DNA of 64,000 nucleotides from a virus: positions 29,601-93,600 of the IMG/VR virus record IMGVR_UViG_3300005253_000050; one strand, given 5' to 3'. Of the stretch, positions 1 through 64,000 are shown piece by piece. The translations under genes were made by a program, and so were the position numbers. The stretch's first letter is position 1, and each line of letters starts with the position of its first letter. Below the pieces are notes generated by a model, which had not been told where the DNA came from, ran no database searches, and was given only the letters and a program-made list of their open reading frames with translations.

Positions 1-543
1 GCCCTCGCCGAACTCTTCCCGCCGGAGATATACCACCGCATTCGCTTCGCCTACACCGAGGATCTTGAGGGACTGATTCAGGATGACGGGCGGGTCGCTC
101 CGTTCACGTCGGAGCTGTGGACGGAAGAGAAGCTCGCCAAGCGCCGGGAGGAATTGGGCGCGCGGATATTTGGCCGCGCCTTCCATGTGATCGGCACCAA
201 GGATGTTCGCCTCTGCGAGCAATGCAAGCGTGAGCTCGAGCCCGTCCATGTGGCCACAGAACTCAAAGTTGACACCGCGGTGCTCTACGCTGACAACCTC
301 TGGGCCATCGACGCCATGGTCGGGGACATGACCAGAGCGTGGGTGTGCCGGAGCACCCACGGTGAACCCATCCCCGTCGACAATACTTTGGAGGCGCTGG
401 AGGAGTGGATGGCGGCAAACCTTGAGGCGACGACGTGGCTCGGGACTCGGCCGGAGAGGATACCACCTGTCTATCCGGGCGGAGTGAAGCGGGTCAATGC
501 CGCCTTGGATCGGTTGAAGATTGCGGCGAAGGGAGAGGGCTGA
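1..543 (+). CDS. C-terminal part of an unrecognised phage protein, cut by the window edge
   Basis: The frame is open from base 1 to the TGA at 541-543; the true start lies outside the window. The visible 180 residues include a stretch around residues 40-60 (WTEEKLAKRREELGARIF) that resembles the linker before the nuclease domain of large terminases, and a C-x2-C pair (CEQC). No nuclease domain follows, so this is not a normal terminase C-terminus, and a complete terminase lies at 21869. The function is unknown. The stop overlaps the next start by one base (TGATG), so the two genes are probably co-translated. Confidence 0.7.
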   Translation, partial: ALAELFPPEIYHRIRFAYTEDLEGLIQDDGRVAPFTSELWTEEKLAKRREELGARIFGRAFHVIGTKDVRLCEQCKRELEPVHVATELKVDTAVLYADNLWAIDAMVGDMTRAWVCRSTHGEPIPVDNTLEALEEWMAANLEATTWLGTRPERIPPVYPGGVKRVNAALDRLKIAAKGEG

Positions 544-3218
544 TGGCCAAGGATAAGAAGAAGACCAAGCGGGTGAAGCTGGGCGAGGGAATGAGCAAGC
601 TGCGGAAGGGCGGGGTGAACTCCTCGCCGCCGGATGGAGCGGAGCCACCTCCGCCGCCGCCAGCGCAGCGGCGCCCACTGACCCGGGTCGACCCAGACAC
701 GGCCGCGGCCATCAGTGAGCTAGTCGACTACGTGGCAGCTCCGGATGACGACGACGCCCGCGACCGCCTCATCCCTGGCCAGCCCACGGCGCCGTTCACC
801 ATCGAGACGCTGGTGGGCATCGGCGAGGAGATCGAGAACGGCGTCGAGTACGTGGATGACCCGGGGTCGTGCTGCGGCAACTGCGAGTTGAGCGCCCTAT
901 CCCATGATGGCTGTTGGCGCGACCTCTGCGACGCAACAGAGTGCAAGGACTTTGAGCCAAAGCAGCAGGAAACCTGCGATTGTCGCGACGGCTCGCCGAC
1001 ACAGGACAGCGGGGAGTGGCCTCGTCCGACCGAAGCAGACCTGAAGACCATCGCAAGGCGGGCCTGTAAACGATATGGCCACCCCTCCAAGTTCAATTCC
1101 GCTGGGTTCTCGCAGGCGTTCTCGGAACACCTTGGGCTGGCAAAGAAGGGCTTTGACGGTGGCTGGGTTTGGGCGATGCTGGACGGGCGTCCGTGGGTCA
1201 AGGGCCTGCCTGGTGAGTGTCATTGGCAACTGGTCGACGCACCTCCCAGCGCACCGGAACGCCCGTCCACCATCACGTCAGAGGACGTCAAAGAGGGCTT
1301 GGCACAGGGTGTGAAGGGTGCCGAGTACATGCGGGCCGAGCGCGGGCTAGCACCTCCCAGCGCACCGCAGACAACGCCTGCCGTGAACGAGGAGGGGCCA
1401 GCCGAAGACCCGGAACCGGTATGCAGCTTGTGTGGACGCAAGGGGAATCTATCCATGATGGGCAGTAAGTGGGTGTGCCTCTCGGCTGCGGTATGCGGTA
1501 CGGAGACGACACGGCTGCGCTGCAAGCCCGCCCCGCCCGTAGACGACAGCGGGACGGGGGAGAATTGCGAGGATTGCGGGTCCACAACAGGGCAGCACTT
1601 CACGCTCCATTGCAAGCCCACCCCGCCCGCGGTCGATCCCGTCGCGAAGGTCGACTACGTCCAGGTCGTCGATGTCTGCCCGGACTGCTCGGGGACTCTC
1701 GGCTGGTCGGACGATTTCCAGTATTGGTTGTGTGCCGACTGCCCCCGCAAGGGCACCCGTGAGGATCTTCATCCCACCAGCTGGATCACCTACTCCAAGC
1801 CCGTCCCTGGGGAGGAGGCGACCACCACCACCACGACGGTGGCCGACCTCAAGCCGTGCTGCCGAGCCCACCTTGAGGAGCAGGTCATGGACGCGGCCTT
1901 CTTCGCGCCGCTGAAGAAACAGACGCCGGCCCACGTCCGGGTGGGGGAGCTAAGGGAAGAAGTGGTGAAACTGAACATCATGCTCGAGCGCGGTGAGCGC
2001 ATCGAGGCGCAGTGCGCTGAGTTGGCTGCAAAGCTCACGGCAGCCAACGCGCAGACCGAGGCATCCAAGGCCGAGGTGGTCGGGGCGAGAGATAAATTAG
2101 CCCATGCGGAGGCCCTGCTGTATGCGGAGTCGGCGGGGCGGAACCGAGCCATCGACCAGGCTGATCAGCTCCGCACGTACGGCGCTGGCCAGCACGCCAA
2201 GGTGGACGAGCTGAAAGACCGTCTTCGCCTGGAGTACAATCGAGCCAACAGGCACTGGGACAAACAGTGCAAGGTGGAGCAGCAGGCCCGCCGCGCATCC
2301 GTGACGCTCGGCGCAGAGGTCCTCCGGTGGAAGAACAACACCGACACGGAGAGAGGGCGGCGGGTCGACGTCGAACATAGGGTCGAAACCGCCATCCAGT
2401 TCCTCATCAAGCAGATTGGAATTGTCGGCGGCGCGGAGGGAGTGGAGGCCGTCGCAGGCCGAGCGGCCATCGCGCTCAGTGCCAGGCAGCAACGAATCGG
2501 GGAGCTTCAGGACCAGGTGAACCGGCTGACCAATGATGTTGGAGCAATCCTCGACGAACGTACGGCGGACCTAGATGTGCAGATCGTGCGCATGACCCAG
2601 GCCCACGAGGAGGTTATCTCGGAACTCGGTGTCTCCCAGCAGGAAGTCGCAGACCTCCAGGGCTTGCTTGCGAACCACAACGAAGAGCGGGAGGGTCAAC
2701 TGGCTCTCGTTGAATCGCTTATGAGGCAACTCGATCGGTCGGTCCTTCGATCGGAGTGGACCTGTCCCCAGTGTGAGCAACCGTGCACGTGGGAGGATGA
2801 CCGCTGGCTCTGCAGCTCGGAGATGTGCGGGGCAAGCGGGACGCGGCCGAAGGACGACGAGGAGCAGCCAGTGTTCCACGGGAAGGGTTCGATCCCCTGC
2901 TCCAAGTGTGGGGCAACCTCTGCCGAGGCGACCCTGAGAAGCATCGGAAGGGTATGGTCCTGCTCGGACGAGAAGGCATGCATGGGGAGGTGGACGAGGA
3001 AGGACCAGCGTCCACCCGACATCCTCGACTGCTTCATGGCGAAGGGTGGCACCCCTGCATCCAGCGCCCGAGATTATCTCGTTGCCGTCCTCGAATCAGT
3101 CCGAGACATCGACGACGACGGCGCAGCGGAGTTCCTCGTCAAGGCCGTGACCAAGCTCGAGGAGCGGGTGGTCGAGCTGGAGAAGTATCGGACGGCTAAA
3201 AGAGGAGAACGACCATGA
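543..3218 (+). CDS. Large multi-zinc-ribbon, coiled-coil phage protein of unknown function
   Basis: The start is the ATG at 543, inside the upstream stop codon; an in-frame GTG/TTG upstream would overlap the previous gene. The product has 891 residues. Order seen: basic N-terminus, proline run near residue 35, Cys cluster SCCGNC near 108, zinc-ribbon-like Cys pairs near 294, 342 and 379, a long polar helical coiled-coil stretch from about 463 to 730, then two more four-Cys ribbons near 741-763 and 786-815. The repeated ribbons look like copies of one module (short C-x2-C, spacer, aromatic/W, C-x4-C). No enzyme motif is visible. It could be a nucleic-acid-binding or scaffolding protein; that is inference. 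Confidence 0.85.
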   Translation: MAKDKKKTKRVKLGEGMSKLRKGGVNSSPPDGAEPPPPPPAQRRPLTRVDPDTAAAISELVDYVAAPDDDDARDRLIPGQPTAPFTIETLVGIGEEIENGVEYVDDPGSCCGNCELSALSHDGCWRDLCDATECKDFEPKQQETCDCRDGSPTQDSGEWPRPTEADLKTIARRACKRYGHPSKFNSAGFSQAFSEHLGLAKKGFDGGWVWAMLDGRPWVKGLPGECHWQLVDAPPSAPERPSTITSEDVKEGLAQGVKGAEYMRAERGLAPPSAPQTTPAVNEEGPAEDPEPVCSLCGRKGNLSMMGSKWVCLSAAVCGTETTRLRCKPAPPVDDSGTGENCEDCGSTTGQHFTLHCKPTPPAVDPVAKVDYVQVVDVCPDCSGTLGWSDDFQYWLCADCPRKGTREDLHPTSWITYSKPVPGEEATTTTTTVADLKPCCRAHLEEQVMDAAFFAPLKKQTPAHVRVGELREEVVKLNIMLERGERIEAQCAELAAKLTAANAQTEASKAEVVGARDKLAHAEALLYAESAGRNRAIDQADQLRTYGAGQHAKVDELKDRLRLEYNRANRHWDKQCKVEQQARRASVTLGAEVLRWKNNTDTERGRRVDVEHRVETAIQFLIKQIGIVGGAEGVEAVAGRAAIALSARQQRIGELQDQVNRLTNDVGAILDERTADLDVQIVRMTQAHEEVISELGVSQQEVADLQGLLANHNEEREGQLALVESLMRQLDRSVLRSEWTCPQCEQPCTWEDDRWLCSSEMCGASGTRPKDDEEQPVFHGKGSIPCSKCGATSAEATLRSIGRVWSCSDEKACMGRWTRKDQRPPDILDCFMAKGGTPASSARDYLVAVLESVRDIDDDGAAEFLVKAVTKLEERVVELEKYRTAKRGERP

Positions 3219-3733
3219 GTAGAAAGCACGACCTGCTCAAGCAGTTTGAGAGGGCCCTCCATGAAATCGACCCGTCCGCCAGGGTCATGGTGATGGAGGT
3301 GCTGCCGGGCTGGAATCTGGACGACAAGGAGAAGTCCGAGCCCGTCCACTTCAACCCGACCCAGTTGCAGCGCGTCAACGATTTCCTCGGGCCGAAGTAT
3401 GGAGTCGTGGAGACGTCCGAGACCCATCTCGCCAACCTGGCACAACGCAGCACGTCGCCGGGTAAGCTCACCCTCGCCACGATTCCGGTGTGTCCGGTGT
3501 GCGTGGTGGAGCTGGATGAAAACCAGGCATCATCCACCTGCCCGAAGTGCGGCGAGAGGCTGTCGAGCGGAGCAGGGGAGTTCGGCCACGCCTACGACTC
3601 CTCCAGCATCACGGGAGTGGCCGACGCACTGAAGGCGGCCGCCGAGCCAGACCACGGCAACTGCGGCGACTGGGTTAGAGTCAGCCGGTTCTGGTTGCGT
3701 AGACTCGCCGACAATCTGAAAGGGAAGCCATGA
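3215..3733 (+). CDS. Small zinc-ribbon phage protein
   Basis: The product has 172 residues and overlaps the upstream stop by four bases (ATGA). A zinc-ribbon signature is visible in the middle: CPVC followed about 16 residues later by CPKCG. The N-terminal half is acidic/hydrophilic, and the C-terminus has a short basic helix (RVSRFWLRRLADNLKG). It belongs to the same overlapping gene chain as its neighbours and is probably translated by coupling. The function is unknown. Confidence 0.75.
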   Translation: MSRKHDLLKQFERALHEIDPSARVMVMEVLPGWNLDDKEKSEPVHFNPTQLQRVNDFLGPKYGVVETSETHLANLAQRSTSPGKLTLATIPVCPVCVVELDENQASSTCPKCGERLSSGAGEFGHAYDSSSITGVADALKAAAEPDHGNCGDWVRVSRFWLRRLADNLKGKP

Positions 3734-4140
3734 ACGACTCACCCGCCACCCACACCGGCACCATGACCTGGCCCCTGGATTCGATGAACGGCCCAGAGGG
3801 CGAGCGCCTAATCCAGCTGCGTGAGTGCGAGTACGGTTGGATGGGCGACGGCTTCCGATGGAAGGCGGACGGCAGCGCTCCGCGGGCGCTCGTCACCGAC
3901 GGCAAGTGGATCGAAACCTACTTTGGGCTGAGAGTGAATTCTATCCGACCCCGACCGGTTGAAGAGCTGAGGGAGTTTTATCAGAGGGCGGTGGACCACT
4001 CGGCAACGCAACTGGGGCAACTAGGCCAGGAGCAGGCCTCGCTCAACCGGGTGCTCGCCATCGTCCACAAGGAGCAGGTCTTGGCCCTCGCTGCGCTGGG
4101 AGCATTTGACGAGGAGCACGGCACAGGAGGAGAAACATGA
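3730..4140 (+). CDS. Hypothetical phage protein
   Basis: The product has 136 residues, starting at an ATG that overlaps the previous TGA by four bases. The first half is rich in Trp and Gly (GWMGDGFRWKADG); the second half is a predicted helical segment (ELREFYQRAVDHSATQLGQ) typical of a short coiled coil. There are no Cys pairs, signal peptide or membrane segment. The gene is not recognised. Its place in the chain of coupled small genes is the only functional hint. Confidence 0.7.
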   Translation: MNDSPATHTGTMTWPLDSMNGPEGERLIQLRECEYGWMGDGFRWKADGSAPRALVTDGKWIETYFGLRVNSIRPRPVEELREFYQRAVDHSATQLGQLGQEQASLNRVLAIVHKEQVLALAALGAFDEEHGTGGET

Positions 4141-4445
4141 GCAAGCTCACGCGGGCAACGGTGCCGATGTGTGGTAAGTGCGAAGGCGAAATGATCGAAA
4201 ACGTCGCCAAACGAGGCTCGTTTGTATATCGGTGCCTAGTCTGTGGAGATAACACCTATGGCCCTCGTTACTGGGGCTACTACCCGGTCGACGTCGCGGG
4301 AGTGGTGACCGACCTCAGATTCATCGCGAAATCGTGGCGGGAGATGGGGCAGGAGGACACGGCAGACCACTACGACGGCATGGCCGACCGGCTTGAAGGC
4401 AAGGATGCGGAGGCAAACCATGAACGACCTCAGCCAACTTCGTAA
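4137..4445 (+). CDS. Small zinc-ribbon phage protein
   Basis: The product has 102 residues, with a GGAGG-type site before the ATG and a four-base overlap with the gene before. The N-terminus carries a four-Cys zinc ribbon: CGKC near residue 12 and CLVCG about 20 residues later. The C-terminal half (VVTDLRFIAKSWREMG) is a polar helix, similar in arrangement to the gene at 3215 (ribbon, then helix), so the two may be distant relatives. The function is unknown. Confidence 0.72.
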   Translation: MSKLTRATVPMCGKCEGEMIENVAKRGSFVYRCLVCGDNTYGPRYWGYYPVDVAGVVTDLRFIAKSWREMGQEDTADHYDGMADRLEGKDAEANHERPQPTS

Positions 4446-4791
4446 AGTCGCGCCGCGGATACTAGGCCCGGACTGGGAGGAGATTATCCCGTGTCCCACC
4501 GTCGGCGCCATGGCCTGGAGCTGTGCGAACGGGCTGGTCGTTATCGCCTCGGTTGGAATCGAGTCCGACGGGCACAGCTGGTTCCATGTGAGCACGTCCA
4601 GAGCGGGTAGGCTCCCCAATTGGAGGGACCTCCAGTATGTGAAGGACACCTTCATCGGCCGCGACCGAAAAGCTATCCAAATCCTACCGGCGTCGGCCGA
4701 GCACGTAAATCTCCACCCGTTCTGCCTCCACCTCTGGTGTTGCTTGGACGGGGACGTGCTGCCGGACTTCCGGGTGGACGGGGATATTTAG
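4420..4791 (+). CDS. Hypothetical phage protein
   Basis: I chose the ATG at 4420 because GGAGG (4409-4413) sits six bases before it; upstream in-frame starts lack such a site. This gives 123 residues and a 26-base overlap with the gene before. The sequence is mixed alpha/beta with several Trp residues (AMAWSCANG, HSWFHVSTS, LHLWCCLDGD). No family is recognised. Confidence 0.65.
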   Translation: MNDLSQLRKVAPRILGPDWEEIIPCPTVGAMAWSCANGLVVIASVGIESDGHSWFHVSTSRAGRLPNWRDLQYVKDTFIGRDRKAIQILPASAEHVNLHPFCLHLWCCLDGDVLPDFRVDGDI

Positions 4792-4793
4792 CG

Positions 4794-5126
4794 ATGGCGA
4801 AGATGAGTAGCAAGAACGTCCCACCAACGAACTACGAGCCCCGCCCAATTTGTTGTGAGCGGCACTGCGACGGGCGACAACTCGAGCCCGACTCCTGGGA
4901 GGTGGTGAAAAACTCGGTGGCGGACGCAGTCCTCCAGGTTAACCTCGCCGAGCCGAAGTCTGGTTATAAGGTCCGGGCCTACGCTCCTTTTCCAGTGCCT
5001 GTCTGGGTCTGCACGAAGTGCGGGAGAGTTGAGAAACCCACCGATGCGTTGGCCTGGGCCGCCGCTTTTGTCGCCCAAGGCGGCCGGAGCCCACGCCCTG
5101 GTCACTCCCACCAGGAGGACAAATGA
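4794..5126 (+). CDS. Small Cys-containing phage protein
   Basis: The ATG at 4794 lies two bases after the previous stop and gives 110 residues. Longer in-frame starts would run through the whole of the upstream gene. Cys pairs are visible: ICCERHC near residue 20 and CTKCG near residue 77, which could form one zinc site. The end is basic (RSPRPGHSHQEDK) and overlaps the next ATG by four bases. The function is unknown. Confidence 0.68.
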   Translation: MAKMSSKNVPPTNYEPRPICCERHCDGRQLEPDSWEVVKNSVADAVLQVNLAEPKSGYKVRAYAPFPVPVWVCTKCGRVEKPTDALAWAAAFVAQGGRSPRPGHSHQEDK

Positions 5127-5461
5127 CCATCCTCGTCGAAACAACCCCAGCCGAACGTGAATCTTGGGCCGCACTCGATTCGGTCCCAGATGAAGATGGG
5201 CTGCAGCGACTAATCAGCGATGCAGCTCGAGCTGCGGAGTTCGAGGGTGTTATGAATCGGGTGCGGGGCTTGTTAGATAACGCTGGGAATGAGTCCCTCG
5301 TCGGGCGCCGCAGTTCCACAGCCCGCCAGTGTTCCAGGTGCGGGGCATCCGGGGCCGGTTCACAGTTTGTGTGGAGCAGGTACCCGGACGAGCCACACTT
5401 CGCCTGGCACTGCGAGGACGAGAGCGGCTGTGCAGGCCGGGCCAAGAAGGAGACGGGATGA
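5123..5461 (+). CDS. Small zinc-ribbon phage protein
   Basis: The product has 112 residues in the coupled gene chain (ATGA overlap at 5123, ATG of the next gene at 5458). The N-terminal two thirds are helical and acidic. The C-terminus carries a ribbon with CSRCGASG, a spacer with aromatic residues, and CEDESGC. The layout (helix, then C-terminal zinc ribbon) recurs in several neighbours. The function is unknown. Confidence 0.7.
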   Translation: MTILVETTPAERESWAALDSVPDEDGLQRLISDAARAAEFEGVMNRVRGLLDNAGNESLVGRRSSTARQCSRCGASGAGSQFVWSRYPDEPHFAWHCEDESGCAGRAKKETG

Positions 5462-5757
5462 GTGCGCGGAGTTACTTCAGGGGCCACCCGATCATCCGTC
5501 TCTTCGGGCGCTGGGTCTATGAGGACAACGGTGCCTCTTTGCCGGCTGATGGCGGAGACACCCGCCCGTGTGCTCGGTGTGGCCAGCAGACGCCCCTCGG
5601 CGAGGGTGAGGTGGATCCATGCCTTGGGGCCCTCCCTGGAGTAGATAACGCTTGCTGTGGGCATGGCGTGCCCAGTGAGGCTTACATCCGCTTCACGAAC
5701 GGAGTGGTCGTCAGGGGCTTCACCGTGGAGTACGGGGAAGCGACGGAGCCAGAATGA
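5458..5757 (+). CDS. Small phage protein with CCGHG motif
   Basis: I chose the ATG at 5458 because it overlaps the preceding stop by four bases; this gives 99 residues. The sequence contains CARCGQQTP and a later CCGHGVPSEAYIRF stretch. A CCGHG motif followed by an aromatic strand is common in small uncharacterised phage proteins. No function is known. The gene ends at the ATGA that starts the methyltransferase, so the two are probably translated together. Confidence 0.72.
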   Translation: MSARSYFRGHPIIRLFGRWVYEDNGASLPADGGDTRPCARCGQQTPLGEGEVDPCLGALPGVDNACCGHGVPSEAYIRFTNGVVVRGFTVEYGEATEPE

Positions 5758-7316
5758 TTCTCCAGGGCGACTCCACCTCCCTCCCACTCGCAGACTCATC
5801 TGTGGACGCCGTCGTAACTGACCCGCCGTACGGTCTAGAGTTCATGGGAAAGGACTGGGACCGAGCGGTGCCACCCGTCGCCATCTGGAAAGAAGTCCTC
5901 CGCGTCATGAAGCCAGGCGCCTTCGCCGCCATCCTATGCTCGCCCCGCCAGGACCTACAGTCCCGGATGATAGTGAATTTCGAAGGCGCGGGCTTTTGTA
6001 CCGGGTTCACCTCAATCATGTGGACCTACGCAACAGGCTTTCCGAAGGCTGGAAATTTGTCCAAGCTCGCAGACCGACGTCGGAGAGACGATGTAAGGCC
6101 AGTCTGTAGATTCCTGCGTCGGCGAATCGAGGAACTCGGCGTGCACATCAAGACGATTGCGGCCGAGTTCGGGTTTCATCCCCGCATGGTTGAGCACTGG
6201 GCAGCAAGAGACACCGACAGCCAGCCAACGGTGCCCACCTGGGACCAGTGGCTGCAGCTCAAGGGACTACTCGGGTTCGGGGACAAGATGGACGACGAGG
6301 TCGCACGGCTGAACCACCGCAAGGGCACCCTCGGTGACGCGTGGCACGAGAGAGAGGTGATAGGTGAGCGTGCACCAACGGGCCCTTCTTGGTTCGCCGA
6401 GAATGACCAGCGGATCACCGCCCCATCCACCCCCGAAGCTAGGGAGCTCGAAGGCGCCTACGCCGGCTTTCAGCCCAAGCCCGCGTTTGAACCCGTGCTG
6501 ATCGTCATGAAGCCGCTTACAGAAAAGACCTATCTCGATCAAGCGCTGGCCAATGGCAAGGGTTGTTCTTGGCTCGACGACGCGCGGATCCCGACTGATA
6601 CACTCGCAAGCGGCGGCAAGCCGACGGCAACCAATAATCCATGCTTCGCGAGCAAGGGCAACAATCCATGCACGACACGCGCTGCGCCGCACGACGCCGG
6701 CCGCTTCCCCGCCAACGTCCTATGCTGCGACGACGCGCTCAACGATGGGAGGGTGAGCGGTGGTGGGCAGCGTATTGTCGGCGGAACCAATCGCACTGTT
6801 ACAAAACACATTGGACAAATGAGCGAACAGCCACGGACTGACGCGGTGGTGAATATCGGCGACGCCGGCTCATACTCCCGGTACTTCGACCTGGATCAGT
6901 GGTGGGTAGACAGGATCGCGCGGCTGCCCGAATCGGTGCAGCGCGTGTTCCCGTGGCTCATTGTGCCGAAGCCTAGCAAGAGGGAGAAAAACGCGGGGCT
7001 GGAAGAGCAGGGGAATCATCACGTCTCGGTCAAGCCCGTCCGACTCATGTCTTACCTGGTCACGTTGTTTTCACGAGTGGGCGAGGTCGTGCTCGACCCG
7101 TTCGTTGGGAGCGGGTCCACAGGGGTGGCTGCTGAAATCATGGCCCGGCGGTTTGTTGGCGTAGAGCTCGACCATGAGTACGCCGAGCTGGCTGAGAGGC
7201 GTGAGCGCTTCGCAGCGGCAAGGGACTGCGGGACCATGGCGTTCGAGCTGCAGCCATTGGCGACGGCGGGAGCGCCGGACCCAAACCAGGGCGACTTGTT
7301 CGGGGAGGATAGCTGA
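5754..7316 (+). CDS. Beta-class DNA methyltransferase (N6-adenine or N4-cytosine)
   Basis: This 520-residue enzyme should transfer a methyl group from S-adenosylmethionine to an exocyclic amino group in DNA. Catalytic motif IV (DPPYGLEF, residues 23-30) comes first, and the SAM-binding motif I (LDPFVGSGSTG, around 447-457, followed by FVGVELD) comes near the C-terminus. That order defines the beta class. Between them, around residues 95-180, is an inserted helical segment with an HTH-like stretch (IKTIAAEFGFHPRMVEHW), which could be part of target recognition. No restriction endonuclease is next to it, so it is probably an orphan enzyme that protects or marks phage DNA. The gene starts at an ATGA overlap. 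Confidence 0.93.
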   Translation: MILQGDSTSLPLADSSVDAVVTDPPYGLEFMGKDWDRAVPPVAIWKEVLRVMKPGAFAAILCSPRQDLQSRMIVNFEGAGFCTGFTSIMWTYATGFPKAGNLSKLADRRRRDDVRPVCRFLRRRIEELGVHIKTIAAEFGFHPRMVEHWAARDTDSQPTVPTWDQWLQLKGLLGFGDKMDDEVARLNHRKGTLGDAWHEREVIGERAPTGPSWFAENDQRITAPSTPEARELEGAYAGFQPKPAFEPVLIVMKPLTEKTYLDQALANGKGCSWLDDARIPTDTLASGGKPTATNNPCFASKGNNPCTTRAAPHDAGRFPANVLCCDDALNDGRVSGGGQRIVGGTNRTVTKHIGQMSEQPRTDAVVNIGDAGSYSRYFDLDQWWVDRIARLPESVQRVFPWLIVPKPSKREKNAGLEEQGNHHVSVKPVRLMSYLVTLFSRVGEVVLDPFVGSGSTGVAAEIMARRFVGVELDHEYAELAERRERFAAARDCGTMAFELQPLATAGAPDPNQGDLFGEDS

Positions 7317-7329
7317 TGATTCCTTGGGG

Positions 7330-7430
7330 ATTACAATTGAGCCGGGCGGAAACCCGAAGTATGTCCAGTCACTTGGAACCAATTGTAAAAGAATGTCAGA
7401 GATTGTGGCGAATTGTCGCCAATTGTAAAA
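7330..7430. promoter_or_regulatory. Operator-like region with repeated AATTG boxes and a hairpin
   Basis: The 142-base gap after the methyltransferase contains CAATTG at 7334-7339, 7380-7385 and 7420-7425, the last two as a 12-base repeat CCAATTGTAAAA spaced by 40 bases. Between them a related box forms a perfect hairpin, TGGCGA-ATTG-TCGCCA (7406-7421). No good -35/-10 pair is visible. The pattern fits protein-binding sites or an RNA structure ahead of the gene at 7459. Confidence 0.45.
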
Positions 7431-7458
7431 ACACTGGTTGAACCAGGGAAAAACTAGG

Positions 7459-7842
7459 ATGCTCTCGTACCTCATCGGCGCCGGCCAGAAGACCCACATC
7501 ATCGACGAAACCACCCGCGGTGGTGAACTCGGCCCAGGGACTACCCTGTGCGGCCGGCCGGTGCGCGGTGGGTCCGTCGAGGAGTCCGAGCGGATCCCGG
7601 GCTGCTCCATCTGCGCTCGGGTGCTCCGGAAGATGCAACGGGAGTTCGACGCCAGGTCCGAGCCCCTCAAGTCGGCCCCGATGCCGCTGGTGAACGACCG
7701 CGACTTCCTGTGCCCGATATGCCGGGAGCCGCTGAGGCTTGCTGCCAAGAGGCACTCATTCCCAACGCAGCGCGTCAACACCGTCCGGGTGACGATGATG
7801 CTCATCTGCAACAACGAGCCCGGGCACGGAGAAGAGCCATGA
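7459..7842 (+). CDS. Small zinc-binding phage protein
   Basis: I chose the ATG at 7459 (127 residues); a TTG at 7438 is possible, but an AGGGA element at 7445-7449 favours 7459. Two putative zinc sites are visible: THIID...TLCG...GCSICARVL in the N-terminal half, and CPICREPL with a later C/H group (LICNNEPGHG) in the C-terminal half. It follows a repeat-containing intergenic region that may regulate it, and it overlaps the next gene by four bases. The function is unknown. Confidence 0.68.
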   Translation: MLSYLIGAGQKTHIIDETTRGGELGPGTTLCGRPVRGGSVEESERIPGCSICARVLRKMQREFDARSEPLKSAPMPLVNDRDFLCPICREPLRLAAKRHSFPTQRVNTVRVTMMLICNNEPGHGEEP

Positions 7843-8150
7843 CGGATTTCGAGGCGCTCGGGACCAAGCTCGGGAGGCTGGTCACGAAGAAGCGGGCCGC
7901 GTACGGCAACAGCCATGAGAAGAGCGGTGAGGTGCTCGCCATCCTCTACCCCGGTGGTGTGCAGCCGGACCAGTACGGCGACATGCTCACGGTAGCCAGG
8001 GTGCTTGACAAGCTGTTCAGGGTGGCCACTGACCGGGGCGCCTATGGCGAGAGCCCGTGGAAGGATGTCGCTGGCTATGGCCTCCTTGGGTGGGCCGCTG
8101 CAGAACGCCGGGTCGTGAAGTGTGGTGATGGGGCCGGGAGCCAGCGGTGA
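7839..8150 (+). CDS. Possible Nmad1/DUF1599-like (MazG-like fold) protein
   Basis: The product has 103 residues. The central pattern KKRAAYGNSHEKSG, then ARVLDKLFRV, then ESPWKDVAGYGLLG resembles the small phage family called 'nucleotide modification associated domain 1' (DUF1599), whose all-helical fold is related to MazG-type nucleotide pyrophosphohydrolases. In that family, Asp/Glu and Lys residues in the DKL and ESP...D motifs are conserved and are present here. The assignment is by eye. A methyltransferase lies two genes upstream, which fits a DNA or nucleotide modification role but does not prove it. Confidence 0.5.
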   Translation: MTDFEALGTKLGRLVTKKRAAYGNSHEKSGEVLAILYPGGVQPDQYGDMLTVARVLDKLFRVATDRGAYGESPWKDVAGYGLLGWAAAERRVVKCGDGAGSQR

Positions 8151-8501
8151 TGGGGGTAGGCTGCAAGAACTCGGTGACGGTGGCATCGGTGGTCGCAGAA
8201 ACCGCCCTCGTCGCTTACAGTGCGAATGACGGCGATCTAGCCAAAGGAGAAGGCAATGGGCACGACACGAGACGAGATCGAGCGACCGAGGGGCCAAAGA
8301 TGAGTCGCTCGGAAGCCTCGCGGGCGCGCGCGCGGTTTGTTAATATCAAGATCTTCCTTCTCTCTTGCTCCCCTCTTACTCTTCTCAAGAGGCTTGTGAG
8401 GGATAAGAAAGATCTTACGTGCATGCGCGCAGGCCCGCATACGAGGGGCCACCTCTTTTTTCTCCTCCGCCTTCCCCTCTTGTCCGCCTCCGAGGTGATC
8501 C
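8151..8501 (+). other. Gene-poor leader region with inverted repeats and pyrimidine tracts
   Basis: This 351-base stretch has no convincing gene. A frame open from 8150 to 8515 gives a basic, low-quality protein. A 15-codon ORF (8256-8303) has a good AAGGAG site and overlaps an ATG at 8300. A 12-base arm at 8348-8359 (AAGATCTTCCTT) is repeated in inverted form at 8405-8416 with one mismatch. Inside the loop is a small hairpin, CTCTT-CTC-AAGAG (8379-8391). C/T-rich runs surround these. It may be a leader or regulatory RNA for the gene at 8502, which has a strong GAGGTGAT ribosome binding site. Confidence 0.4.
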
Positions 8502-9341
8502 ATGCCGGCTCCTAGACTCGACCAGGCAACCATCGAGAGAATGCTGCTCGCCTACATCAAGGACCCCAACACGACCTATGTCGCCAAGGCCTGCAACGTC
8601 TCCTGGGAGACCGCGAAGAAGTACATCCAGCACGGTGCCCCCACGCTCGGCATCGGACCCTTCGCCACCGAGGCCCGTCGCATCCTGCGCAACGGCGACA
8701 AGATCGTGCGGCTCACCGAGGTCACCAAGGAGATCCGCTACAAGGTTGAGGAGCGGGACCTCGCCGGGCTCCAGGATATGCTCTTCGAGTTCGAGGCCAC
8801 CATCCACGAGTGCATCGGCCTGGTCAAAGCCCGAGCCACCCGAGAGAAGGAATACTTCGCCAAGTGCGACGATATGCGCGCCAACGAGACGCCCGAGGAC
8901 ATGATCGCCAAGGTGAAAGTGCCTAGGGCGATGAACATGAATGATCTTCGTGGCTTGGCCCAGGCCCTCCACGAGCTCGACGGGATGAAAAGGCAGTTCT
9001 GGGACCGCCTGGAAATCGTCCGGCGCACTACGGTGGAGTCCACGGTGTCGGCCGGCGACGGCCCGGTCGCCGAGGGCATTGCTGTCGCCTCCCCTCCACC
9101 GCTGGACCTCTCCGCCTGGCAACCATATGAAATCGCTGCTTATGTTGACTCCATCGATGAGGGACTTGACCCCGTCTATCCAGCGTGGATGACCGTCGTC
9201 GGCCCCGGAGTCCAGCTGGAACGCGTGCACAACGGCGCAAACGTTATTCCGGACAAGAAGGGTCTGGATAATAGTGGACAAGATCGCTCCGTAATGTTCC
9301 CTCCGGCCGCCGATGATCCAAAATCTGACGAGGGTGATTGA
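8502..9341 (+). CDS. HTH protein, possibly a small terminase-like DNA-binding protein
   Basis: The product has 279 residues, with a strong ribosome binding site (GAGGTGATCC) before the ATG. Residues about 22-42 (NTTYVAKACNVSWETAKKYI) read as a helix-turn-helix. Residues 75-180 are long charged helices that could oligomerise. The C-terminal 100 residues are proline/glycine-rich with a conserved-looking AWQPYEIAAYVDSID stretch. HTH plus helical oligomerisation is the layout of small terminase subunits, but the large subunit is 12 kb away, so a regulator is equally possible. Confidence 0.6.
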   Translation: MPAPRLDQATIERMLLAYIKDPNTTYVAKACNVSWETAKKYIQHGAPTLGIGPFATEARRILRNGDKIVRLTEVTKEIRYKVEERDLAGLQDMLFEFEATIHECIGLVKARATREKEYFAKCDDMRANETPEDMIAKVKVPRAMNMNDLRGLAQALHELDGMKRQFWDRLEIVRRTTVESTVSAGDGPVAEGIAVASPPPLDLSAWQPYEIAAYVDSIDEGLDPVYPAWMTVVGPGVQLERVHNGANVIPDKKGLDNSGQDRSVMFPPAADDPKSDEGD

Positions 9342-9371
9342 TAGAGGTTGATGACATCGTTCATTTATTCC

Positions 9372-9397
9372 TGTTACCAGGGTGTGGGCTGGTAACA
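9372..9397. repeat. Perfect 9-base inverted repeat upstream of the recombinase
   Basis: TGTTACCAG and CTGGTAACA are perfect inverted arms separated by eight bases. The site lies in the 145-base gap between the HTH gene and the 54-residue ORF that precedes the serine recombinase. No T run follows on the plus strand, so it is not a good terminator there. A protein-binding operator or a recombination site are both possible. Confidence 0.5.
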
Positions 9398-9486
9398 AAA
9401 GACCTCGGCCGGACTCCTGGCGGCACTTTTTCCTTGCATCGCGCTGGCTTCTGTGGCAAAGATAACAGACACACGAGGACGCCGCC

Positions 9487-9651
9487 ATGGGAGCCAAGAG
9501 AATGATGGGTGATTACACGGACTTGTACGCTGCTGGTGTTGCTGGTGGACCCGGGGGAGGGGGGTTAACGTTTCCGACCTTCTTCGTCTGGAAAGCATGC
9601 CTAGCAGGGTGCGGTATAGGTACACAATATATAAAAAGGTCGAGGCCTTGA
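9487..9651 (+). CDS. 54-residue glycine-rich peptide coupled to the recombinase
   Basis: This ORF is below the usual length cut-off. It has a GAGG ribosome binding site eight bases before its ATG. Its TGA overlaps the TTG that opens the recombinase by four bases (TTGA at 9648-9651), the same kind of coupling used elsewhere in the window. The peptide has a Gly-rich stretch (AGVAGGPGGGGL) followed by a hydrophobic segment (TFPTFFVWKACLAGCGIG) that could sit in a membrane. The function is unknown. It may simply be a leader peptide that controls recombinase translation. Confidence 0.5.
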   Translation: MGAKRMMGDYTDLYAAGVAGGPGGGGLTFPTFFVWKACLAGCGIGTQYIKRSRP

Positions 9652-10433
9652 AGGTTGTCGGATACATTAGGGTCTCGACAGAAGACCAAGCCAGAGAGGG
9701 AGTCTCACTCGAAAACCAGATTTCGAGGCTCCGCTCATACTGCAGCCTCCACGGCCATGAGCTCGTCGCCGTCTATGAGGACCGCGGCGCCTCTGGCAAG
9801 GATCTCTCCCGCTTGGGAGCCCAGGCCGCCTTTGCCGCTCTCGAGCGCGGCGACGCCGAGGGGCTGTTGGTCACTCACCTCGACCGCCTCTCCCGCAGCC
9901 TCCGCGACTTCCTTTATTTGGTCGACACCCATTTCGGCCCCGGGTGCAGGTTCTCGCTGCTCTGCATCGACAACCAGCTGGACACGAGCACGCCCACCGG
10001 CCGGATGATCGCCTCGGTGCTGGCGACCGTGGCCCAGTGGCAGCGCGAGGAGGACGTGGAGCGCGTCAGGCGGGCTATGGCTCACAAGAAGGCCAAGGGC
10101 GAGCGCGTGGGTTCCGTGCCCTGGGGGTACCGTCTCGCCGGCGACGGCCGCACCCTCACCCCGCACTCGGAGGAGCTGCGGGTCATGATGACGGCCCTCG
10201 ACATGCGTCGTCGTGGGATGACCCTCCGAGCCATCGCCGACAAGCTCAAGGAGCTCGGCCACCGCAACCGGCGCCGCTCGACCACGTGGAACGCGAAGAC
10301 CATCTCTCGCATCATCAAGGCCGCCGAGGCATACGAGGCATCCCCCGAGAGGCAGTGGGTGGACGAGGACGCCGCGCTGGCCGCGGAGGCCGCCGCCGGC
10401 CTCCGCCCCGACGACAAGGAGCAAAAACCGTGA
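9648..10433 (+). CDS. Serine recombinase (resolvase/invertase family)
   Basis: This 261-residue site-specific recombinase cuts and rejoins DNA through a serine-DNA intermediate. The catalytic domain begins at once (VVGYIRVSTEDQ, Ser10 nucleophile) and contains the expected arginine-rich parts (HLDRLSRSLRD; TGRMIASVLA). After it comes a short 'recombinase'-type segment (GERVGSVPWGYRL) and a C-terminal HTH-like helix region (RRRGMTLRAIADKLKE). At about 260 residues it is shorter than large serine integrases (over 400) and longer than simple resolvases. I chose the TTG start at 9648 because of the TTGA overlap and an upstream AGG-rich site. An ATG at 9597 would add 17 residues. It could act in integration, multimer resolution or inversion; no att site is proven. 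Confidence 0.9.
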   Translation: MKVVGYIRVSTEDQAREGVSLENQISRLRSYCSLHGHELVAVYEDRGASGKDLSRLGAQAAFAALERGDAEGLLVTHLDRLSRSLRDFLYLVDTHFGPGCRFSLLCIDNQLDTSTPTGRMIASVLATVAQWQREEDVERVRRAMAHKKAKGERVGSVPWGYRLAGDGRTLTPHSEELRVMMTALDMRRRGMTLRAIADKLKELGHRNRRRSTTWNAKTISRIIKAAEAYEASPERQWVDEDAALAAEAAAGLRPDDKEQKP

Positions 10434-10693
10434 CAGATACCTGCAAGCAACTGAATCACAAGGGCACACGCTGCGTGCTTAGGCATCCCCACGGAGGCCC
10501 GTGCGACTTTCGCCTCGGCGGCTCCCAGGGGCACGCATGGAAAACGGTGCAGCGGTGCGGGTGCTATTACGACGCCGAGAAGTTTCTCCAGGCAGACATG
10601 TTTGCCGGGCTCCCAACAAAAATCCGGGCCATGGCAGACGGCACCTTCAAGGCCCAGGTGGGCAAGCCGCTCGCCACCACGAAGGAGGACTGA
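10430..10693 (+). CDS. Small Cys/His-rich phage protein
   Basis: A GTG start at 10430 overlaps the recombinase stop by four bases (GTGA), with AAGGAG upstream; this gives 87 residues. The N-terminus has CKQLNHKGTRC and HPHGGPCDFRLGG, a Cys/His pattern common in small phage zinc-binding proteins. The rest is basic. Longer in-frame ORFs would lie inside the recombinase in another frame and are shadows. The function is unknown. Confidence 0.65.
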   Translation: MTDTCKQLNHKGTRCVLRHPHGGPCDFRLGGSQGHAWKTVQRCGCYYDAEKFLQADMFAGLPTKIRAMADGTFKAQVGKPLATTKED

Positions 10694-10694
10694 G

Positions 10695-10859
10695 ATGGAC
10701 GTTGTCGTGACCGTACCCAAGTCCTTCGGCTTGGCCCACTGGGTGGCCGAGGGCGACGCTGCTGGGGAGCCCGAGAGCGGCGAGCAATTCCCCGGGCACG
10801 ACAAAGAGGCCACAGATCGATCTCAGGTGAGCCCCGGCCGCTGGGGAGAACACCGATGA
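10695..10859 (+). CDS. 54-residue hypothetical protein
   Basis: A very strong site (AAGGAGG ending six bases before the ATG) supports the start at 10695, one base after the previous stop. The product is short and acidic (GDAAGEPESGEQFPGHDKE). It overlaps the next ATG by four bases. There is no motif or membrane segment. It is supported by the ribosome binding site and coupling only. Confidence 0.55.
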   Translation: MDVVVTVPKSFGLAHWVAEGDAAGEPESGEQFPGHDKEATDRSQVSPGRWGEHR

Positions 10860-11182
10860 TGACGTTCGCCGAAATTGACTGGCGCCGGCAGCATCACCAC
10901 GCGACGAGAATCCGAAACCTGAGCGATATCGAGGGCAACGTGGACCTCCAGGCCGACTTCGATTATCCCGGGCCGTACCCAGCCCCTCCCGAGCCACGGA
11001 CTGCGCTCGAGTCCATGGCGCAGGCGTGGATGGTGTTGCGCGCGATCAAGCTCGACATCGAGCCGTGCCCGGCCTGCGGTTCGGCCCGCCACCAGCTCGG
11101 CTACTTCGAGGACGGCCGCTGCACCGCCTGGTGCGACAAATGCGAGGCGTGGACGGCTGCGCCTGCGAAGGAGACCCAATGA
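10856..11182 (+). CDS. Small zinc-ribbon phage protein
   Basis: The product has 108 residues, starting at an ATGA overlap. The N-terminal part is helical and charged. The C-terminal 40 residues hold a four-Cys ribbon (CPACGSARH, spacer, CDKCEAW). The layout of helix followed by ribbon matches several neighbours. It ends at another ATGA overlap, so it is in the same translational chain. The function is unknown. Confidence 0.7.
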   Translation: MMTFAEIDWRRQHHHATRIRNLSDIEGNVDLQADFDYPGPYPAPPEPRTALESMAQAWMVLRAIKLDIEPCPACGSARHQLGYFEDGRCTAWCDKCEAWTAAPAKETQ

Positions 11183-11655
11183 AGACCGAACCCAAGCTAT
11201 GCCCTGAGTGCGGGAAGCCCCTGCTGCCCTGCCGAGAGCTGCATCTATTGGACTTCAGGGACTATCAGCTGGTGATGTATCCTGACGGCCTATGCAGGGT
11301 TGCCGCGAGATCCCGGCCGACACCCGCCTGGGGCTGCCGGGATGGATGCTTTACGGAGGCGGTGGACTCGAGCGGGGAAGCAGAGTGGTTCCGGGCCCGC
11401 GTGCGGGCAGTTGCGACCACCGGCAAGGTGCCGTACCCAGAGACCCCTGAAGAAGGGGAGATGAAGACGCGCGAAGAAATAGAGGCTGAACTGGCTGAGA
11501 TCGAGTCGGACGAGCGGCTCGGATACGATCTGGCCACGATCGAGGTCAATGCCCTACTGGCGCTGAAGCAGCTCGTTGCCAAGACCAAGGCCGGGGTGTT
11601 GCGCTGGGTGCTGGGGCTACCGTACCTCCAATACCACGGCCAGGACGAGGAGTAG
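11179..11655 (+). CDS. Zinc-ribbon phage protein with acidic helical tail
   Basis: The product has 158 residues from the ATG at 11179 (ATGA overlap). It opens with CPECGKPLLPC and has CRDGC near residue 55, which may complete a zinc site. From about residue 90 there is an acidic helix (KTREEIEAELAEIESDE) that may be a coiled coil, then a hydrophobic C-terminus. The function is unknown. Confidence 0.68.
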   Translation: MKTEPKLCPECGKPLLPCRELHLLDFRDYQLVMYPDGLCRVAARSRPTPAWGCRDGCFTEAVDSSGEAEWFRARVRAVATTGKVPYPETPEEGEMKTREEIEAELAEIESDERLGYDLATIEVNALLALKQLVAKTKAGVLRWVLGLPYLQYHGQDEE

Positions 11656-11659
11656 AGCG

Positions 11660-11767
11660 ATGCCCCAATATATTCTGCACAAAGACGGCGCCTACAACAT
11701 CTACTCGACGATCGTTGATGCGCCTCTCTTCAAGGAGGCCGCACCCCACTACGAGGAGCCGAAATAA
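11660..11767 (+). CDS. 35-residue peptide
   Basis: The ATG at 11660 has a GAGG-AGTAGAG site just before it and follows the previous stop by four bases. The ORF is tyrosine-rich (QYILHKDGAYNIYSTIVD). It ends at a one-base stop/start overlap (TAATG) with the next gene. It is kept because of spacing and coupling; there is no homology signal. Confidence 0.45.
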   Translation: MPQYILHKDGAYNIYSTIVDAPLFKEAAPHYEEPK

Positions 11768-12006
11768 TGCCCTACGATGAAGATTTAGAGTGTTGCGTCC
11801 CGGCATATTTGCTGTCGTTTCGGTGTGCCTGCGGTAAGCGCTGGGCGATGGAGGTGGAAATCCCTGTCGAAGACTGGCCGCCGGCGAAAAGCGATCCCAC
11901 CCGCCACGGGGCTCGTTGTGCATGCGGTCGGTGGATGGAGTGGAAGGGCGGAAAATTCACCGTGAGTGATGAGCCGACCGATGCATGGGGCAGACCCAAT
12001 GCCTGA
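11767..12006 (+). CDS. Small zinc-binding phage protein
   Basis: The product has 79 residues, with start ATG sharing one base with the previous stop. It carries FRCACGKRW near residue 18 and ARCACGRWMEW near residue 49, a symmetric pair of C-x-C-G knuckles that together could bind one zinc ion. The end overlaps the SspB-like gene by eight bases. The function is unknown. Confidence 0.65.
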   Translation: MPYDEDLECCVPAYLLSFRCACGKRWAMEVEIPVEDWPPAKSDPTRHGARCACGRWMEWKGGKFTVSDEPTDAWGRPNA

Positions 12007-12337
12007 TCCCGACGCGGTGAAACTCCAAACGGCCCTGCAGCTTTTGGCGACTCTTCGGCAGGTGCGGTTTTTCGTTACGCCCGATGCGGAGGGAGTTACG
12101 ATTCCATCCCACCTGAAAGAGGAGGAGCTGGTGATGCTGGACTTCGGTCGTCGGGCTCCGATTCCGATTGAGGATTTGAAGTGCGACCGAGATGGCATCA
12201 GCGGGACGCTGAAATTCGGGCCGGAGTACTTCTGGTGCTCGGTGCCATGGCTGGCTGTGGTTGGCATCCAGAAGTTCGGACCTACGCCTGCGCAGCGGGC
12301 TTGGGTGCCGATGGTGCTGACCGAGGGGAAGAACTGA
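11999..12337 (+). CDS. SspB-like ClpXP adaptor domain protein
   Basis: This 112-residue protein resembles the substrate-binding domain of SspB, the stringent starvation protein that delivers ssrA-tagged proteins to the ClpXP protease. The matching pattern runs through residues 24-90: VTPDAEGVTIPSHL, a strand with L.F, PIPIEDLKCDRDGIS, TLKFG, and SVPWLAVVGI. In SspB the same order is V.VP, L..., hydrophobic strands, DG.S/T, L.FGG, and PW.AV. The flexible C-terminal ClpX-binding tail of SspB is not obvious here (the end is short and basic). A phage copy could redirect host proteolysis. The call is by eye. Confidence 0.6.
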   Translation: MPDPDAVKLQTALQLLATLRQVRFFVTPDAEGVTIPSHLKEEELVMLDFGRRAPIPIEDLKCDRDGISGTLKFGPEYFWCSVPWLAVVGIQKFGPTPAQRAWVPMVLTEGKN

Positions 12338-12528
12338 TGCGGGTCTGTGATGTTGAAATGATCAAGGGCGTGCGGCGCGTGCGGGAAACTGGGCATCCGT
12401 ACGTCATCGACGTCTACGTGTCGCCCTGGTGGATGTGGTCGAAGAAGCGCCGAACTCGCCTCGAAGAACACCTCGATTTTACGAAGCCGGCACACGTGCA
12501 CCTCAGGCTCAAGACGTGGTGGTGGTAG
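12337..12528 (+). CDS. Short basic hypothetical protein
   Basis: The product has 63 residues, the start overlapping the previous TGA by one base (TGATG). It is rich in Trp and basic residues (SPWWMWSKKRRTRLEEHL) and ends in three Trp. No family is recognised. The in-frame ORF is far longer upstream but would lie inside the SspB-like gene. Confidence 0.55.
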   Translation: MRVCDVEMIKGVRRVRETGHPYVIDVYVSPWWMWSKKRRTRLEEHLDFTKPAHVHLRLKTWWW

Positions 12529-12530
12529 CG

Positions 12531-12824
12531 ATGAGCAGCCCCCCAGTGACACGAATGTTCCGGAGATCCGCGCTGGACGACATGATGATGGCCGCGGAGA
12601 AGATGGCCATGGCCGCCACGAAGTGGGGCGCCATCGACGAATTTTCTCTGGTGGGAAAATGTGTCGATCTCGCCGAGGTTATCCGAAAGGCCACCGCGGC
12701 CCCCGCCGCAATATTCCACGACATCCCGATTCTGAAAAGCGAGGACGTTCCGGAGTGCCCAGGCTGCGGGAAGCAGGTGCGGCGGACGTTCGACACGGCG
12801 AAAGTCGGGGAGGACCTAGACTAA
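12531..12824 (+). CDS. Hypothetical phage protein with C-terminal Cys pair
   Basis: The product has 97 residues, ATG two bases after the previous stop. It has a Met-rich amphipathic helix near residues 15-30 (ALDDMMMAAEKMAMAATK) and a CPGCGKQVRR pair near residue 76. It is the last gene before the promoter at 12860, so it probably ends the upstream transcription unit. No terminator hairpin is visible. Confidence 0.6.
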   Translation: MSSPPVTRMFRRSALDDMMMAAEKMAMAATKWGAIDEFSLVGKCVDLAEVIRKATAAPAAIFHDIPILKSEDVPECPGCGKQVRRTFDTAKVGEDLD

Positions 12825-12859
12825 GAACGTCGTGATCCTGTTGGGTTGTGGATAAGGTG

Positions 12860-12887
12860 TTGCATAGTATGTACAATGCTGTATAAA
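12860..12887 (+). promoter_or_regulatory. Promoter, cassette copy 1 (TTGCAT-N16-TATAAA)
   Basis: The -35 TTGCAT (12860-12865) and -10 TATAAA (12882-12887) are 16 bases apart. The predicted start of transcription falls at or near the A of ATGGACGC at 12894. The spacer holds an imperfect palindrome (12862-12879, GCAT.GTA..TAC.ATGC), a likely operator. The same TTGCAT box and the ATGGACGCAAC leader recur on the minus strand at 25.35 and 26.72 kb. Confidence 0.7.
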
Positions 12888-12932
12888 ACAAACATGGACG
12901 CAACGACAAACACAAACACGACGGAGCACGGC

Positions 12933-13118
12933 ATGAATACCATCAAAGCACGCGGATACATCCTCACCAGCGAAGACATTTTTGCCCGTCTGTACGAGCC
13001 CTACACCGACCATGTCCAAGCGTACTACAATTACATCAACGCATGTCCCGAGTGTGGCCAGCCTGCCAGTAATCACTCTGGCGACAAAAGCCATTGCGCC
13101 TGCGGGATGTCCTGGTAG
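12933..13118 (+). CDS. Small zinc-ribbon protein, first gene after promoter cassette 1
   Basis: I chose the ATG at 12933, six bases after GGAG; this gives 61 residues. An in-frame ATG at 12894, at the predicted transcription start, would add a leader reading MDATTN..., which is shared with two minus-strand genes, so a leaderless start is possible. The C-terminus carries CPECGQPASNH and CACGMSW, a small zinc ribbon. The function is unknown. Confidence 0.62.
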   Translation: MNTIKARGYILTSEDIFARLYEPYTDHVQAYYNYINACPECGQPASNHSGDKSHCACGMSW

Positions 13119-13121
13119 ACC

Positions 13122-13481
13122 ATGCGGGCCGCCCTGAGATTGGAAGACATTAATACCAAAGATGCCAAGATGGTCAATGCTATGTGTCGCCAGATGGGAG
13201 AGCGGCCCGCGTGTCCGTCCCGTGCATGGGTGGCGCGGGTACGCATTAACGCCAACGGCTACGTTGATCGTGACTTCCTGCGCGCCGATGCAGTGGACTA
13301 CTCCGATGCCAATGGCGCTGGGTCTCGCGGTATCTTCAAGTGCTACTGGTTAGATGAGCGAGCCTACTACGAGGTGTCAGCGCCGCAGTCGTGGCGAGGT
13401 ACTGATCGGTACTTTTGCGAGACCATCAACGGCGAAATCATTCGCATGACCAAGGAAGAGGTGCAGGATGCCCAGTTATAA
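13122..13481 (+). CDS. Hypothetical protein, paralogue of 13696-14034
   Basis: The product has 119 residues. From about residue 32 it reads SRAWVARV...AVDYS...YWLDERAYYEVSAP..W.GTDRYFC..INGEIIRM, which aligns along its length with the protein at 13696. The pair clearly arose by duplication. The pattern suggests a compact beta-rich domain. No function is known. It shares the transcription unit from promoter 12860 with the IbrA/IbrB-like genes. Confidence 0.68.
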   Translation: MRAALRLEDINTKDAKMVNAMCRQMGERPACPSRAWVARVRINANGYVDRDFLRADAVDYSDANGAGSRGIFKCYWLDERAYYEVSAPQSWRGTDRYFCETINGEIIRMTKEEVQDAQL

Positions 13482-13695
13482 CGAAATGAATGTAGCTGAA
13501 TTGTTCCCCAAAACCGTCTATCGCGCGATTGCCTCCTGTTCTTGTCTAGGAGAAAGAATCACACATGCAGACGCGAAGAGAGCGGCGAACAATGCAATTA
13601 TGGATGGCGGCCTTGAGTTCCCTCCAAGGGACCTGCTGCTGGCAATCACCAACCATGTACTCCAAGAGGTCTACATTGGCGCAATGGTTTCTTAG
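13468..13695 (+). CDS. Hypothetical phage protein between the two paralogues
   Basis: The product has 75 residues, ATG at 13468 with GAAGAGG upstream, overlapping the end of the previous gene by 14 bases. It looks all-helical with two Cys (ASCSCLG) and ends exactly at the base before the next ATG. No family is recognised. Confidence 0.62.
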   Translation: MPSYNEMNVAELFPKTVYRAIASCSCLGERITHADAKRAANNAIMDGGLEFPPRDLLLAITNHVLQEVYIGAMVS

Positions 13696-14034
13696 ATGAG
13701 GTATGCCCTGAAGTTGACAGACTTCGCAGGCTATCCACCCGCCACCAATACCGGGTATGCCATACGAAGGACATTGCGAAGGCTAACCGGATCTCCTCTA
13801 TTGCACAGCCGGTCCAGGGCTTGGGTGGCCGACGTCACTGGTGGCACATGGGCATTTGTTAGGCCGGCAGTTGATTATTCGACGATCAACGTTGATGCCG
13901 GGCAAAACGCAGACAAAAACTACTGGCTAATTGATGGCCATGAATACGAGGTGTCAGAACCTACATCATGGAGTGGCGTCGATCGTTATCGGTGCAGGAT
14001 AGAAGACGGAAGGATGGTGAAGATAGATGCCTAA
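13696..14034 (+). CDS. Hypothetical protein, paralogue of 13122-13481
   Basis: The product has 112 residues. The first 45 are basic (TGYAIRRTLRRLTG), then SRAWVADV...AVDYS...NYWLIDGHEYEVSEP..WSGVDRYRC.IEDGRMVKI matches the protein at 13122 in order and spacing. The ATG follows the previous TAG with no gap. Its end overlaps the IbrA-like gene by eight bases, which links the pair to that operon. The function is unknown. Confidence 0.68.
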   Translation: MRYALKLTDFAGYPPATNTGYAIRRTLRRLTGSPLLHSRSRAWVADVTGGTWAFVRPAVDYSTINVDAGQNADKNYWLIDGHEYEVSEPTSWSGVDRYRCRIEDGRMVKIDA

Positions 14035-15232
14035 GTTAGGATTGGGAATAGACGTCCTAACGGCAGCTCGCGAGCGCACCGCCTGGACGTTCGATACCTT
14101 CCAACGAGTATGCGTGAGCTTCAGCGGCGGCAAGGACTCCTCTGTCATGCTGCACCTTGCGATGGATGAGGCGATCAGGCGAGGGCGTCGGGTGGGCGTG
14201 CTGTTCATCGACCTGGAAGGACAGTACCAACTCACCATCGAGCACATCCAGGAGTGCATGGGCCTTTACGCAGACCACATTGACCCCTACTGGATAGCGC
14301 TCCCGTTGTCCCTCAGAAACGCGGTAAGTGTCTATGAGCCCAAGTGGCAATGCTGGGATCCGGATCGCCGTATCGACTGGATTAGGGAGCCTCCCGCCAA
14401 TGCCGTGACGGATGCTGATAGGTGGCCCTGGTTTGAGCGTGAAATGGAGTTCGAGGAGTTCGTCCCGCTGTTCAACAAGGAGTACTCCCAGGACCAGCTT
14501 ACGGCGTGCCTGGTGGGCATCAGGACGGACGAAAGCCTGAACCGATACAGGACCATCGCCAGCACCAAAAAGCAGAAGTTCGAGGGGCGACAGTGGACCA
14601 CCTACACAGGGGGCACCACCTACAACGTCTACCCGATTTACGACTGGCGAACAGAAGACATCTGGACGTACAACAGCAAGTTCGGCAAGTGCTACAATCG
14701 GCTGTACGACCGGATGCATCAGGCGGGGCTTGGTATTCACCAACAACGTATCTGCCAACCGTACGGGGATGACCAGCGCAAGGGGCTCTGGTTGTTCCAT
14801 ATCATCGAGCCCAAGACGTGGTCGCGTATTGTAGCCAGGGTCAACGGCGCCAACGGCGGTGCCTTATACTCCAAGGACAGCGGCAACATCCAGGGCATGC
14901 GAAAAATTACCTTGCCGCCCGGGCACACGTGGGAATCGTTCGCGAAGATGCTTCTGGCGTCCATGCCCGACAAGACCCGCGACCACTTTGAGGACAAGAT
15001 TGCCGTGTTTCTCCGGTGGTGGCAGTCCCGTGGATACGAGGCAATCCCAGACGAAGCGGACCGTAAACTGGAGTCAAAAAAAGAGGTGCCATCGTGGCGA
15101 AGGATTTGCAAGGCTCTTTTGAGAAACGACTACTGGTGCAAGGGGCTGAGCTTTGGGCAGACGAAGGCCCCGGCATACGAGAACTACAAGCGCATCATGA
15201 AAAAGAGGCGGGCAGCATGGGGGCTGATATGA
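14027..15232 (+). CDS. IbrA-like PAPS-reductase-family protein (DUF3440 type)
   Basis: This 401-residue protein belongs to the adenine-nucleotide alpha-hydrolase/PAPS reductase superfamily. The pyrophosphate-binding loop SFSGGKDSS lies at residues 31-39, followed by the expected strand and acidic end (VGVLFIDLEGQY). Later stretches (LTACLVGIRTDESLNR, YPIYDWRTEDIWTY, QRICQPYGDDQRKGL) match the DUF3440 family that includes IbrA. IbrA works with IbrB to alter gene expression in some E. coli strains; the chemistry is not settled. The superfamily also includes DndC of DNA phosphorothioation. The partner IbrB-like gene follows directly, overlapping by 16 bases. Confidence 0.85.
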   Translation: MPKLGLGIDVLTAARERTAWTFDTFQRVCVSFSGGKDSSVMLHLAMDEAIRRGRRVGVLFIDLEGQYQLTIEHIQECMGLYADHIDPYWIALPLSLRNAVSVYEPKWQCWDPDRRIDWIREPPANAVTDADRWPWFEREMEFEEFVPLFNKEYSQDQLTACLVGIRTDESLNRYRTIASTKKQKFEGRQWTTYTGGTTYNVYPIYDWRTEDIWTYNSKFGKCYNRLYDRMHQAGLGIHQQRICQPYGDDQRKGLWLFHIIEPKTWSRIVARVNGANGGALYSKDSGNIQGMRKITLPPGHTWESFAKMLLASMPDKTRDHFEDKIAVFLRWWQSRGYEAIPDEADRKLESKKEVPSWRRICKALLRNDYWCKGLSFGQTKAPAYENYKRIMKKRRAAWGLI

Positions 15233-15732
15233 GTTGGATGGATGATCACCCTGTATCTCGAGTGCGCTGGGTGCGGGTGGAGTTGATTTCAGCCAACAAC
15301 TACAACCCCAACGCAGTAGCGCCCCCAGAGATGATCTTGCTGCAACACAGTATCGAGTGCGACGGCTACACTCAGCCCATCGTGGTCTGTGAGACAGAGG
15401 ATGGATTCGAGGTGGTGGACGGTTTCCATCGCTACCTTGTTGGAATCAAGCTAGGACTGTCGCATCTGCCCGTGGTGGTAATCAACGGCGGGCGGGCTAG
15501 CAGGGAAGATCGGATCGCCTCGACCATCCGCCATAACCGCGCCCGCGGAAAGCACCAGGTGGGAGCTATGTCGGACATCGTTCAAGAGCTCACCAAGCGC
15601 AACTGGAGCGAGAAGAAAATAGGCAAAGAGTTGGGGATGGAACCAGACGAAGTACTGCGACTGAAGCAAATCAGCGGACTGGCTGAACTGTTCGCGGATC
15701 GAGATTTCAGCGAGGCATGGGAAGCGGAATAG
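15217..15732 (+). CDS. IbrB-like ParB-domain protein
   Basis: The product has 171 residues from the ATG at 15217, which has GAGG eight bases upstream; an ATGA overlap at 15229 is an alternative start. It carries a ParB/Srx-type fold: NNYNPNAVAPPEM, then VVDGFHRYLVGIKLGL, then PVVVI. These are the classic nuclease/CTPase-type N-terminal domain motifs. A C-terminal helical part (NWSEKKIGKELGMEPDEVLRLKQISG) reads as HTH. It follows the IbrA-like gene, as in known ibrAB pairs, so they should act together. DNA binding or nucleotide use is inferred from the family. Confidence 0.82.
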   Translation: MGADMSWMDDHPVSRVRWVRVELISANNYNPNAVAPPEMILLQHSIECDGYTQPIVVCETEDGFEVVDGFHRYLVGIKLGLSHLPVVVINGGRASREDRIASTIRHNRARGKHQVGAMSDIVQELTKRNWSEKKIGKELGMEPDEVLRLKQISGLAELFADRDFSEAWEAE

Positions 15733-15758
15733 TTGACCAGAACACAGGAGGCAGGACG

Positions 15759-15935
15759 ATGAAACCAGGCGACACGGTGACGATCTATGAGGACCCAATG
15801 ACACAACGAGTTCCCGAGGGTGAGGCCAAGCTGATCAAAAAAATCAGCACCTCCATGGGTGGCGAGCGCTGGATCGTACGCTTCGACGACGGCGACTACG
15901 AGCGGTTCATTTTCCTACAGGAGGCAGGACAGTGA
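15759..15935 (+). CDS. Small SH3-like hypothetical protein
   Basis: The product has 58 residues. Its ribosome binding site belongs to a repeated block (ACAGGAGGCAGGACGATG) also found twice on the minus strand near 24.75 and 24.98 kb. The sequence (KPGDTVTIYEDP...GGERWIVRFDDGDYERFIF) looks like one small beta-barrel with a KPGD opening typical of SH3-like folds. The function is unknown. Confidence 0.62.
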   Translation: MKPGDTVTIYEDPMTQRVPEGEAKLIKKISTSMGGERWIVRFDDGDYERFIFLQEAGQ

Positions 15936-16135
15936 AGGCACTGATGGACAAACTTGACGCGTTGATCGCGAAGCCACGTCCCGCGCCCTGTCCGTGTTTT
16001 TCGTGCGACGGCCGGCGGGCCAAGTTCCCGCGCGACAACCCAAGGTTCTGCACCCAACGGTGCGCGGTAGATTGGGCGCTGGGCATGACGGAATCGTATT
16101 ACTACGATCACTCGGTTCCCGAATGGACCGAGTAA
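15932..16135 (+). CDS. Small Cys-rich (FCS/MYM-like) zinc-finger protein
   Basis: A GTG start at 15932 overlaps the previous stop (GTGA) and has the same AGGAGGCAGGAC site upstream. The product has 67 residues. It contains CPCFSCDGRRAKF...NPRFCTQRCAVDWA, the arrangement of a treble-clef FCS/MYM-type zinc finger. These are often found in small phage proteins of unknown role. Confidence 0.65.
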   Translation: MKALMDKLDALIAKPRPAPCPCFSCDGRRAKFPRDNPRFCTQRCAVDWALGMTESYYYDHSVPEWTE

Positions 16136-16144
16136 GGAGCTCCC

Positions 16145-16303
16145 ATGCCGAAGACGGCGATCACGGTCCGCATGGACGACGAAATTCTGGCGGACCTGAG
16201 GAAATGGATGGCTGCACAGCCCGCCCAGCCCTCGCTGACCAGCGCGATTGAGGCGGCGGTGGACGAGCTGCTGGCGGCTCACCCGGTGGACGATGATGGC
16301 TGA
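16145..16303 (+). CDS. Ribbon-helix-helix DNA-binding protein
   Basis: This 52-residue ORF is shorter than the usual cut-off. It begins KTAITVRMDDEILADLRKWM, the standard beta-strand (TAITVRM) and first helix of a ribbon-helix-helix (CopG/Arc-type) repressor, with a second helix (LTSAIEAAVDELLAAH) after a short loop. An AAGGAGC site precedes the ATG. It would act as a dimer that inserts the strand in the DNA major groove. The operator is not known; the palindromes at 25387 and 26763 are candidates. Confidence 0.75.
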   Translation: MPKTAITVRMDDEILADLRKWMAAQPAQPSLTSAIEAAVDELLAAHPVDDDG

Positions 16304-16349
16304 CAACGACGCAATCACCAGTGGTACCCAGAGGAGACGAGTGCGATGA
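16296..16349 (+). CDS. Possible 17-residue coupling peptide
   Basis: An ATG inside the end of the ribbon-helix-helix gene opens a 17-codon ORF that stops at the ATGA opening the membrane-protein gene at 16346. It may only serve to pass ribosomes between the two genes. Support is positional only. Confidence 0.25.
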   Translation: MADNDAITSGTQRRRVR

Positions 16350-16561
16350 ATTGGACCGACAACGAAAGAGAAGACCTCGAGACGGCGACGATCCTCATTA
16401 GCGAATTCGCCCAGGAAATTCTGGCTGATCTCACACTCGGCGTGATAGTGGCCGGCTGCGGAGCGTTCTACCTCCCGGCCGTTGTCCTGGGCCACGTCCG
16501 TCGAGGCCTGCGGGACTTCCGCTCGGAGCTCAAAAAATGGAAGGAGCCGACTGATGGGTAG
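16346..16561 (+). CDS. Small membrane protein
   Basis: The product has 71 residues. An N-terminal acidic helix is followed by one hydrophobic segment (LTLGVIVAGCGAFYLPAVVLG, about residues 32-52) and a basic C-terminus (RRGLRDFRSELKKWK). By the positive-inside rule the C-terminus would be cytoplasmic. An AGAGGAGACGAG site lies upstream. The function is unknown; a lysis role cannot be claimed. Confidence 0.62.
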   Translation: MNWTDNEREDLETATILISEFAQEILADLTLGVIVAGCGAFYLPAVVLGHVRRGLRDFRSELKKWKEPTDG

Positions 16562-17003
16562 AGAAATCAGGATGGTGCCCAGGGGATGGGAGCATCCCAA
16601 GAATCGCGCCGGCGGCTACAGGTCACTTTTCAACAGCACCTACAAGGCCGCAGCCCAGGAGTGGTGGGATTGCGCGGAAGCGTACCACGCCAGGGATCTG
16701 GAAAGATTGCGCGAATTGGACGTCTATATGGGCGCTGATCCGGAGGAAGCGTTCGCCGAGCATCCATGGTACTGGGAATGGACCGACCGGCCGCCCAACC
16801 CCGAACATTACCGCCCCGAGTTTGACTCACCGGCTGATCATTTCCAGGTGTATGAGAACACCACCGAGGGCACACCCATCAGCCCTGTACTCGAAACCAA
16901 GGGTGACGTCGGTCAGTGGCTGATGGGTAACTGGGGATATTCCGAGGAAGAAGCCTTTGCGATCTGTGAAACTGGGTGGACGGCGAAGGGCCGCCGACTC
17001 TAA
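16554..17003 (+). CDS. Conserved-looking phage protein
   Basis: The product has 149 residues. It opens with REIRMVPRGWEHPKN and ends with a YQxYE..TEGTPISPVLET type stretch, followed by an acidic end domain. This combination (a RRVP..W.HP start and TPISPV motif) is familiar from an unnamed family of phage proteins, often encoded among small early genes. The function is unknown. It overlaps the previous gene by eight bases. Confidence 0.7.
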   Translation: MGREIRMVPRGWEHPKNRAGGYRSLFNSTYKAAAQEWWDCAEAYHARDLERLRELDVYMGADPEEAFAEHPWYWEWTDRPPNPEHYRPEFDSPADHFQVYENTTEGTPISPVLETKGDVGQWLMGNWGYSEEEAFAICETGWTAKGRRL

Positions 17004-17017
17004 AAAAGGAGGAACCC

Positions 17018-17254
17018 ATGGGTGAGAAAACAATCGAGCCGAACGCGGACGGAGTGCTCTTGGTCAAGTGCGAGTGCGGCGCCACCATCGCTAGGCACGT
17101 GCACCAGACGCCTCCAAGATCTGGTGAGTTTTTCGAGGTGCTCTGTGTGTGCTGTAAGAAGCGCCGCCACGTCTTTATGACCAGGGACGGGAAGGTGTTC
17201 TACAACTCCAGCCCGTCCGAGCCCATCAACATGGGCGGAGGGTTTGAGGGATGA
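17018..17254 (+). CDS. Small zinc-binding phage protein
   Basis: The product has 78 residues, with a strong AAGGAGGAACCC site before the ATG. It has CECGATI near residue 18 and CVCCKKRR near residue 43, four Cys for one zinc ion. The end overlaps the next start by four bases. The function is unknown. Confidence 0.68.
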   Translation: MGEKTIEPNADGVLLVKCECGATIARHVHQTPPRSGEFFEVLCVCCKKRRHVFMTRDGKVFYNSSPSEPINMGGGFEG

Positions 17255-17475
17255 GCGGCTCCGACCTTCGCCGCCTTCGGTGGGGCTTCGCGATGGACAG
17301 CGCCAGGAAGCTCGCCCGCCGTCTCGGCATCGCCCACTCCACCGTATACCGCAACGAGCAGCGCGCCCGAGTCACCGATTACGTTTCGGCCCGGGTCGCT
17401 GCGAACCCCCTCGCCTCCGCGTTCCTTCTCGGCATGACCGGGGATGCAGAGGCGGAACAACTGGAGTTGACCTGA
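17251..17475 (+). CDS. Small helix-turn-helix protein
   Basis: The product has 74 residues. The stretch MDSARKLARRLGIAHSTVYR (residues 15-34) is a good helix-turn-helix: helix, turn at LGI, and recognition helix with STVYR. It is small enough to be a simple repressor or activator. It shares one base with the next start codon (TGATG). Targets are unknown. Confidence 0.68.
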   Translation: MSGSDLRRLRWGFAMDSARKLARRLGIAHSTVYRNEQRARVTDYVSARVAANPLASAFLLGMTGDAEAEQLELT

Positions 17476-17786
17476 TGTCCAGCCGCTCACTGGAAGAAAC
17501 GGTCGAGCTGATCAATGCCTGCTACGAGCAACACCGTGAAAATGAGGCGCGCTGGGAGAAAGAGGACCGCATGGACGAAGCCGAACTGCATTATTATCGG
17601 GCAGTTCAATGCATGAACTCGGCCATCGGATCCCTCCGTAGTTCAGCCAAGTGGTGGAGCGATATTGACCAGCTGCTGATGGCTAAGTTCTGTGAAGAAA
17701 AAGCCGTCTCGCTGGAAAACGGCAAGCCGCCGATGCGAGTTGAGTTTGTGCTGGCGGCCGAACTTCTCAAGGAGCAGACCCCATGA
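17475..17786 (+). CDS. Helical hypothetical protein
   Basis: The product has 103 residues. It is almost entirely polar helices with many Glu and Lys (EETVELINACYEQHREN, ARWEKEDRMDEAELHYY), consistent with a small helical bundle or coiled coil. It overlaps the DHH gene by four bases, so the two are probably co-translated. No family is recognised. Confidence 0.65.
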   Translation: MSSRSLEETVELINACYEQHRENEARWEKEDRMDEAELHYYRAVQCMNSAIGSLRSSAKWWSDIDQLLMAKFCEEKAVSLENGKPPMRVEFVLAAELLKEQTP

Positions 17787-18688
17787 AAGACACCCGGAGC
17801 AGCAGAGAACCTCTGATCATCCACCACGCGGGGTGCGCGGACGGAATATGCGGCGCGTTGGTTTTGTGGCTCGGGCTGGGCCGTCGCGGGGCACTCCTGC
17901 CGGTTCAGTACGGGGACGCGCCGCCGGACATCAAGACCATCGAGGGCCGCGAGGTGTGGATCGTGGACTTCAGTTATCCACGGGGAATCCTCGAGGACAT
18001 GAACGCCGAGGCGTCGAACATCATGGTGCTTGATCACCACAAAACCGCGGCCGAGAACTGCGAAGGGCTGGACTTCTGCACGTTCGATTCGACCAGGAGC
18101 GGCGCGAAGATCGCCTATGATCTAATGCTTGGGTTGGGGCGTTTGCGTGGAGAGCCTCCCGACCTGGTGGACGTCCTCGGTGTCTTGGTGGCCTACGTGC
18201 AGGATCGGGACCTCTGGACCTGGGAGCTGAAAAACAGCAAGGAGATCTCGGCCTGGCTGGCGAGTTGGCCGCGGACGCTTGAGAGCTGGTACGAGCTGCT
18301 GTGCCGGGTGACCCACCTTGGTTTCGGGCGGATGGTGGGCGAAGGCCAGGCGCTCCTGCGGAACAACGACAACCTGATCAGCTCCATGGCGAAGCAGGCC
18401 GAGGCGGTGGACTGGATCCCGGAGTCCTGCCCGCCGCTGCGGGTGCTGCTGGTCAACAGCCCGGTGCTCCACTCCGAGCTCGCCGCGAAGCTCCTGGCCG
18501 CCCGCGAGTGCGACTTCGTGTGCGTCTGGCGGCGGACCAAGGACAAGTTCGTCTACAACCTGCGCTCGACCACGGTGGACGTGAGCCAGATCGCGCGGGC
18601 ACTCGGTGGGGGCGGGCACGCCAAGGCGGCCGGGTTCTCGAGCCCGTCCCGGCCCGCGCGGTTTTTCGTCACGGCGGAGAAGAGCTAG
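17783..18688 (+). CDS. DHH-family phosphoesterase
   Basis: This 301-residue enzyme should hydrolyse phosphodiester or phosphoanhydride bonds with two metal ions. Motifs seen: HHAGCADGICGA (residues 14-25), IVDFSYP (60-66), VLDHHKTA (82-89, the name-giving DHH), and GGGGHAKAAGF (about 275-285), the DHHA1 substrate-binding motif. Relatives include NrnA-type nano-RNases and cyclic-dinucleotide hydrolases; which substrate applies here cannot be read from the sequence. A second DHH module is built into the giant protein at 30448. Confidence 0.88.
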   Translation: MKDTRSSREPLIIHHAGCADGICGALVLWLGLGRRGALLPVQYGDAPPDIKTIEGREVWIVDFSYPRGILEDMNAEASNIMVLDHHKTAAENCEGLDFCTFDSTRSGAKIAYDLMLGLGRLRGEPPDLVDVLGVLVAYVQDRDLWTWELKNSKEISAWLASWPRTLESWYELLCRVTHLGFGRMVGEGQALLRNNDNLISSMAKQAEAVDWIPESCPPLRVLLVNSPVLHSELAAKLLAARECDFVCVWRRTKDKFVYNLRSTTVDVSQIARALGGGGHAKAAGFSSPSRPARFFVTAEKS

Positions 18689-18690
18689 CC

Positions 18691-18894
18691 ATGAAACTCA
18701 CACCGGAAAACAAGAAGCACATCGATGGGCCGGGCCAAGTCGATCTGCTCCGAAAGTGGCGGTTCGCGCCGTCTGGTGATCCATGGTTCCAGGGCGAGAC
18801 CGGGGACTACTGGGGAGAGCGGATCACTGAGCTCCGGGCCAAGAGCCCGGGCGGATACGTGGCCGCCTCGAAGCGGATCGGGTGGAGTTCATGA
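18691..18894 (+). CDS. Small hypothetical protein
   Basis: The product has 67 residues, ATG two bases after the DHH stop with GGAGAAGAG upstream. It has Trp and Gly-rich short motifs (WRFAPSGDPWFQGETGDYW). The last codons overlap the next start (ATGA). There are no Cys pairs and no membrane segment. It is not recognised. Confidence 0.6.
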   Translation: MKLTPENKKHIDGPGQVDLLRKWRFAPSGDPWFQGETGDYWGERITELRAKSPGGYVAASKRIGWSS

Positions 18895-19346
18895 CGACCT
18901 GCACCTACTGCGGAGGGCCCGGCGCCCCGAACCCCAGGGTGATGTGCTCGGCCTGCATTGACAGATTCATGGCCGCGACTGCCTCGCCCCCGCTGTCAGA
19001 AGAGAGTGCAGCCAAGCTCAACAAGTTTTTAGAGGACACCATGCCACGATCCAAAGACGCCATCATGATCTACGACGACCTCGAGGCCGACTGTCCGGTG
19101 GAGCCCGGGATGCGCGAGAAGATGCTGGAGCACTACGATTCCATCATGGCCACCGTTCCACCTGGCGCCGTCCAGGTGTTTGTGTGCGGCCCGAGCACCA
19201 GCCCGTGCGGCCCCAACCGCGACGACCACGTCTGGGACGACGAGGTGGAGTTCACCGACAGCGCGGGCAAGAATTGCGGCGGCTCGGTGGCGTGCTCGAG
19301 GTGCGGGTTGCCCGCGATGGACTACGACATCTGGAACGCCCCATGA
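18891..19346 (+). CDS. Zinc-ribbon phage protein
   Basis: The product has 151 residues from the ATG at 18891 (GGAG upstream, ATGA overlap). The N-terminus has CTYCGGPG...CSAC, a complete four-Cys ribbon. The C-terminus has further Cys (FVCGPSTSPCG, GGSVACSRCG) that may form a second site with the DHVWDD stretch. The middle is acidic and helical. The function is unknown. Confidence 0.7.
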   Translation: MTTCTYCGGPGAPNPRVMCSACIDRFMAATASPPLSEESAAKLNKFLEDTMPRSKDAIMIYDDLEADCPVEPGMREKMLEHYDSIMATVPPGAVQVFVCGPSTSPCGPNRDDHVWDDEVEFTDSAGKNCGGSVACSRCGLPAMDYDIWNAP

Positions 19347-19579
19347 AAAAGCCTCGCCCACCCCGCCCCGGGCAGGTCTACTGGAACGAGCGCAACAAGA
19401 GCATGGCAACCATCTACGAGGTGAGCGACGGGATGATCCGTGCGACCGTCTCCCAGGTTGATGACCAGGCCCGACCGCGTATCAAGCCCCCTCGCCGGTT
19501 CTTTTCCATCGCCTGGCGGCAGGGCGTCCCGGAGCACTGCACGCTGCAATACGATCCGCCCAAGAGGAACGGCGAATGA
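19343..19579 (+). CDS. Small basic hypothetical protein
   Basis: The product has 78 residues, ATGA overlap at each end. It begins KKPRPPRPGQVYWNERN and has a strand-rich middle with conserved-looking aromatic residues (RFFSIAWRQGV). This may be a small SH3-like or Tudor-like barrel (RPGQVYW opening). The function is unknown. Confidence 0.62.
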   Translation: MKKPRPPRPGQVYWNERNKSMATIYEVSDGMIRATVSQVDDQARPRIKPPRRFFSIAWRQGVPEHCTLQYDPPKRNGE

Positions 19580-20094
19580 CGACGGCCCTCGCGATCCGAC
19601 CGACCCCGCCCGTGATCGAGTTCCGTCGTTGCACCGGGCACTGCTGCGATCCGGTCACCATCCAAGCCGGGCCCTACTACCACCTCCGCCGCGTCTTTGA
19701 TGGAATGGTCGGTGACGTGGAGTGGATTGCAGACAACCTGATTTATGTCGGGTGGCGTTCGCCGGCGAACGGAGGGTGGGTCGAGCGCGGGAATCACGAA
19801 TACAGCTGCCCTCACTTTGACAAGCGCGACCGCCGGTGTCTCATCTACGGCCAAGGCAAGCGCTCGTTGATGTGCCGCACTCACCCCAATTATGGGCGCG
19901 GGCCGTGGAAGGTGTGCCTGCACGAAGGCTGCACCCGGCGGACGATGGTGCTCGACATGAACACCCGGGGCATGCCTCGCTGGCTGTTCCCCGACCTTTG
20001 GAACGAGGACTGGGACCGCTGGGTGGCCTTCGAGGAGGACGTCTGCCGGCCCGAGTGGGGCGCCGACGCAATGCCGCCGGGCCATGACGAATAG
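19576..20094 (+). CDS. YkgJ-like Cys-cluster protein
   Basis: The product has 172 residues. It has the Cys layout of the YkgJ/UPF0153 zinc- or iron-chelating family: RCTGHCC near residue 19, then CPHF...CLIYG, then CRTHP. In that family the eight or so Cys bind a metal or Fe-S cluster. The C-terminal part (PRWLFPDLWNEDWDRWV) is Trp-rich. Such proteins occur singly in many phages with no known role. Confidence 0.65.
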   Translation: MTTALAIRPTPPVIEFRRCTGHCCDPVTIQAGPYYHLRRVFDGMVGDVEWIADNLIYVGWRSPANGGWVERGNHEYSCPHFDKRDRRCLIYGQGKRSLMCRTHPNYGRGPWKVCLHEGCTRRTMVLDMNTRGMPRWLFPDLWNEDWDRWVAFEEDVCRPEWGADAMPPGHDE

Positions 20095-20103
20095 AGGAGA
20101 ACG

Positions 20104-20388
20104 ATGACAAGAAGCTGGATCAACGCCGTCCGCAGGTTATTGAAGTGCAGGAAGCTCAAGCCAGGCGAGAAGATAGGCGCGCGCCTCCGCATCCCGGATC
20201 CACCCCCGCCGAAACAGCGCCCCCCAGAGTACTGGCAGCCCGCGCCCGACGGAACAAAGGTCGAGGAGACCACGACCGTCGAGCATGAGGGTGGACGCGT
20301 TCGCGTCACCACTGGGCAGATAATCACGACACCCGACGGGGAACGATTCCCCGGGCGGGTGGACGTCGAAGAGGGAACGGAGCACTAG
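20104..20388 (+). CDS. Small hypothetical protein
   Basis: The product has 94 residues, with AGAGGAGAACG before the ATG. The first third is basic (AVRRLLKCRKLKPGEK), followed by a proline run (DPPPPKQRPP) and a beta-rich acidic C-terminus (EETTTVEHEGGRVRVTTG). The next gene starts right after its stop. It is not recognised. Confidence 0.62.
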   Translation: MTRSWINAVRRLLKCRKLKPGEKIGARLRIPDPPPPKQRPPEYWQPAPDGTKVEETTTVEHEGGRVRVTTGQIITTPDGERFPGRVDVEEGTEH

Positions 20389-20706
20389 ATGCCTATCGAC
20401 TTCGATTCCATCGACTACAAGATCAATAGCTTCCTGGACTTCTGGGAAAAGTCCGGGCGGGATCCGGACGAGCTGCGCGTCGACAATTGGCAGATCCACA
20501 CCCCGGGTTGCGCGGGCGACTTCGGGTGCTGCTCGAAAAGCTACGACCTGGCCACGCTGGTCGACGCGCTCTACGAATTGACCGGGCGGAAAGAGCCGCC
20601 ATTCAAAAAGAAGGAGAGAAGAGATGCCGAAACTGACCCGGATTCGAACTGCCAAGCTGACGCTGTCGAAACACCGCCGGATGGTGATGTGCCGGCGGGT
20701 GCTTGA
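20389..20706 (+). CDS. Small hypothetical protein
   Basis: The product has 105 residues, ATG directly after the previous TAG. The first two thirds look like an ordered domain (DYKINSFLDFWEKSGRD, CAGDFGCC). The last 28 residues, which overlap the next gene in another frame, are low-complexity and acidic (ETPPDGDVPAGA). The overlap of 83 bases is unusually long for this window, so the real C-terminus may matter little. Confidence 0.58.
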   Translation: MPIDFDSIDYKINSFLDFWEKSGRDPDELRVDNWQIHTPGCAGDFGCCSKSYDLATLVDALYELTGRKEPPFKKKERRDAETDPDSNCQADAVETPPDGDVPAGA

Positions 20707-20887
20707 GAAGGTGGCCGCCGGTTTTTCCTACATGGACGCCCTCGCCAAGGTGATCTCGAAGCACAAGATCCTGGGCGGCGACATGCTGGCGCTGACCAAG
20801 GACGTCTTCCGCTTGGCTGTGCGCCGCCGGCAGCTGACCAAGAAAAAGTCGCGCGCGATCATGGCTGAGGTCCTGGGGACAGGATGA
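20624..20887 (+). CDS. Small basic protein
   Basis: The product has 87 residues, with a strong AAGGAGAGAAG site before the ATG inside the previous gene. It is very basic (RIRTAKLTLSKHRRMVMCRR; RRRQLTKKKSRAIM) and predicted helical, consistent with nucleic-acid binding. It overlaps the next start by four bases. The function is unknown. Confidence 0.65.
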   Translation: MPKLTRIRTAKLTLSKHRRMVMCRRVLEKVAAGFSYMDALAKVISKHKILGGDMLALTKDVFRLAVRRRQLTKKKSRAIMAEVLGTG

Positions 20888-21153
20888 AGTGCCCTCGGTG
20901 CAAACTCTATCACTCCTGGGCGTGGACCAGGGATGGACGACTGGGGGATCCACCGTTTGAGGAAGAGTGCAACGACGACGAAGGCGGCGGTCACTTTGAG
21001 TTGGTGGATCACGACCTGTTCCACATCGACGGCGTGAAGATGTTTCGCTGCGTGTCTTGCGGATCCACCACCTTCACCGCTGGCCAGGCGGCCTACCAGA
21101 CGGTCCTGAAATGCGTTCGTTGCGGATGGGAGGCGACGGTCCACGACGGTTGA
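20884..21153 (+). CDS. Small double-zinc-ribbon protein
   Basis: The product has 89 residues. CPRCKLYH at the N-terminus and a later pair, CVSCGSTTF...CVRCGW, give six Cys. The last four form a clear ribbon. The stop codon is inside a perfect TTGACA box, a possible -35 element for the next genes. The function is unknown. Confidence 0.68.
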   Translation: MKCPRCKLYHSWAWTRDGRLGDPPFEEECNDDEGGGHFELVDHDLFHIDGVKMFRCVSCGSTTFTAGQAAYQTVLKCVRCGWEATVHDG

Positions 21154-21177
21154 CACCGCCGCCCGATCTCCCATACT
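21150..21177 (+). promoter_or_regulatory. Possible promoter (TTGACA-N16-CATACT)
   Basis: A perfect -35 hexamer TTGACA (21150-21155) is followed after 16 bases by CATACT (21172-21177), four of six matches to TATAAT. The predicted start of transcription is near 21184, the A of the ATG of the next gene, which lacks a ribosome binding site. This would give a leaderless message just ahead of the terminase. Confidence 0.4.
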
Positions 21178-21183
21178 CGGCCG

Positions 21184-21363
21184 ATGTCGTTCTCTCAATA
21201 CAGAATAATTTACAAAGTCGGATCTCTCGAGTTCACATGGATTCGATCTGGGACGTCCAGGGATCGGGTCGTCGAGCTCGCAGAACGCGCGCTTAAAGAC
21301 GCGCATCACGGCAACGCGGAGCTGGTCTCCGTGGAGCGCCTGGAGGCACATAATGGCAGATGA
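21184..21363 (+). CDS. 59-residue hypothetical protein
   Basis: This ORF is just under the usual cut-off. It reads MSFSQYRIIYKVGSLEFTW, then SRDRVVELAERALKDAHHG, a strand-strand-helix layout that looks like a folded small domain. No ribosome binding site is visible, but the ATG coincides with the predicted start of transcription from 21150-21177. It overlaps the next gene by 11 bases. Confidence 0.5.
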   Translation: MSFSQYRIIYKVGSLEFTWIRSGTSRDRVVELAERALKDAHHGNAELVSVERLEAHNGR

Positions 21364-21673
21364 AAAAGAAACAGACACCACCGAGCCGGTGGACGAACTA
21401 CAGGCGCTCGAGGATATCGAATCTCGATTGGCCGACGTGCAAACCCGCCTCGCCACCCTGCTGCAGCAGTTGGCCGACGGAAAATCCATCGGTGGCGCCC
21501 TCGTTGGCTACCCTGGGCCATGGACGGCCGAGCGGCGGCAGGAGTTCGAGGCGATCGTAAAGAGCCACGACAAGACCACAGGGTCGCTGTGGGAGGCCCT
21601 CAGCGAGGCGGGCTACGAGGTGATCGAGCTGCCCGAGGCCGTTTACGGCGCGCTGAGCCCAGAAACCAGATGA
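21353..21673 (+). CDS. Helical hypothetical protein
   Basis: The product has 106 residues, with GGAGG eight bases before the ATG at 21353. The N-terminal half is a coiled-coil-like helix (VDELQALEDIESRLADVQTR, ATLLQQLADG). The second half resembles a short alpha/beta domain. It lies two genes before the large terminase. A small terminase role is possible from position only; there is no HTH. Confidence 0.62.
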   Translation: MADEKETDTTEPVDELQALEDIESRLADVQTRLATLLQQLADGKSIGGALVGYPGPWTAERRQEFEAIVKSHDKTTGSLWEALSEAGYEVIELPEAVYGALSPETR

Positions 21674-21909
21674 CTCCCGCGGAGCACATCCATGGATCCC
21701 TGACCGCGGCCCTGGCCCTCAGGCTCGCCGGCAAGCCTGGCCGTTCGGCCGCCTTCGTGCTCGCTGCCGCCGTCCCGGTGCTCACGGGCCGGATCGATTG
21801 GGCTGGGGTCCAGGTGGTGGCCTCGGGGTGGCTATCCATGGCCACAGAAAACGTGATAACCTCGGGGCATGCCCAGGCCCCGATCAAAGACCCCCCGCGG
21901 CCACGCTGA
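21670..21909 (+). CDS. Small hydrophobic protein upstream of terminase
   Basis: The product has 79 residues, ATGA overlap with the gene before. It has one or two hydrophobic segments (SAAFVLAAAVPVLTG, WAGVQVVASGWLSMA) separated by a short polar turn, consistent with a membrane hairpin. It overlaps the terminase start by 41 bases in another frame. A holin-like role is possible but unproven, and lysis genes are not otherwise seen here. Confidence 0.52.
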   Translation: MTPAEHIHGSLTAALALRLAGKPGRSAAFVLAAAVPVLTGRIDWAGVQVVASGWLSMATENVITSGHAQAPIKDPPRPR

Positions 21910-23569
21910 TATTTCCCTGCCGACCGTCCCCCCGCCCCAGCTCGCGGACGCCAAGAAGCTGAAAGAGCAGCACGTCGAGGCGGCGCGGGAGGACATCAAC
22001 GCCTTCATCGAGTACGTCTTCGAGCACTACGACAAGAACACGAAAAAGACACGGCCGTTTGTCCAGGGGTGGATGCATAAGCAGTGGCAGGCACTGATGT
22101 CTAACCACTCGAGATTGTTGATAATTGCGCCGAGGAGCCACGGGAAAACCTCGCAATGTATCGCCCGGGCCCTCTACGAGCTCGGTCGCGATCCCAACCA
22201 CCTGATCAAAATCATTTCGCAGAGTGATGCCAAGGCCGTCAAGCGCCTCTCGATGATCCGCGCGCATATGAAGGACAACAAGCGGCTGCACGACGTGTTC
22301 CCGCACCTGAAGCTCGACGAGCTCACCGAGGCCAACAAGCACCAGGTCACCGTGAAGAGATCCGCGCGGATGGCCGACCCGTCCATCGAGGCCCTCGGAA
22401 TCACGAGCAGCGCCTCCGGCGACCGAGCCACGATCCTCCTGGCCGACGACGTGGTGGACCGGCGCAACTCGATCACATTGCCGAAAGTTCGCCAGCAGAT
22501 CAAGGACGCCTGGGACGACTGGGTCAACTTATTGGGAGGCGACGGCGGACAGATTTGGTACATCGCCACCCTCTGGCACCAGGCCGCGCTGACCCACGAC
22601 CTCATGGCCAATCCCGAGTGGGCGGTGGCGTGGTACGAGATTACTAAGGCGATGGGGTGCTACGTCAAGATCCCCGACGGGCGCGAGCACAAGGCCGACT
22701 ATCCGCTCTGGGGGTGGGATCCACAGTGCAAGGTGCACCCGAGCCCCGATGAGTCCGTCCCGGTCGAACCGCCCCCCGAGCCAGCGATGAACAGCGTGAC
22801 GTGCCACTGCGGCCCGTGGACGACGCGCAAGCTGCAGCGTCGCCGCCGCGAGCTGGGCCCGCGGAAGTTCGCCCGCGGGTTTTCCAACCGGCCGATGTCT
22901 GAGGGCGAGTTGAAGATCGACCCTGACTGGATTCGTACCTACACCGAAGAGCCAGGCGACGACTGGTTCTGGTACGTCAGCCTCGACACCGCGGAATCCC
23001 AGGGCCAGCAGGCCGCTTGGACGGGGGTCGTGATTGCGGCAGTGAACCCGGCGAACGGGCACCTGAGAATTTGGGACGCGTTCCACGTCAAGATGAAGTT
23101 TCCCGACCGAGTGAAGCTGGTGATCGATCTCTACAACGAGCACCTTCCGGAGCTGGTCATAATCGAGCGCGCCGGCGGCGGCATCTCGTTGTCGGAGCAT
23201 CTCATCGAAAACACCTCGATCCCGATCTTCGGGATGCCGACGAAGACCAAAGGCGGCCACTCGAAAGATGAGCGCCTGGAGTCGACCACGCCCAGGTTGG
23301 CCAACGGGCAGATCACATTCGCCCCCGAGCTGGATCCCACGGAGGGCCTCGTCGGCCTCGACCGCGGCGACCTGCTCTCGGAGCTGCTCGAGTGGGGATC
23401 CTACCCCACGAAGGACATCGCGGACGCGTTCGCGCATTTGGCGCGCTACTGTGCTATCAAACACCCATGCGCGTGGGACGAGGGCCCCGACGGAGTGCAC
23501 GCCGGGATGAGCCTGGCGAGCCGGCGGGCGCGCGATGACGACTGCATGACCGTTACCCTGATTGGCTGA
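21869..23569 (+). CDS. Terminase large subunit
   Basis: This 566-residue DNA-packaging motor binds the portal, pumps DNA into the prohead using ATP, and cuts the concatemer. The N-terminal ATPase has a Walker A loop APRSHGKT (residues 87-94) and a Walker B strand ILLADD (about 189-194). The C-terminal RNase H-like nuclease has the acidic triad at D373 (SLDTAES), E433 (IIERAGGG) and D519 (KDIADAFAH). A Cys/His-containing insert (VTCHCG, about 309-314) precedes the linker WTTRKLQRRRRELG. The portal lies 3.4 kb downstream beyond the minus-strand island, which is an unusual separation. Confidence 0.95.
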   Translation: MPRPRSKTPRGHADISLPTVPPPQLADAKKLKEQHVEAAREDINAFIEYVFEHYDKNTKKTRPFVQGWMHKQWQALMSNHSRLLIIAPRSHGKTSQCIARALYELGRDPNHLIKIISQSDAKAVKRLSMIRAHMKDNKRLHDVFPHLKLDELTEANKHQVTVKRSARMADPSIEALGITSSASGDRATILLADDVVDRRNSITLPKVRQQIKDAWDDWVNLLGGDGGQIWYIATLWHQAALTHDLMANPEWAVAWYEITKAMGCYVKIPDGREHKADYPLWGWDPQCKVHPSPDESVPVEPPPEPAMNSVTCHCGPWTTRKLQRRRRELGPRKFARGFSNRPMSEGELKIDPDWIRTYTEEPGDDWFWYVSLDTAESQGQQAAWTGVVIAAVNPANGHLRIWDAFHVKMKFPDRVKLVIDLYNEHLPELVIIERAGGGISLSEHLIENTSIPIFGMPTKTKGGHSKDERLESTTPRLANGQITFAPELDPTEGLVGLDRGDLLSELLEWGSYPTKDIADAFAHLARYCAIKHPCAWDEGPDGVHAGMSLASRRARDDDCMTVTLIG

Positions 23570-23572
23570 ACA

Positions 23573-23908
23573 ATGAACCCCTGGATCCCCATTGCCGTCT
23601 CCATCTCCTCCTCTGTCATCATGGCGCTGATCGGCTTCATCGTGAAACGAGAACTGGGTCGCGTCGCATCCGACACTGCCGATCTCAAGAAGGCCAACGC
23701 GGCCGAGGCGAAGGAGCGGAAGGAGGCGTTGGAAAAGATGGCGGCCGACACCAAGGCCTTCACGCAGGCCTGCGACGACAAATACCTGAGCAAGGAGCTC
23801 TTTAACAGCCTGGAGGTATCTCGCAAAGAAGTTGACCAACTTCGGCGCGAGGCCGACGGGCGACTGGAGGGCCTGATTAAAGACCTCATTTCAAGGCACG
23901 GAGGGTAA
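23573..23908 (+). CDS. Small membrane protein with coiled coil
   Basis: The product has 111 residues, ATG three bases after the terminase stop. Residues 4-24 are a hydrophobic segment (WIPIAVSISSSVIMALIGFI), followed by a Lys-rich boundary and a long charged coiled coil to the end. This single-pass layout is seen in XhlA-like and spanin-like phage proteins as well as in many others. A cell-envelope or lysis role is possible; nothing specific shows it. Confidence 0.6.
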   Translation: MNPWIPIAVSISSSVIMALIGFIVKRELGRVASDTADLKKANAAEAKERKEALEKMAADTKAFTQACDDKYLSKELFNSLEVSRKEVDQLRREADGRLEGLIKDLISRHGG

Positions 23909-23909
23909 G

Positions 23910-24395
23910 GTGGAGCACAGCGTGACAGGAAAGATAAACCTCCTGGCGACCATAGCGCCGTCGTCGGTGAGGGAGATCAGGGCGACCAGACGGATGAACC
24001 AGCTGAAGGGCCAGGCGAGCGATACGCTCGAGGGGCTGCTCCGGCCGCTGGTGCTGGTGGTGGACGACGACAAGGAGTTCCGCGGCATCCTTCATGCCCA
24101 CCTCCAGGCATCGGAGCTATGCAGGGCGGTGGCGGTCGCGTCGGCGACAGAGGCGCTGGGCGTGCTCACGCGCGACCCGGTGCAGCTGGTGGTGACCGAC
24201 TTCCACATGCCGGTGATGGATGGGGTGGCGCTCCTGCGCGTGGTCAAGAAACGGTGGCCGGGGGTGATCCGGGTGCTGATGTCTGGGAGTCACGCCTCGG
24301 CGGTCCCAAGGAACGAGCTGATGGCGAAGTTCCTCCGGAAGCACGAGAGCCTGATGGTGATGACGGACGCCTTGCTAGGGCTGATCCCGATCTGA
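23910..24395 (+). CDS. CheY-like response-regulator receiver protein
   Basis: The product has 161 residues from a GTG start at 23910, five bases after GGAGG. The first 45 residues are a basic helical extension. The rest is a full receiver domain: acidic pocket D52/D53 in VLVVDDDKEF, phosphoacceptor D97 in VVTDFHMPVMDG, switch Ser125 in VLMSGS, and Lys144 in FLRKH. All residues needed for phosphorylation by a histidine kinase are present. There is no output domain, so it may act by binding a partner or competing for host kinases. Receiver proteins are rare in phages. It ends overlapping the convergent minus-strand gene by 21 bases. Confidence 0.88.
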   Translation: MEHSVTGKINLLATIAPSSVREIRATRRMNQLKGQASDTLEGLLRPLVLVVDDDKEFRGILHAHLQASELCRAVAVASATEALGVLTRDPVQLVVTDFHMPVMDGVALLRVVKKRWPGVIRVLMSGSHASAVPRNELMAKFLRKHESLMVMTDALLGLIPI

Positions 24396-24752
24396 CCCGA
24401 CGTCCAGCGCATCCATCATGGCATTGAGTCGGGTTTCGCAGCCCGGGCAGTAGCCGTGAGAAATTCCGGGCCCGCTGTGTTCTGCGGTCGGGCCGATAGA
24501 GCCTCCGCACTCCGCGCAGAGCCTCGCGCCTATGAAGTGGCCCACCACCAGCTCGAGGTAGGCGCGGCAGCGCGCGGTGTCTCCTATGGCGCACATCTGC
24601 CCCGCGTGCACGTGCACGGCCGCGCGTAGAACTCTGAGCCGGTCCATCTCCGCCTCGGGCACGTCGGCGAGCTCGTCTTGAATCCACTCCATCATCCGCG
24701 GGTCGAGATTGAAGTCGAAGGTGAAGCCCGTCTTGGGGTCCTTGGATTTCAT
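24375..24752 (-). CDS. Zinc-ribbon protein at the end of the minus-strand island
   Basis: The product has 125 residues. The ribosome binding site is the repeated block AGGAGGCAGGACGATG. Helical N-terminal two thirds are followed by LCAECGGSIG...HGYCPGCETRLNAM, a four-Cys ribbon of the DksA/TraR-like general type, though the DksA acidic motifs are not clear. It is last in its unit and converges on the receiver gene. The function is unknown. Confidence 0.68.
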   Translation of the reverse strand: MKSKDPKTGFTFDFNLDPRMMEWIQDELADVPEAEMDRLRVLRAAVHVHAGQMCAIGDTARCRAYLELVVGHFIGARLCAECGGSIGPTAEHSGPGISHGYCPGCETRLNAMMDALDVGSDRDQP

Positions 24753-24976
24753 CGTCCTGCCTCCTGCGTTGTGGTGTCGATTATATTCTCGGGATCAGTT
24801 GCTCCACGCTTGCGCAACTCGGATCTGCACCATTTGACCACCTCGGCTTGGGTGTCGAATTCTGGGCTCAAGTCACGCATGCCGAATCGGTTGGTTTCGT
24901 CCATGTAGATCACACCGATCCAGCAGTCGACGTTTTCCAGGGTGCATTTTTGGGCGTTGTGAAATTTGGCGATCAT
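24749..24976 (-). CDS. Small hypothetical protein
   Basis: The product has 75 residues. I chose the ATG at 24976 because the same AGGAGGCAGGACG block precedes it; the longer in-frame ORF has no such site. The sequence reads as a small alpha/beta domain (CWIGVIYMDETNRFG; FDTQAEVVKWCRSELRKRG). It overlaps the next gene by four bases. It is not recognised. Confidence 0.65.
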   Translation of the reverse strand: MIAKFHNAQKCTLENVDCWIGVIYMDETNRFGMRDLSPEFDTQAEVVKWCRSELRKRGATDPENIIDTTTQEAGR

Positions 24977-25040
24977 CGTCCTGCCTCCTGTGGTTCCCGC
25001 CGTTGCTTTGATGCTACGCCCGTGGCGCGGCGGGATATTG

Positions 25041-25316
25041 CTACGCCTGCCAGGAACCGTACCACGTGCCGCTGCCCCCGTGCACCGTGTCAGCGACTCC
25101 CCATCGTGCGCCGCCGTCTCTGGTGGACTCATGCTCGGCAATGTCGATCAATAGGCCCATATCGCCATCAAGCACATCGTCTGCAATGTCTGCGGCCGAC
25201 ATGCGACCGTGCTCCTGCAAATACGCATTGACGCGGTTGGTCGGGCGCTTGGCGGCCGCCTCTGCAAGGGCGGGAAACGAAAAGGACTCGGTCGGCCTGA
25301 TAGTATTGGCGGTCAT
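25041..25316 (-). CDS. Small acidic protein after promoter cassette 2
   Basis: The product has 91 residues from the ATG at 25316, with CGGAGC upstream. An in-frame ATG at 25349, at the predicted transcription start, would add MDATTNNGASI, shared with the other cassette genes. The body has two helical parts (FPALAEAAAKRPTNRVNAYL; SAADIADDVLDGDMGLLID) and a Gly/Trp-rich tail. The function is unknown. It is first in the unit 25316-24375. Confidence 0.62.
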   Translation of the reverse strand: MTANTIRPTESFSFPALAEAAAKRPTNRVNAYLQEHGRMSAADIADDVLDGDMGLLIDIAEHESTRDGGARWGVADTVHGGSGTWYGSWQA

Positions 25317-25355
25317 GATGCTTGCTCCGTTGTTTGTTGTTGCGTCCATGATTAT

Positions 25356-25409
25356 TTATTACACATTATGCGAAGTATGCAAGGGCTTAATCGCATAAAG
25401 TGCGATTAA
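25356..25409 (-). promoter_or_regulatory. Promoter, cassette copy 2, with upstream 9-base palindrome
   Basis: On the minus strand, -35 TTGCAT (25382-25377) and -10 TAATAA (25361-25356) are 15 bases apart, with predicted start of transcription near 25349. Four bases beyond the -35 is a palindrome with 9-base arms, TTAATCGCA-N5-TGCGATTAA (25387-25409). The box, leader and palindrome are shared with cassette copy 3. Confidence 0.7.
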
Positions 25410-25432
25410 TATCAGGCCCCACCACAAAAGAT

Positions 25433-25452
25433 CCAAGATAACGGCATCTTGC
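25433..25452 (-). terminator. Possible terminator of the upstream minus-strand unit
   Basis: On the minus strand, CAAGAT-GCCGTT-ATCTTG (6-base stem, 6-base loop) is followed by GATCTTTT. A run of seven T lies just before the hairpin, after the gene that ends at 25471. The stem is weak, so the call is tentative, but the position fits the end of the unit 26686-25471. Confidence 0.35.
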
Positions 25453-25470
25453 AACCGAAGAAAAAAACGA

Positions 25471-25782
25471 TCAGCTCGCGCGAAACACCCGAATCATCTC
25501 GGCAATCCCGAGCAGAGCAGGCGCCTGCGGGCCCTTGGCGGGTTTGTCTTTGGCACCGTAAGCCAGCGCCGCCAGGCGCTGGAGCACCGCCGGCCGTACC
25601 CAGAGGAATTGTGTGCGCGCGCCGGCGGTGTCCGCTGGCCACCCCTTGGCAATGGCGGCCAGCGCCGCCTCATCGCCGTCCAGGGCGGCCGCCAGCAGGT
25701 CGGTGGGGCGACGCGCCCGGGTGACCCACCGAGCCTCGTCAAGCGCCGCTGCGCATGCTTCGGTCAGTGAGATTCTAGACAT
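25471..25782 (-). CDS. Helical hypothetical protein
   Basis: The product has 103 residues, with GGAGAAAAAGCG before the ATG. It is alanine-rich and helical (LTEACAAALDEARWVTRAR; LLAAALDGDEAALAAIAKG), with a conserved-looking FLWVRPAVLQRLAALAYG stretch. It is last in the unit that starts at 26686. It is not recognised. Confidence 0.65.
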   Translation of the reverse strand: MSRISLTEACAAALDEARWVTRARRPTDLLAAALDGDEAALAAIAKGWPADTAGARTQFLWVRPAVLQRLAALAYGAKDKPAKGPQAPALLGIAEMIRVFRAS

Positions 25783-26020
25783 CGCTTTTTCTCCCCGCGG
25801 CCGCAGCCGCGTTTTTGAGGCAGTCCATAGCCTGCTCGGCCCATTCTCTGCCTCGCTTTATTCGTCGCTGGTCACGGTTGAGGTATCTGACCACCACCAC
25901 CGCCGCCTCGTAGGCCCTCCGCCATCCGTCCGCGTCGCGAGCTCGGCGATAGGCCTGGTTGGCGTCGTCGCAAAGGAATGTCTCGGCGTCCCCGGTTCGG
26001 CGGTCGATGCAGTCGTTCAT
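25775..26020 (-). CDS. Helical hypothetical protein
   Basis: The product has 81 residues, starting at an ATGA overlap. It consists of basic and Ala-rich helices (YRRARDADGWRRAYEAAVVV; DQRRIKRGREWAEQAMDCLK). Together with its neighbours it forms a tight minus-strand unit. The function is unknown. Confidence 0.62.
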   Translation of the reverse strand: MNDCIDRRTGDAETFLCDDANQAYRRARDADGWRRAYEAAVVVVRYLNRDQRRIKRGREWAEQAMDCLKNAAAAAGRKSDV

Positions 26021-26388
26021 GAGGTGCTCCCGCTGTTGTATTCACGCAGCGCCGCTGAGATGCTGGCGGCGTCCGAGCCCTCGGTGTGACACACGGAGCA
26101 GCTGATCCACCAGACATTTCGCTTGTCAGACAGCTTGCGTGTTCCGCAGGTCAAGTCCTGAGATCCACAGTCGGGGCAGTGATACTGGGACGCCTGCAGC
26201 CCATCAAACAGCCTGTCGGCCGCGATGTCCCGGCCCTCGGCCGCCCGACCCCACTGGGCGTTTGCGGTGGTGACTCGCGCCCTTGAGCTACCAGGGGACA
26301 ACTCGGATCGTCGCTGGGCGGCCTTGCTCGAGCCGACCACTGCCTGGTGATATTCCCGGAGCAGTGAAATGATCTGTGAAGCTGGCAT
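26017..26388 (-). CDS. Zinc-ribbon protein of the minus-strand island
   Basis: The product has 123 residues from the ATG at 26388 (AAGGAGAGCCCC upstream); the longer in-frame ORF is rejected. The first 80 residues are helical. The C-terminal part has YHCPDCGSQDLTCG...WWISCSVCHTEG, a four-Cys ribbon with the WW/aromatic spacer typical of Lar (restriction alleviation)-like and similar small phage ribbons. A Lar-like role is possible but not established. Confidence 0.66.
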   Translation of the reverse strand: MPASQIISLLREYHQAVVGSSKAAQRRSELSPGSSRARVTTANAQWGRAAEGRDIAADRLFDGLQASQYHCPDCGSQDLTCGTRKLSDKRNVWWISCSVCHTEGSDAASISAALREYNSGSTS

Positions 26389-26428
26389 GGGGCTCTCCTT
26401 GTTTTTCGTGATCCCGCGCCCCGAGGGG

Positions 26429-26686
26429 CTAGTTGGTCTTCTTGATCCACCCAGCGACCGTGCCCTTGACCCGGCCGGTGGCGATGCGGTGGCGGACCTG
26501 GCCGTCAAGGCTGGCCCACATGGTGACCTGGTCGCAGCGGCCGGTGTTGAGGTCCATGGGGCCGGCTGTCATTCCGTCGGGGCGCGTGACGTGGACGTGC
26601 GAACCGATGTGAGCCAGGGCGGCGCCCAGGTCGGCGGTGTGAATCGTGGTGCTGGTCAGGCTGTTGTGGGCGGTGTAGTTGGTCAT
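26429..26686 (-). CDS. Small protein after promoter cassette 3
   Basis: The product has 85 residues from the ATG at 26686, with CGGAGC upstream. An in-frame ATG at 26722, at the predicted transcription start, would add MDATTNNTTERN, as in the two other cassette genes. The body is beta-rich (VHVTRPDGMTAGPMDLNTG; QVRHRIATGRVKGTVAGW). It is first in the unit 26686-25471. The function is unknown. Confidence 0.62.
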   Translation of the reverse strand: MTNYTAHNSLTSTTIHTADLGAALAHIGSHVHVTRPDGMTAGPMDLNTGRCDQVTMWASLDGQVRHRIATGRVKGTVAGWIKKTN

Positions 26687-26728
26687 GTTGCGCTCCGTCG
26701 TGTTATTTGTCGTTGCGTCCATGATTAT

Positions 26729-26779
26729 TTATTACACATCCTGCGAAGTATGCAACCCCTTAATCGCACTTTGTGCGAT
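26729..26779 (-). promoter_or_regulatory. Promoter, cassette copy 3, with upstream palindrome
   Basis: On the minus strand, -35 TTGCAT (26755-26750) and -10 TAATAA (26734-26729) are 15 bases apart. Seven bases past the -35 lies ATCGCAC-TTT-GTGCGAT (26763-26779 on the plus strand, 7-base arms). This palindrome shares its ATCGCA...TGCGAT core with the one at 25387 and lies 44 bases ahead of the late promoter on the plus strand. Confidence 0.7.
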
Positions 26780-26822
26780 ATTTCTTCGACGAGCCCGAAC
26801 TTCTTCAAAGGAAACGCGGCGA

Positions 26823-26850
26823 TTGACGCAGAGAAAAAAAAGAAGATAAT
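26823..26850 (+). promoter_or_regulatory. Probable late promoter of the structural operon
   Basis: TTGACG (26823-26828), a 16-base A-rich spacer, and GATAAT (26845-26850) make a near-consensus sigma70 promoter. Transcription should start near 26857, about 78 bases before the portal start. Genes run on the plus strand without a break from here to 63.9 kb. It is divergent from promoter cassette 3, with a palindrome between them. Confidence 0.72.
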
Positions 26851-26934
26851 AGGAACTGCGCCCGAAACTCACCCGCTCCCGCCGCTGAATGCGCGCGAAA
26901 AAGCCACGGCGCCCCAAACCGGAGGCCCGCATCA

Positions 26935-28737
26935 ATGGCCGCTCAGACGCCCGCACCGCCCGAATCAACAGAACTCACCGTGACGGTGATCAAGGCCGCC
27001 CCGAAGATCGATGTTGACTTCGGTCGGGCCCGGGAGGACGCCGACGAGGTGCAATGGGGACTGAGTTTCCCGCTCCCGCGTCCCTTAGATGTAGATAAAC
27101 TCCTGCTGCTCTTCTCGGTTTCGGATACGCTCCAGCAATGCGTCGACGCAATGGTGTCAAATATTGACGCCAGGGGATGGGCTCCCGAGCCTGTCCTGGA
27201 CCTCGATGCAGACGATGCCGCGGAGCAGGTAGCGACGGCGATGTATCTGGAGCGCCGGTCTCGATCCCCGGCCGCCTCAATGCCGACAGCAGAGGAGGTG
27301 GAGGAGACGCTGAAGGAGTGGCGGCGCGAGGCCCGTCTGGAGAAGGCGCTGCTCAAGCTGCGCGTCAAGGCCCTGTGCTACGAGAGCTCTTTCTCGGAGC
27401 TCCGCCAGCAGAAGCGTCGAGACCGAGAGGTGATCGGGTGGGGGGCCTGGGAAATAATCCGCAGCGACAGCGGCGATATCGTCCGCGCGAAGCACGTCCC
27501 GTCGCGCACACTCTGGCTGACTACGATCGATGACGAGGTCACCGCGACGCCGGCCTGGCTCCCGACGAGCGATGTCAGCCGCGAGGCCGTTATCGTCGAC
27601 CGGCGCTTCCGGCGGGTGATCCAGATCGACAGCGCTGGCGCCTATACCTATTTCAAGTGGTTCGGTGATCCGCGGATCATCTCGGCCAAAAGCGGGAAGC
27701 CCTACGACTCTGAGAAGGACCTCCTCGAGGCTGATGGAGAAGACCACGAGGCCGGCGAGGTCAAGGGTGAGCCCCCGAAGCCGGCGACGGAGATCTTGTG
27801 GTTCGGGACGTACTACCCGGAGGGCGCCTACCCGCAGCCACGGTGGCACGGGCTGATCCCGAACATCGTCGGCAGCCGCGAGGCGTCAGAGGACAACGCC
27901 CGGTACCTGTCGAACTCCGCCATCCCCCAGGGGCTGCTCCTGGTCTCGGACGGGCGGGTCGGCCCCTCGTCGAAGGGCAGCCTGTCGACGTTCTTCGAAT
28001 CGAACGAGGGGAATGCGCGGCAGAAGATCGCCGTGGTGGAGGCCACCACCCCGCGCGAAAACGCGATCCTTCCTGGGTCCGGCCGCGTGCAGCTCGAGTG
28101 GGTGTCGCTGCGGCAGGCCCAGCAGGACGACCTCACCTTCAGCCAGTACATCATGATGACCTCCGACCAGGTGGGCGAGGCCTTCCGCCTGCCGTCGCTG
28201 CTGCGCGGCCGGGTGAAGGACCTGAATAAAGCCAACGCCGTCGCCGTGCTGGAGTTCGCCGAAGACCAGGTGTTCGCCCCGGAGCGCCAGTCCTTCGACG
28301 ACCTCATCAATGACACCCTGGTCGCCAACTGGGGGATCCGGTTCTGGCGCTTCAAGTCCCTCGGCTCTCGCAAGCGGGATCCGGAGTCCATCGCCAAAAT
28401 CGCCGAGGCGTTCCTCCGCGCCGGCGTGGTCACCCCCGCCGAGCTGCGGGATCTTGCCGAGCAGCTGCTGGGTGTCGACCTCCCGAGCTCGGCCAGCGAC
28501 TGGCAGCACATCACTCAGCTGATGGTCACCGCCGGCCACATCCCCCCCTCGGCCAAGCCGCCGGAAACGGTGAGCCAGCCAGTCGGGCCGCCGGCGGATC
28601 CGGATGAATTGCAGGAGCCGCCGACCGGGTCCGCCGAGGACATCGCGAAACGGATCCTCAAGATGGAGGCCTTCCTTGCCACTGCCCGCCAGGCGGAGGC
28701 GATGGCCACGATGCCGGAGCCCGATGGAACTTCTTGA
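26935..28737 (+). CDS. Portal protein
   Basis: This 600-residue protein should form the twelve-subunit ring through which DNA enters and leaves the head and to which terminase and connector bind. Evidence: length; an N-terminal FGLSFP-like opening (WGLSFPLPRPLD); the alternating helix/strand core with YLSNSAIPQGLLLVSDG (around residues 322-338), which is typical of the central portal domain; the VGEAFRLPSLLRG stretch; and position just before the MuF-like gene. A GGAGG site precedes the ATG. The C-terminal 50 residues are proline-rich and may be flexible. Confidence 0.88.
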   Translation: MAAQTPAPPESTELTVTVIKAAPKIDVDFGRAREDADEVQWGLSFPLPRPLDVDKLLLLFSVSDTLQQCVDAMVSNIDARGWAPEPVLDLDADDAAEQVATAMYLERRSRSPAASMPTAEEVEETLKEWRREARLEKALLKLRVKALCYESSFSELRQQKRRDREVIGWGAWEIIRSDSGDIVRAKHVPSRTLWLTTIDDEVTATPAWLPTSDVSREAVIVDRRFRRVIQIDSAGAYTYFKWFGDPRIISAKSGKPYDSEKDLLEADGEDHEAGEVKGEPPKPATEILWFGTYYPEGAYPQPRWHGLIPNIVGSREASEDNARYLSNSAIPQGLLLVSDGRVGPSSKGSLSTFFESNEGNARQKIAVVEATTPRENAILPGSGRVQLEWVSLRQAQQDDLTFSQYIMMTSDQVGEAFRLPSLLRGRVKDLNKANAVAVLEFAEDQVFAPERQSFDDLINDTLVANWGIRFWRFKSLGSRKRDPESIAKIAEAFLRAGVVTPAELRDLAEQLLGVDLPSSASDWQHITQLMVTAGHIPPSAKPPETVSQPVGPPADPDELQEPPTGSAEDIAKRILKMEAFLATARQAEAMATMPEPDGTS

Positions 28738-30067
28738 GCTCCCCAGCCGCGAGGTGCTGGTGCAGCGAGGGCCAAGCGTTGGCTTCGTCGGCCCGTCCAT
28801 GGCCCGCGTCCGCATCCCCAAGGCATCCCAGGCCCAGGGTTACGTGCTGCTCCACCGCGGCGCTCACGGCGCCTGGCAGACGTTCCGCCTGACGTCGCGG
28901 AAGGAGACAGCCGCCAGGAAGCGGGCCGCCCGGGTGGCGCGGCTCATTGGCCGAAAGATTATTCTCGGTGAGCTCGTCCAGGTGGCCGGGGAGACGCAGG
29001 TGATCCGATCCATCGCCACCTACGAAACGATGTCCAAGGCCGAGCTATTCGCCCGAGCTGCAGCTGCGGCCGGCGAGGTGGCGGACATCTACAAGGCCAA
29101 GGATCCGGACCCGTACAACCCCCGGCAGTTCGACAAGATGACGGACGCCCTCGCGCGCGACCTTAACAGGGTGGCCAAGCCGGCGTTTGTAGCCACGGTC
29201 GAGAAGGCCGTGACGTCGTCCAAGATCGACTGGGCCACGGCCACCGAGAAGCAGATGGAGGCCTTCAGCAAAAAGCTCGCCGCAACTCTTGGCGTCTCTG
29301 CCGCTGCGGTCTGGAAATCGATCCGCCCCACGGTGGTTGACTCCTCCGTGACGATGGCCACCGAATCCCGCGCAGCCTTCGTGAAATCGAACAATCTCAC
29401 GGTGGACAGGGTCATCTCGCTCCAGGACAAGGCGGCCGTGACCAGGTCGGCGATGACGAACGCGCACTACGTGCGAGAGTTCGCGACCGGGCAGATGAGC
29501 CCGAGCCTGAGTTCGCAGGCCCGGGTGATCGTCCAGTCTGGAATTAGCAAAGGCGAGAGTTCCCGGATGATCGGGAAGGAGCTCCACCGGGTTCTCGGCC
29601 GGGCGGCCGGCGGCCAGACCGAGGCCTACTTCCGAATGGCTGCGAGCGCGATCAACGCCAGGTCCCGGGAGTTCTCGTCGTTGCGATCCATGCAGGACGC
29701 GGGGATCGATAAATACGAATGGAGCTCGGTGCTCGATGAGATGACCACGGAGACCTGCCGCTTCCTCGACGGCCAGGTATTCTCTGTTCAGGGCGCACTC
29801 GACCGATACAAAGCCGCCGACGCTCTAGAAGACCCCACAGACATCAAATACGAGATGCCGTGGTTCTATGACAAGCCGATCCGCGGCGGCGAGCACGACG
29901 GCAAGATGGGAATCTTTATGAACCAGCGCGGGGGGATGCAGCGTGTCGCTGTGGTTGAAAAAGGTGGCTTCGGGAAACGGGACGCGATCGGCACCTACTC
30001 CAACACCAAAAGCTCAAAGGCGTTGGAGGGAATGGGGATGCCTGCATGTCCAGGGCACAGTTTGTGA
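28724..30067 (+). CDS. Phage Mu F-like minor head protein
   Basis: The product has 447 residues from the ATG at 28724, overlapping the portal end by 14 bases. The first 300 residues are helical and alanine-rich. The MuF core is visible near residues 335-360 as DEMTTETCRFLDGQVF, the D-x-x-T-x-x-C-x-x-L-D-G signature, followed by an F-rich end and PACPGHS. MuF proteins sit inside the head near the portal, and are often fused to or packaged with other proteins. Here the next two genes include a protease-bearing multi-enzyme protein. Confidence 0.88.
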   Translation: MELLELPSREVLVQRGPSVGFVGPSMARVRIPKASQAQGYVLLHRGAHGAWQTFRLTSRKETAARKRAARVARLIGRKIILGELVQVAGETQVIRSIATYETMSKAELFARAAAAAGEVADIYKAKDPDPYNPRQFDKMTDALARDLNRVAKPAFVATVEKAVTSSKIDWATATEKQMEAFSKKLAATLGVSAAAVWKSIRPTVVDSSVTMATESRAAFVKSNNLTVDRVISLQDKAAVTRSAMTNAHYVREFATGQMSPSLSSQARVIVQSGISKGESSRMIGKELHRVLGRAAGGQTEAYFRMAASAINARSREFSSLRSMQDAGIDKYEWSSVLDEMTTETCRFLDGQVFSVQGALDRYKAADALEDPTDIKYEMPWFYDKPIRGGEHDGKMGIFMNQRGGMQRVAVVEKGGFGKRDAIGTYSNTKSSKALEGMGMPACPGHSL

Positions 30068-30112
30068 CGCAGCACTACCATCCCGGTAGATTAACCGGGA
30101 CAGAGGAAGACG

Positions 30113-30451
30113 ATGAGCAACATAATCCAGCCCGGACTCTCGCACCTGATCAGCACCATGGATCTCGCCCGCATCGAGGACGCTGTCCACAAGGCGGTGA
30201 TGCGCTCGGCCGAACTGCGTGGACAAAAGATGTACACCGAGGGCAAGATCTCGCACAGCGAGTACGACCGCCGCGCGAAGTACTGCATCGAGCTCGCGCT
30301 GCGCTGGCGCAAGGAGCGTCGGTTCGCGCTCGAGCAAATCGGCGACGCGCTCAAGACCGCCCTGATCAGCTGGATCGACGGCGATGAATACGAGCCCCGC
30401 GACGGAATGTGGGCCGACCCCGACCAGAACAACCCGGCAGGTACATTATGA
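30113..30451 (+). CDS. Small helical protein between MuF and protease genes
   Basis: The product has 112 residues, with GAGGAAGACG before the ATG. It is highly charged and helical (SHSEYDRRAKYCIELALRW). It overlaps the next gene by four bases. Its place in the head-morphogenesis block suggests a small head or assembly protein; no motif shows it. Confidence 0.65.
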   Translation: MSNIIQPGLSHLISTMDLARIEDAVHKAVMRSAELRGQKMYTEGKISHSEYDRRAKYCIELALRWRKERRFALEQIGDALKTALISWIDGDEYEPRDGMWADPDQNNPAGTL

Positions 30452-33400
30452 GAATCCTGAAGTCCCTCGACCCCCACTACCTGGTGCATCGGCTCGCCTC
30501 CGATCAGATCGTTGGCGTGCTCGCTGACCGCGACCTCGGCGCCCTGGCCGATGACGACATGATGCTGGCAGACGGTGAGGTGGACCCCGACTGTGAGCCT
30601 CTCGCCCATGGCGTGGTGCGGCTCCGGAAGGGCGTGCGGTTTGCCTCTGGCGAGGCGGCCGTCGCCAAGCTCGGCGAGAAGCTCGACCCGTTCATGGCCC
30701 GGACTTTCGGTGCGTCCGCTGACCCGGTGTGGTTCCACCCGCTCAAGTCCGTGGACGCCTGGGAAGAGGCCGCCGTGGTGAAGGGGCTGGAGGTGCCAGT
30801 TCGAATCCTGAAGGCCGCCGAGGTGATTCCGGATGAGGGCGCGCTGAGCGAGCTGAGTTCTGCTGGCCTTGGCGAGGTGGCGAAGCTACTGGACTCGAAT
30901 CCAGAGAGTGAGGGCGCCGAGGAGTTGGCGGTGATCGTGAAGGCCGAGTACGATCGCCGCGGACTCGAGCCCGATGAGTCGCTGCTGATCTTCAAGGGCC
31001 TCTGGGGTTACCCCGCTGGGAAAGCCAGACTGTCGAAGCGATTGGTTGAGATGATGCCAACGCACAAGGTCTACGTTGAACCATTTGTCGGGAGTGGCGC
31101 GGTGCTATTCGCGAAAGAGAAAGTAGGCACCGAGGTTGTGAACGACACCGACCCAGCTGTGGCCGAGGCCTGGCAGGTTCTTTCTGAGTTGACCGCGCAA
31201 GATCTAAAGCGCCTCTGTGGGATGAACTGGACCGGCGATCGTGACACCTTCACGAGAATGAAAAAAGAGACCGGCGGTGACGACGTAGTCAAGCTACATC
31301 GGTTTTTCTATCTCTCTAAATTTGCTTATGGTCGGTGGCGAGGGACTGGATTTTCTCCTGAAATGCAAGGACATACGGTCACAATGGCCCGAATGCTGGA
31401 AAAGAACGCTCCCCGTGCCCAAGGCGTGGTCGCTCTTCATGGTGACTACGAGGCCGTGTGTCGTAAATACGACGGCCCAGACACGTTACACTTCCTCGAT
31501 CCTCCGTACGCTGGATATGCCTCCGCTGTGGGAGAAAAGAACTTCGACGAGGAGCGTTTTTTTAAGATGCTCAAGGAACTCAAAGGGAAGTGGATCGTCA
31601 CATACGGGGTCAAGGGCAAGCTACCCAAGATGCTCCGTGATTCCGGATTTACTGTAAAGAAGGTCACCACCCATCGTTCGATCCGGACGAGCGTCGCCTC
31701 CACGAATCCGTCTGCGGTGCTTGATCAACTGATCGCATACAACTTCGATCCGAATGCCAAGGCCGAAGACCCAGCGCTTGCCCCGACAGAAGAGCCAGCC
31801 GAGGCGCCTGTCGAAGCGGAAAAAAAAAACCTAAATTCCCCGGACGCTGAGAAGCAGGAGGGCTCGCCGGTCCTCTGTTTCTATCACGGCGATCTGGACG
31901 GCGTGGCGTCCGCCGCGGTTGTTCTTCAGGCCCACCCGGCCGCCGAGCTGGCGAGCATCAACTACGGGCAGGAGTTCCCATGGGACACCATCAAGGACCG
32001 CGAGACGGTCTACATGGTGGACTTCGGGATGCAGCCGTTCGAGGAGATGGTCAAGCTCAAGGCCGAACTCGACGAGATGGGGACCAGGTTCGTGTGGATC
32101 GACCACCACATCACCGCGCTCGAGGCCGCAGAGAAGGCGGGCTTCGAGGTCGACGGTCTCCGCGAGATCGGCCAGGCCGGCTGCGAGCTGACATGGAAGT
32201 TCATCCACCCCGACGACCCCATGCCGGAGGTGGTTCGCCTCGCTGGTCGATTCGACGTCTGGGACCACGAGGACCCGAACGTCCTGCCGGTGCACTACGC
32301 GATGGAGGCAATCCCCGAAGCCAACGACCCGAGCAGCGAGTGGTGGGCCGAGTGGCTCAAGAAGGGCGAGGGGGACTTCGCTGAGCTCGTCGCCCAGGGC
32401 AAGGCGATCCAGGGCTGGCTCGAAGAGTTCAGCGCCGGCCGGATGAGGTTCTCGTCCTTCGATGTGGACTTCGCTGGGCTCAAATGCGTGGCGGCCTGCA
32501 CCTCTCTCCCTGGGTCCATTCAATTCGAGTCGGTTGGCAAGGAGCACGACGCCGCGATCTCGTTCTGCTTTTCGCCGAGAAACCAGTGGAACGTCTCGAT
32601 GTATTCCATCAAGGAAGGCGTCGACGTCGGGAAGGTCTGCATGGACAACGGCGGCGGTGGTCACGCTGGCGCCGGCGGGTTCCAGTGCACGGAGCTGCCG
32701 TTCGACCTCCCGGCCTCCACCAAGAAGGCTTACGACCTCCGCGAGCCCCTCGCCGCCTACGCTCACGACGCCTGGTCTCGGTGGATGGATCATCTCTTCG
32801 AGCAGGCATCTCCCGACGGGACGATGGCGCCCGAAGACGTGGAGCGATGGAAGCGCCTGATCACGACCAAGTACGCCGACCTCACCGAGGATGAAAAGGA
32901 GTCCGATCGCCTCGAGGCGGACCGGTTGCTGGCGGTGATGAGCGGGCGGGACGACGAGGTCGAGAAGGCCGCAGTGGCACCGCTTGCCCCGGCCCCGGCG
33001 CTCGCCGTTTTCAAGCCGACCGAGGAGAACTCCTTCGACGACGTGAAGGAGCTGCTCGAGAAGTTCGGGACGGACGAATCACTCGGCGCCGGTGTCGGGG
33101 TCGGGCCGAAGTGGAACGGCCAGCTCGCCATCGTTCACAGCGTACCTGACGGCGTGTCGATCCACTACGAAGGCAACCCCACCGAGCAGGCTCCGAACCT
33201 CAAGGCCATCGCCGCGTCGGCCGCCAAATTCGACGACGGGTATGCTCTCATCGGCGAGGTGGTGGAGGCTGACATCGGCGCGGTGTTCATGGCGCGCGAC
33301 GTGCTCCACTGGGCGGGTGTCGACCACTCGGCCGAGCCGTGGTCTGCGCGACAGAAGATCCTAGACCAGGCGGTCCCGCAGGCGACCGCCGCCATCGCCC

Positions 33401-34305
33401 CCGCCCCCGCTCGGCTGGTTCATTCAGCCGACACTTTGAAGGCCGCGATCACCTGGGCGGCCGAGGTTCCGGGATCCGTCGGGGCGGTGATCACCCCCGC
33501 TGATTCAGTCGCGACGCCAGGTGGATCCGCACCTCAGATTGCCGAGGTTCGGACCCCTCGGATCGTCAACGCGATGGTGGTCGGAGCGGATTCGAATCCG
33601 GATGGATCCAACGTCTATCAGTGCGCCGTCGGGCCGCTTTCGGATTCGGAGTCAGATCGTCTTAAAGAGGTGGTCGAGGTCGGTGGGCGGAACTATGCAA
33701 TCGTCGGATCTGTGTGTACACCTTCTGTGAATGCCTCTGTGGGCGATACACTAAGAGTGGAAGTGGGCGAAATATTGGTGGTTGACAGCGAAGATTCGGC
33801 CGCGATAGGATGGGACTCATCAAAGGTACTCGAGCGGGTGCACGTAAAACCCGCGACGGTATCCGAAGTTCGAGCACTGGCGCGACCACATGAGATCCAG
33901 AAACTCTGCAAAATCCTCAAGCGCGATTCGGAGCGGCATTACATCCTCAGTGTTGTGCTCGAGCCGAACGATGGCAAGGGCGAAGCACCACTGGATCCCG
34001 ACGCCCACAACGATATTTACTCCGACGACGAGATCTGGGATGCCTGCGTGTATTGGTACGAGCAGGGCGCCGGCCTTGGCGTCATGCATGAGCGCGGAGC
34101 GACCACCTCAGAGCTGCTCCCGGTCCACAATATCATCGCCCCGGTCGACATGGAGATCGGCGGCGAGTTTGTGCGGGCTGGTTCGTGGCTCATTGGATCT
34201 CTCGTCCTATCTGCCGACCTCTGGCAGCGGATTGAATCTGGGGAGCTCAACGCGTGGAGCGTTGATGGACGAGCGCTTCGGCGCCCCGAGGCAATAGCAG
34301 CTTGA
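30448..34305 (+). CDS. Giant multi-enzyme 'polyvalent' protein: Dam-type MTase + DHH + ligase-like + XkdF-like protease
   Basis: The product has 1285 residues. After an N-terminal region of unknown fold, residues about 185-430 form a Dam (D12)-class adenine methyltransferase (EPFVGSGAV at 211-219; DPPY at 351-354). Residues about 470-770 are a DHH phosphoesterase (DLDG at 482-485; IDHHITA at 551-557; GGGGHAGAGGF at 735-745). Residues about 865-990 resemble an ATP-dependent ligase nucleotidyltransferase (K888 in PKWNGQ; GEVV with E937), followed by an OB-like region (about 1028-1140). The last 135 residues match XkdF-like serine proteases (YILSVVLEPN, His1214, Ser1271 in AWSVDGRA). The gene sits where a prohead protease is expected. 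All parts are by-eye calls; the MTase and DHH are surest. Confidence 0.85.
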   Translation: MRILKSLDPHYLVHRLASDQIVGVLADRDLGALADDDMMLADGEVDPDCEPLAHGVVRLRKGVRFASGEAAVAKLGEKLDPFMARTFGASADPVWFHPLKSVDAWEEAAVVKGLEVPVRILKAAEVIPDEGALSELSSAGLGEVAKLLDSNPESEGAEELAVIVKAEYDRRGLEPDESLLIFKGLWGYPAGKARLSKRLVEMMPTHKVYVEPFVGSGAVLFAKEKVGTEVVNDTDPAVAEAWQVLSELTAQDLKRLCGMNWTGDRDTFTRMKKETGGDDVVKLHRFFYLSKFAYGRWRGTGFSPEMQGHTVTMARMLEKNAPRAQGVVALHGDYEAVCRKYDGPDTLHFLDPPYAGYASAVGEKNFDEERFFKMLKELKGKWIVTYGVKGKLPKMLRDSGFTVKKVTTHRSIRTSVASTNPSAVLDQLIAYNFDPNAKAEDPALAPTEEPAEAPVEAEKKNLNSPDAEKQEGSPVLCFYHGDLDGVASAAVVLQAHPAAELASINYGQEFPWDTIKDRETVYMVDFGMQPFEEMVKLKAELDEMGTRFVWIDHHITALEAAEKAGFEVDGLREIGQAGCELTWKFIHPDDPMPEVVRLAGRFDVWDHEDPNVLPVHYAMEAIPEANDPSSEWWAEWLKKGEGDFAELVAQGKAIQGWLEEFSAGRMRFSSFDVDFAGLKCVAACTSLPGSIQFESVGKEHDAAISFCFSPRNQWNVSMYSIKEGVDVGKVCMDNGGGGHAGAGGFQCTELPFDLPASTKKAYDLREPLAAYAHDAWSRWMDHLFEQASPDGTMAPEDVERWKRLITTKYADLTEDEKESDRLEADRLLAVMSGRDDEVEKAAVAPLAPAPALAVFKPTEENSFDDVKELLEKFGTDESLGAGVGVGPKWNGQLAIVHSVPDGVSIHYEGNPTEQAPNLKAIAASAAKFDDGYALIGEVVEADIGAVFMARDVLHWAGVDHSAEPWSARQKILDQAVPQATAAIAPAPARLVHSADTLKAAITWAAEVPGSVGAVITPADSVATPGGSAPQIAEVRTPRIVNAMVVGADSNPDGSNVYQCAVGPLSDSESDRLKEVVEVGGRNYAIVGSVCTPSVNASVGDTLRVEVGEILVVDSEDSAAIGWDSSKVLERVHVKPATVSEVRALARPHEIQKLCKILKRDSERHYILSVVLEPNDGKGEAPLDPDAHNDIYSDDEIWDACVYWYEQGAGLGVMHERGATTSELLPVHNIIAPVDMEIGGEFVRAGSWLIGSLVLSADLWQRIESGELNAWSVDGRALRRPEAIAA

Positions 34306-35126
34306 CTTCGTTCAGTAACTTTTTTCTCAGCGCCGCACAGAAAGCCAAAGACCCGGATGAGAAAGACAAGATCTTCAGGCTGCGACGGATTGCCATTGAT
34401 GAAGTCCACCTGGTCAACGCTGGCGCCAACAAACAAACTTTTTTGATCCGCAAGGACGAGGGAGCTACCATGAAAACCGCAGACATGATTCCCGGTGCCA
34501 CGGGCATCAAAAACTCCGCCGGCGTGGTCGTCACCAAGGCCGACGCCATGGCAGGTGCCGACGAGGACCTGCAGAAGCTGATCGAGAAGATGGCGAAGGA
34601 GGGCAGCGGTTCTCCCGAGGGACTGGTCGACAGCCTCAAAAACATTTCCAAGGTGCTCGCGAGCGTGGCCCAGAAGGCCGAGGAGCCCCCGATGGAAGAG
34701 GACCCCCCCGCCGAGGAGCCGCCGCCCGCCGAGGAAGATGACACCGAGAAGGGTGCCGCCGCCCCGGCTCCCGCCGCGAAGGCCGAAGGCGAAGGCGTCG
34801 AGGCGGCTGTCGCGAAGGCCGCGCCCGCCGACCCGTTCAAGACGATCGACGACCAGCTCGAGCGAATCCAGAAGGCCGAGCGCGAGATCAACAGGGGCAC
34901 CATCGCCACCAAGGCGGTGGAGGTGCTTCAGAAGATCGCCGGGGGCCTGGGCATCGAAGAGAAGAGGGTGATCCAGGAGAAGCTGGTGAACATCGCCAAG
35001 TCGCTGGGTGATGCGCCCGCGCCGGCGAAAATCCCCGACGGGAATTCCAAGCCCGGTGAACACCCCGTCAAGCCCCCCCAAGATGGCGGCTGGGACTTGT
35101 ACCAGGACATCAACGAGAAAAAGTAA
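34302..35126 (+). CDS. Scaffold-like protein carrying the detached XkdF end motif
   Basis: The product has 274 residues from a TTG at 34302 whose last two bases start the upstream TGA (TTGA). Residues about 27-52 (LRRIAIDEVHLVNAGANKQ) are the EVxLVxxGAN motif that normally ends XkdF/prohead proteases, but here it is in a separate frame from the protease. After residue 100 the protein is a Pro/Glu/Ala-rich stretch and then a charged coiled coil, as in scaffolding proteins that are removed from the prohead. The major capsid gene follows. It may be made alone or partly as a frameshift product. Confidence 0.75.
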   Translation: MTSFSNFFLSAAQKAKDPDEKDKIFRLRRIAIDEVHLVNAGANKQTFLIRKDEGATMKTADMIPGATGIKNSAGVVVTKADAMAGADEDLQKLIEKMAKEGSGSPEGLVDSLKNISKVLASVAQKAEEPPMEEDPPAEEPPPAEEDDTEKGAAAPAPAAKAEGEGVEAAVAKAAPADPFKTIDDQLERIQKAEREINRGTIATKAVEVLQKIAGGLGIEEKRVIQEKLVNIAKSLGDAPAPAKIPDGNSKPGEHPVKPPQDGGWDLYQDINEKK

Positions 35127-35161
35127 CGCCCCCGCGGCAGAACAAACAAGGAGCGAGAGAC

Positions 35162-36106
35162 ATGACCCCTAACCAGGACCAACTCGTGAGGCTCAAGAAG
35201 GCAGCTTGGGGCTACACTGATCTGTCGTCCGGCGGCGGCCTGATGAATCAGGCTTACGCCAAGGAATTCGTGGAGCTCACCGTCAAGGAATCGGTGGCGA
35301 TGAAGGACATGAACGTCTTTCCGACGCCCGCTGCCACCTACAAGGTGCCGAACCTCGCCTTCAGCGGCACGGTGCTTTTCCCCGGTGTGATCGGCCAGGC
35401 CCTCCCGGATGCCTACCAAAGCCAGCCCGACTCCGACAAGGTCGAGTACGTGGCGAAGCTGTACAAGGCCAAGATCGGTATCCCCGACGAAATCCTCGAG
35501 GACAACGTCGAGGAGGCCAAGCTCAAGTCCCGCGTCCAGGGCCTTCTGGCCAAGAAGATCCGCTCGGACTGGGAGTGGATCATCTTCGAGGGCGACACCG
35601 CCAGCGCCGTCCCGACCCTGGCCGTCCAGGACGGGCTGTTCAAACTCGCCACGTCCAACACCAAGGACGCCGGCGGCGCGCAGCTGTCTCTCACCCAGCT
35701 CAAGGCGGCCTGGAAGCTCATGCCGAGCGAGTTCCGGGGGCAGAAGAAGGACATGAGGGTTTGGTGTGGCGCCAATCCTGTCGAGGACTACGGCGACTCC
35801 ATGATGGATCGCCAGACCCAGGTGGGCGACAACGCGATCAAGGGCGACTGGGACGGCCCCTGGTTCAAAAAAATGCCCATCGTCGACGTCCCGAAGATCG
35901 CCGAGGACCTCACCCCGGGTACGTACAGCCACGCGCTGTGCTGCCACCCGAAGAACGCCACGGTCGGCATCTGGAAGAACATCGAGATGGAGCCGGAGCG
36001 CGACGCCGACGCCGGCGTCTGGAACCTCATCGTTCGTCTCCGGTTCGGCATCGCCTGGGCCGAAGAGAACGGCGTGGTCGAGATCACCAACCTGCTCGCC
36101 ACGTAG
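35162..36106 (+). CDS. Major capsid protein
   Basis: The product has 314 residues, with AAGGAGCGAG before the ATG. The call rests on position after protease and scaffold, size, and the pattern of an HK97-type capsid protein. There is a helical N-arm, a beta-rich E-loop region (TYKVPNLAFSGTVLFPG), long helix (EEAKLKSRVQGLLAKKI), KIGIPDEILEDN, and a C-terminal strand that ends GIAWAEENGVVEI, a common ending of such proteins. No separate delta domain is expected because the scaffold is its own gene. A strong hairpin follows its stop. Confidence 0.82.
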   Translation: MTPNQDQLVRLKKAAWGYTDLSSGGGLMNQAYAKEFVELTVKESVAMKDMNVFPTPAATYKVPNLAFSGTVLFPGVIGQALPDAYQSQPDSDKVEYVAKLYKAKIGIPDEILEDNVEEAKLKSRVQGLLAKKIRSDWEWIIFEGDTASAVPTLAVQDGLFKLATSNTKDAGGAQLSLTQLKAAWKLMPSEFRGQKKDMRVWCGANPVEDYGDSMMDRQTQVGDNAIKGDWDGPWFKKMPIVDVPKIAEDLTPGTYSHALCCHPKNATVGIWKNIEMEPERDADAGVWNLIVRLRFGIAWAEENGVVEITNLLAT

Positions 36107-36117
36107 CGGGCTGCTGT

Positions 36118-36144
36118 TCCCTGGGCGGTTGATCCGCCCGGGGA
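36118..36144 (+). other. Strong RNA hairpin after the capsid gene
   Basis: TCCCTGGGCGG and CCGCCCGGGGA form an 11-base stem (one G-T wobble) with a five-base loop TTGAT. No T run follows (CAAAAAGGAGG), so it is not a standard terminator. It probably protects the 3' end of the capsid message or slows read-through. Confidence 0.65.
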
Positions 36145-36160
36145 CAAAAAGGAGGCCATC

Positions 36161-36484
36161 ATGGCCGTTTCGAATGTCGTCGTGACCAAGACTGTCGCGG
36201 GCGAGAGCAACCAGCCTCACCGCCAGGTGTTGATCAGCCTCGACCTCGATGCCAGCTACCCGGCCGGCGGGTATCTGGTGCCGCTGGTGGGCATCGACAA
36301 CGCCGAGGGATTCGAGATCGCCCTGGCGTCCGCCGCTCCGATCACCGACTATCGCTTCTGGTGGAATCCGTCCACCAAGAGGCTGGTGGTGTATGTGCTC
36401 ACCACTGGAACGGCCGCTGTTGTCGGCACCGGCGTCAGCCTGGCTGCGGTCACCGGCCTGCTGCTCAACTGCATCTTGAAATAG
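36161..36484 (+). CDS. Small beta-rich protein after the capsid gene
   Basis: The product has 107 residues, with AAAAAGGAGGCC before the ATG. It is hydrophobic and strand-rich (RQVLISLDLDASYPAGGYLV; LVVYVLTTGTAAVVG). Its position suggests a capsid decoration or cement protein, as is common directly after the capsid gene. No motif proves it. Confidence 0.65.
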   Translation: MAVSNVVVTKTVAGESNQPHRQVLISLDLDASYPAGGYLVPLVGIDNAEGFEIALASAAPITDYRFWWNPSTKRLVVYVLTTGTAAVVGTGVSLAAVTGLLLNCILK

Positions 36485-36493
36485 GAGGCCACC

Positions 36494-37627
36494 ATGTCCG
36501 TCACCATCTATGAAGAGTTCGGAAGCGGCGGCGCGAACCTGGTTCCGGGAGGCGCGGGCGGAGCCCCGACCCTAGCCGAAGCCCTCCGGCAGACCGCCGA
36601 CGACCTGGCCGCACTGAAGGCTCGCGGCGACACGGCAATGCAGACCCAACTGGATCTCGTCACCGTCCAGCAGACGGCGATCCGCACCGCGGTAGACGCG
36701 GCGGTCGGAAAGGTCAACGCTCACCTCGCTATGTCCGGGTCTCACGTCGCCGCGGACGTGGACAATCCGATCGCGTCCCCTGCCGCCACCGACCCGACGG
36801 CGGACATCCTGCTGCTGGTGAACGACGCCTACGACATGATGCTAGCGCACATGGCGATGGACGCTGGCGGCGCGGGTGTCCATCCCGGCGGCGCAGACAC
36901 CACCAACCTGATCACGGCGACCTATCCCGCGACCACCGAGGCGGAGGCCGTGGCCCTGCATAACGACATCCACGCCCAGTACACGCAGCACATCGCCAAC
37001 AACGGCGCCGCGTACCACACCAACGCGGATGTCACGAATACCTACACCGAGGGCGCGGCGTCGGACTGGGATGATCTGGTTGCGACCGCGAACGGGTTCA
37101 AGGACACGACCGGCTTCAACCAGCACGTGATTTTGACCGCTGGCCCGACCCATGGCGCCACGGACGTCGCCCACGTGATCACCGCACCCGATTGCGGCGT
37201 GCAGATCACGGCCCTTTGGCTGGAGATCAACGAGTTCCAGACGGACTACAATGCCCACGTCGCCCACCTGGGCGTGCACCCGAACGCAGGCACCGCGGAC
37301 GCCACTGCCGTCGCGACCACCGAGGCAACTGCTGTGGCCTTGCTCACCGCGCTGATCCCCGTGCTGAATGCGCACATGACCAACGCCAACGACCACCTCG
37401 ACGCTGACGCGACCACCGCACAGGTGGCAGGGGCGGCGACGGAGTACGAGGACATCATCGTGGTGACGACCGAGTTCAGGGCGTCACATGTCGCCCACTT
37501 GGCCCAGGGTCCGGCGCTGCACCATCGGGTGGATGGGACGAACACTGCCTCGGCGATTGGCGCCGGCGGCGACGTGACGGTGCTCGGCACCGGCGGAGCG
37601 GCAGCGATCGGCCTGCTCAAGGGCTAG
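36494..37627 (+). CDS. His-rich repeat protein of the head region
   Basis: The product has 377 residues. After about 60 residues with a helical start, at least six and probably seven short repeats follow, each with NAH/QH, a spacer, and an xH...AD..N stretch: near residues 73, 113, 163, 208, 251, 291 and 331 (examples NAHLAMSGSH, YTQHIANNGAAYH, YNAHVAHLGVH, NAHMTNANDH). The same repeat occurs once in the tail-region protein at 58754. Many His and Asp could bind metal, or the repeats could form a trimeric fibre. A virion surface protein is likely from context. Confidence 0.72.
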   Translation: MSVTIYEEFGSGGANLVPGGAGGAPTLAEALRQTADDLAALKARGDTAMQTQLDLVTVQQTAIRTAVDAAVGKVNAHLAMSGSHVAADVDNPIASPAATDPTADILLLVNDAYDMMLAHMAMDAGGAGVHPGGADTTNLITATYPATTEAEAVALHNDIHAQYTQHIANNGAAYHTNADVTNTYTEGAASDWDDLVATANGFKDTTGFNQHVILTAGPTHGATDVAHVITAPDCGVQITALWLEINEFQTDYNAHVAHLGVHPNAGTADATAVATTEATAVALLTALIPVLNAHMTNANDHLDADATTAQVAGAATEYEDIIVVTTEFRASHVAHLAQGPALHHRVDGTNTASAIGAGGDVTVLGTGGAAAIGLLKG

Positions 37628-37633
37628 CACCCA

Positions 37634-37647
37634 GGCGCTGTAGCGCC
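37634..37647 (+). other. Small hairpin between structural genes
   Basis: GGCGC-TGTA-GCGCC, a five-base stem and four-base loop, follows the His-repeat gene and is trailed by CCTTAATATT. It is a weak terminator or mRNA-stability element. Confidence 0.35.
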
Positions 37648-37680
37648 CCTTAATATTGGCCATCGCCAAAGGAGTCCACA

Positions 37681-38244
37681 ATGACCGCGCAAATCAACCA
37701 TGTCCGCCTGAAACCGCGCAAACCGGCCGCTGGGCAGGTGAAGCGTCAATACGGCGCCCCTTGGGGGTTCAACTACAAAGCGGGTGTCTGGTATGTCGAG
37801 CCGGACGATCTCGCCGATGAGCGCGTGGCGTATTTGCGTACCATCCACATGAATTCGTGCGATCCATTCTCGCCGCGCGCGTTCAATCTCTGCACCCGCG
37901 AAGAGGCGGAGCAGATCAAGCTCTACGAGGAGTCCGGTGAGCTCGAGCAGGTGCTGAAGGCCTCACGGCCCGCCGCCCCTCCGGCCCCGACGGCCGAGGG
38001 CGCCGCGGCTCCCTCTGAGGATCTCAACCTCCCGGCGCCGAAGTCCGAGCTCGCGGCCGCCGCGCAAGCGGCAGCCACGGCATCTGCGGAGGCGCTCGAG
38101 AAGAAATCGGCACCACCGCCCGCGGAGCAGCTGACGCAAGATGCCACTGCTGACCCGCCCAGCGCTCCCAAGAAGACGGGGGCCAAGTCCAACAAGTCGA
38201 AGGCCGGCCGCCCCCGGGCCCGTCGGCGAAATCCTGGACGTTAG
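37681..38244 (+). CDS. Structural-region protein with basic Ala/Pro tail
   Basis: The product has 187 residues, with AAAGGAGTCCAC before the ATG. Residues 1-80 look folded (YGAPWGFNYKAGVWYVEPDDL). From residue 90 to the end it is low-complexity Ala/Pro/Glu and then strongly basic (KSNKSKAGRPRARRRNPG), suggesting a disordered tail that may bind DNA or a partner. The function is unknown; it is likely a virion component by position. Confidence 0.62.
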   Translation: MTAQINHVRLKPRKPAAGQVKRQYGAPWGFNYKAGVWYVEPDDLADERVAYLRTIHMNSCDPFSPRAFNLCTREEAEQIKLYEESGELEQVLKASRPAAPPAPTAEGAAAPSEDLNLPAPKSELAAAAQAAATASAEALEKKSAPPPAEQLTQDATADPPSAPKKTGAKSNKSKAGRPRARRRNPGR

Positions 38245-38286
38245 GCCAGGCCCCTCGTGTCCACGACACGAACCAGAGACTGGCAC

Positions 38287-38526
38287 ATGGCCGCGTACTA
38301 CCAAGACGTGGCCGACGCCCGCGAGATAAAACTCGAGATGCAGGTGGTGGTGTCCGGGGGCCGCGGACAGGACTGCGAGTTCGTCTTCACGGACCCCGCC
38401 GACTTGATCCCCGAACTAGAACAGTCCTGGAGTGGCTCCAAGCAGGCACGCTACGCGGGCAGGCTGAGGGCCGTGAGGCAGCAGATGGCACAGGCCCAGC
38501 GCCGCCATCAACGACGATCTGGCTGA
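38287..38526 (+). CDS. Small hypothetical protein in the head region
   Basis: I chose the ATG at 38287 (79 residues). A GTG at 38257 is the alternative; neither has a clear ribosome binding site. The sequence is mixed, with a basic helical C-terminus (YAGRLRAVRQQMAQAQRRHQ). It is not recognised. Confidence 0.5.
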   Translation: MAAYYQDVADAREIKLEMQVVVSGGRGQDCEFVFTDPADLIPELEQSWSGSKQARYAGRLRAVRQQMAQAQRRHQRRSG

Positions 38527-38559
38527 GCGCGAAGAGCGCCAGCCGAGTAGGAGTAAATC

Positions 38560-38868
38560 ATGGCTGTAGGCGATCTTCCGGTGCCTGTGAAATCAACCGT
38601 CAACGCCACCGCGGCTTCTGGCGAGAAGGTGCCGTTCAACGGCAAGCGGGTGCGGATCTACATGGAGAACCTGTCCACGTTGTACGACGTGTGGATTTAT
38701 TGGGGCACTGCTGCGGTGATCGGCGAGGGACGTCGGCTGCAGGCCGATGGCGGCGCGATTGAAATCGAGATCGATACCTCCAAGGGTGATGACTGGGCCA
38801 AGGACTCGATCCACATGATCGCAACCGGTGCCAGCGCCGACGTGGCGGTCGAGGAGCTTTCGTCATGA
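38560..38868 (+). CDS. Small beta-rich structural-region protein
   Basis: The product has 102 residues, with AGGAGTAAATC before the ATG. It is strand-rich (RVRIYMENLSTLYDVWIYWG; GAIEIEIDTSKGDD). It overlaps the next gene by four bases. It may be a small head or head-fibre protein by position; no motif is visible. Confidence 0.62.
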   Translation: MAVGDLPVPVKSTVNATAASGEKVPFNGKRVRIYMENLSTLYDVWIYWGTAAVIGEGRRLQADGGAIEIEIDTSKGDDWAKDSIHMIATGASADVAVEELSS

Positions 38869-39839
38869 GAATCTGGCAAAGACTTGGCAGGGGAATAAAG
38901 TCCGCTGCAACTGCCTCATACGTGATCATCACCAACGGCGTCGACGTCGCCCGGCTGTCCGCGGCCAATCTGGGCCACAGCGTCACCGACATCGTGCTCT
39001 CTACCCAGCACCTCGGCGCGGACGGAAACCCGATGCCGAGTGGCTTCGATGCGGCAGCGGCTCTTGCCACCATTCAGCTCGGCCAGCTTATGTCAGTGAA
39101 CGGTCAAGGGATTGCGAGGAGCGGGATCCACTTCACGGCGGTCCGGTTTTCTGCAACCGAAATCGACCTGGCTGGTGGTTTTCCTTCGATCACGAATAAG
39201 GGACAGTTCATCGGCGTGGCGCAGATCAGTTCCGCCGGAGTGATCACCATCTTCTATCCGCAGGTGCATGCCTTCGACTGGAACGCTGCCAACGCCCGGC
39301 TGACCATCACCGGCGCGACGTTCGATCCGACGGACACCTTCGTGGTTGTGATTACCGGCGCTGATCGCTACGCCAACGACCCGGGAAACTATGGCATGTT
39401 CGCCGAGGTGGGCCACTTCCCGACTCGGGGCGACAGTGCTGGCGCAGACCTTCTGCCAGGTGGGGCGCAGGCCTTCACTGCCGGCTGGGTTGATGTTGGC
39501 CCCGAGATCGGCCTGCTGTTCATTGGCTGGTTGGAAACGTTCTGGACCCTGAATATCAATGACAGCACAGGTCTTCAGGTGCGGCTAGTGGAGAAGCATG
39601 AGAGCGGCGGGGCAGAGGAGTATCCGGCATCAGTCGAAACTTATGGTGTGGCCGCAGTTGCAGTGCAGGCTGGCTACCACGCCATCACGGCGGACATCGA
39701 CCAGTTGCTTCCACTTAGCTACAAGATCTCCGGCAAATACCCCGTTGGCCAACTGCAAATCAAGGCCGGGGTATTGGGCGCGGGCGTCGATGCTTCGGCC
39801 GACGCCCTACGTGTCATCCGTAGCACATTCGAGGGGTAG
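38865..39839 (+). CDS. Structural-region protein of unknown type
   Basis: The product has 324 residues, ATGA overlap with the gene before. It is predominantly beta-strand with a repeated Gly/Ala pattern (YVIITNGVDVARLSAANLGH; TFVVVITGADRYANDP) and few charged residues, typical of virion surface proteins. There is no clear domain. It lies within the block of predicted head-associated proteins between capsid and connector genes. Confidence 0.65.
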   Translation: MRIWQRLGRGIKSAATASYVIITNGVDVARLSAANLGHSVTDIVLSTQHLGADGNPMPSGFDAAAALATIQLGQLMSVNGQGIARSGIHFTAVRFSATEIDLAGGFPSITNKGQFIGVAQISSAGVITIFYPQVHAFDWNAANARLTITGATFDPTDTFVVVITGADRYANDPGNYGMFAEVGHFPTRGDSAGADLLPGGAQAFTAGWVDVGPEIGLLFIGWLETFWTLNINDSTGLQVRLVEKHESGGAEEYPASVETYGVAAVAVQAGYHAITADIDQLLPLSYKISGKYPVGQLQIKAGVLGAGVDASADALRVIRSTFEG

Positions 39840-39841
39840 AT

Positions 39842-40300
39842 ATGGGATTCCAAGGACACGGAAGCGCCGCTTTGGATGCCCTTCAGGCATTCGGTTTTTG
39901 CCATGTTTCAACACCGGCAGCGACAAATATTGCCACCGGTGGGACCTATGTCAAAACAGCGGGCACCACCTCCCCGGGCACTGAAAGAGACTTCACCCAC
40001 ACAGATAACCGGCTGACGTACACCGGCACAGAAACGCGTTTATTCGCGGTGATCGTGGCGGTGTCGATGACGTCGAGCAACAATGTCACAACCCACTGGC
40101 GCGTCGCCGTCAACGGAACTCCGTTGGCCTCGTCTGAGCAGAAGCGATTGGTGGCAACTGGCGGCGATGTTGGCAACGCGAGCATTTCTACGGAAGTCGA
40201 ACTGTCTACTGGCGATTACGTTGAGGTCTGGTGTACCACTGAAGTGGGTGAGGACACTAAGACGATCCAAGCCGAAAACATGACGCTGACCGTGGAGTAG
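39842..40300 (+). CDS. Jelly-roll-like structural protein
   Basis: The product has 152 residues. The sequence TYTGTETRLFAVIVAVSMTS...THWRVAVNGTPL...VELSTGDYVEVWC is the pattern of a C1q/TNF-like jelly roll found in phage fibres and heads. It starts two bases after the previous stop. It is likely on the virion surface; this is inferred from pattern and context. Confidence 0.62.
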   Translation: MGFQGHGSAALDALQAFGFCHVSTPAATNIATGGTYVKTAGTTSPGTERDFTHTDNRLTYTGTETRLFAVIVAVSMTSSNNVTTHWRVAVNGTPLASSEQKRLVATGGDVGNASISTEVELSTGDYVEVWCTTEVGEDTKTIQAENMTLTVE

Positions 40301-40309
40301 GAGAAAACA

Positions 40310-40780
40310 ATGATTCCACTTCCTGAGAAAATCGAAATCACCGCGAACGTGGCCCCCGACAACCTGAACGACGGGGCGCGGGCAAAGTATGACAGCGGCG
40401 AACAGACGGGCGTATTCGAGCCCAAGGACCTGAGCACCGCAGCCCGGGTGAAGTACGACGCCTACTACGCGGAGCGCATCCGCCGCAGAGACCCGTCACA
40501 GCCAGGCGTGGCCCAGGAAGCCCTGGACTGTCTGGCCGAGCTGAAGGCCGACAATCGGTCCACGGAGGAACTTCACAGGCTGGGCTACTCGTACCGCAGC
40601 ACCCTGAAGCCTGCCCAGAACGAAGAGAAGCGCATCCAGCGGGACCTTGGACGGATGCTGTCGAAAGACGTGCAGGAGAACCCGGCCGTCGCGCTGAAGG
40701 TGGCGGACGTGAAGGGGAAGATTGCCGACTTCGTGGAGTTCGTCCCCAAGGCCGTGGAGCCCGCGCCCATGGCGGAGTAG
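40310..40780 (+). CDS. Helical structural-region protein
   Basis: The product has 156 residues, with AGGAGAAAACA before the ATG. It is rich in charged helices (PEEALDCLAELKADNRS-like; EEKRIQRDLGRMLSKD) and, unlike its neighbours, has few strands. It may be an assembly factor rather than a surface protein. The function is unknown. Confidence 0.6.
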   Translation: MIPLPEKIEITANVAPDNLNDGARAKYDSGEQTGVFEPKDLSTAARVKYDAYYAERIRRRDPSQPGVAQEALDCLAELKADNRSTEELHRLGYSYRSTLKPAQNEEKRIQRDLGRMLSKDVQENPAVALKVADVKGKIADFVEFVPKAVEPAPMAE

Positions 40781-40783
40781 CCA

Positions 40784-41809
40784 ATGGTCGCCAACGTCTA
40801 CCCTAGCCGCGCAGCCGAGCGCACAATATTTTTGGAGCGGTTCAGGAATCCTGCCGACGTGGCCAGGAACGGGGGCACCCTTGTTGGAAACCCGACGTTC
40901 CTTTCCGGTGGTGGAGTGCGGTTGGACGGGGCCGCAGATGCGGCGACCTTCGCTATTGGCGCTACGGAATTGGCTGTCCCTGAAATCTCGTTCGACTGCC
41001 GATTCACCCCAGGCTTCGCGGTAGACGATTCGGCCAACCACTATCTATACGACTCTTCGGCGAGCAACAGATACGCGGTCGTAAAAGATATACTTAATCA
41101 ACTCAATATTACGCTCGGCGACTTGTCGGTGCAGGCCATCCTTCTGGGTGATTACCAAGCCTACTGGCTCACTAACGAAGAGAACCGCCTGATCGTTTCT
41201 TCCAACGGCACGTTGACCAATGTGTGGTTGAACGGTACTCAAATTCTCACCAACGACTCCACCGCGTGGACGGTCAAGTACCCGACGGTTTTGACAGTAG
41301 GATCGCGCTACAGCGGTATCCAGTTCTTTGAAGGTGCGATGCACAGCCTCGCTATCCGCGCCCGTCTACTCACCCAGGCAGACGTAGACGCCATAGAGAG
41401 CGGGCGCCTGTGGACCTACCCCAACGAGTCGACTCTGTACGCCGACATGTCCACCGCCATCATCGACGGAGTAGCCGATCGCACCCTGGACCGGAGCCGC
41501 AACGGGCTGACGGTGCTTCTGGGGAATGGCACGGGCACCGGGACTCCGGCCTGGCAGAACCCGGGCTTTCTGTTCGACGCGGTGAACGACCTGCTCACGC
41601 TACCAGCCGATCCCACCGGGACCTTCACTGTGGCTTGGAAGCGGCGGAATGAGGCGACGGTGTTTGAGAGCGACCTCACCACATGGAATCTGATTAAGGT
41701 CGGTGGTGGCTTCACGGGGTTGCTGGACTATCTGGCCTGGTGGCCTTTCACGCTTAGCCCGTTGCAGCAGGTCGACCTCAACTACCAATGGGCCGGGGGC
41801 AGAGCATGA
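40784..41809 (+). CDS. LamG/concanavalin-like virion protein
   Basis: The product has 341 residues, ATG three bases after the previous stop. It has the features of a concanavalin-like (LamG) jelly roll: a strand-rich core with VRLDGAADAATFAI, YDSSASNRYAVVKD, LTNVWLNGTQILTND and a closing FFEGAMHSLAIRARLLTQADVDAI stretch. These domains bind glycans or proteins on surfaces. The following gene has the same type of domain twice. Location between head genes suggests head fibres. Confidence 0.68.
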   Translation: MVANVYPSRAAERTIFLERFRNPADVARNGGTLVGNPTFLSGGGVRLDGAADAATFAIGATELAVPEISFDCRFTPGFAVDDSANHYLYDSSASNRYAVVKDILNQLNITLGDLSVQAILLGDYQAYWLTNEENRLIVSSNGTLTNVWLNGTQILTNDSTAWTVKYPTVLTVGSRYSGIQFFEGAMHSLAIRARLLTQADVDAIESGRLWTYPNESTLYADMSTAIIDGVADRTLDRSRNGLTVLLGNGTGTGTPAWQNPGFLFDAVNDLLTLPADPTGTFTVAWKRRNEATVFESDLTTWNLIKVGGGFTGLLDYLAWWPFTLSPLQQVDLNYQWAGGRA

Positions 41810-43728
41810 GTAGATTTCTACCCCCTGTGACGGACGGGCTGGTCTTGGCCGTGCTCCCCTACGCCAACTCCCTGTTGGACCACTCCGGGGCTGGTCGGCA
41901 TCCCTCTCTGTCCGCAGTTGCAGGCATGGAGTGGATACGGTCCAACGGTGTGATGCAGCTTCGGGCGACTGGGACTGGCTTACTTACGGTGGCTAACGAC
42001 GCGACCATAGAAGCCATCACGGACAACTCGTTTTTCGTTGGTGTTAGCGGCAGCGACCCTGTGTCGCAGGCCAGGTGGTTCAGCAAGCGGGATGCTGGCG
42101 GTACCCAACTGGACGTGTACGCAGACACAGCCACAACGGTCGGCATATACGACGGCATTGTCGCGCGGGCCGCGACAATGGGGTCATGGGCAGGGGTGCA
42201 TAGTTTTGCTCTGAATTTCCCATCTGGCGGGGCTGGGGACTTGTTCAGAAACGGAGTTCCGCACGCGGCATTCAGTGGGGTTTCTACGTTCTCTGGACAC
42301 ACTGCCGATATCTCGATCGGCAACCAGTACACCGGAACGAAGCCACTTAGCAAACCGCAATTCGCCTTGCTTTGGTACTCCCGGATTCTAGCAGCTTGGG
42401 AGCATTCCCTGAACCACGCCTGGAGTGAGTCCCTGCGCTCTCCTAGCCTGCCCCACAACCGGCGCTTCTTCGACATGGGCTCACTGGTGGAGCACGGCAA
42501 CGCGAACGGCGAAGTGGCATCCTACGATTTCAGCGACGTGACCGGACGCAGTGCGCCCGACCGCAGTGGGGGCGGCTACACCGCTACCCTGGTCGGCCCG
42601 GTCATGCCGGTCAACACGGAGGTGGGACGGGCGCTTTCGTTCGATGGTGACACTTCTCGGGCGACGCTGGCTAGTGATGTGGTGGGCAATGCTGCGGTTT
42701 CATTCAGCGCGTTAGTCCGGGCCAACAGTTCTGGCGGTGCTGGTGGTGGAAGACTTATTGACAACACGAAGTTTCTGATTTACTTCCGCTCGGCCAATCG
42801 CATTAGTTTGTCGTCGAACGGAGGGGTAACCAAGATCGAAAGCCCCGCCAGCAGCATTCTGTACAAAAATTGGCATCACCTCGTAGTCACCAGGGACGCA
42901 GCAGGTGCTGGGGAAATTTACATTGATGGTGCGGTAGTCATCACGGGAGCTACAGGCACGCCTGTTGCGGCAGCGGCTGTTGTGCTTGGAAATCGGGCAG
43001 CGGGTACTCGCGGCTGGGATGGTGACATAAAAAACGTGATCCTTCACAATCGCATTTTGGATGGTGCAGAGGTAAAGGTCGACTACGCCAAGATTGCCCG
43101 CAAGGTGATGTACCAGCTCAAGCTAGATCAGGTCCCCCCGACATTTACCGATGTGCTACCTGGCCAGGTAATCCCCGGGACGGACTACACGGTGAGAACT
43201 GGGGCATTTGCGGTGCGGGAAGACCCCGCAACAAGCGAGAACTATATAGTGTGCGTGACGGCTGGGGTTTACACGCGACCGAATCCTTTTGCTTCCGGAA
43301 CGTCAGAATTCGACGTGGAAAAAGGCGGCGGCACGAACAGCCTGAATCTTCTGTTTAGCGTGGTGGCCCCGACAGACTGGACAGATCCTGCCCAGAACGG
43401 CTACATGTATCAGTTTAGTTCGACGGAACGGGCCGTGCTCCGCAGAATAACGGCGGGTGGATCGACGCCGATTGCTATGTCAGATGCCGCCTACGTTGTT
43501 AACAATCAGAGATACAAAATCCGGATTTCGGTCAGCTCTGTTGGCGTATTTACGGCATACATCATGGGCGGCACTTTCGCAAACTGGACCCTGGTCAGCG
43601 CGGCGGGTGGCGGATCGAATCCGGTGACAGACACCACGCACACGACTAGTGTTTACACCGTGTTCGATTTTGACGCGGGTGATCGGCAATATGGAGAAAT
43701 CCGTTACTTGGGCGTAGTGAAGCCATGA
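41806..43728 (+). CDS. Large LamG-domain virion protein
   Basis: The product has 640 residues from the ATG at 41806 (ATGA overlap); an ATG at 41788 is possible. At least two concanavalin-like domains are visible: one around residues 30-200 (ending KPQFALLWYSRILAAWEH) and one around 215-420 with the classic LamG run (GRALSFDGDTSRATL, NWHHLVVTRDAAGAGEIYIDG, GDIKNVILHNRILDGAEV). A third beta-rich part follows. It is likely a receptor- or surface-binding protein of the virion; whether on head or tail is not shown. Confidence 0.75.
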   Translation: MSRFLPPVTDGLVLAVLPYANSLLDHSGAGRHPSLSAVAGMEWIRSNGVMQLRATGTGLLTVANDATIEAITDNSFFVGVSGSDPVSQARWFSKRDAGGTQLDVYADTATTVGIYDGIVARAATMGSWAGVHSFALNFPSGGAGDLFRNGVPHAAFSGVSTFSGHTADISIGNQYTGTKPLSKPQFALLWYSRILAAWEHSLNHAWSESLRSPSLPHNRRFFDMGSLVEHGNANGEVASYDFSDVTGRSAPDRSGGGYTATLVGPVMPVNTEVGRALSFDGDTSRATLASDVVGNAAVSFSALVRANSSGGAGGGRLIDNTKFLIYFRSANRISLSSNGGVTKIESPASSILYKNWHHLVVTRDAAGAGEIYIDGAVVITGATGTPVAAAAVVLGNRAAGTRGWDGDIKNVILHNRILDGAEVKVDYAKIARKVMYQLKLDQVPPTFTDVLPGQVIPGTDYTVRTGAFAVREDPATSENYIVCVTAGVYTRPNPFASGTSEFDVEKGGGTNSLNLLFSVVAPTDWTDPAQNGYMYQFSSTERAVLRRITAGGSTPIAMSDAAYVVNNQRYKIRISVSSVGVFTAYIMGGTFANWTLVSAAGGGSNPVTDTTHTTSVYTVFDFDAGDRQYGEIRYLGVVKP

Positions 43729-44756
43729 CCCCCAGAGACCTCCGGACAGAGTGGCTCGGCACCGGCAGCGGCGTGCGCCTTCGCTGGAGGGTCGACCTGC
43801 TCGCTACGGCCATGCTCACCTGGACTCACGTCGAGGTGTTCTCCCGCGCCAACGAGGCGGCCCCGTGGGTGGCCACGGGTGCCCCTGTGCTGCTCGTGGC
43901 TGGGACGAACGAGTATTCCCTGGACCATGTAGCCGGGACCGAGACAACGCTCTACACGGTCGCCCTGTGGGTGGCTGGGCCGACGGTGGGGGACTACGCC
44001 TCCCAGGTGGTTGGCAGCGGCGGCGGCCGGTATGCCACCGTTCAGGATGTCAGAGACGAGGGCATCGCCGCCCCCGAGCATGACAACGCCAGGGTCCGCA
44101 AGATGATCCTCAAGGCCGAGGCCTGGCTCGAGCGCACCACCCGGCGGTTCTTCTACCCGCGGGAGCTCTCGCTTCGGTTCGGTGGCAACGGAAACAGGAT
44201 CCTCCCCATCCACGTCCCGCTGATCCAGATCGATTCTGTGGAGACTCTCTCCTCTGATTGGCCAACGGACCCATCGAACGACGTGGCGCTGGCCTCCGTC
44301 CAGGTCTACAACCGCCACCTCACGATGGGATTGGCATCAGACGACGACCGCGACAACCCAAGGCTCATTCTGGAGTCTGGATCCTACTGGCCCCCCGGGC
44401 GGCAGAACATTCAGCTGACCGGATGGTTCGGATACACCGAGCTTGCGCCCAACGAGGAGCCCGGGGAGACGTCCTCCGGATCCCAGGTCCCTCTGTCTCG
44501 AGGCGACACCCCGCCTGACATCAAAGAGGTCGCGATGCGTCTCACGATTCGTCGCCTACCACAGGCCGGCGATCCAGACGAGGAGGACTTCTGGACGCAG
44601 CGGCACCGGGTCTCGCGGTGGAAGACACGCGACCAGGAGATCCAGCTGCTATCGCCGAAGTCGGCCGGTGGGATCGTCGGGCAGTTCACCGGCGACCCGC
44701 TGATCGACAACATCGTGGCGCAGTTCTCGGCGCCGGCGACCGGGAGGATGGTCTGA
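43725..44756 (+). CDS. Head-tail connector protein (gp6-like)
   Basis: The product has 343 residues, ATGA overlap. After an N-terminal beta domain (a fibronectin-like strand pattern, residues 1-95) comes the connector part: YATVQDVRDEGI, then an amphipathic helix (VRKMILKAEAWLERTTRRFFYP) and GYTEL...PPDIKEVAMRLTIRR. That is the helical pattern of the gp6/YqbG adaptor family that binds below the portal. The extra N-terminal domain is unusual for the family. Confidence 0.72.
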   Translation: MTPRDLRTEWLGTGSGVRLRWRVDLLATAMLTWTHVEVFSRANEAAPWVATGAPVLLVAGTNEYSLDHVAGTETTLYTVALWVAGPTVGDYASQVVGSGGGRYATVQDVRDEGIAAPEHDNARVRKMILKAEAWLERTTRRFFYPRELSLRFGGNGNRILPIHVPLIQIDSVETLSSDWPTDPSNDVALASVQVYNRHLTMGLASDDDRDNPRLILESGSYWPPGRQNIQLTGWFGYTELAPNEEPGETSSGSQVPLSRGDTPPDIKEVAMRLTIRRLPQAGDPDEEDFWTQRHRVSRWKTRDQEIQLLSPKSAGGIVGQFTGDPLIDNIVAQFSAPATGRMV

Positions 44757-45241
44757 TGAGAGGGCGCCTGGTCTTCCCCATGTTCGTCACGGTGGCCCCG
44801 CTCGACACCGCGGCGATTAAAACGGCCGACAACTACGACGAGGACTACCACACGACGAAGCTCGTCGACACCAACGCCGACGGCAAGGGCGAGCCGACCC
44901 GAGTGGAAGGGGATGAATTCGAGTTCAAGGCCCAGATCGAAAACGACATGGAGGAGCTCCAGCGGATGACGAAGAGCGGAGACGTGACAGACTCGGCCGT
45001 CGGGCTGGTGGTCCATCTCCGGGACATGGCTCGGCTGGGGCTCATCACTACCGCGCGCCCCCTCGGGGTGAAGAAGGCAGACCGGCTAGTGAAGCAGACG
45101 AACCGAAAGCGCGCGCTGGTGAAGGCCTACACGGCCCCGGAGTTGTTCTGCACTCACGCCAAGCACCTTGACGGGTACATCGGGCGCGAGGCGAACATGG
45201 CGCTTTTTGTCTTCGGCGAGCGCCCAGCGGGGCTTACATGA
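44756..45241 (+). CDS. Head-tail joining protein candidate
   Basis: The product has 161 residues, start sharing one base with the previous stop (TGATG). The position right after the connector and before the gp10-like protein is the usual place of a head closure protein. The middle is polar and helical, the end beta-rich (HLRDMARLGLITTARPL; NMALFVFGERP). The family is not certain. Confidence 0.62.
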   Translation: MRGRLVFPMFVTVAPLDTAAIKTADNYDEDYHTTKLVDTNADGKGEPTRVEGDEFEFKAQIENDMEELQRMTKSGDVTDSAVGLVVHLRDMARLGLITTARPLGVKKADRLVKQTNRKRALVKAYTAPELFCTHAKHLDGYIGREANMALFVFGERPAGLT

Positions 45242-45867
45242 CCGTCACCATCAACATCACCCTCAAGGGCAAGTGGTTCGACGCCACCGCGATTACAGCC
45301 AAGATGACAAAACGTGCGCCAAGGGCAATGGACATGGCGGTGCACGGGGCCGCGCTATCGTATCGCCGGCGCGTGGTGAAGGCGTTTGTTGCCCAGGGTG
45401 GTGGCGGGAAGAAATGGGACTCGCTTGGGATTATCACTCTCGCTCTCCGCAAGAACGCGGCCATGATCGGGAAGAGTGCGGCGGGCGGAACCAAGGCGCT
45501 GATCAGATCTGGGGACATGCGAAAGTCCGTGACGGTTCAGAGGGCCGGCAAGGCTCATTATTTTGTTGGGGTCCATAGGACTCACGGGAAGTACAACATC
45601 GCGCGCGTGCATGAGCAGCCCGGATCCAAGAGCGGGGTCTTCAAGATCAAGGTCTCGGACAAAATGCGCCGCTACTTTCTGTATTTGTACATCAAGGGCG
45701 CCATCCCAGCACCACTGAAGGCCACCACCACCCACGTCGTGGTCAAGCGCAGGTCCTTCCTGGAGTCCGTTTGGATGGCTGAGAAGGACGACATCGCCAA
45801 GGTCGCCGAGAAGCGATACTGGGCGGTGTTGACAACGGGCAAAGTGGGCGCCGGGAGAGTGCGCTAG
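45238..45867 (+). CDS. Tail completion/gp10-like protein
   Basis: The product has 209 residues, ATGA overlap. It is basic throughout, with KAPRAMDMAVHGAALSYRR-type helix, a Gly/Lys-rich loop (AQGGGGKKWDSL), MRKSVTVQ and YFVGVHRTHGKYNIARVHEQ, the layout of HK97 gp10/P2 gpS-like tail-completion proteins (helix, loop, W.xL, HxxG). These close the head-tail junction. The order in the operon agrees. Confidence 0.7.
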   Translation: MTVTINITLKGKWFDATAITAKMTKRAPRAMDMAVHGAALSYRRRVVKAFVAQGGGGKKWDSLGIITLALRKNAAMIGKSAAGGTKALIRSGDMRKSVTVQRAGKAHYFVGVHRTHGKYNIARVHEQPGSKSGVFKIKVSDKMRRYFLYLYIKGAIPAPLKATTTHVVVKRRSFLESVWMAEKDDIAKVAEKRYWAVLTTGKVGAGRVR

Positions 45868-46817
45868 TGGTCCCTTCGATCTACACCATCACCCCTGAGA
45901 CCAGCCTCGCCAGTGGGCGGGCTGTAGCGACGCTTACGGGCTGGGGATACAAGATCCCCGACGACCCTCCAGATGGCTACCTGGGCGACGACGTGACGCC
46001 TACCGTGGCCGTCCTGGTGAATGGCCGCGCGGCCGACGCCGTCGCGGTCTTGAGCGACACCGAGATCCAATTCCTTGTGCCCGAGTACCTCGGGCCGCCG
46101 GCAACCATGGATACAGCGGTCGATGTGGTGGTGAAGAACCTTGACGACGATGGGGATCCGATCGCGCTCGAGGAGGCGACGCTCGAAGGTGGATTCACTT
46201 ACAAACATCCCGACCTGACGGCCCCCTCGAACATCGAGTGGATCACCAGGTGCTTCCTGCGGATGCTCCGGCGAAACATCGTCGACAACGTCGGGATCAG
46301 CGCCTCGCCGGACTACTCCGACGCGGCGGCTACACAGGTCACCTTCGTGAGCGGGCTCCCTGCGGTGACGCTGGCCGGCCCAGACGTGATAGAAAACAAG
46401 GTCCTACGAGATAATGAGACCCGAGTCGAGGACGACGGACTCACGGGAAAGACCCGTAAAAACGCACCATATACAGCGGATGTCCTTTACGATATCATGT
46501 TGATAGGACGGGACAAGATCGAGTCCCAAAACCTCATGGAGGCAGCGGTTCGCTACTTCCAGAGGCGGCCGATCTTTGTTTTTCAGGCTGGCCCGTCGGA
46601 TCCAACCGAGATTGAGTGCCAGCTGTTTGTCGAAGGAACCTGGGCGCCGGCGGACAATGAGCAAGACCAGACATACACATATTCGAACAAGATCCGGCTC
46701 CAGGGGATCTGGATCGACGATTCGTCTGGACTGGCCGCCGCCGGATTACCGGCGCCCGATCAATTCTTTACCGATACATACGAGACCGAAGAACTGAGCA
46801 CAGAAGACATCGGCTGA
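45867..46817 (+). CDS. Tail terminator-type protein with IPT/TIG-like N-terminus
   Basis: A GTG at 45867 shares one base with the previous TAG; the product has 316 residues. The N-terminal 110 residues (PSIYTITPETSLASGRAVATL, then VLVNGRAADAVAVLSDTEIQF) match the IPT/TIG Ig-like fold. The following part (VLYDIMLIGRDKIESQNLME, YFQRRPIFVF) resembles the alpha/beta core of tail terminators. The position directly before the sheath fits a tail terminator. A fused TIG domain is unusual there. Confidence 0.68.
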   Translation: MVPSIYTITPETSLASGRAVATLTGWGYKIPDDPPDGYLGDDVTPTVAVLVNGRAADAVAVLSDTEIQFLVPEYLGPPATMDTAVDVVVKNLDDDGDPIALEEATLEGGFTYKHPDLTAPSNIEWITRCFLRMLRRNIVDNVGISASPDYSDAAATQVTFVSGLPAVTLAGPDVIENKVLRDNETRVEDDGLTGKTRKNAPYTADVLYDIMLIGRDKIESQNLMEAAVRYFQRRPIFVFQAGPSDPTEIECQLFVEGTWAPADNEQDQTYTYSNKIRLQGIWIDDSSGLAAAGLPAPDQFFTDTYETEELSTEDIG

Positions 46818-46830
46818 TCCCCACTGGGGA
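46818..46830 (+). other. Small hairpin before the sheath gene
   Basis: TCCCC-ACT-GGGGA, a five-base stem with three-base loop, lies between the preceding gene and the sheath. It could protect the sheath message from 5' decay. No T run follows. Confidence 0.35.
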
Positions 46831-46864
46831 CTGAGCCTAAGGCAAGCTGTAAGAGGAGAACCCC

Positions 46865-49072
46865 ATGACCGATTTTCTGGCGTCAGATGTAATCATCGAC
46901 GAAAAGCCCCCGGCAGCGATCACTGCCCCAACGCTAGCCACGGCGGTCGTCGGCATGGTTGGAGTCACCGAGCGCGGCCCGTATGGGGCGACGCTCGTCA
47001 CCAGCTGGGACGAGTACCTGGAAAAGTTCGGCGGGTTCACGGCGAACACGGATCTCACGATCGCCGCGTACTTCTTCTTCAAAAACTGCGGCCGTGGCTT
47101 CCTGTGGATCTCCAGGACTTGCCACTACACGGATCCGGCTGACGCGAGTTCCAAGACCTCCGCAGCGGCCTCCAAGGCGATCACTACCACGGGCGCGGCG
47201 ACCCAGGGGTCTGTGCAGTCCGGGAACACAGAGACGTTCGATCTGGTTCCTGGTGATACCCTCGAGCTGAAGGTGGACGGCGCCGGCGCGCAGACCGCGA
47301 CCTTCGATGCGGCGGCCGCTTCTCGTTCCGGGGGCACCGGATCCTATCCCACTGGCTGGGGCGGCGGCGAGACCCTGCTGCTGAAAATCGATGGTGGGAT
47401 TGTCCAGACCATCACTTTTTCGGCTGCGGCCAGCTTGGTCGGAGATGTGATCGACGAAATCAACGCCCAGCTCGTCGGTGGTTTCGCCGATGAAGACGGT
47501 GGAGAGGTGCGGATCACCTCCGACCGGAAGGGCACCGGATCCTATGTGGAGATCACGGGCGGAACCGGCCGGGCCGACATCGACATGGACGTCGGAGTCA
47601 CGCAGGGAACCGGAGACGTGTCGAACATCGACGCGGTGACCGCGGCCGAGGCCAAGACGATCATCGAGGCCGACACCACCGCCACAGTCACGCTCGACGC
47701 TGGCGGGGAGATCACGATCAAAACCCCGACCGTCGGCGCCGGCGGGAGCATCCAGGTGGATGCGAGCTCCACGGCCGATGACGCGGCGAAGTTCGATCTC
47801 GACAACAGCGTGCACGCTGGATCCGCTGCGGGCCCGGGCACCACCGGCACCGCCACCGCGTACAGCGACGGCGCGTGGGCCAACAGCGCGGTCGTCAGGA
47901 TCGCGGCCGCGACAAGCGGGGACTCCGACGAGTTCAACCTGCAGGTGCTCGAGGGCGGCGTGGTGAAGGAGACCTTCTATTCCCTTTCCACCGTCGTGGC
48001 GAACACGAACTACTGGCTGACCGTGGTCAACCACCTGCAGACCGGATCGATCCGAATCATCCTCAGCGACGCCCTCACCGGCGTCCCACCGAACAACCGC
48101 CCCACGAACGGGGACTACGCCCTCACCGGAGGCAGCGACGGCCTGGCGGGAATCATCGACGCGGACTACCAGGGCGACACCGTGGGCAAGACCGGGATCT
48201 ACGCTCTGGACGTGGTCGACGACCTGACCATCCTCGCCGTCCCCGGCAGAGCCACCTCGAACGTCCACAACGAGATGGTCACCTACTCCCAGACCACCCG
48301 CGCCGGCCAGGTGTTCGCCATCCTGGATCCGCCCGCCGCCCAGACGGCGCTGCAGATTCGTACCTACGTGCGGACCACGGCGAGCCTCTACGGCTTGTCG
48401 GAGCACGCCGCCATCTACTGGCCGCAGGTCAACATCCAGAACCCGGCGCCGACCGTCTACACGAGCGACGCCGACGGCAACATCACTGTCGCCCCGAGCG
48501 GCGCCATCGCCGGAGTCTACGTCCGCACCGACCGGGACGTCGAAGGCGGCGTCCACAAGGCCCCCTCCGGCACCGTTCGCGGGAAGCTCATCGGAGTGAA
48601 CAAGTTCGAGACCGATACGGTGCTCGACAAGACGACTCGGGACATCGTGTTCCCGAGCAACATCAACCCGCTGACCACCTGGTCGGGGGCATCCCCGCAC
48701 ATCGACGGCCCGAAGTGCCTCAAGACCGACGGGCTGTTCGCTAGCGTCGGGGAGCGGCGGGGCATGAGCCACATCGAGCGGCTGATCAAGCTCACCGTTC
48801 GGAACAACGTCCACGACGACAACACCCCGGAGCTGCGCGACCTGCTCACCCGCACGTGTCGGGGCATCCTGAAGGCCGAGATGGACGTGGGCGCGTTCAA
48901 AACCAAGATCCCGGCGACGGCGTTCTTCGTGGACTTCGGGGACGCGCTCAACACCGCGGACGTCATCGCGGCCAACAAGCTCAAGGGCAAGATCGGCGTC
49001 AACAAAGCCAAGCCCGTCTACTGGATCATCATCGAGATCAGTGAGGATCTCGAGCTGGCTGCGGCGGCATAA
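46865..49072 (+). CDS. Contractile tail sheath protein
   Basis: The product has 735 residues, with AAGAGGAGAACCCC before the ATG. The N-terminus has the sheath signature TAVVGMVGVTERGPYG with SWDEYLEKFGG. The C-terminal 200 residues carry the conserved core: RTDRDVEGGVHKAPSGTVRG, then a SVGERRGMSHIERLI-like run, and PVYWIIIEISEDLE. Sheath subunits wrap around the tube and shorten on firing. At 735 residues it is longer than Mu/P2-type sheaths (about 400-500); residues about 90-330, a Gly/Thr/Asp-rich beta stretch, look like an inserted surface domain. This gene sets the phage as a myovirus. Confidence 0.92.
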   Translation: MTDFLASDVIIDEKPPAAITAPTLATAVVGMVGVTERGPYGATLVTSWDEYLEKFGGFTANTDLTIAAYFFFKNCGRGFLWISRTCHYTDPADASSKTSAAASKAITTTGAATQGSVQSGNTETFDLVPGDTLELKVDGAGAQTATFDAAAASRSGGTGSYPTGWGGGETLLLKIDGGIVQTITFSAAASLVGDVIDEINAQLVGGFADEDGGEVRITSDRKGTGSYVEITGGTGRADIDMDVGVTQGTGDVSNIDAVTAAEAKTIIEADTTATVTLDAGGEITIKTPTVGAGGSIQVDASSTADDAAKFDLDNSVHAGSAAGPGTTGTATAYSDGAWANSAVVRIAAATSGDSDEFNLQVLEGGVVKETFYSLSTVVANTNYWLTVVNHLQTGSIRIILSDALTGVPPNNRPTNGDYALTGGSDGLAGIIDADYQGDTVGKTGIYALDVVDDLTILAVPGRATSNVHNEMVTYSQTTRAGQVFAILDPPAAQTALQIRTYVRTTASLYGLSEHAAIYWPQVNIQNPAPTVYTSDADGNITVAPSGAIAGVYVRTDRDVEGGVHKAPSGTVRGKLIGVNKFETDTVLDKTTRDIVFPSNINPLTTWSGASPHIDGPKCLKTDGLFASVGERRGMSHIERLIKLTVRNNVHDDNTPELRDLLTRTCRGILKAEMDVGAFKTKIPATAFFVDFGDALNTADVIAANKLKGKIGVNKAKPVYWIIIEISEDLELAAAA

Positions 49073-49083
49073 GGAGACATCTC

Positions 49084-49542
49084 ATGGCAGTACAGGGAGC
49101 AGTCAGAACGGTCGAGCTCAAGCACAAATTCCGCTTGCGGCTTGACAACATTACCCGCGCCAGCTGGTCAAAGATGGGCGAGCTGAAAAAGACCATCGCC
49201 GTGATCGAGACTTGGGAGGGCGGATCGAACACTTCCACCAAGACCCCCGGCCGCACCACGGTCGAGCCGGTCGAGCTCACCCGCGTCGCCGGGATGGACG
49301 AGGAGCTGTACACTCAGTTCAAGAAGGCGTCCAACGTGCAGAACGATGCCGGCGAGGTGTCGGACGAGTACAAGATGAACGGCACCATCGAGCAGCTCGG
49401 GCTCGACAACTCTGTGGTCAAGAAGTGGGAAGTCAGAGGGTGCTGGTTCAGCGACTTCAGCACCGGCGAGTGGGACAACGAGGCCGACGAGGGTCGCGCC
49501 CAGGTTGTCACCATGCAGCTGGACGACTGGGACCTGCTCTAG
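49084..49542 (+). CDS. Tail tube protein
   Basis: The product has 152 residues, with AAGGAGACATCTC before the ATG. Its position directly after the sheath, its size, and the strand-rich pattern (FRLRLDNITRASWSKMGEL; TTVEPVELTRVAGMDEELY; NSVVKKWEVRGCWFSDFSTG) match the gp19/FII-type tube family. Hexamers of it stack into the inner tube. It is followed by a small hairpin. Confidence 0.85.
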   Translation: MAVQGAVRTVELKHKFRLRLDNITRASWSKMGELKKTIAVIETWEGGSNTSTKTPGRTTVEPVELTRVAGMDEELYTQFKKASNVQNDAGEVSDEYKMNGTIEQLGLDNSVVKKWEVRGCWFSDFSTGEWDNEADEGRAQVVTMQLDDWDLL

Positions 49543-49568
49543 AGAGATGACCCAACTTTTAATTTTAA

Positions 49569-49583
49569 GGCGCCAATTGCGCC
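49569..49583 (+). other. Small hairpin after the tail tube gene
   Basis: GGCGC-CAATT-GCGCC, a five-base stem with five-base loop, lies in an A/T-rich gap of 53 bases between tube and chaperone genes. It may set the 3' end of the sheath-tube message or limit expression of the chaperone. Confidence 0.35.
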
Positions 49584-49595
49584 GGGAGCAACCGC

Positions 49596-50450
49596 ATGAA
49601 CACCATCGAAGTCCCATGCCCCTCGGGCATGATCCTGGAGGGCCGAGCGTTCGAGACTGAGGACCTGAAGGTCTTCAACGATAAGCAGCTCTCCAAGCAA
49701 TCTGTCATCACCGGAGAGGCCGCGCTCGCCAATCGATTGGTAGTCCGCGTGGTCGACCGCGGGCCGTACCTGTTCGACGGAACCAAGCCGCCATGGGGAG
49801 AGAATGTCCTGTACGGGGATCTGTTTCTCTTCCTCGTACGATCTCGTGCCTTTGTCCGCGGTGAAAACTACGACTACGACATCCAGTGTCCTGCGACTGG
49901 TTGCCGGAAGATGATTCCCTGGGGGCTTCCGCTCGACAAGATGCCGGTGCAGATGCTGTGCGACGAATCCAAGGAGATGCTTCGCAACAACGAGAATCGA
50001 TGCTCCGTGCACCTGACCGAGTGCGACACGACCGTATATTTCCAGCTCCTCGACGGGAAGGTTCACAAGCGCCAGCGGAGATACACGGCGGACTTCACCG
50101 ATGACATCCACGTGGTCTACGCGGCGCGGCTGGTAGAGGTTGAGGGCGAAGCCCCATCCGACGAAGCCTTCGTCCGTTTCGTAGCCAAGCTCTCTCCTAA
50201 TGATTTCGACCAACTCGAGGACGCGATGGAGGACGCGGACTGCGGGATGGATTCGGCGTTCGACGTCCAGTGCAACGAATGCGAAACCATCTTTGCTGAT
50301 GACCTGGGGATTTCGCCGGGTTTTTTCATCGAAAGCTTCTCGAGGCGGCGGAAGCGGAAGCGTCGGGAGAAGTGGACCGCCCGGAAGAAGGTCTCCCACG
50401 CTGGTGCGAGTTCTTCGGGTTCGACGGATTCGCCGGAGACGGCTTCCTAA
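49596..50450 (+). CDS. Tail assembly chaperone, zero-frame product
   Basis: The product has 284 residues, with GGGAGCAACCGC before the ATG. A Cys-containing module (IQCPATGCRKMIPWGLPLDKM, around residues 97-117) and a second (DVQCNECETIFADDLGI, around 224-240) give a zinc-ribbon-like protein as seen in T4-type/myovirus chaperones. At residue 242 the mRNA reads GGT TTT TTC, a -1 slippery site. Beyond it the zero frame becomes basic and low-complexity (SRRRKRKRREKW), as expected for a shortened frame. It should bind the tape measure during tail assembly. Confidence 0.78.
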   Translation: MNTIEVPCPSGMILEGRAFETEDLKVFNDKQLSKQSVITGEAALANRLVVRVVDRGPYLFDGTKPPWGENVLYGDLFLFLVRSRAFVRGENYDYDIQCPATGCRKMIPWGLPLDKMPVQMLCDESKEMLRNNENRCSVHLTECDTTVYFQLLDGKVHKRQRRYTADFTDDIHVVYAARLVEVEGEAPSDEAFVRFVAKLSPNDFDQLEDAMEDADCGMDSAFDVQCNECETIFADDLGISPGFFIESFSRRRKRKRREKWTARKKVSHAGASSSGSTDSPETAS

Positions 50451-50596
50451 ACGCCAAGGAGGTGCTGATGCAGCAAATTCCAGGCACATTTTCGATGTCC
50501 TGGTCTGAAATTCAGCGCCTTGATCTCCACACGTTCGAGCGTCTGCTCTCGGACAAGGTCAAGATGATCAAACAGATCACCAAGGGGAACCGGTAG
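50318..50596 (+). CDS. Frameshifted C-terminal part of the tail assembly chaperone (-1)
   Basis: The slippery run GGGTTTTTTC (50318-50327) contains both G GGT TTT and T TTT TTC heptamers in the zero frame. The -1 frame is open from 50303 to the TAG at 50594-50596, directly before the tape measure ATG. It encodes an acidic, folded-looking end: FHRKLLEAAEAEASG, then WCEFFGFDGFAGD, then SMSWSEIQRLDLHTFERLL. The fusion would have about 333 residues. This is the G/GT arrangement of tailed phages. An internal ATG at 50468 could also give a short separate product. Confidence 0.75.
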   Translation, partial: GFFHRKLLEAAEAEASGEVDRPEEGLPRWCEFFGFDGFAGDGFLNAKEVLMQQIPGTFSMSWSEIQRLDLHTFERLLSDKVKMIKQITKGNR

Positions 50597-53356
50597 ATGG
50601 CTCTAAGCGGCATGGGTCTCGGTTTCGAGTTCTTCGCACGGGACCGGAACGCTACGTCGACCATGCGGAAGATCCGCAAGGAGACGAAGAAGACATCTGA
50701 GTCCGTCCAGGAGCTAGAGCGCAAACAGAAGGCATCCGCCCAGCAGTCGGCCCGCCGGGGCGCCGCGATGGTGGCTGGTGGGGTTGGGGTCCTGGCGGTC
50801 GTGAACAAGGCGACCAAGGCGTTCGGAGAGTTCGAGTTCGTTCTTGCCTCTGCTGCGGGCAAGATGGTCGACGGGACTGAGAACCTCAAGGCACTCCGAA
50901 AGGCCGCGCTCGAGGCAGGAAAACTCACCCAGTTTGATCCACAGGAGGCAGCCCAAGGGCTGGCCGAACTTGGCTCCCAGGGACTATCAGCCAAGGAGTC
51001 CATCAAGGCACTTCGACCTGTCCTAGATCTCGCTGCAGCGTCGATGGGTCAACTCGGAGTAGGTGACGCAGCGACGGTCGCCATGGCCGCCCTGAATGCC
51101 TTCGGTAAGACCGTCGATGATCTGCCTGACGTCGTCGACAAGCTCACTGTGGTTAGCGACTCAAGTGCCTTTCAGATGCGGGACTTCCAGGTCGCGATCT
51201 CCCAGGCGTCAGCCCAAGCAAAGGCCGCCGATCAGTCGTTCGAGTCCATGCTGTCGATGCTTGGTCTACTAAAGGACGCTGGCAACGAGGCATCCTCCGC
51301 TGCAACATCATACCGCGAGTCCCTCCGTCGCGTGGCTGGCGACAAGAGATCCATCAAGGCAATGAAGGATCTCGGGGTCAGCTCGGTTGACTCCAAGGGT
51401 CAGATGAAAGACCTCGCCGACATCGTCGCGGAACTGCATCCAAGACTTGGCAAGCTCGGCGTCCAGCAGCGCAACCTCGCACTAAAGACCATCTTCGGCG
51501 TCCGAGGGATGAAGACGTACAACGCTCTCATCGCGTCTTATGAGAAGCAACTCAAGAAGGGTGTAGCAACGGCCGGGGATTACACGAAGGGCCACCAGAT
51601 TCTGATGGATCGCCTTGGCACCGCCCACGGCGCGGCAGCGAAGAAAATAGACATCGCGCTGAAAACAGTGGGCGGCCAGTACAAGCTCATGGGTGGATCG
51701 TGGAAGACGGTTGTGATCCAGTTCGGTAGTGTGTTTGCCAAGCAGATGCTGCCTATTTTAAAGGCGCTGACTGCGGCCATGAACTGGGTAGTGAAGGCGA
51801 TCGACGAAATGTCGCCCACTATGAAGACGGCCGCTGGTTTTACGGTCGTCTTCGGCGCGGCCCTGGTCACTATCATTGGTGCGCTCAAGGTGCTCCGAGG
51901 CTTGATGCTGATGATGTCCATCGGCCGCCTGGCCGGCCGCTTCGTTGCGGGCCAGACGGCCATGGCCACGTCAACTACTGCGACCACCGCCGCGGTAACA
52001 GCCCAAAATACAGCGATGGCCACGTCAACGACGCGCATGGGACGGTTCGCTGCCGGCGCAAAAAACATAGCAGGGACCGCGGCAGCAAATGCGGGAATGC
52101 TTACTTTGGCCGCAGCAGCAGCCGTCGGGTTTGGGGCAGCAATAAGCGATGCGCTGATTACAAATGTGGCAGGTGCATCGGACAGGCTTCAGACGGCCGA
52201 AGATAAACTGGTGAGATTTAGACTCTCTTACCGGCACTTCAATCGCACCATCCGCCGCAGCTCTGACTTTATGAGTACCTTCAATAAGAAACTGCGAAAC
52301 CAAACAGGTCTAATGGTGAAAGCGGCATCCGTGAGCACCAAGGCCGCGGAAAAAGCCACTTTCAAAATAACCTCAACAATTGGACGGCTTTCACTTGACC
52401 GAAAAAAGGCGATGATAGGGCTGATCAGTGCCGTGAACAAGAGTGACATCAAGGCAGCTACCAAATTCCGCAAAACAATCTTCGAGACCGAGAGCAAAAT
52501 ATCAGCTCTTACGTTGGGAAAGATCCACATTCAGGCAGCGCAGTACAAACGAGGGATTCGGCACGTAAAAGACCAGGCCACCTTTGAACACCGGATGAAA
52601 ACAATCCTGTTGTCCGACGTTATGAAGCAGCAGAAGGTGGAAACCAAGTTTGCAGAAAAACGAAAATCCCTAGAGGCTGGGATAGCGGCAATCAAAGATC
52701 CAGTCGAGCAGAAAAGAGTACAATCGAAGGCGACCGCTGTCTGGAAAAAACAGCAAGCACAGATTGATGCCGGCAGGAAAAAAATCACCGACTTCGCGCG
52801 CCGGGGCGGAGCACTTCCAAAGGGTCCATCTTCTCCAGCCGACTGGAGCAAGGTGGTGAACCAAGCCTCAAAAACAGTGAGTGGGACTGCTGCCGCTGGA
52901 GACCGCCTAAGACTCAGCCTGAGGCAGATCCAGATAGGATACAAGGGCGGCGCGATACCAAACGCCACCCCTCGCCGCGTCGGCGCGTTTGGAGAGATTC
53001 ACGAGGCGGCATGGCGTTCCTATGGCAAGGGTGGTCAGTACGCATCTGGCCAACGATCAAACTATGAAGCGGCACTAAAGGCCGGGACGGCGCCTGCTTT
53101 AAAGCGGCAGCCCATCGGAGCCACTCGTGGTGGATACCAGGACCTACAGGACTGGGCGTCAAAATGGACCGGTGGCTTGATAGAGTCTGAAAAACATGAC
53201 CTCACAGATGCAATCCGGGATGCGTACAAAGAGGCCAAGGTCCAGCTCGACATCACCATCAACCCCGGGGACAACGAAGCAACCGTGAAGACCAAGACTA
53301 CCGCCCGTGGTGGCGGCCGGTTCAAGCCCACGGTTCGCTCATCGGGTGGGAAATGA
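50597..53356 (+). CDS. Tape measure protein
   Basis: The product has 919 residues, starting at the base after the frameshift frame's stop. It has a long helical N-terminal coiled coil (TMRKIRKETKKTSESVQELE), the TP901-like core (LGSQGLSAKESIKALRPVLD; SSAFQMRDFQVAISQAS; LGVSSVDSKGQMKDLADIV) and hydrophobic segments near residues 55-70, 410-440 and 497-520. It sets tail length and is released into the host envelope. The length predicts a tail of medium size (about 0.15 nm per residue, i.e. roughly 140 nm, family-level rule). Confidence 0.9.
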   Translation: MALSGMGLGFEFFARDRNATSTMRKIRKETKKTSESVQELERKQKASAQQSARRGAAMVAGGVGVLAVVNKATKAFGEFEFVLASAAGKMVDGTENLKALRKAALEAGKLTQFDPQEAAQGLAELGSQGLSAKESIKALRPVLDLAAASMGQLGVGDAATVAMAALNAFGKTVDDLPDVVDKLTVVSDSSAFQMRDFQVAISQASAQAKAADQSFESMLSMLGLLKDAGNEASSAATSYRESLRRVAGDKRSIKAMKDLGVSSVDSKGQMKDLADIVAELHPRLGKLGVQQRNLALKTIFGVRGMKTYNALIASYEKQLKKGVATAGDYTKGHQILMDRLGTAHGAAAKKIDIALKTVGGQYKLMGGSWKTVVIQFGSVFAKQMLPILKALTAAMNWVVKAIDEMSPTMKTAAGFTVVFGAALVTIIGALKVLRGLMLMMSIGRLAGRFVAGQTAMATSTTATTAAVTAQNTAMATSTTRMGRFAAGAKNIAGTAAANAGMLTLAAAAAVGFGAAISDALITNVAGASDRLQTAEDKLVRFRLSYRHFNRTIRRSSDFMSTFNKKLRNQTGLMVKAASVSTKAAEKATFKITSTIGRLSLDRKKAMIGLISAVNKSDIKAATKFRKTIFETESKISALTLGKIHIQAAQYKRGIRHVKDQATFEHRMKTILLSDVMKQQKVETKFAEKRKSLEAGIAAIKDPVEQKRVQSKATAVWKKQQAQIDAGRKKITDFARRGGALPKGPSSPADWSKVVNQASKTVSGTAAAGDRLRLSLRQIQIGYKGGAIPNATPRRVGAFGEIHEAAWRSYGKGGQYASGQRSNYEAALKAGTAPALKRQPIGATRGGYQDLQDWASKWTGGLIESEKHDLTDAIRDAYKEAKVQLDITINPGDNEATVKTKTTARGGGRFKPTVRSSGGK

Positions 53357-53916
53357 GCTTCGCGAGCGGACCCAAGGTGCGCGGAGCACTGATCAACGAG
53401 GACACCGGCGAGGCGCAGGGTTTCATGTTCAACCCTCGCCAGCTCGTGGCTTCGATCCAGGTCAACTGGGACAAGGCCCCTGGCATCGGCGCCAGCTTTG
53501 AGCGCCTCGGATACAGGAACACCTCAAATCCAGAGTTCAACCTGACTCTGCTCCACAACCTGACGGCGTGGATCGCCCGCACTCGAAAACCAGGAGAGAC
53601 AATTAACGCCACCAGCGCGGCAGAAATCCGCACTGAATTCGAGCGCCATCGGAATTTCCTGATCGCCCTGTGCTACCCGAGAGGTCGATGGAACGACGTG
53701 CTCCGTCGGTCGCCCCCCACAGCTCTGCTGATGTGGCCCGGGTATCTTGCCATCCGAGTGGTGATCAATTCGCTGCAGCTCACTGACAAGGATTTCAACG
53801 AGAAATCCAAGCCGATTGTGTTCGAGGCCGCGTGCGTTTTCCAGGAGCACAGGATCTACAGGCTCACGTCTGCGGACGCGTATCGCAAAGGCTTCATGCG
53901 AGCGGAGCAGGGATGA
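53353..53916 (+). CDS. Tube-initiator/baseplate hub protein (LysM-family precursor type)
   Basis: The product has 187 residues, ATGA overlap with the tape measure. The pattern GFMFNPRQLVASIQVNWDKA, YRNTSNPEFNLTLLHN, and RRSPPTALLMWPGYLAIRVVIN matches the N-terminal part of gp53/gp54/Afp7-type contractile-system proteins (F.FNP opening, NW, and RRSPP..L.WP motif). Together with the next gene it would make the tube start complex at the baseplate. Confidence 0.7.
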   Translation: MSFASGPKVRGALINEDTGEAQGFMFNPRQLVASIQVNWDKAPGIGASFERLGYRNTSNPEFNLTLLHNLTAWIARTRKPGETINATSAAEIRTEFERHRNFLIALCYPRGRWNDVLRRSPPTALLMWPGYLAIRVVINSLQLTDKDFNEKSKPIVFEAACVFQEHRIYRLTSADAYRKGFMRAEQG

Positions 53917-53917
53917 C

Positions 53918-54259
53918 ATGCAAAGAATCCCTGAATCCAGATACTACACCGCCGAGCCCTACACGGCTTGGAACGGCACAATTTTGCTCTCCGAGTATGA
54001 GCCGTTTCGTTACGTCGACCGCGACGACAACATCGTTCACGCTGCCACCGAAGGGGATTCCTGGTTCACCCTGGCGCAGATGTACTACTGGATGATCTCG
54101 ATCCGGGCGGCCGGGCTGTATTGGATCGGCTGCGACTTCCAGCCAGTTCCGGTGGTGGACCCAACGCTTGCAATCCAAGGCGGGACAACGATCATCCTCC
54201 CGAGTGCGGCCGTCGTCCGCAGTGAAATCCTCGGGCTCCGGCCGGAGGTCTTCGTGTGA
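53918..54259 (+). CDS. LysM-like baseplate protein
   Basis: The product has 113 residues, ATG one base after the previous stop. The stretch AATEGDSWFTLAQMYYW...PVPVVDPTLAIQGGTTIILPSAAVV has the shape of a LysM-type baseplate protein (GDSW..LA...Y, NP...DP, PGT.I.IP). In related systems (XkdP/Afp7) this domain follows the protein encoded just upstream, here split into two genes. It should anchor the tube base. Confidence 0.68.
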   Translation: MQRIPESRYYTAEPYTAWNGTILLSEYEPFRYVDRDDNIVHAATEGDSWFTLAQMYYWMISIRAAGLYWIGCDFQPVPVVDPTLAIQGGTTIILPSAAVVRSEILGLRPEVFV

Positions 54260-55521
54260 TCGGTATCATTCGAGAGCCTCCAGCCGGGGTGGACCACTCG
54301 GCTCACGCCACATCGAGCTCGCCGCCGGTCGATCTCCTTTCGCCGCACTACTACGTGCAGGTCCGGCAGATCAACGGGACCTGGACCAACATCACCGACC
54401 GGGTTCTGGACGTCAACCACAGGGACAAGGGCGGTGGCGGAACAACGTCGCGCGTCGAGATCCCCATCAATAACTTCGACGACTGGGCCCTGAGAGAGGA
54501 GCCGATCCTCCGCAAGGGCGCCAGGTACCTCGTCTCGTACGGATACCCCGGACGGATGCGGGAGCCGGGCGAGTTCATCGCCAAAGAGCACAAGGGCGAT
54601 TCCAAGACCATCACCGTGACGGCCTACGAGAGGAAGCGAGCGAAGCGGTCACGCAGTCCGAAGTCCCGCACCTGGTATGACAAGACGAGATCCGAGGTCG
54701 CCCGCGAGGTGCTGTCTGGCCACGGCCTGGATCCGCGGATGCTCCACATCACAGAAACCGTTGAGCGACTGGTGTCGATCACACAGGCCAAGGAGCACGC
54801 GTGGGAATTCGCGGAGTACCTGGCGCGGCTCGAAGGTTTCGAGTTGTGGGCTGACGAGGGCGGGATCTACTGGAAAGAGCCCGAGCGGTCAAAGCCGCCG
54901 GCGCACATGTTTCGGTATGTGCGTGGGGTCGTTGGTGTTGGCATCATCAAGGACTACTCGATCGACTCCTTTGGCGCTGGGGTTCCGGGGAAGGTGGTGC
55001 TGTACGGCCGCGACCCGCACACGAAGCGGGCGTATCGTGTTGAGGGCAGCGACGCCTCGACCAAGGGTCTGGTGGAACTCGTAGACAGCGACGACATCAA
55101 GACTGTTGCGGAAGGCGATCGATACGACGACGGCGATACTGGATATGAGATCGAACGGAACATCGGATCGCGCACCGAGCGCGAGGCGCAGCTCACTGCA
55201 GACTCGCTCTACAAGGATTACAAATACAACGCGCTCAAGCTCAACCTGACGATCTTTCTTGAGCCGTCGCTTCGCACGTTCACGAACGTTCTGGTGTGGG
55301 GCCTGAACCCCTCGCTCGACGGAATCTACTCGCTGCGAAATCTATCCAACAGGGTGGGCGCCAAGGAGTCCATCCTCGAGTTGCGCCGGGCAGGAAGAAA
55401 GAAGACCAGTGGCACTGGAGCCGATGCGGCACTTGAGAACGCACTGAGGGCGTTCTTGGGCGTGACCTCGAACATCATCCCGCTCAAAAAACTGATGACA
55501 TTCATCAAGACACAGAAGTAG
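54256..55521 (+). CDS. Baseplate hub protein (gpD/XkdQ-like)
   Basis: A GTG at 54256 overlaps the previous stop (GTGA); the product has 421 residues. The order fits the late-control-D family: YYVQVRQINGTWTNITDRVL..., KGARYLVSYGYPGRMREPGEF, then EFAEYLARLEGFELWADEGGIYWKEP (the LAxxxGxxxWxxxG motif typical of the family), and a C-terminal beta barrel. It forms the trimeric hub to which spike and tube bind. Confidence 0.85.
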   Translation: MIGIIREPPAGVDHSAHATSSSPPVDLLSPHYYVQVRQINGTWTNITDRVLDVNHRDKGGGGTTSRVEIPINNFDDWALREEPILRKGARYLVSYGYPGRMREPGEFIAKEHKGDSKTITVTAYERKRAKRSRSPKSRTWYDKTRSEVAREVLSGHGLDPRMLHITETVERLVSITQAKEHAWEFAEYLARLEGFELWADEGGIYWKEPERSKPPAHMFRYVRGVVGVGIIKDYSIDSFGAGVPGKVVLYGRDPHTKRAYRVEGSDASTKGLVELVDSDDIKTVAEGDRYDDGDTGYEIERNIGSRTEREAQLTADSLYKDYKYNALKLNLTIFLEPSLRTFTNVLVWGLNPSLDGIYSLRNLSNRVGAKESILELRRAGRKKTSGTGADAALENALRAFLGVTSNIIPLKKLMTFIKTQK

Positions 55522-55527
55522 CGAACA

Positions 55528-56085
55528 ATGTCCGAGCGAACCCTAGATTATGCATTCCCTGCACCGTGGCCATACGAGGGCACGGTGATAGCCCGCCGCT
55601 CGGATGGCTGGGTGAGGGTCCGCATCGACGGCGATCTCGACGAATCAGCGTGGTTTCCCGTGGTCGGCCTGCCGGCCAGCGGGAAGTCGGATCACGGCGC
55701 CGCCATCGTGCCTCCTGTCGGCGCCCTGGCTGTGATTGTGTTCATTTCTGGTGACCGTGAGTCGGGGCGGGTGATCGGCGCGCACTACGGCGACGACGAG
55801 ATGCCTGCAGGGACGGTGATTACCGAGGACGGCGACAAGATCGTCTGGCGTGACGGCAGGGTTCAGATTGAGATCGACGGCCGGGCGGGCTCCACGGGGG
55901 TGAAGATCAAGGACCAGGCCGCCGACGGTGCCGGGGTGCTGCTCGATGTCAATATCGCAGATCGCTCAGCGGCCCTCAGCGGCGCGCTAGCCGTGTCCAT
56001 CTCCACCACCGGGCTCCTGGCCCTCAGCGGCAGCACGGTGACGATACAGGGGCGGCCCGTCGCGCCCAAGGGGCCGCCCCTATGA
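55528..56085 (+). CDS. Baseplate spike protein (gpV-like OB fold)
   Basis: The product has 185 residues. The N-terminal OB fold is visible (YEGTVIARRSDGWVRVRIDG; PPVGALAVIVFISGDRESGRVIG), followed by a short repeat stalk (WRDGRVQIEIDG, TGVKIKDQA, SISTTGLLALSGS, GRPVAPKGPPL). A beta-helical stalk after an OB fold is the layout of membrane-piercing spikes. The end TIQGRPVAPKG is typical of gpV proteins. It overlaps the next gene by four bases. Confidence 0.82.
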   Translation: MSERTLDYAFPAPWPYEGTVIARRSDGWVRVRIDGDLDESAWFPVVGLPASGKSDHGAAIVPPVGALAVIVFISGDRESGRVIGAHYGDDEMPAGTVITEDGDKIVWRDGRVQIEIDGRAGSTGVKIKDQAADGAGVLLDVNIADRSAALSGALAVSISTTGLLALSGSTVTIQGRPVAPKGPPL

Positions 56086-56777
56086 GTTGCCAAGACGGAC
56101 TTCTGCCGGCGCCTCCGGCCGAGACCGCGATCACCCTCCCCGCAGGGATGTCGCTGACATCTGTCCCGAGCCCGGTGGGGATCGTGGCCACGGATTTTAG
56201 CGCCATACAGTCCATCATGACCCAACTCAGCCCGGCCTTGGCTGGGCTGCAGCCAATGCTCATGCTGGTCGACGCGGTCATGGCTCTCTTCACGGTGATG
56301 GAGCGGGCCCCGGAAATCGTCACCGATCTCGATGGGTTCCTCGAAGCACTCAAAGAGGCGTCCGTGAAGATTGGAAAGTTGGCCACCCTTGCCCCGCCTC
56401 TGTCCGTGCCAGCGATGGTGGTCACAACCATCAGCGCCTGCGCCAAATACCTCACTGCCGTGATCGGCCAGCTGACAGATGTCGTTGCCGCCACCACCGA
56501 CGCCCAGTCACTCATGGATCAGGCCGTCGCTGCTGGCGACACCCTGCTTCAGACCGAGGCCCAGTGCGCGCTCACCAACGCAGCCACCATGACGTCCCAC
56601 GCCTCGGCCGCCATGGGGCCCATCATTGGAGTACTCGAGGCCATCACCAAGCTGATCGGGTTCCTTCCGTCGCCGGTGGATCTGCCTACGATTCCAGACA
56701 CGTCCGAGATGACGGCGCAGGCGATGATCGACGCCCTGCAGCCGATCGTCGATCTGCTCGAGGCGATCTCGATCTAG
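56082..56777 (+). CDS. Baseplate-region helical protein
   Basis: The product has 231 residues, ATGA overlap. It is rich in Ala, Leu, Met and Thr, mostly amphipathic helices (MLMLVDAVMALFTVMER; ITKLIGFLPSPVDLPTIP). It sits between spike and gp25 genes where small baseplate or hub-associated proteins are found. No family is recognised. It does not look like a membrane protein, because polar residues break up the hydrophobic runs. Confidence 0.65.
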   Translation: MSCQDGLLPAPPAETAITLPAGMSLTSVPSPVGIVATDFSAIQSIMTQLSPALAGLQPMLMLVDAVMALFTVMERAPEIVTDLDGFLEALKEASVKIGKLATLAPPLSVPAMVVTTISACAKYLTAVIGQLTDVVAATTDAQSLMDQAVAAGDTLLQTEAQCALTNAATMTSHASAAMGPIIGVLEAITKLIGFLPSPVDLPTIPDTSEMTAQAMIDALQPIVDLLEAISI

Positions 56778-56786
56778 GAGGCCGAT

Positions 56787-57209
56787 ATGTCAGATGAGCT
56801 CACTACCGGAAAAGGCATCAGATATCCGCTCACTCGGGAGCACGGCGACTATGCCACGGCCACCGGGGCGGATCTCATCAAGGGCAACATCCGCTGCGTG
56901 CTGGGGGTCCGGGCATCTTCGACCGATGGGGTCTACCGCGGCGAGTATCCTTGGCGGCTGGACTTCGGATCTCAAGTAGACAGGGCCCGCCACTCCAACC
57001 TCGACGAGGAGATCCGCAGGGATCTAATGCGGGTGCGCGTCGTCGACGCCATCGCCCGCTGGGAGCCCCGGGCCCTCGCGGCGCCAGGCGATATTGTGCT
57101 GGACGATATCGCTGGTGGACGCCGTGCCCGGATGACTGTTACATTCCAAGTTGATACAGGTCAGCTCGGGAACGTAAACCCCGAGGCAGTGGAGGTGGCC
57201 GTTGGCTAG
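56787..57209 (+). CDS. Baseplate wedge protein gp25-like (gpW)
   Basis: The product has 140 residues, with AGGAGGCCGATATG before the start. It has the gp25/lysozyme-like fold pattern: GKGIRYPLTR opening, IKGNIRCVLGVR, GEYPWRLDFGSQVD, and a helical/strand end. This small protein forms part of the triangular wedge core of contractile-tail baseplates. It overlaps the gpJ-like gene by eight bases. Confidence 0.83.
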   Translation: MSDELTTGKGIRYPLTREHGDYATATGADLIKGNIRCVLGVRASSTDGVYRGEYPWRLDFGSQVDRARHSNLDEEIRRDLMRVRVVDAIARWEPRALAAPGDIVLDDIAGGRRARMTVTFQVDTGQLGNVNPEAVEVAVG

Positions 57210-58752
57210 AATCCTTCCAGCAGATCTCGACGTGCAGTCGAGAGACTTCGACTCTCTTAAAGAGCGAATTACCCGTGCCGTCGCAAGCGTGCACCCGGAC
57301 TGGAGCGACGTGGCCATCGCAAACTTCGGCAACATCCTCCTGGAGAGCGGAGCGTTCGTTGGCGACGTCCTGGACAAGTATAGATCCGCCCAGTTTGTCG
57401 AGGCGTTCTTCACCACATGCACGCGGAGGATCAACGGGGTCAAGCACGCCCGGCCGCTCGGATATATCTTCGGTGGCCAGTCCGCCTCGACCGTCGACGT
57501 TCAGTTCGCCATCACCGGATCCTATGACGACATCCCTCTTACTGCTGGGATGATCATCCGCTCGGCCTCGGCCACCGACCCGGCGCGCTTCCAGATCCTC
57601 ACCGACGATACGATCCCGGCTGGAAACTCCGCCTACAGTGTCGCGTGCGAGAACTCTCTTTCGGCCACAAAGTCATTCACGTCGAACGACCTCGCCGACC
57701 AGCGCCTGCTGCTCGACCAGAGCCCGTTCCTCTCGGTTGTTTCTATTGGCGACGACATCACCCCGGTGGGAGCACTGACGCCGTGGACCCAGGTCGATAA
57801 CTTCCTGGATTCCACTGCAACAGATCCGCACTTCATAGTTTTGCTGTCCGACAACGACAGGGCCCTGGTGGTCTGGGGGGACGGAGTCGCCGGGCGGATC
57901 CCGAGCGGAGAAACCACCGTGAACTCAAAGTCAGGCGGCGGCGCAATCACTGTGGATCCCGGGACGCTAATCGTCCCCGAGTTCTCACTCACGGATATCC
58001 TCGGCGCCCCGGTCACGTTCAGCGTCACCAACCCCCTCGCGGCCAGCCCCGGATCCGCAAGAGAAACCCTCGCCAACGCCCAGAGGGAACTCCCTGGGCA
58101 GATCACCGTCAACGAACGTTCCGTCGCCCAGCCGGACTACGGCATCAACGCCATGCGGGTGTCTGGTATCGCCAAGGCGATGATCCTCACTTCGGATCAG
58201 TTCGTTGGGATCCCAGAGAATAACGGTTTCCTCTACGCGGTCGCCCGGGGCGCCCTCCTCGCATCGGGCGGATACGCAGCCGCCGCCGCAAACACGGCCC
58301 AGAAGGCCGCCATCCGGGTGCTGATCGAGGGGACATACAAGCCGACCATCACGTTCGAGTACTCGGTGGTCGACCCGATCCAGACGGTCATCCCCATCAC
58401 CGCAAGGGTGCGGCTGATCCAGGGTGCCAACGAGGCCGTGGTCGACGCCGCCATCAGGTCCGCCCTGGCGGACTTCTTTGCAGTGGAGCTGGTCGATCCC
58501 GACGACTCGTCCCTCGTCATCCCGAACCCAGACTTTAAATTTGGCTGGGAGATGAAGGACGAGCTCGGGAGTGTTCGGAATATCATCGCCTGGTCGAAGC
58601 TCGTCGACACGATTCTCAACACCGCTGGCGTGGGAGAAGTCGACAAGCCCACATTCCTCCCGGTGGGCAACACCACGATCCCGTACAACGCCCACCCCGT
58701 TCTCGGGGACGTGGTCCTGATTAACGACCGAACCGGATCCCCTCTGGTGTAG
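57202..58752 (+). CDS. Baseplate wedge protein gpJ-like (gp6)
   Basis: A TTG start at 57202 is supported by a strong GGAGGTG site seven bases upstream and an overlap with the gp25 stop. The product has 516 residues. Family features are: SLKERITRAVASVHPDWSD opening, GYIFGGQSASTVDVQFAITG, LPGQITVNERSVAQPDYGINAM (the R..T..DYE-like motif), and the C-terminal strand-helix-strand with DFFAVELVDPDDSS. It forms dimers that hold the baseplate ring. Confidence 0.88.
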   Translation: MARILPADLDVQSRDFDSLKERITRAVASVHPDWSDVAIANFGNILLESGAFVGDVLDKYRSAQFVEAFFTTCTRRINGVKHARPLGYIFGGQSASTVDVQFAITGSYDDIPLTAGMIIRSASATDPARFQILTDDTIPAGNSAYSVACENSLSATKSFTSNDLADQRLLLDQSPFLSVVSIGDDITPVGALTPWTQVDNFLDSTATDPHFIVLLSDNDRALVVWGDGVAGRIPSGETTVNSKSGGGAITVDPGTLIVPEFSLTDILGAPVTFSVTNPLAASPGSARETLANAQRELPGQITVNERSVAQPDYGINAMRVSGIAKAMILTSDQFVGIPENNGFLYAVARGALLASGGYAAAAANTAQKAAIRVLIEGTYKPTITFEYSVVDPIQTVIPITARVRLIQGANEAVVDAAIRSALADFFAVELVDPDDSSLVIPNPDFKFGWEMKDELGSVRNIIAWSKLVDTILNTAGVGEVDKPTFLPVGNTTIPYNAHPVLGDVVLINDRTGSPLV

Positions 58753-58753
58753 A

Positions 58754-60037
58754 ATGGCGATCTCAAACCCCAGCTTTGAGACGGCGAAGGTCCAGAGCGG
58801 AGTGGATGTCGAGTCCCTTCCTGCCGACTGGACGAAGAGCTGCGCGGCCGTTGGTTACGACGCCGCTACCTTCGGCCCGCCGTTCGAGTGGGTGGAAACC
58901 TTCGAGGCGCTCTGGAGCAGCAACGAAGATGCCCTCGACGCATTCGTCGGGGTGGGCACGGACTTGACCGAGGCGGACTTCGGCACATCCCCGCTGCAAA
59001 CCGTCTACGACAGCTTCGAGCAACTGTGGCCGGACAACGAAGACGCAATCACCGAGTTCGAGTCCGGGAACCTTACCGCCGGAGTCTTCGGCTCGGCCGC
59101 AGCAGAGTTCGATTCGTTTGGAATCGAGTGGCCAGCCAGACACCCCGTGGCAGACGTCGTCCGGTTCGTTACAGCCACCGTCATCGACGCAACTCCGGCG
59201 AATGTCTATGCGCGCCTGAACGAGCTCAAGGCGGACTTCAATCTGCATGGAGCAGACGCCACTGTCCACACCTCCGCGGATGTCATGAACGTCATCGCCG
59301 CGGCCGACGCCAGCGATCTCTCCTCCGCTGTAGCTCTTGCCACGGAGCTGTGGGACGACATATGGCCGCACATCACAGACGGCGCGCTGGCGTGGCATCT
59401 TGCTGATACAGCTGGGTCGCTGTCCGCTCCATCAGACGGAGGCTTCTATCTGCCGACCACGTTCCAGCACTGCGCGGATATTGCAAACGCCCTTACCTAC
59501 AGCCTCGACCTCCACTTCACTTGGGCCGATGCGTCTGGGTACGGATATTTTGTGGAATATGATCTGACTTTCGCAAACGTATTTGCGTATCCATTCGGCG
59601 CCGTGTTTGGGACATCCTCCGACCACGAAGGATTCGAGGAGAACTGGCAGAATAACCAGGCCGCGATCAGCGCGTTCGTAGGGGTGGGTACAGACCTTAC
59701 CGCCGGCGACTTCACGACCGACGGCGCCCCCAACTCATACGAGAGCTTCGAGACCGAGCTCACCCTGCAGGTGATCGGGGCGCCAGCGTTCGGAACTCCA
59801 CTGGACATCAATCCGGGGAGTGGGGTTCGCGTCACTGTCAGCGGAACGTTTTCCGCCACCCTAATCCTTCAGGTGCAGCGGCCCGGGCGCACCGCGTGGA
59901 TCGACTGGGACACCGCAACCGCAGCTGGGGACATCGACGTCGACGAGGGATATTCCTCTGTTCGGATGTACACGCAAGCATACGTATCCGGCACTCCAGC
60001 TGCGAAGCTGAAGTGGCGCCCGATAGAAACGCTATAG
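58754..60037 (+). CDS. Baseplate-region repeat protein
   Basis: The product has 427 residues, ATG one base after the gpJ stop. Three FE-x-x-W-x-x-N repeats are seen, near residues 50-87, 88-121 and 294-335 (FEALWSSNEDALDAFVGVG; FEQLWPDNEDAITEF; FEENWQNNQAAISAFVGVG). Residues 156-179 (LKADFNLHGADATVHTSADV) carry the same NxH...VH..AD repeat as the head-region protein at 36494. The C-terminus is a beta domain (VRVTVSGTFSATLILQVQ). It is likely a virion adhesin or fibre-linker; this is inferred. Confidence 0.7.
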   Translation: MAISNPSFETAKVQSGVDVESLPADWTKSCAAVGYDAATFGPPFEWVETFEALWSSNEDALDAFVGVGTDLTEADFGTSPLQTVYDSFEQLWPDNEDAITEFESGNLTAGVFGSAAAEFDSFGIEWPARHPVADVVRFVTATVIDATPANVYARLNELKADFNLHGADATVHTSADVMNVIAAADASDLSSAVALATELWDDIWPHITDGALAWHLADTAGSLSAPSDGGFYLPTTFQHCADIANALTYSLDLHFTWADASGYGYFVEYDLTFANVFAYPFGAVFGTSSDHEGFEENWQNNQAAISAFVGVGTDLTAGDFTTDGAPNSYESFETELTLQVIGAPAFGTPLDINPGSGVRVTVSGTFSATLILQVQRPGRTAWIDWDTATAAGDIDVDEGYSSVRMYTQAYVSGTPAAKLKWRPIETL

Positions 60038-60046
60038 GAGCCAGTC

Positions 60047-60730
60047 ATGGCAGAAGCTGATTTCGGAGCACTCACTGGATCGCTCGCAACCTCGCTCGTA
60101 GACCGCGGGGTGAGCAACGGATTCCCGCCACCAAACGGCGGCGGTTCGTGGGTTCACGGCTGGCATTCCCTCCAGCCCGACGAGGGCGCGGCCGCCCTGT
60201 ACTACCTCACGGACCCGGGCAACTTTGCCCCGCTGGCGAAGGGCGCCCGTATCTCCTGCGCGATGAGAAGGCTCACCGGGGTGGACGCGACTCCGTTCCT
60301 CTTCGTCGACCTTGAGGGGAACAGCGTCGGCGACTCGGGCTACCTGATCGGTCTCGCCCACGACGAATCCCCCGCCCGGCTGATCGTTGTGAAGGGACCT
60401 CCGTCGAGCGGCCTGCCGCTCGGGAGCCAGATCGTGCAGTCGAGCGCTTCGTACGCGGTCACCGATTGGATCCACATCCAGGTGGACATCATCCGCCAGC
60501 CGTCCGACGACGTGCTGATCAAGGTCTGGGAGAACAACCTCGGATCATTTACGGTCGGCACCCCGACGTTCGTGCTGGTGCCTGGCATGGAGGCCTTCGT
60601 CGACGACAACCTCGGCATCGCCACGGGCTCCCAGCCGTTCCTCGGTGGGTACGCAGGGCTGGGGTACTACACCAAGTCGACCGGACGGTACGCCTTCCAC
60701 GACTACTTCAAGCTGGCGAGGCAATTGTAG
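60047..60730 (+). CDS. LamG-like tail protein
   Basis: The product has 227 residues, with AGGAGCCAGTC before the ATG. The pattern of a concanavalin-like domain runs through the sequence: HGWHSLQPDEGAAALYYL, LFVDLEGNSVGDSGYLIGLA, WIHIQVDIIRQPSDDVLIKV and GGYAGLGYYTKSTGRYAFHDYF (the last is a typical closing strand set). It may contact host glycans or join fibre to baseplate. Confidence 0.68.
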   Translation: MAEADFGALTGSLATSLVDRGVSNGFPPPNGGGSWVHGWHSLQPDEGAAALYYLTDPGNFAPLAKGARISCAMRRLTGVDATPFLFVDLEGNSVGDSGYLIGLAHDESPARLIVVKGPPSSGLPLGSQIVQSSASYAVTDWIHIQVDIIRQPSDDVLIKVWENNLGSFTVGTPTFVLVPGMEAFVDDNLGIATGSQPFLGGYAGLGYYTKSTGRYAFHDYFKLARQL

Positions 60731-61126
60731 ATGGCAGCTGGTGACCAGGGCCCGCTGCTGTTCGGGCAGCTTGCAGGGCGGATCCAACCCACCGGGTGGA
60801 CTGCGCCCGACGGATCCTGGGTCATCCTCATCGGCAGCGAGGACCCGGACAAAGAGGATGACATCGAGATTGGAGACACGGGCGGCTTTGAGCAGTCCGT
60901 TGATCTCACCTCCACCAAGCTTCTTACGTGGGCAATGAAACTCCGCAATTCTGACGATGCGGCGACCGTCGACTTCAAGGCGTCTCTCACTATTGGCGGG
61001 GTTGAGTTTTGGTCCGAACAGATCGCCGCCAGCGAGATCCGCGACTATGCAAAGCGCACAGTGAACACCTACGGTGTAGCTGGCGCGCAGACGGTCGCGC
61101 TGTTGCTTGAGGCGGTGACCCCGTGA
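60731..61126 (+). CDS. Small tail-region protein
   Basis: The product has 131 residues, ATG directly after the previous TAG. It is beta-rich (TGWTAPDGSWVILIGSEDP; LLTWAMKLRNSDDA; TIGGVEFWSEQI). The position between the LamG-like protein and gpI suggests a baseplate or fibre component. No family is recognised. It overlaps the next GTG start by four bases. Confidence 0.62.
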   Translation: MAAGDQGPLLFGQLAGRIQPTGWTAPDGSWVILIGSEDPDKEDDIEIGDTGGFEQSVDLTSTKLLTWAMKLRNSDDAATVDFKASLTIGGVEFWSEQIAASEIRDYAKRTVNTYGVAGAQTVALLLEAVTP

Positions 61127-62532
61127 CATTCGTCAACCTACCCGCGTTCTGGTTCGACCTCTTCGCCGAGGACACCACGGTCGGCATCTTCCTTGCGAAC
61201 CAGTATCCAGAGGGAAGCGACACCGAGGTCGATGCTGATACCAACATCACTCTGGACCTCATCTCCACAGATGCGGCGATCGTCGACGTCGCCAATACCC
61301 TGGTGTACGTGAACGGCGAACTCGCTATGGACGGCACCGGGATCGGGTTCCAGCCCGGGTGGGACGGACCTGGTTCCACAGAAGACCTGCTCAAGGTTCC
61401 TCCGGTAACCGGAAGCTTCCACGACTACCGCATCACCATCGATCCGACCACGGGCTTCACCTCCGAGCAGACGGTCACAGTTCGAGTCGTGTCCCAGACG
61501 GTCGGCGGAACCTACACGATCGACGAGTCCTACTCCTTCACCATCGAGGACCTGGTTGCCCCCCAGCTCGTCTCGGCGTTCGCCACCTACGCGAAGACCA
61601 TCCGCGCGACCTTCAACGAGGACATGCTCGGGAGTTCGGCCGAGGGTGCAGACGATGCGCTCAATCCGGCGAACTACGCGATCACCTACGTCCCGGCCAA
61701 CGATCGCCAGGCCGCGGTGTCCGTGGAGGTAACTTCGGTCACGCAGATCAGCGCCACCGCCTACGACCTCACGACGGACATCGAGCTGACGTTCTGGCGG
61801 GCGTACCTCCTGACCTGCGGCGCCATTGCCGACGACTCGAGCAACGCCAACGCCCTCGACGCAGATTTCCGCACCGCTGGGTTTGAATCCTGGACGCCCC
61901 CGGAGTGGCCCCCTACTCGGCGCTTCAGAATCTGGGACATGCTGGCGCAGCAAAACCGAGACGACGACGTCACCGGCGACCTGGAGCGCCTGGTCGACTG
62001 CTGGCAGGACGTTGTCTGGATGCTGCTCTGGGACGCTGATCGTCTGGAGCAGATTTGGGACGTCGACCGCGCGCAGGAAATCTTCCTGGACGCCCGGCTG
62101 CAGGACCTCGGGAACCCGCACTCCTTCGACCTGACGGAACTCCAGAAGCGGAAGCTCCTCGACGTCCTCGTTCCGAGCTACCGCCAGCACGGAACCGAGC
62201 CGGCAATCATCAACCTCGTTCGGTTCTTCCTGGGGATCACGGTCACGGTCTACGCCTATAACTCGTTCGAGTACCGCTGGGTCCTTGGCCAAGACGAGCT
62301 CGGGCAAGGGACGATCCTCGGTCCTGGCGCTGGCACCGCCGACCTCTACACGTTCGTGATACAGTCTCTGACGGATCTCACGACCGAAGAACGACGGTTT
62401 ATCGGGTTGATCGCCGACGCAACGAAGCCGGCCCACGAGCACTACTTGATTCAGGACCCGAGCGACGCAGTCACCTGGGACCACTGGCAACTCGGGTTTA
62501 GTGTGCTTGGCACAGAAACGATCCTGCATTAG
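61123..62532 (+). CDS. Tail protein I (gpI)-like baseplate protein with Ig-like N-terminus
   Basis: A GTG at 61123 overlaps the previous stop (GTGA); the product has 469 residues. Residues about 20-270 are Ig/SwmA-like beta domains (VTVRVVSQTVGGTYTIDESY; LVSAFATYAKTIRATFNEDM). From about 285 on, the gpI-type part appears: LERLVDCWQDVVWMLLWDAD, then LVPSYRQHGTEPAIINLVRF and a LIADATKPAHEHYLI end, which are family hallmarks. It links the baseplate wedge to the fibres. The extra N-terminal domains are unusual. Confidence 0.8.
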   Translation: MTFVNLPAFWFDLFAEDTTVGIFLANQYPEGSDTEVDADTNITLDLISTDAAIVDVANTLVYVNGELAMDGTGIGFQPGWDGPGSTEDLLKVPPVTGSFHDYRITIDPTTGFTSEQTVTVRVVSQTVGGTYTIDESYSFTIEDLVAPQLVSAFATYAKTIRATFNEDMLGSSAEGADDALNPANYAITYVPANDRQAAVSVEVTSVTQISATAYDLTTDIELTFWRAYLLTCGAIADDSSNANALDADFRTAGFESWTPPEWPPTRRFRIWDMLAQQNRDDDVTGDLERLVDCWQDVVWMLLWDADRLEQIWDVDRAQEIFLDARLQDLGNPHSFDLTELQKRKLLDVLVPSYRQHGTEPAIINLVRFFLGITVTVYAYNSFEYRWVLGQDELGQGTILGPGAGTADLYTFVIQSLTDLTTEERRFIGLIADATKPAHEHYLIQDPSDAVTWDHWQLGFSVLGTETILH

Positions 62533-62541
62533 AGGGAAACC

Positions 62542-63867
62542 ATGGACAGACGAAAATACCACCTCAACCAGCTCGTTGACGACGACGATCTCAACGCCGG
62601 AGAGACCAATACCTACAACGCCATCGGAAACCTGATGTCGGACATCGGGATCTTCGGTATCATCTCAGGCGGTGACATCACCGAGCAGGCCGCCCCGAGC
62701 ATGTCGGTGGACATGACCACCCCGTTCATCGGCTACGACCAGGACGGCGAGCGCATCTACAAGGCCACCGGCGACGTCATCGTTTGCAGCGTGGACTACC
62801 TCGGAAACCCGACGGTGCCGTCGACACCAGGCGACGGCGTCTGGATTTCAATCCATGGCCGCTTCACCTACACCGAGGAAGACCCGAAGGTCATCAAAGG
62901 GGACACGAAGTACCTCACATGGAAAGAGTCCTACGAGTGGCGCGTGGTCGCGGGCACCGCAGCGGCGACTCCGGGGCACACCAAGCCAGCCAAGCCCGCC
63001 GACGCCATTTTGATCGCCGACATCGAGTTGATCTTCGGCCAGACCACGATCCTCACTGCCGACATCAACGAGTCCCGCAAGGACACATTTGTGTTCACGG
63101 CCGCGACCGGAGTTTCTGTCTCGGGCGGAGCCTGGACAAAGCTCGACGCCGCCGTGCTCAACGTGCAGACGGCCCTCGACTCCGCGGACAACGAACTCAT
63201 TTCGCGTGACGGTTCGGGCGACGTCGACCAGACAATTCTCCCCGATGGGAACACTCGCGACCTCGGGTCTGCGGCGAAGGTGTGGGGCGAGCTTCACGCC
63301 ACCGACATCACCGTCTACAACGCCATTCTCCCGAGCGCAACGGGCAAGGCATTCGGCTCGGCTGGGGCGCGTTTTGATGCTTGGCTTGAGGATGCACTGC
63401 TCTATGGCACACTAGCCCTTTCTTCATCTCGCACACCCTCGCTGATCATCGGAACGGAGAATGCCACCATTGAGTCCGGCGGGTGGATTCACAACGGAGC
63501 GAACCTCGACTGCACCAATGACCTTGGGTTCACGAACATCCCCTTGATCGGCATTCCGGATGGCGTCACCATTACCGACGTCGATATCCGTTGGCAGCAG
63601 GCCGCGGCAGGAACAGGCGACACCGCCGCCAAGCTGTTCAAGCGCACCTTGATCGCAGGCAGCACGCAAGTCGGCGGCACGCTCACGATCGGTGGATACG
63701 GATCGTTCAGGACAGATGGCCTCTCCGGATTGTCAGAGGTGGTGGACCGGGCGACTAATCACTACTTCATCCAGCTTCAGGCTGGCCAGGGATCCACCTA
63801 TAACGCGGCCGCCGTCAAGATTTCATATACGTGGACAAATCTCTTGGCTGCTCTCGATGCCTGTTAA
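62542..63867 (+). CDS. Tail fibre protein
   Basis: The product has 441 residues, with AGGGAAACC before the ATG. The N-terminal baseplate-binding region begins YHLNQLVDDDDLNAGETN, a common opening of such fibres. The middle has two fibre-type repeats (GNTRDLGSAAKVWGELHATD; TGKAFGSAGARFDAWLED). The C-terminal 150 residues form a beta domain that may bind the receptor. It is the last gene of the late operon. No fibre chaperone is seen before the window ends. Confidence 0.8.
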   Translation: MDRRKYHLNQLVDDDDLNAGETNTYNAIGNLMSDIGIFGIISGGDITEQAAPSMSVDMTTPFIGYDQDGERIYKATGDVIVCSVDYLGNPTVPSTPGDGVWISIHGRFTYTEEDPKVIKGDTKYLTWKESYEWRVVAGTAAATPGHTKPAKPADAILIADIELIFGQTTILTADINESRKDTFVFTAATGVSVSGGAWTKLDAAVLNVQTALDSADNELISRDGSGDVDQTILPDGNTRDLGSAAKVWGELHATDITVYNAILPSATGKAFGSAGARFDAWLEDALLYGTLALSSSRTPSLIIGTENATIESGGWIHNGANLDCTNDLGFTNIPLIGIPDGVTITDVDIRWQQAAAGTGDTAAKLFKRTLIAGSTQVGGTLTIGGYGSFRTDGLSGLSEVVDRATNHYFIQLQAGQGSTYNAAAVKISYTWTNLLAALDAC

Positions 63868-63903
63868 CAAAAAGAGAGAACCTCGGTGCTGGCCCCCTAG
63901 TGC

Positions 63904-63931
63904 TTGACACTGTTCACAGCCCATGTATTCT
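63904..63931 (+). promoter_or_regulatory. Promoter for the gene at the right edge
   Basis: TTGACA (63904-63909, perfect -35), 16 bases, then TATTCT (63926-63931, four of six). Predicted start of transcription is near 63938, about 39 bases ahead of the ATG at 63977, which has an AGGAG site. It opens a new transcription unit after the late operon. Confidence 0.6.
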
Positions 63932-63976
63932 TCTTACGGGCAATACAGCCCACAAACAGACAGACAGGAGAAAGAC

Positions 63977-64000
63977 ATGTACGCGAAATTAATAGTTTGG
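63977..64000 (+). CDS. Start of a gene cut by the window edge
   Basis: ATG at 63977 with AGGAGAAAGAC upstream and a promoter 46 bases before it. Only eight codons are visible (MYAKLIVW), too few to identify. The 109 bases between the fibre stop and this ATG hold the promoter and leader and no other gene. Confidence 0.6.

Follow-up and report, generated by a model that had tools for sequence, protein, structure and literature searches.

One gene in the window, the 64,000-nucleotide stretch of viral DNA that was analysed, encodes a polyprotein of 1285 residues in which a phage prohead protease follows a series of other domains. From the N- to the C-terminus these are an N-domain that matches no known fold, a D12-type DNA methyltransferase (MTase), a DHH/DHHA1 phosphoesterase, a RyR domain, a ligase-like nucleotidyltransferase (NTase) with an OB-like part, and the XkdF protease. 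It is about an even call that this is a head-assembly polyprotein, with the protease placed C-terminal to a string of counter-defence domains; several proteins directed against host immunity would then probably be loaded by the phage into the head.

The polyprotein gene and its place among the head genes

The gene (30448..34305, + strand; 1285 codons plus stop) starts with an ATG at 30448 and is read without interruption to 34305. An earlier sequence-only reading had described this single frame as four enzymes (Dam-type MTase, DHH, ligase-like and XkdF) fused at the prohead-protease position, and the frame, its homologues and the gene slot between portal and capsid all agree with it, although the RyR domain had been overlooked and the ligase-like domain stands at the level of fold. 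The same domain order, for which that reading had suggested searching, is present in two full-length homologues that are 68% and 70% identical to the chain: a 1354-aa protein on IMG/VR contig 3300009488_001899 (L003) and a 1279-aa protein on MAG contig JAAEQC010000157.1 (L004). A collinear 91.9-kb relative carries one of the two, and scans of viral contigs and genome contigs found no further full-length members. Purifying selection acts on each of the domains, where pN/pS is 0.15-0.63, while the two linkers have values of 0.63-1.07.

The head genes run in the order portal, MuF, small gene, polyprotein, scaffold-like gene and major capsid protein, all on the + strand. The portal protein (26935..28737) was identified by phrog_12 (1.2e-19), the MuF-like minor head protein (28724..30067, start taken from the L004 homologue) by PF04233 (2.6e-6), and the major capsid protein (35162..36106) by phrog_1623 (5.2e-57). 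The stop of the 112-aa upstream gene (30113..30451), whose product is 85% identical to its L004 counterpart, overlaps the polyprotein start in an ATGA that also occurs in L003 and L004, and the start of the 274-aa scaffold-like gene (34302..35126) overlaps the polyprotein stop at all three homologous loci. In other phages, the slot in the series portal-MuF-protease-scaffold-capsid is filled by a bare XkdF protein of 123-214 aa or by a protease-scaffold protein.

The occupant of that slot here, an XkdF/Peptidase_S78_2 prohead protease (residues 1145-1285; 33880..34302, +), matched PF14550 at 1.2e-16 (61.3 bits, cut-off 24). Asp1185, His1214 and Ser1271 are invariant in all ten aligned XkdF proteases and include the catalytic-type His and Ser which the sequence-only reading had placed; together with the position of the gene between portal and major capsid protein, they assign the domain to the XkdF family, and it is the sole prohead protease candidate seen in the phage. 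The segment joining it to the OB-like part is nearly invariant, and cleavage at that joint is therefore not indicated. Separate translation of the protease is not indicated either, as around residue 1145 none of the three homologues has an internal start codon preceded by a strong ribosome-binding site. The XkdF proteases of Pakpunavirus, RcZahn, RHph_Y1_11, Lactococcus phages, psiM100 and Dulem virus 37 share the protease domain, the Asp/His/Ser and the gene slot, but they have no N-terminal enzymes, and their length is 123-214 aa for the protease by itself or 349-411 aa where a scaffold-like part is attached. Several of these carry the label 'DNA methyltransferase', which was set aside as evidence of fusion: Pfam scans of the proteins from RHph and the Lactococcus phages show no MTase domain, and the one from Pakpunavirus has only 156 aa.

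Domains preceding the protease

The N-domain (residues 1-180; 30448..30987, +) gave no significant match in Pfam, PHROG or PDB. It is 73-74% conserved, with pN/pS of 0.26-0.32, and could serve in head targeting or as cargo. The adjoining N6-adenine DNA MTase (residues 181-437; 30988..31758, +) is of the D12/Dam type: it matched MethyltransfD12 (PF02086) at 1.1e-15 (58.5 bits, cut-off 22), phrog_13242 at 4.8e-104 and PDB entry 7m6b at 5.7e-16, and the motifs EPFVGSG (211-217) and DPPY (351-354) are invariant in all three homologues, giving the FxGxG and DPPY of the D12 class. The score against TIGR00571 (dam) was 48.6 bits, under the subfamily cut-off of 114.85, and the enzyme is thus D12-class and not Dam proper. 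AlphaFold models of the N-domain plus MTase, and of the RyR-ligase-protease part, were each built from an alignment of three sequences and had pLDDT of 38-39; both were used for Foldseek hints alone, and they add little past the ligase hint described below.

The DHH/DHHA1 phosphoesterase (residues 473-755; 31864..32712, +), recognised earlier from its DLDG, DHH and GGGGHA motifs, has the full set. An alignment of 11 sequences, including eight phage DHH proteins, contained motifs I-IV and the DHHA1 GGGH, with H480, D482, D484, D525, D552-H553-H554, D603 and GGGGH at 735-739. The phrog_4771 (DHH) match was 1.2e-34, PF01368 gave 1.1e-5 (26.2 bits, just under the cut-off of 28.1), and the closest PDB relatives of the profile were the NrnA, TmPDE and Rv2837c phosphodiesterases. 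Phage proteins of phrog_4771 are 36-45% identical to the domain and have all of the DHH/DHHA1 motifs, but at the loci where they were found (L015-L021) they are standalone genes of about 290 aa, unfused to head proteins. A DHH match in MT835680 was set aside, as its neighbourhood looks bacterial by eye.

The RyR domain (residues 760-835; 32725..32952, +) was recognised by weak PF02026 matches and by homology to gp044 of Microcystis phage LMM01, which is 45% identical (direct match, 3e-13). The E-values for PF02026 were 3.4e-5 in L004, 2.5e-4 in L003 and 0.022 in the polyprotein studied; all three scores (15.4-24.4 bits), like that of a standalone RyR-like protein at a further locus (L008, 18.5 bits), lie under the Pfam cut-off of 27.4. 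A PF02026-type domain is also present in RyDEP (mycobacteriophage DyoEdafos gp78), a phage glycosidase that breaks down the signalling molecules of Thoeris and has H75, W78, H100 and D117 as ligand or catalytic residues (PMC13232231, a 2026 preprint). H773, W776 and D820 are the candidate equivalents of its catalytic His/Asp dyad and adenine-stacking Trp: these active-site-type residues are invariant in the three homologues, and the spacings (3 and 17) equal those of the published RyDEP residues. The position of H100, however, is R803 in the RyR domain and Arg too in the phage sequences aligned, and this replacement of the phosphate-contacting His is a caveat for catalysis. RyDEP is also a standalone early-to-mid protein of a NARP1 operon, whereas the RyR domain sits within a head polyprotein. 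Among eight other RyDEP homologues that were assayed, none hydrolysed cADPR and six bound it (PMC13232231). The RyR domain strengthens the nucleotide-signalling half of the counter-defence idea advanced in the sequence-only reading.

The fifth unit resembles ATP-dependent ligases and capping enzymes (NTase, residues 863-1045, and OB-like part, 1046-1140; 33034..33867, +). All three homologues matched PF01068 weakly, below the Pfam cut-off, several NCBIfam ligase models matched L003 and L004, Foldseek matches of the low-confidence model were mostly to DNA ligases and capping enzymes, and the region was also aligned to the S. solfataricus ligase. These lines of evidence, each weak singly and all concordant, give the superfamily fold and the motif order I, III, IIIa. 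The domain is catalytically degenerate: motif I reads KWNGQL, KWSGEV or KWNGRL instead of KxDGxR, with Asp and Arg absent throughout, and, with motifs IV and V placed by eye, the motif IV Glu is kept in L003 alone and motif V reads EVR or EVK instead of KxK. A KxNG-type ligase had been proposed, and the fold survives, but since key ligase residues are lost, a sealing enzyme is unlikely on sequence grounds, and an adaptor or nucleotide-binding module is more likely.

A candidate slippage site between the methyltransferase and DHH domains

The linker which follows the MTase (residues 438-472; 31759..31863, +) is variable, with 29-46% identity and pN/pS of 0.70-1.07, and contains a run of ten A residues (31820..31829, +) that is a candidate site of programmed slippage or frameshifting, which the first reading of the DNA had missed. 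The run is A10 here and in L003 and A11 in L004, with frame 0 kept in each. Beyond it, the +1 frame meets TAA at 2 nt and the -1 frame TGA at 18 nt; stops occur in both other frames 1-18 nt past the run in all three homologues (per-site chance 0.6%). It is the sole A/T run of at least 9 in the 93.6-kb genome, as is its counterpart in the 91.9-kb relative, and 0.017 A-runs of at least 10 are expected by chance per strand. The arrangement has the features of the Thermus thermophilus dnaX cassette, whose layout was used for comparison (PMC5009743, a review): an A run of at least 9, a long frame-0 product and nearby stops in both other frames. The gene that contains it is a different one. A hairpin 3' of the site was weakly supported (z of -1.7, -0.8 and -2.0; one compensatory pair).

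The cassette suggests that the MTase is separated by recoding, with or in place of proteolysis, and a product of about 460 residues (N-domain plus MTase) is predicted alongside the full-length chain. A minority reading is that the run simply belongs to a Lys-rich linker, or is an error in a sequenced homopolymer, and that no recoding takes place, with full-length protein as the only product. Lys-rich linkers are common, and homopolymers are prone to sequencing error. Against this, AAG is the preferred Lys codon of these genes (53 AAG and 16 AAA in the polyprotein gene), frame 0 is kept despite the differing run lengths, and the close stops recur with three different stop codons directly after the run.

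In L003, the linker holds about 75 additional residues. They form a module that recurs, at 70% identity over 69 aa, in a prohead protease protein of the S78 type from phage THSA-485A, indicating that modules move among prohead-protease proteins. That protein (Tsac_2860), an S78-type protease with a scaffold-like region, shares the linker module alone and was rejected as a homologue of the fusion.

Proposed delivery in the virion and relation to known fusions

In the proposed route, translation would be late and coupled on both sides, to the small gene upstream and to the scaffold-like gene downstream. Some of the output would end after the MTase, through slippage on the A10 run, the remainder being full length, and both forms would be drawn into the procapsid via the shared N-domain and/or a protease/scaffold interaction. 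As the head matures, the chain may be cut at its variable linkers by the XkdF domain, and the freed MTase, DHH phosphodiesterase and RyR domain would then enter the next host alongside the DNA. There, the MTase would methylate incoming DNA, the DHH domain would destroy or sequester linear or cyclic oligonucleotide immune signals, and the RyR domain would do likewise with Thoeris 2'/3'-cADPR. The expression ratio, packaging, cleavage, injection and substrates in this scheme are what we infer. The alignments support it, as active-site residues are intact in the MTase, DHH, RyR and XkdF domains; as caveats, the RyR and ligase scores are under Pfam cut-offs and the models are of low confidence. 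More tentative is the proposal that recoding and proteolysis act in combination, with poly-A slippage setting the ratio of free methylase to protease-tethered cargo, both capsid-borne and disarming restriction, cyclic/linear oligonucleotide and Thoeris cADPR signalling before phage gene expression.

There is a modest chance that the enzymes are instead undelivered and do their work late, inside the cell that produces the phage, with the MTase marking progeny DNA near packaging and the DHH and RyR domains damping late nucleotide signalling, while the protease fusion fixes only timing, dose or procapsid location. The late gene position fits, and elsewhere the phage has a further DHH gene (17783-18688) and a further MTase gene (5754-7316), which make these activities sensible as ordinary expressed proteins. 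Yet a covalent tie to the head protease is a costly route to mere expression, and two of the activities are already available to the phage in standalone form. It is improbable that the domains are former enzymes which now serve head assembly only as internal core or scaffold mass, with the protease alone catalytic: the degenerate ligase-like domain evolves fastest (pN/pS 0.44-0.63), but mere bulk would not preserve the invariant active-site residues of the MTase, DHH and RyR domains. Separate genes joined by assembly error, which the sequence-only reading had named as grounds for refutation, were rejected as extremely improbable even for metagenomic contigs, because two full-length homologues share the order and three independent assemblies agree, at 68-70% identity and with overlapping neighbour genes.

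The pairing of MTase and XkdF is by itself not new. The profile of phrog_13242, a 450-position PHROG family of 'unknown function', matches both the MTase (24-283) and the XkdF protease (308-430) of the polyprotein and so represents such a fusion; it is too short to include the N-domain or the DHH, RyR and ligase-like domains found before or between these in the polyprotein. The full combination was found in no described protein, in agreement with the earlier reading. Fusions to MuF and to portal proteins are among the polyvalent proteins for which injection has been predicted (Iyer et al. 2017, PMC5512222), with N6A methylase and MuF as hubs of their domain network. The polyprotein resembles them in that a single chain, encoded among virion genes, combines several dissimilar enzymatic domains, and the multi-enzyme chain in a head-gene slot, with MTase, DHH and XkdF motifs intact, supports the polyvalent-type counter-defence reading proposed earlier. 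Its carrier is different, being an XkdF prohead protease, and a text search found XkdF, DHH and RyR nowhere in the main text of that study.

If the proposed delivery is true, the capsid protease itself would bring into the virion a methylase, a nucleotide phosphodiesterase and an enzyme or sponge for Thoeris signals. Host immunity would be countered pre-emptively, through a defined route of loading, and a recoding switch would tune cargo versus protease. A rule for searching also follows: oversized prohead-protease genes, and long A-runs at their linkers.

The polyprotein gene and its genomic slot

The gene at 30448-34305 (+) of the window, part of a 93,600-base viral contig, comprises 1285 codons in a single unbroken frame with an ATG start. 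Its product consists of an N-domain (residues 1-180), a methyltransferase (181-437), a linker (438-472), DHH (473-755) and RyR (760-835) domains, a ligase-like nucleotidyltransferase (863-1045) with OB domain (1046-1140), and an XkdF protease (1145-1285). A multi-enzyme fusion had been described by the sequence-only reading, and the homologue search proposed there returned two whole-chain relatives: L003 (1354 aa, 68% identity), on a 5.5-kb IMG/VR contig, and L004 (1279 aa, 70% identity), on a 91.9-kb contig of MAG 'Gpa_8'. The L004 contig represents a phage in its own right. Circularly permuted and collinear with the window phage (G000), it shows identities of 77% for the portal, 82% for the major capsid, 85% for the sheath and 78% for a terminase-like gene. 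Because whole-chain homologues occur both in L003 and in this collinear phage, the fusion is real and conserved, and it is richer in content than first described. Per-domain pN/pS values were 0.15-0.21 for the protease, 0.26-0.38 for the N-domain, methyltransferase and DHH, 0.42-0.51 for RyR, 0.42-0.44 for OB and 0.44-0.63 for the nucleotidyltransferase; two linkers gave 0.63-1.07, against 0.15-0.63 across the domains.

The XkdF-like protease recognized earlier was confirmed (PF14550, 1.2e-16), with Asp1185, His1214 and Ser1271 invariant in ten XkdF proteases. The slot is filled by a 123-214-aa XkdF protein in Pakpunavirus (156 aa), RcZahn, RHph_Y1_11 and Sonali, while in Lactococcus 56701, Dulem virus 37 and psiM100 the protein there has 349-411 aa and includes a scaffold-like part. 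In the window phage the slot is larger by about 1145 N-terminal residues. In all three homologues the gene shares four bases with each neighbour, namely the 112-aa gene upstream (ATGA) and the scaffold-like gene downstream (ATGA, but TTGA in the window), which suggests translational coupling. Public records give the small XkdF proteases of Pakpunavirus (L005), RHph_Y1_11 (L024) and a Lactococcus phage (L025) the name 'DNA methyltransferase', which seems to have been carried over from phrog_1530; the two scanned had no methylase domain. The 'prohead protease' of Halovirus HGTV-1 (L032:8822-11488, 888 aa) is likewise oversized for the slot, with only a weak DUF2213 match. The MuF homologue of the L004 phage (L004:5197-7494) has 766 aa, compared with 447-487 in the window, and its C-terminal extension of about 280 aa had no clear family match.

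The family phrog_13242 (450 positions) matched both the polyprotein methyltransferase (at 24-283) and the protease (at 308-430), and therefore a methyltransferase-XkdF fusion pre-exists; the DHH-RyR-ligase part appears to sit as an insertion between its halves. GC3 was 0.55 in OB, 0.62 in the methyltransferase and 0.70 in the protease, versus 0.81-0.88 in the N-domain, DHH, RyR and nucleotidyltransferase. The low-GC3 parts include both halves of the older fusion, which fits a mosaic assembly. L003 carries an extra linker module (L003:2249-2575; DSSFLYIEPGG...RNAIARIPQS), matching no Pfam family at cut-off, that shares 70% identity over 69 aa with Tsac_2860, an S78-type prohead protease/scaffold protein of Thermoanaerobacterium phage THSA-485A. 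This shared module shows that unrelated phages exchange modules of their prohead-protease proteins.

The enzymatic domains

The methyltransferase, previously called Dam, matched PF02086 (1.1e-15) and PDB 7m6b (5.7e-16) and carries the motifs EPFVGSG and DPPY; in a profile test it fell below the cut-off of the Dam subfamily model, and so is D12-class rather than Dam proper. Elsewhere in the window, a 520-aa protein (5754-7316, +) has a methyltransferase motif at its N-terminal end and, close to the C-terminal end, the DNA methylase signature PF01555; this arrangement suggests that its middle is an insertion. A 401-aa protein (14027-15232, +) combines a PAPS-reductase-like domain with DUF3440 (PP-loop, IbrA/DndC-like), and a serine recombinase/resolvase gene (9597-10433, +) hints at a temperate life style.

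The DHH phosphoesterase assignment held (PF01368, 1.1e-5; phrog_4771, 1.2e-34), with metal-binding and DHHA1 motifs present in an 11-sequence alignment. By profile, the nearest solved proteins were NrnA, TmPDE and Rv2837c, with c-di-AMP phosphodiesterase further down, and the closest phage relatives are standalone genes of ~290 aa. For the DHH phosphodiesterases of jumbo phages, a role against SMODS and CRISPR signals has been proposed (PMC7824862). A second, standalone DHH/DHHA1 gene (17783-18688, +) is 27% identical to the polyprotein domain and also occurs in the L004 phage (69%).

PF01068 matched the ligase-like domain in register in all three homologues (5.6e-4, 2.6e-3 and 0.058), and several NCBIfam ligase models matched L003 and L004. 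With a low-confidence model, Foldseek gave a PDB list headed by DNA ligases, capping enzymes and RNA ligases (best E 1.5e-3) and, in BFVD, phage DNA ligases (best named 2.4e-4, probability 1.00). Motifs I, III and IIIa align with the S. solfataricus ligase (HMMER; E 0.41, an illustrative alignment). KxDGxR is replaced by KWNGQL, KWSGEV and KWNGRL in the three homologues and, with motifs IV-V placed by eye, the motif IV Glu was found in L003 only and motif V reads EVR or EVK. The proposed sealing activity is thus not supported, and nick sealing is unlikely. The segment joining OB to the protease (SKVLERVHVKPATV.E.RALARPHEIQKLCKI) hardly varies, as would fit a structural link with the protease.

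The RyR domain was overlooked in the sequence-only reading. PF02026 scored 3.4e-5 in L004, 2.5e-4 in L003 and 0.022 in the window, all under the Pfam cut-off; the standalone gp044 of Microcystis phage LMM01 (80 aa) matched the L004 domain (45% identity, E 3e-13), aligning with the same residues. Compared with RyDEP (mycobacteriophage DyoEdafos gp78), a glycosidase that destroys Thoeris signals, H773-W776 (spacing 3) and R803-D820 (spacing 17) correspond by spacing to its H75, W78, H100 and D117, with Arg in place of His at the third (PMC13232231). That 2026 preprint found catalysis in RyDEP only; signal binding was seen for six of eight homologues, and the two taken further behaved as sponges (PMC13232231), so that a fair claim for this domain is that it destroys or sequesters signals.

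The A-run in the methyltransferase-DHH linker

The hypervariable methyltransferase-DHH linker carries a run of A10 in the window (31820-31829) and in L003 (2527-2536), and A11 in L004 (9370-9380), kept in L003 despite about 75 extra linker residues. This candidate site of programmed slippage does not figure in the sequence-only reading. No other A or T run reaches nine bases in either the 93.6-kb genome or the 91.9-kb L004 contig; the number of A-runs of at least 10 expected per strand is 0.017. The +1 frame stops immediately after the run (TAA in the window, TAG in L003, TGA in L004) and the -1 frame 8-18 nt past it in all three genes. Across these genes, 0.6% of positions have such a pair of stops, a per-site value whose cube is no proper probability, as the three genes are related. 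That the stop codons all differ, as do the phases of the run, points to each gene having maintained the arrangement independently. T. thermophilus dnaX has the same arrangement, and there about 50% of the product is full-length because RNA polymerase slips on a run of 9 bases (PMC5009743). Ribosomal frameshifting is the alternative to such slippage: A_AAA_AAC is also present in P0001, apparently the window polyprotein, and hairpins fold downstream of the run in all three, although their z-scores are modest, with one compensatory pair. Under either slippage or frameshifting, a protein of ~460-466 aa (N-domain plus methyltransferase) is predicted beside the 1285-aa form. The two phage genomes also have G-runs, G11 at G000:C1:9359 (outside the window) and G10 at G001:C157:33602, possible phase-variable or slippage tracts.

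A polyvalent protein

Polyvalent proteins, MuF and portal fusions among them, are predicted to be injected (PMC5512222), and the polyprotein is itself of the polyvalent type. Its gene would yield two products, co-packaged via the N-domain or the protease, cleaved at the linkers and injected to act on targets in the host. Since a packaged protein is present in few copies, a catalytic RyR domain would probably serve better than a sponge. The counter-defence role proposed earlier is strengthened by the RyR domain, and the slippage cassette is the most testable new element.
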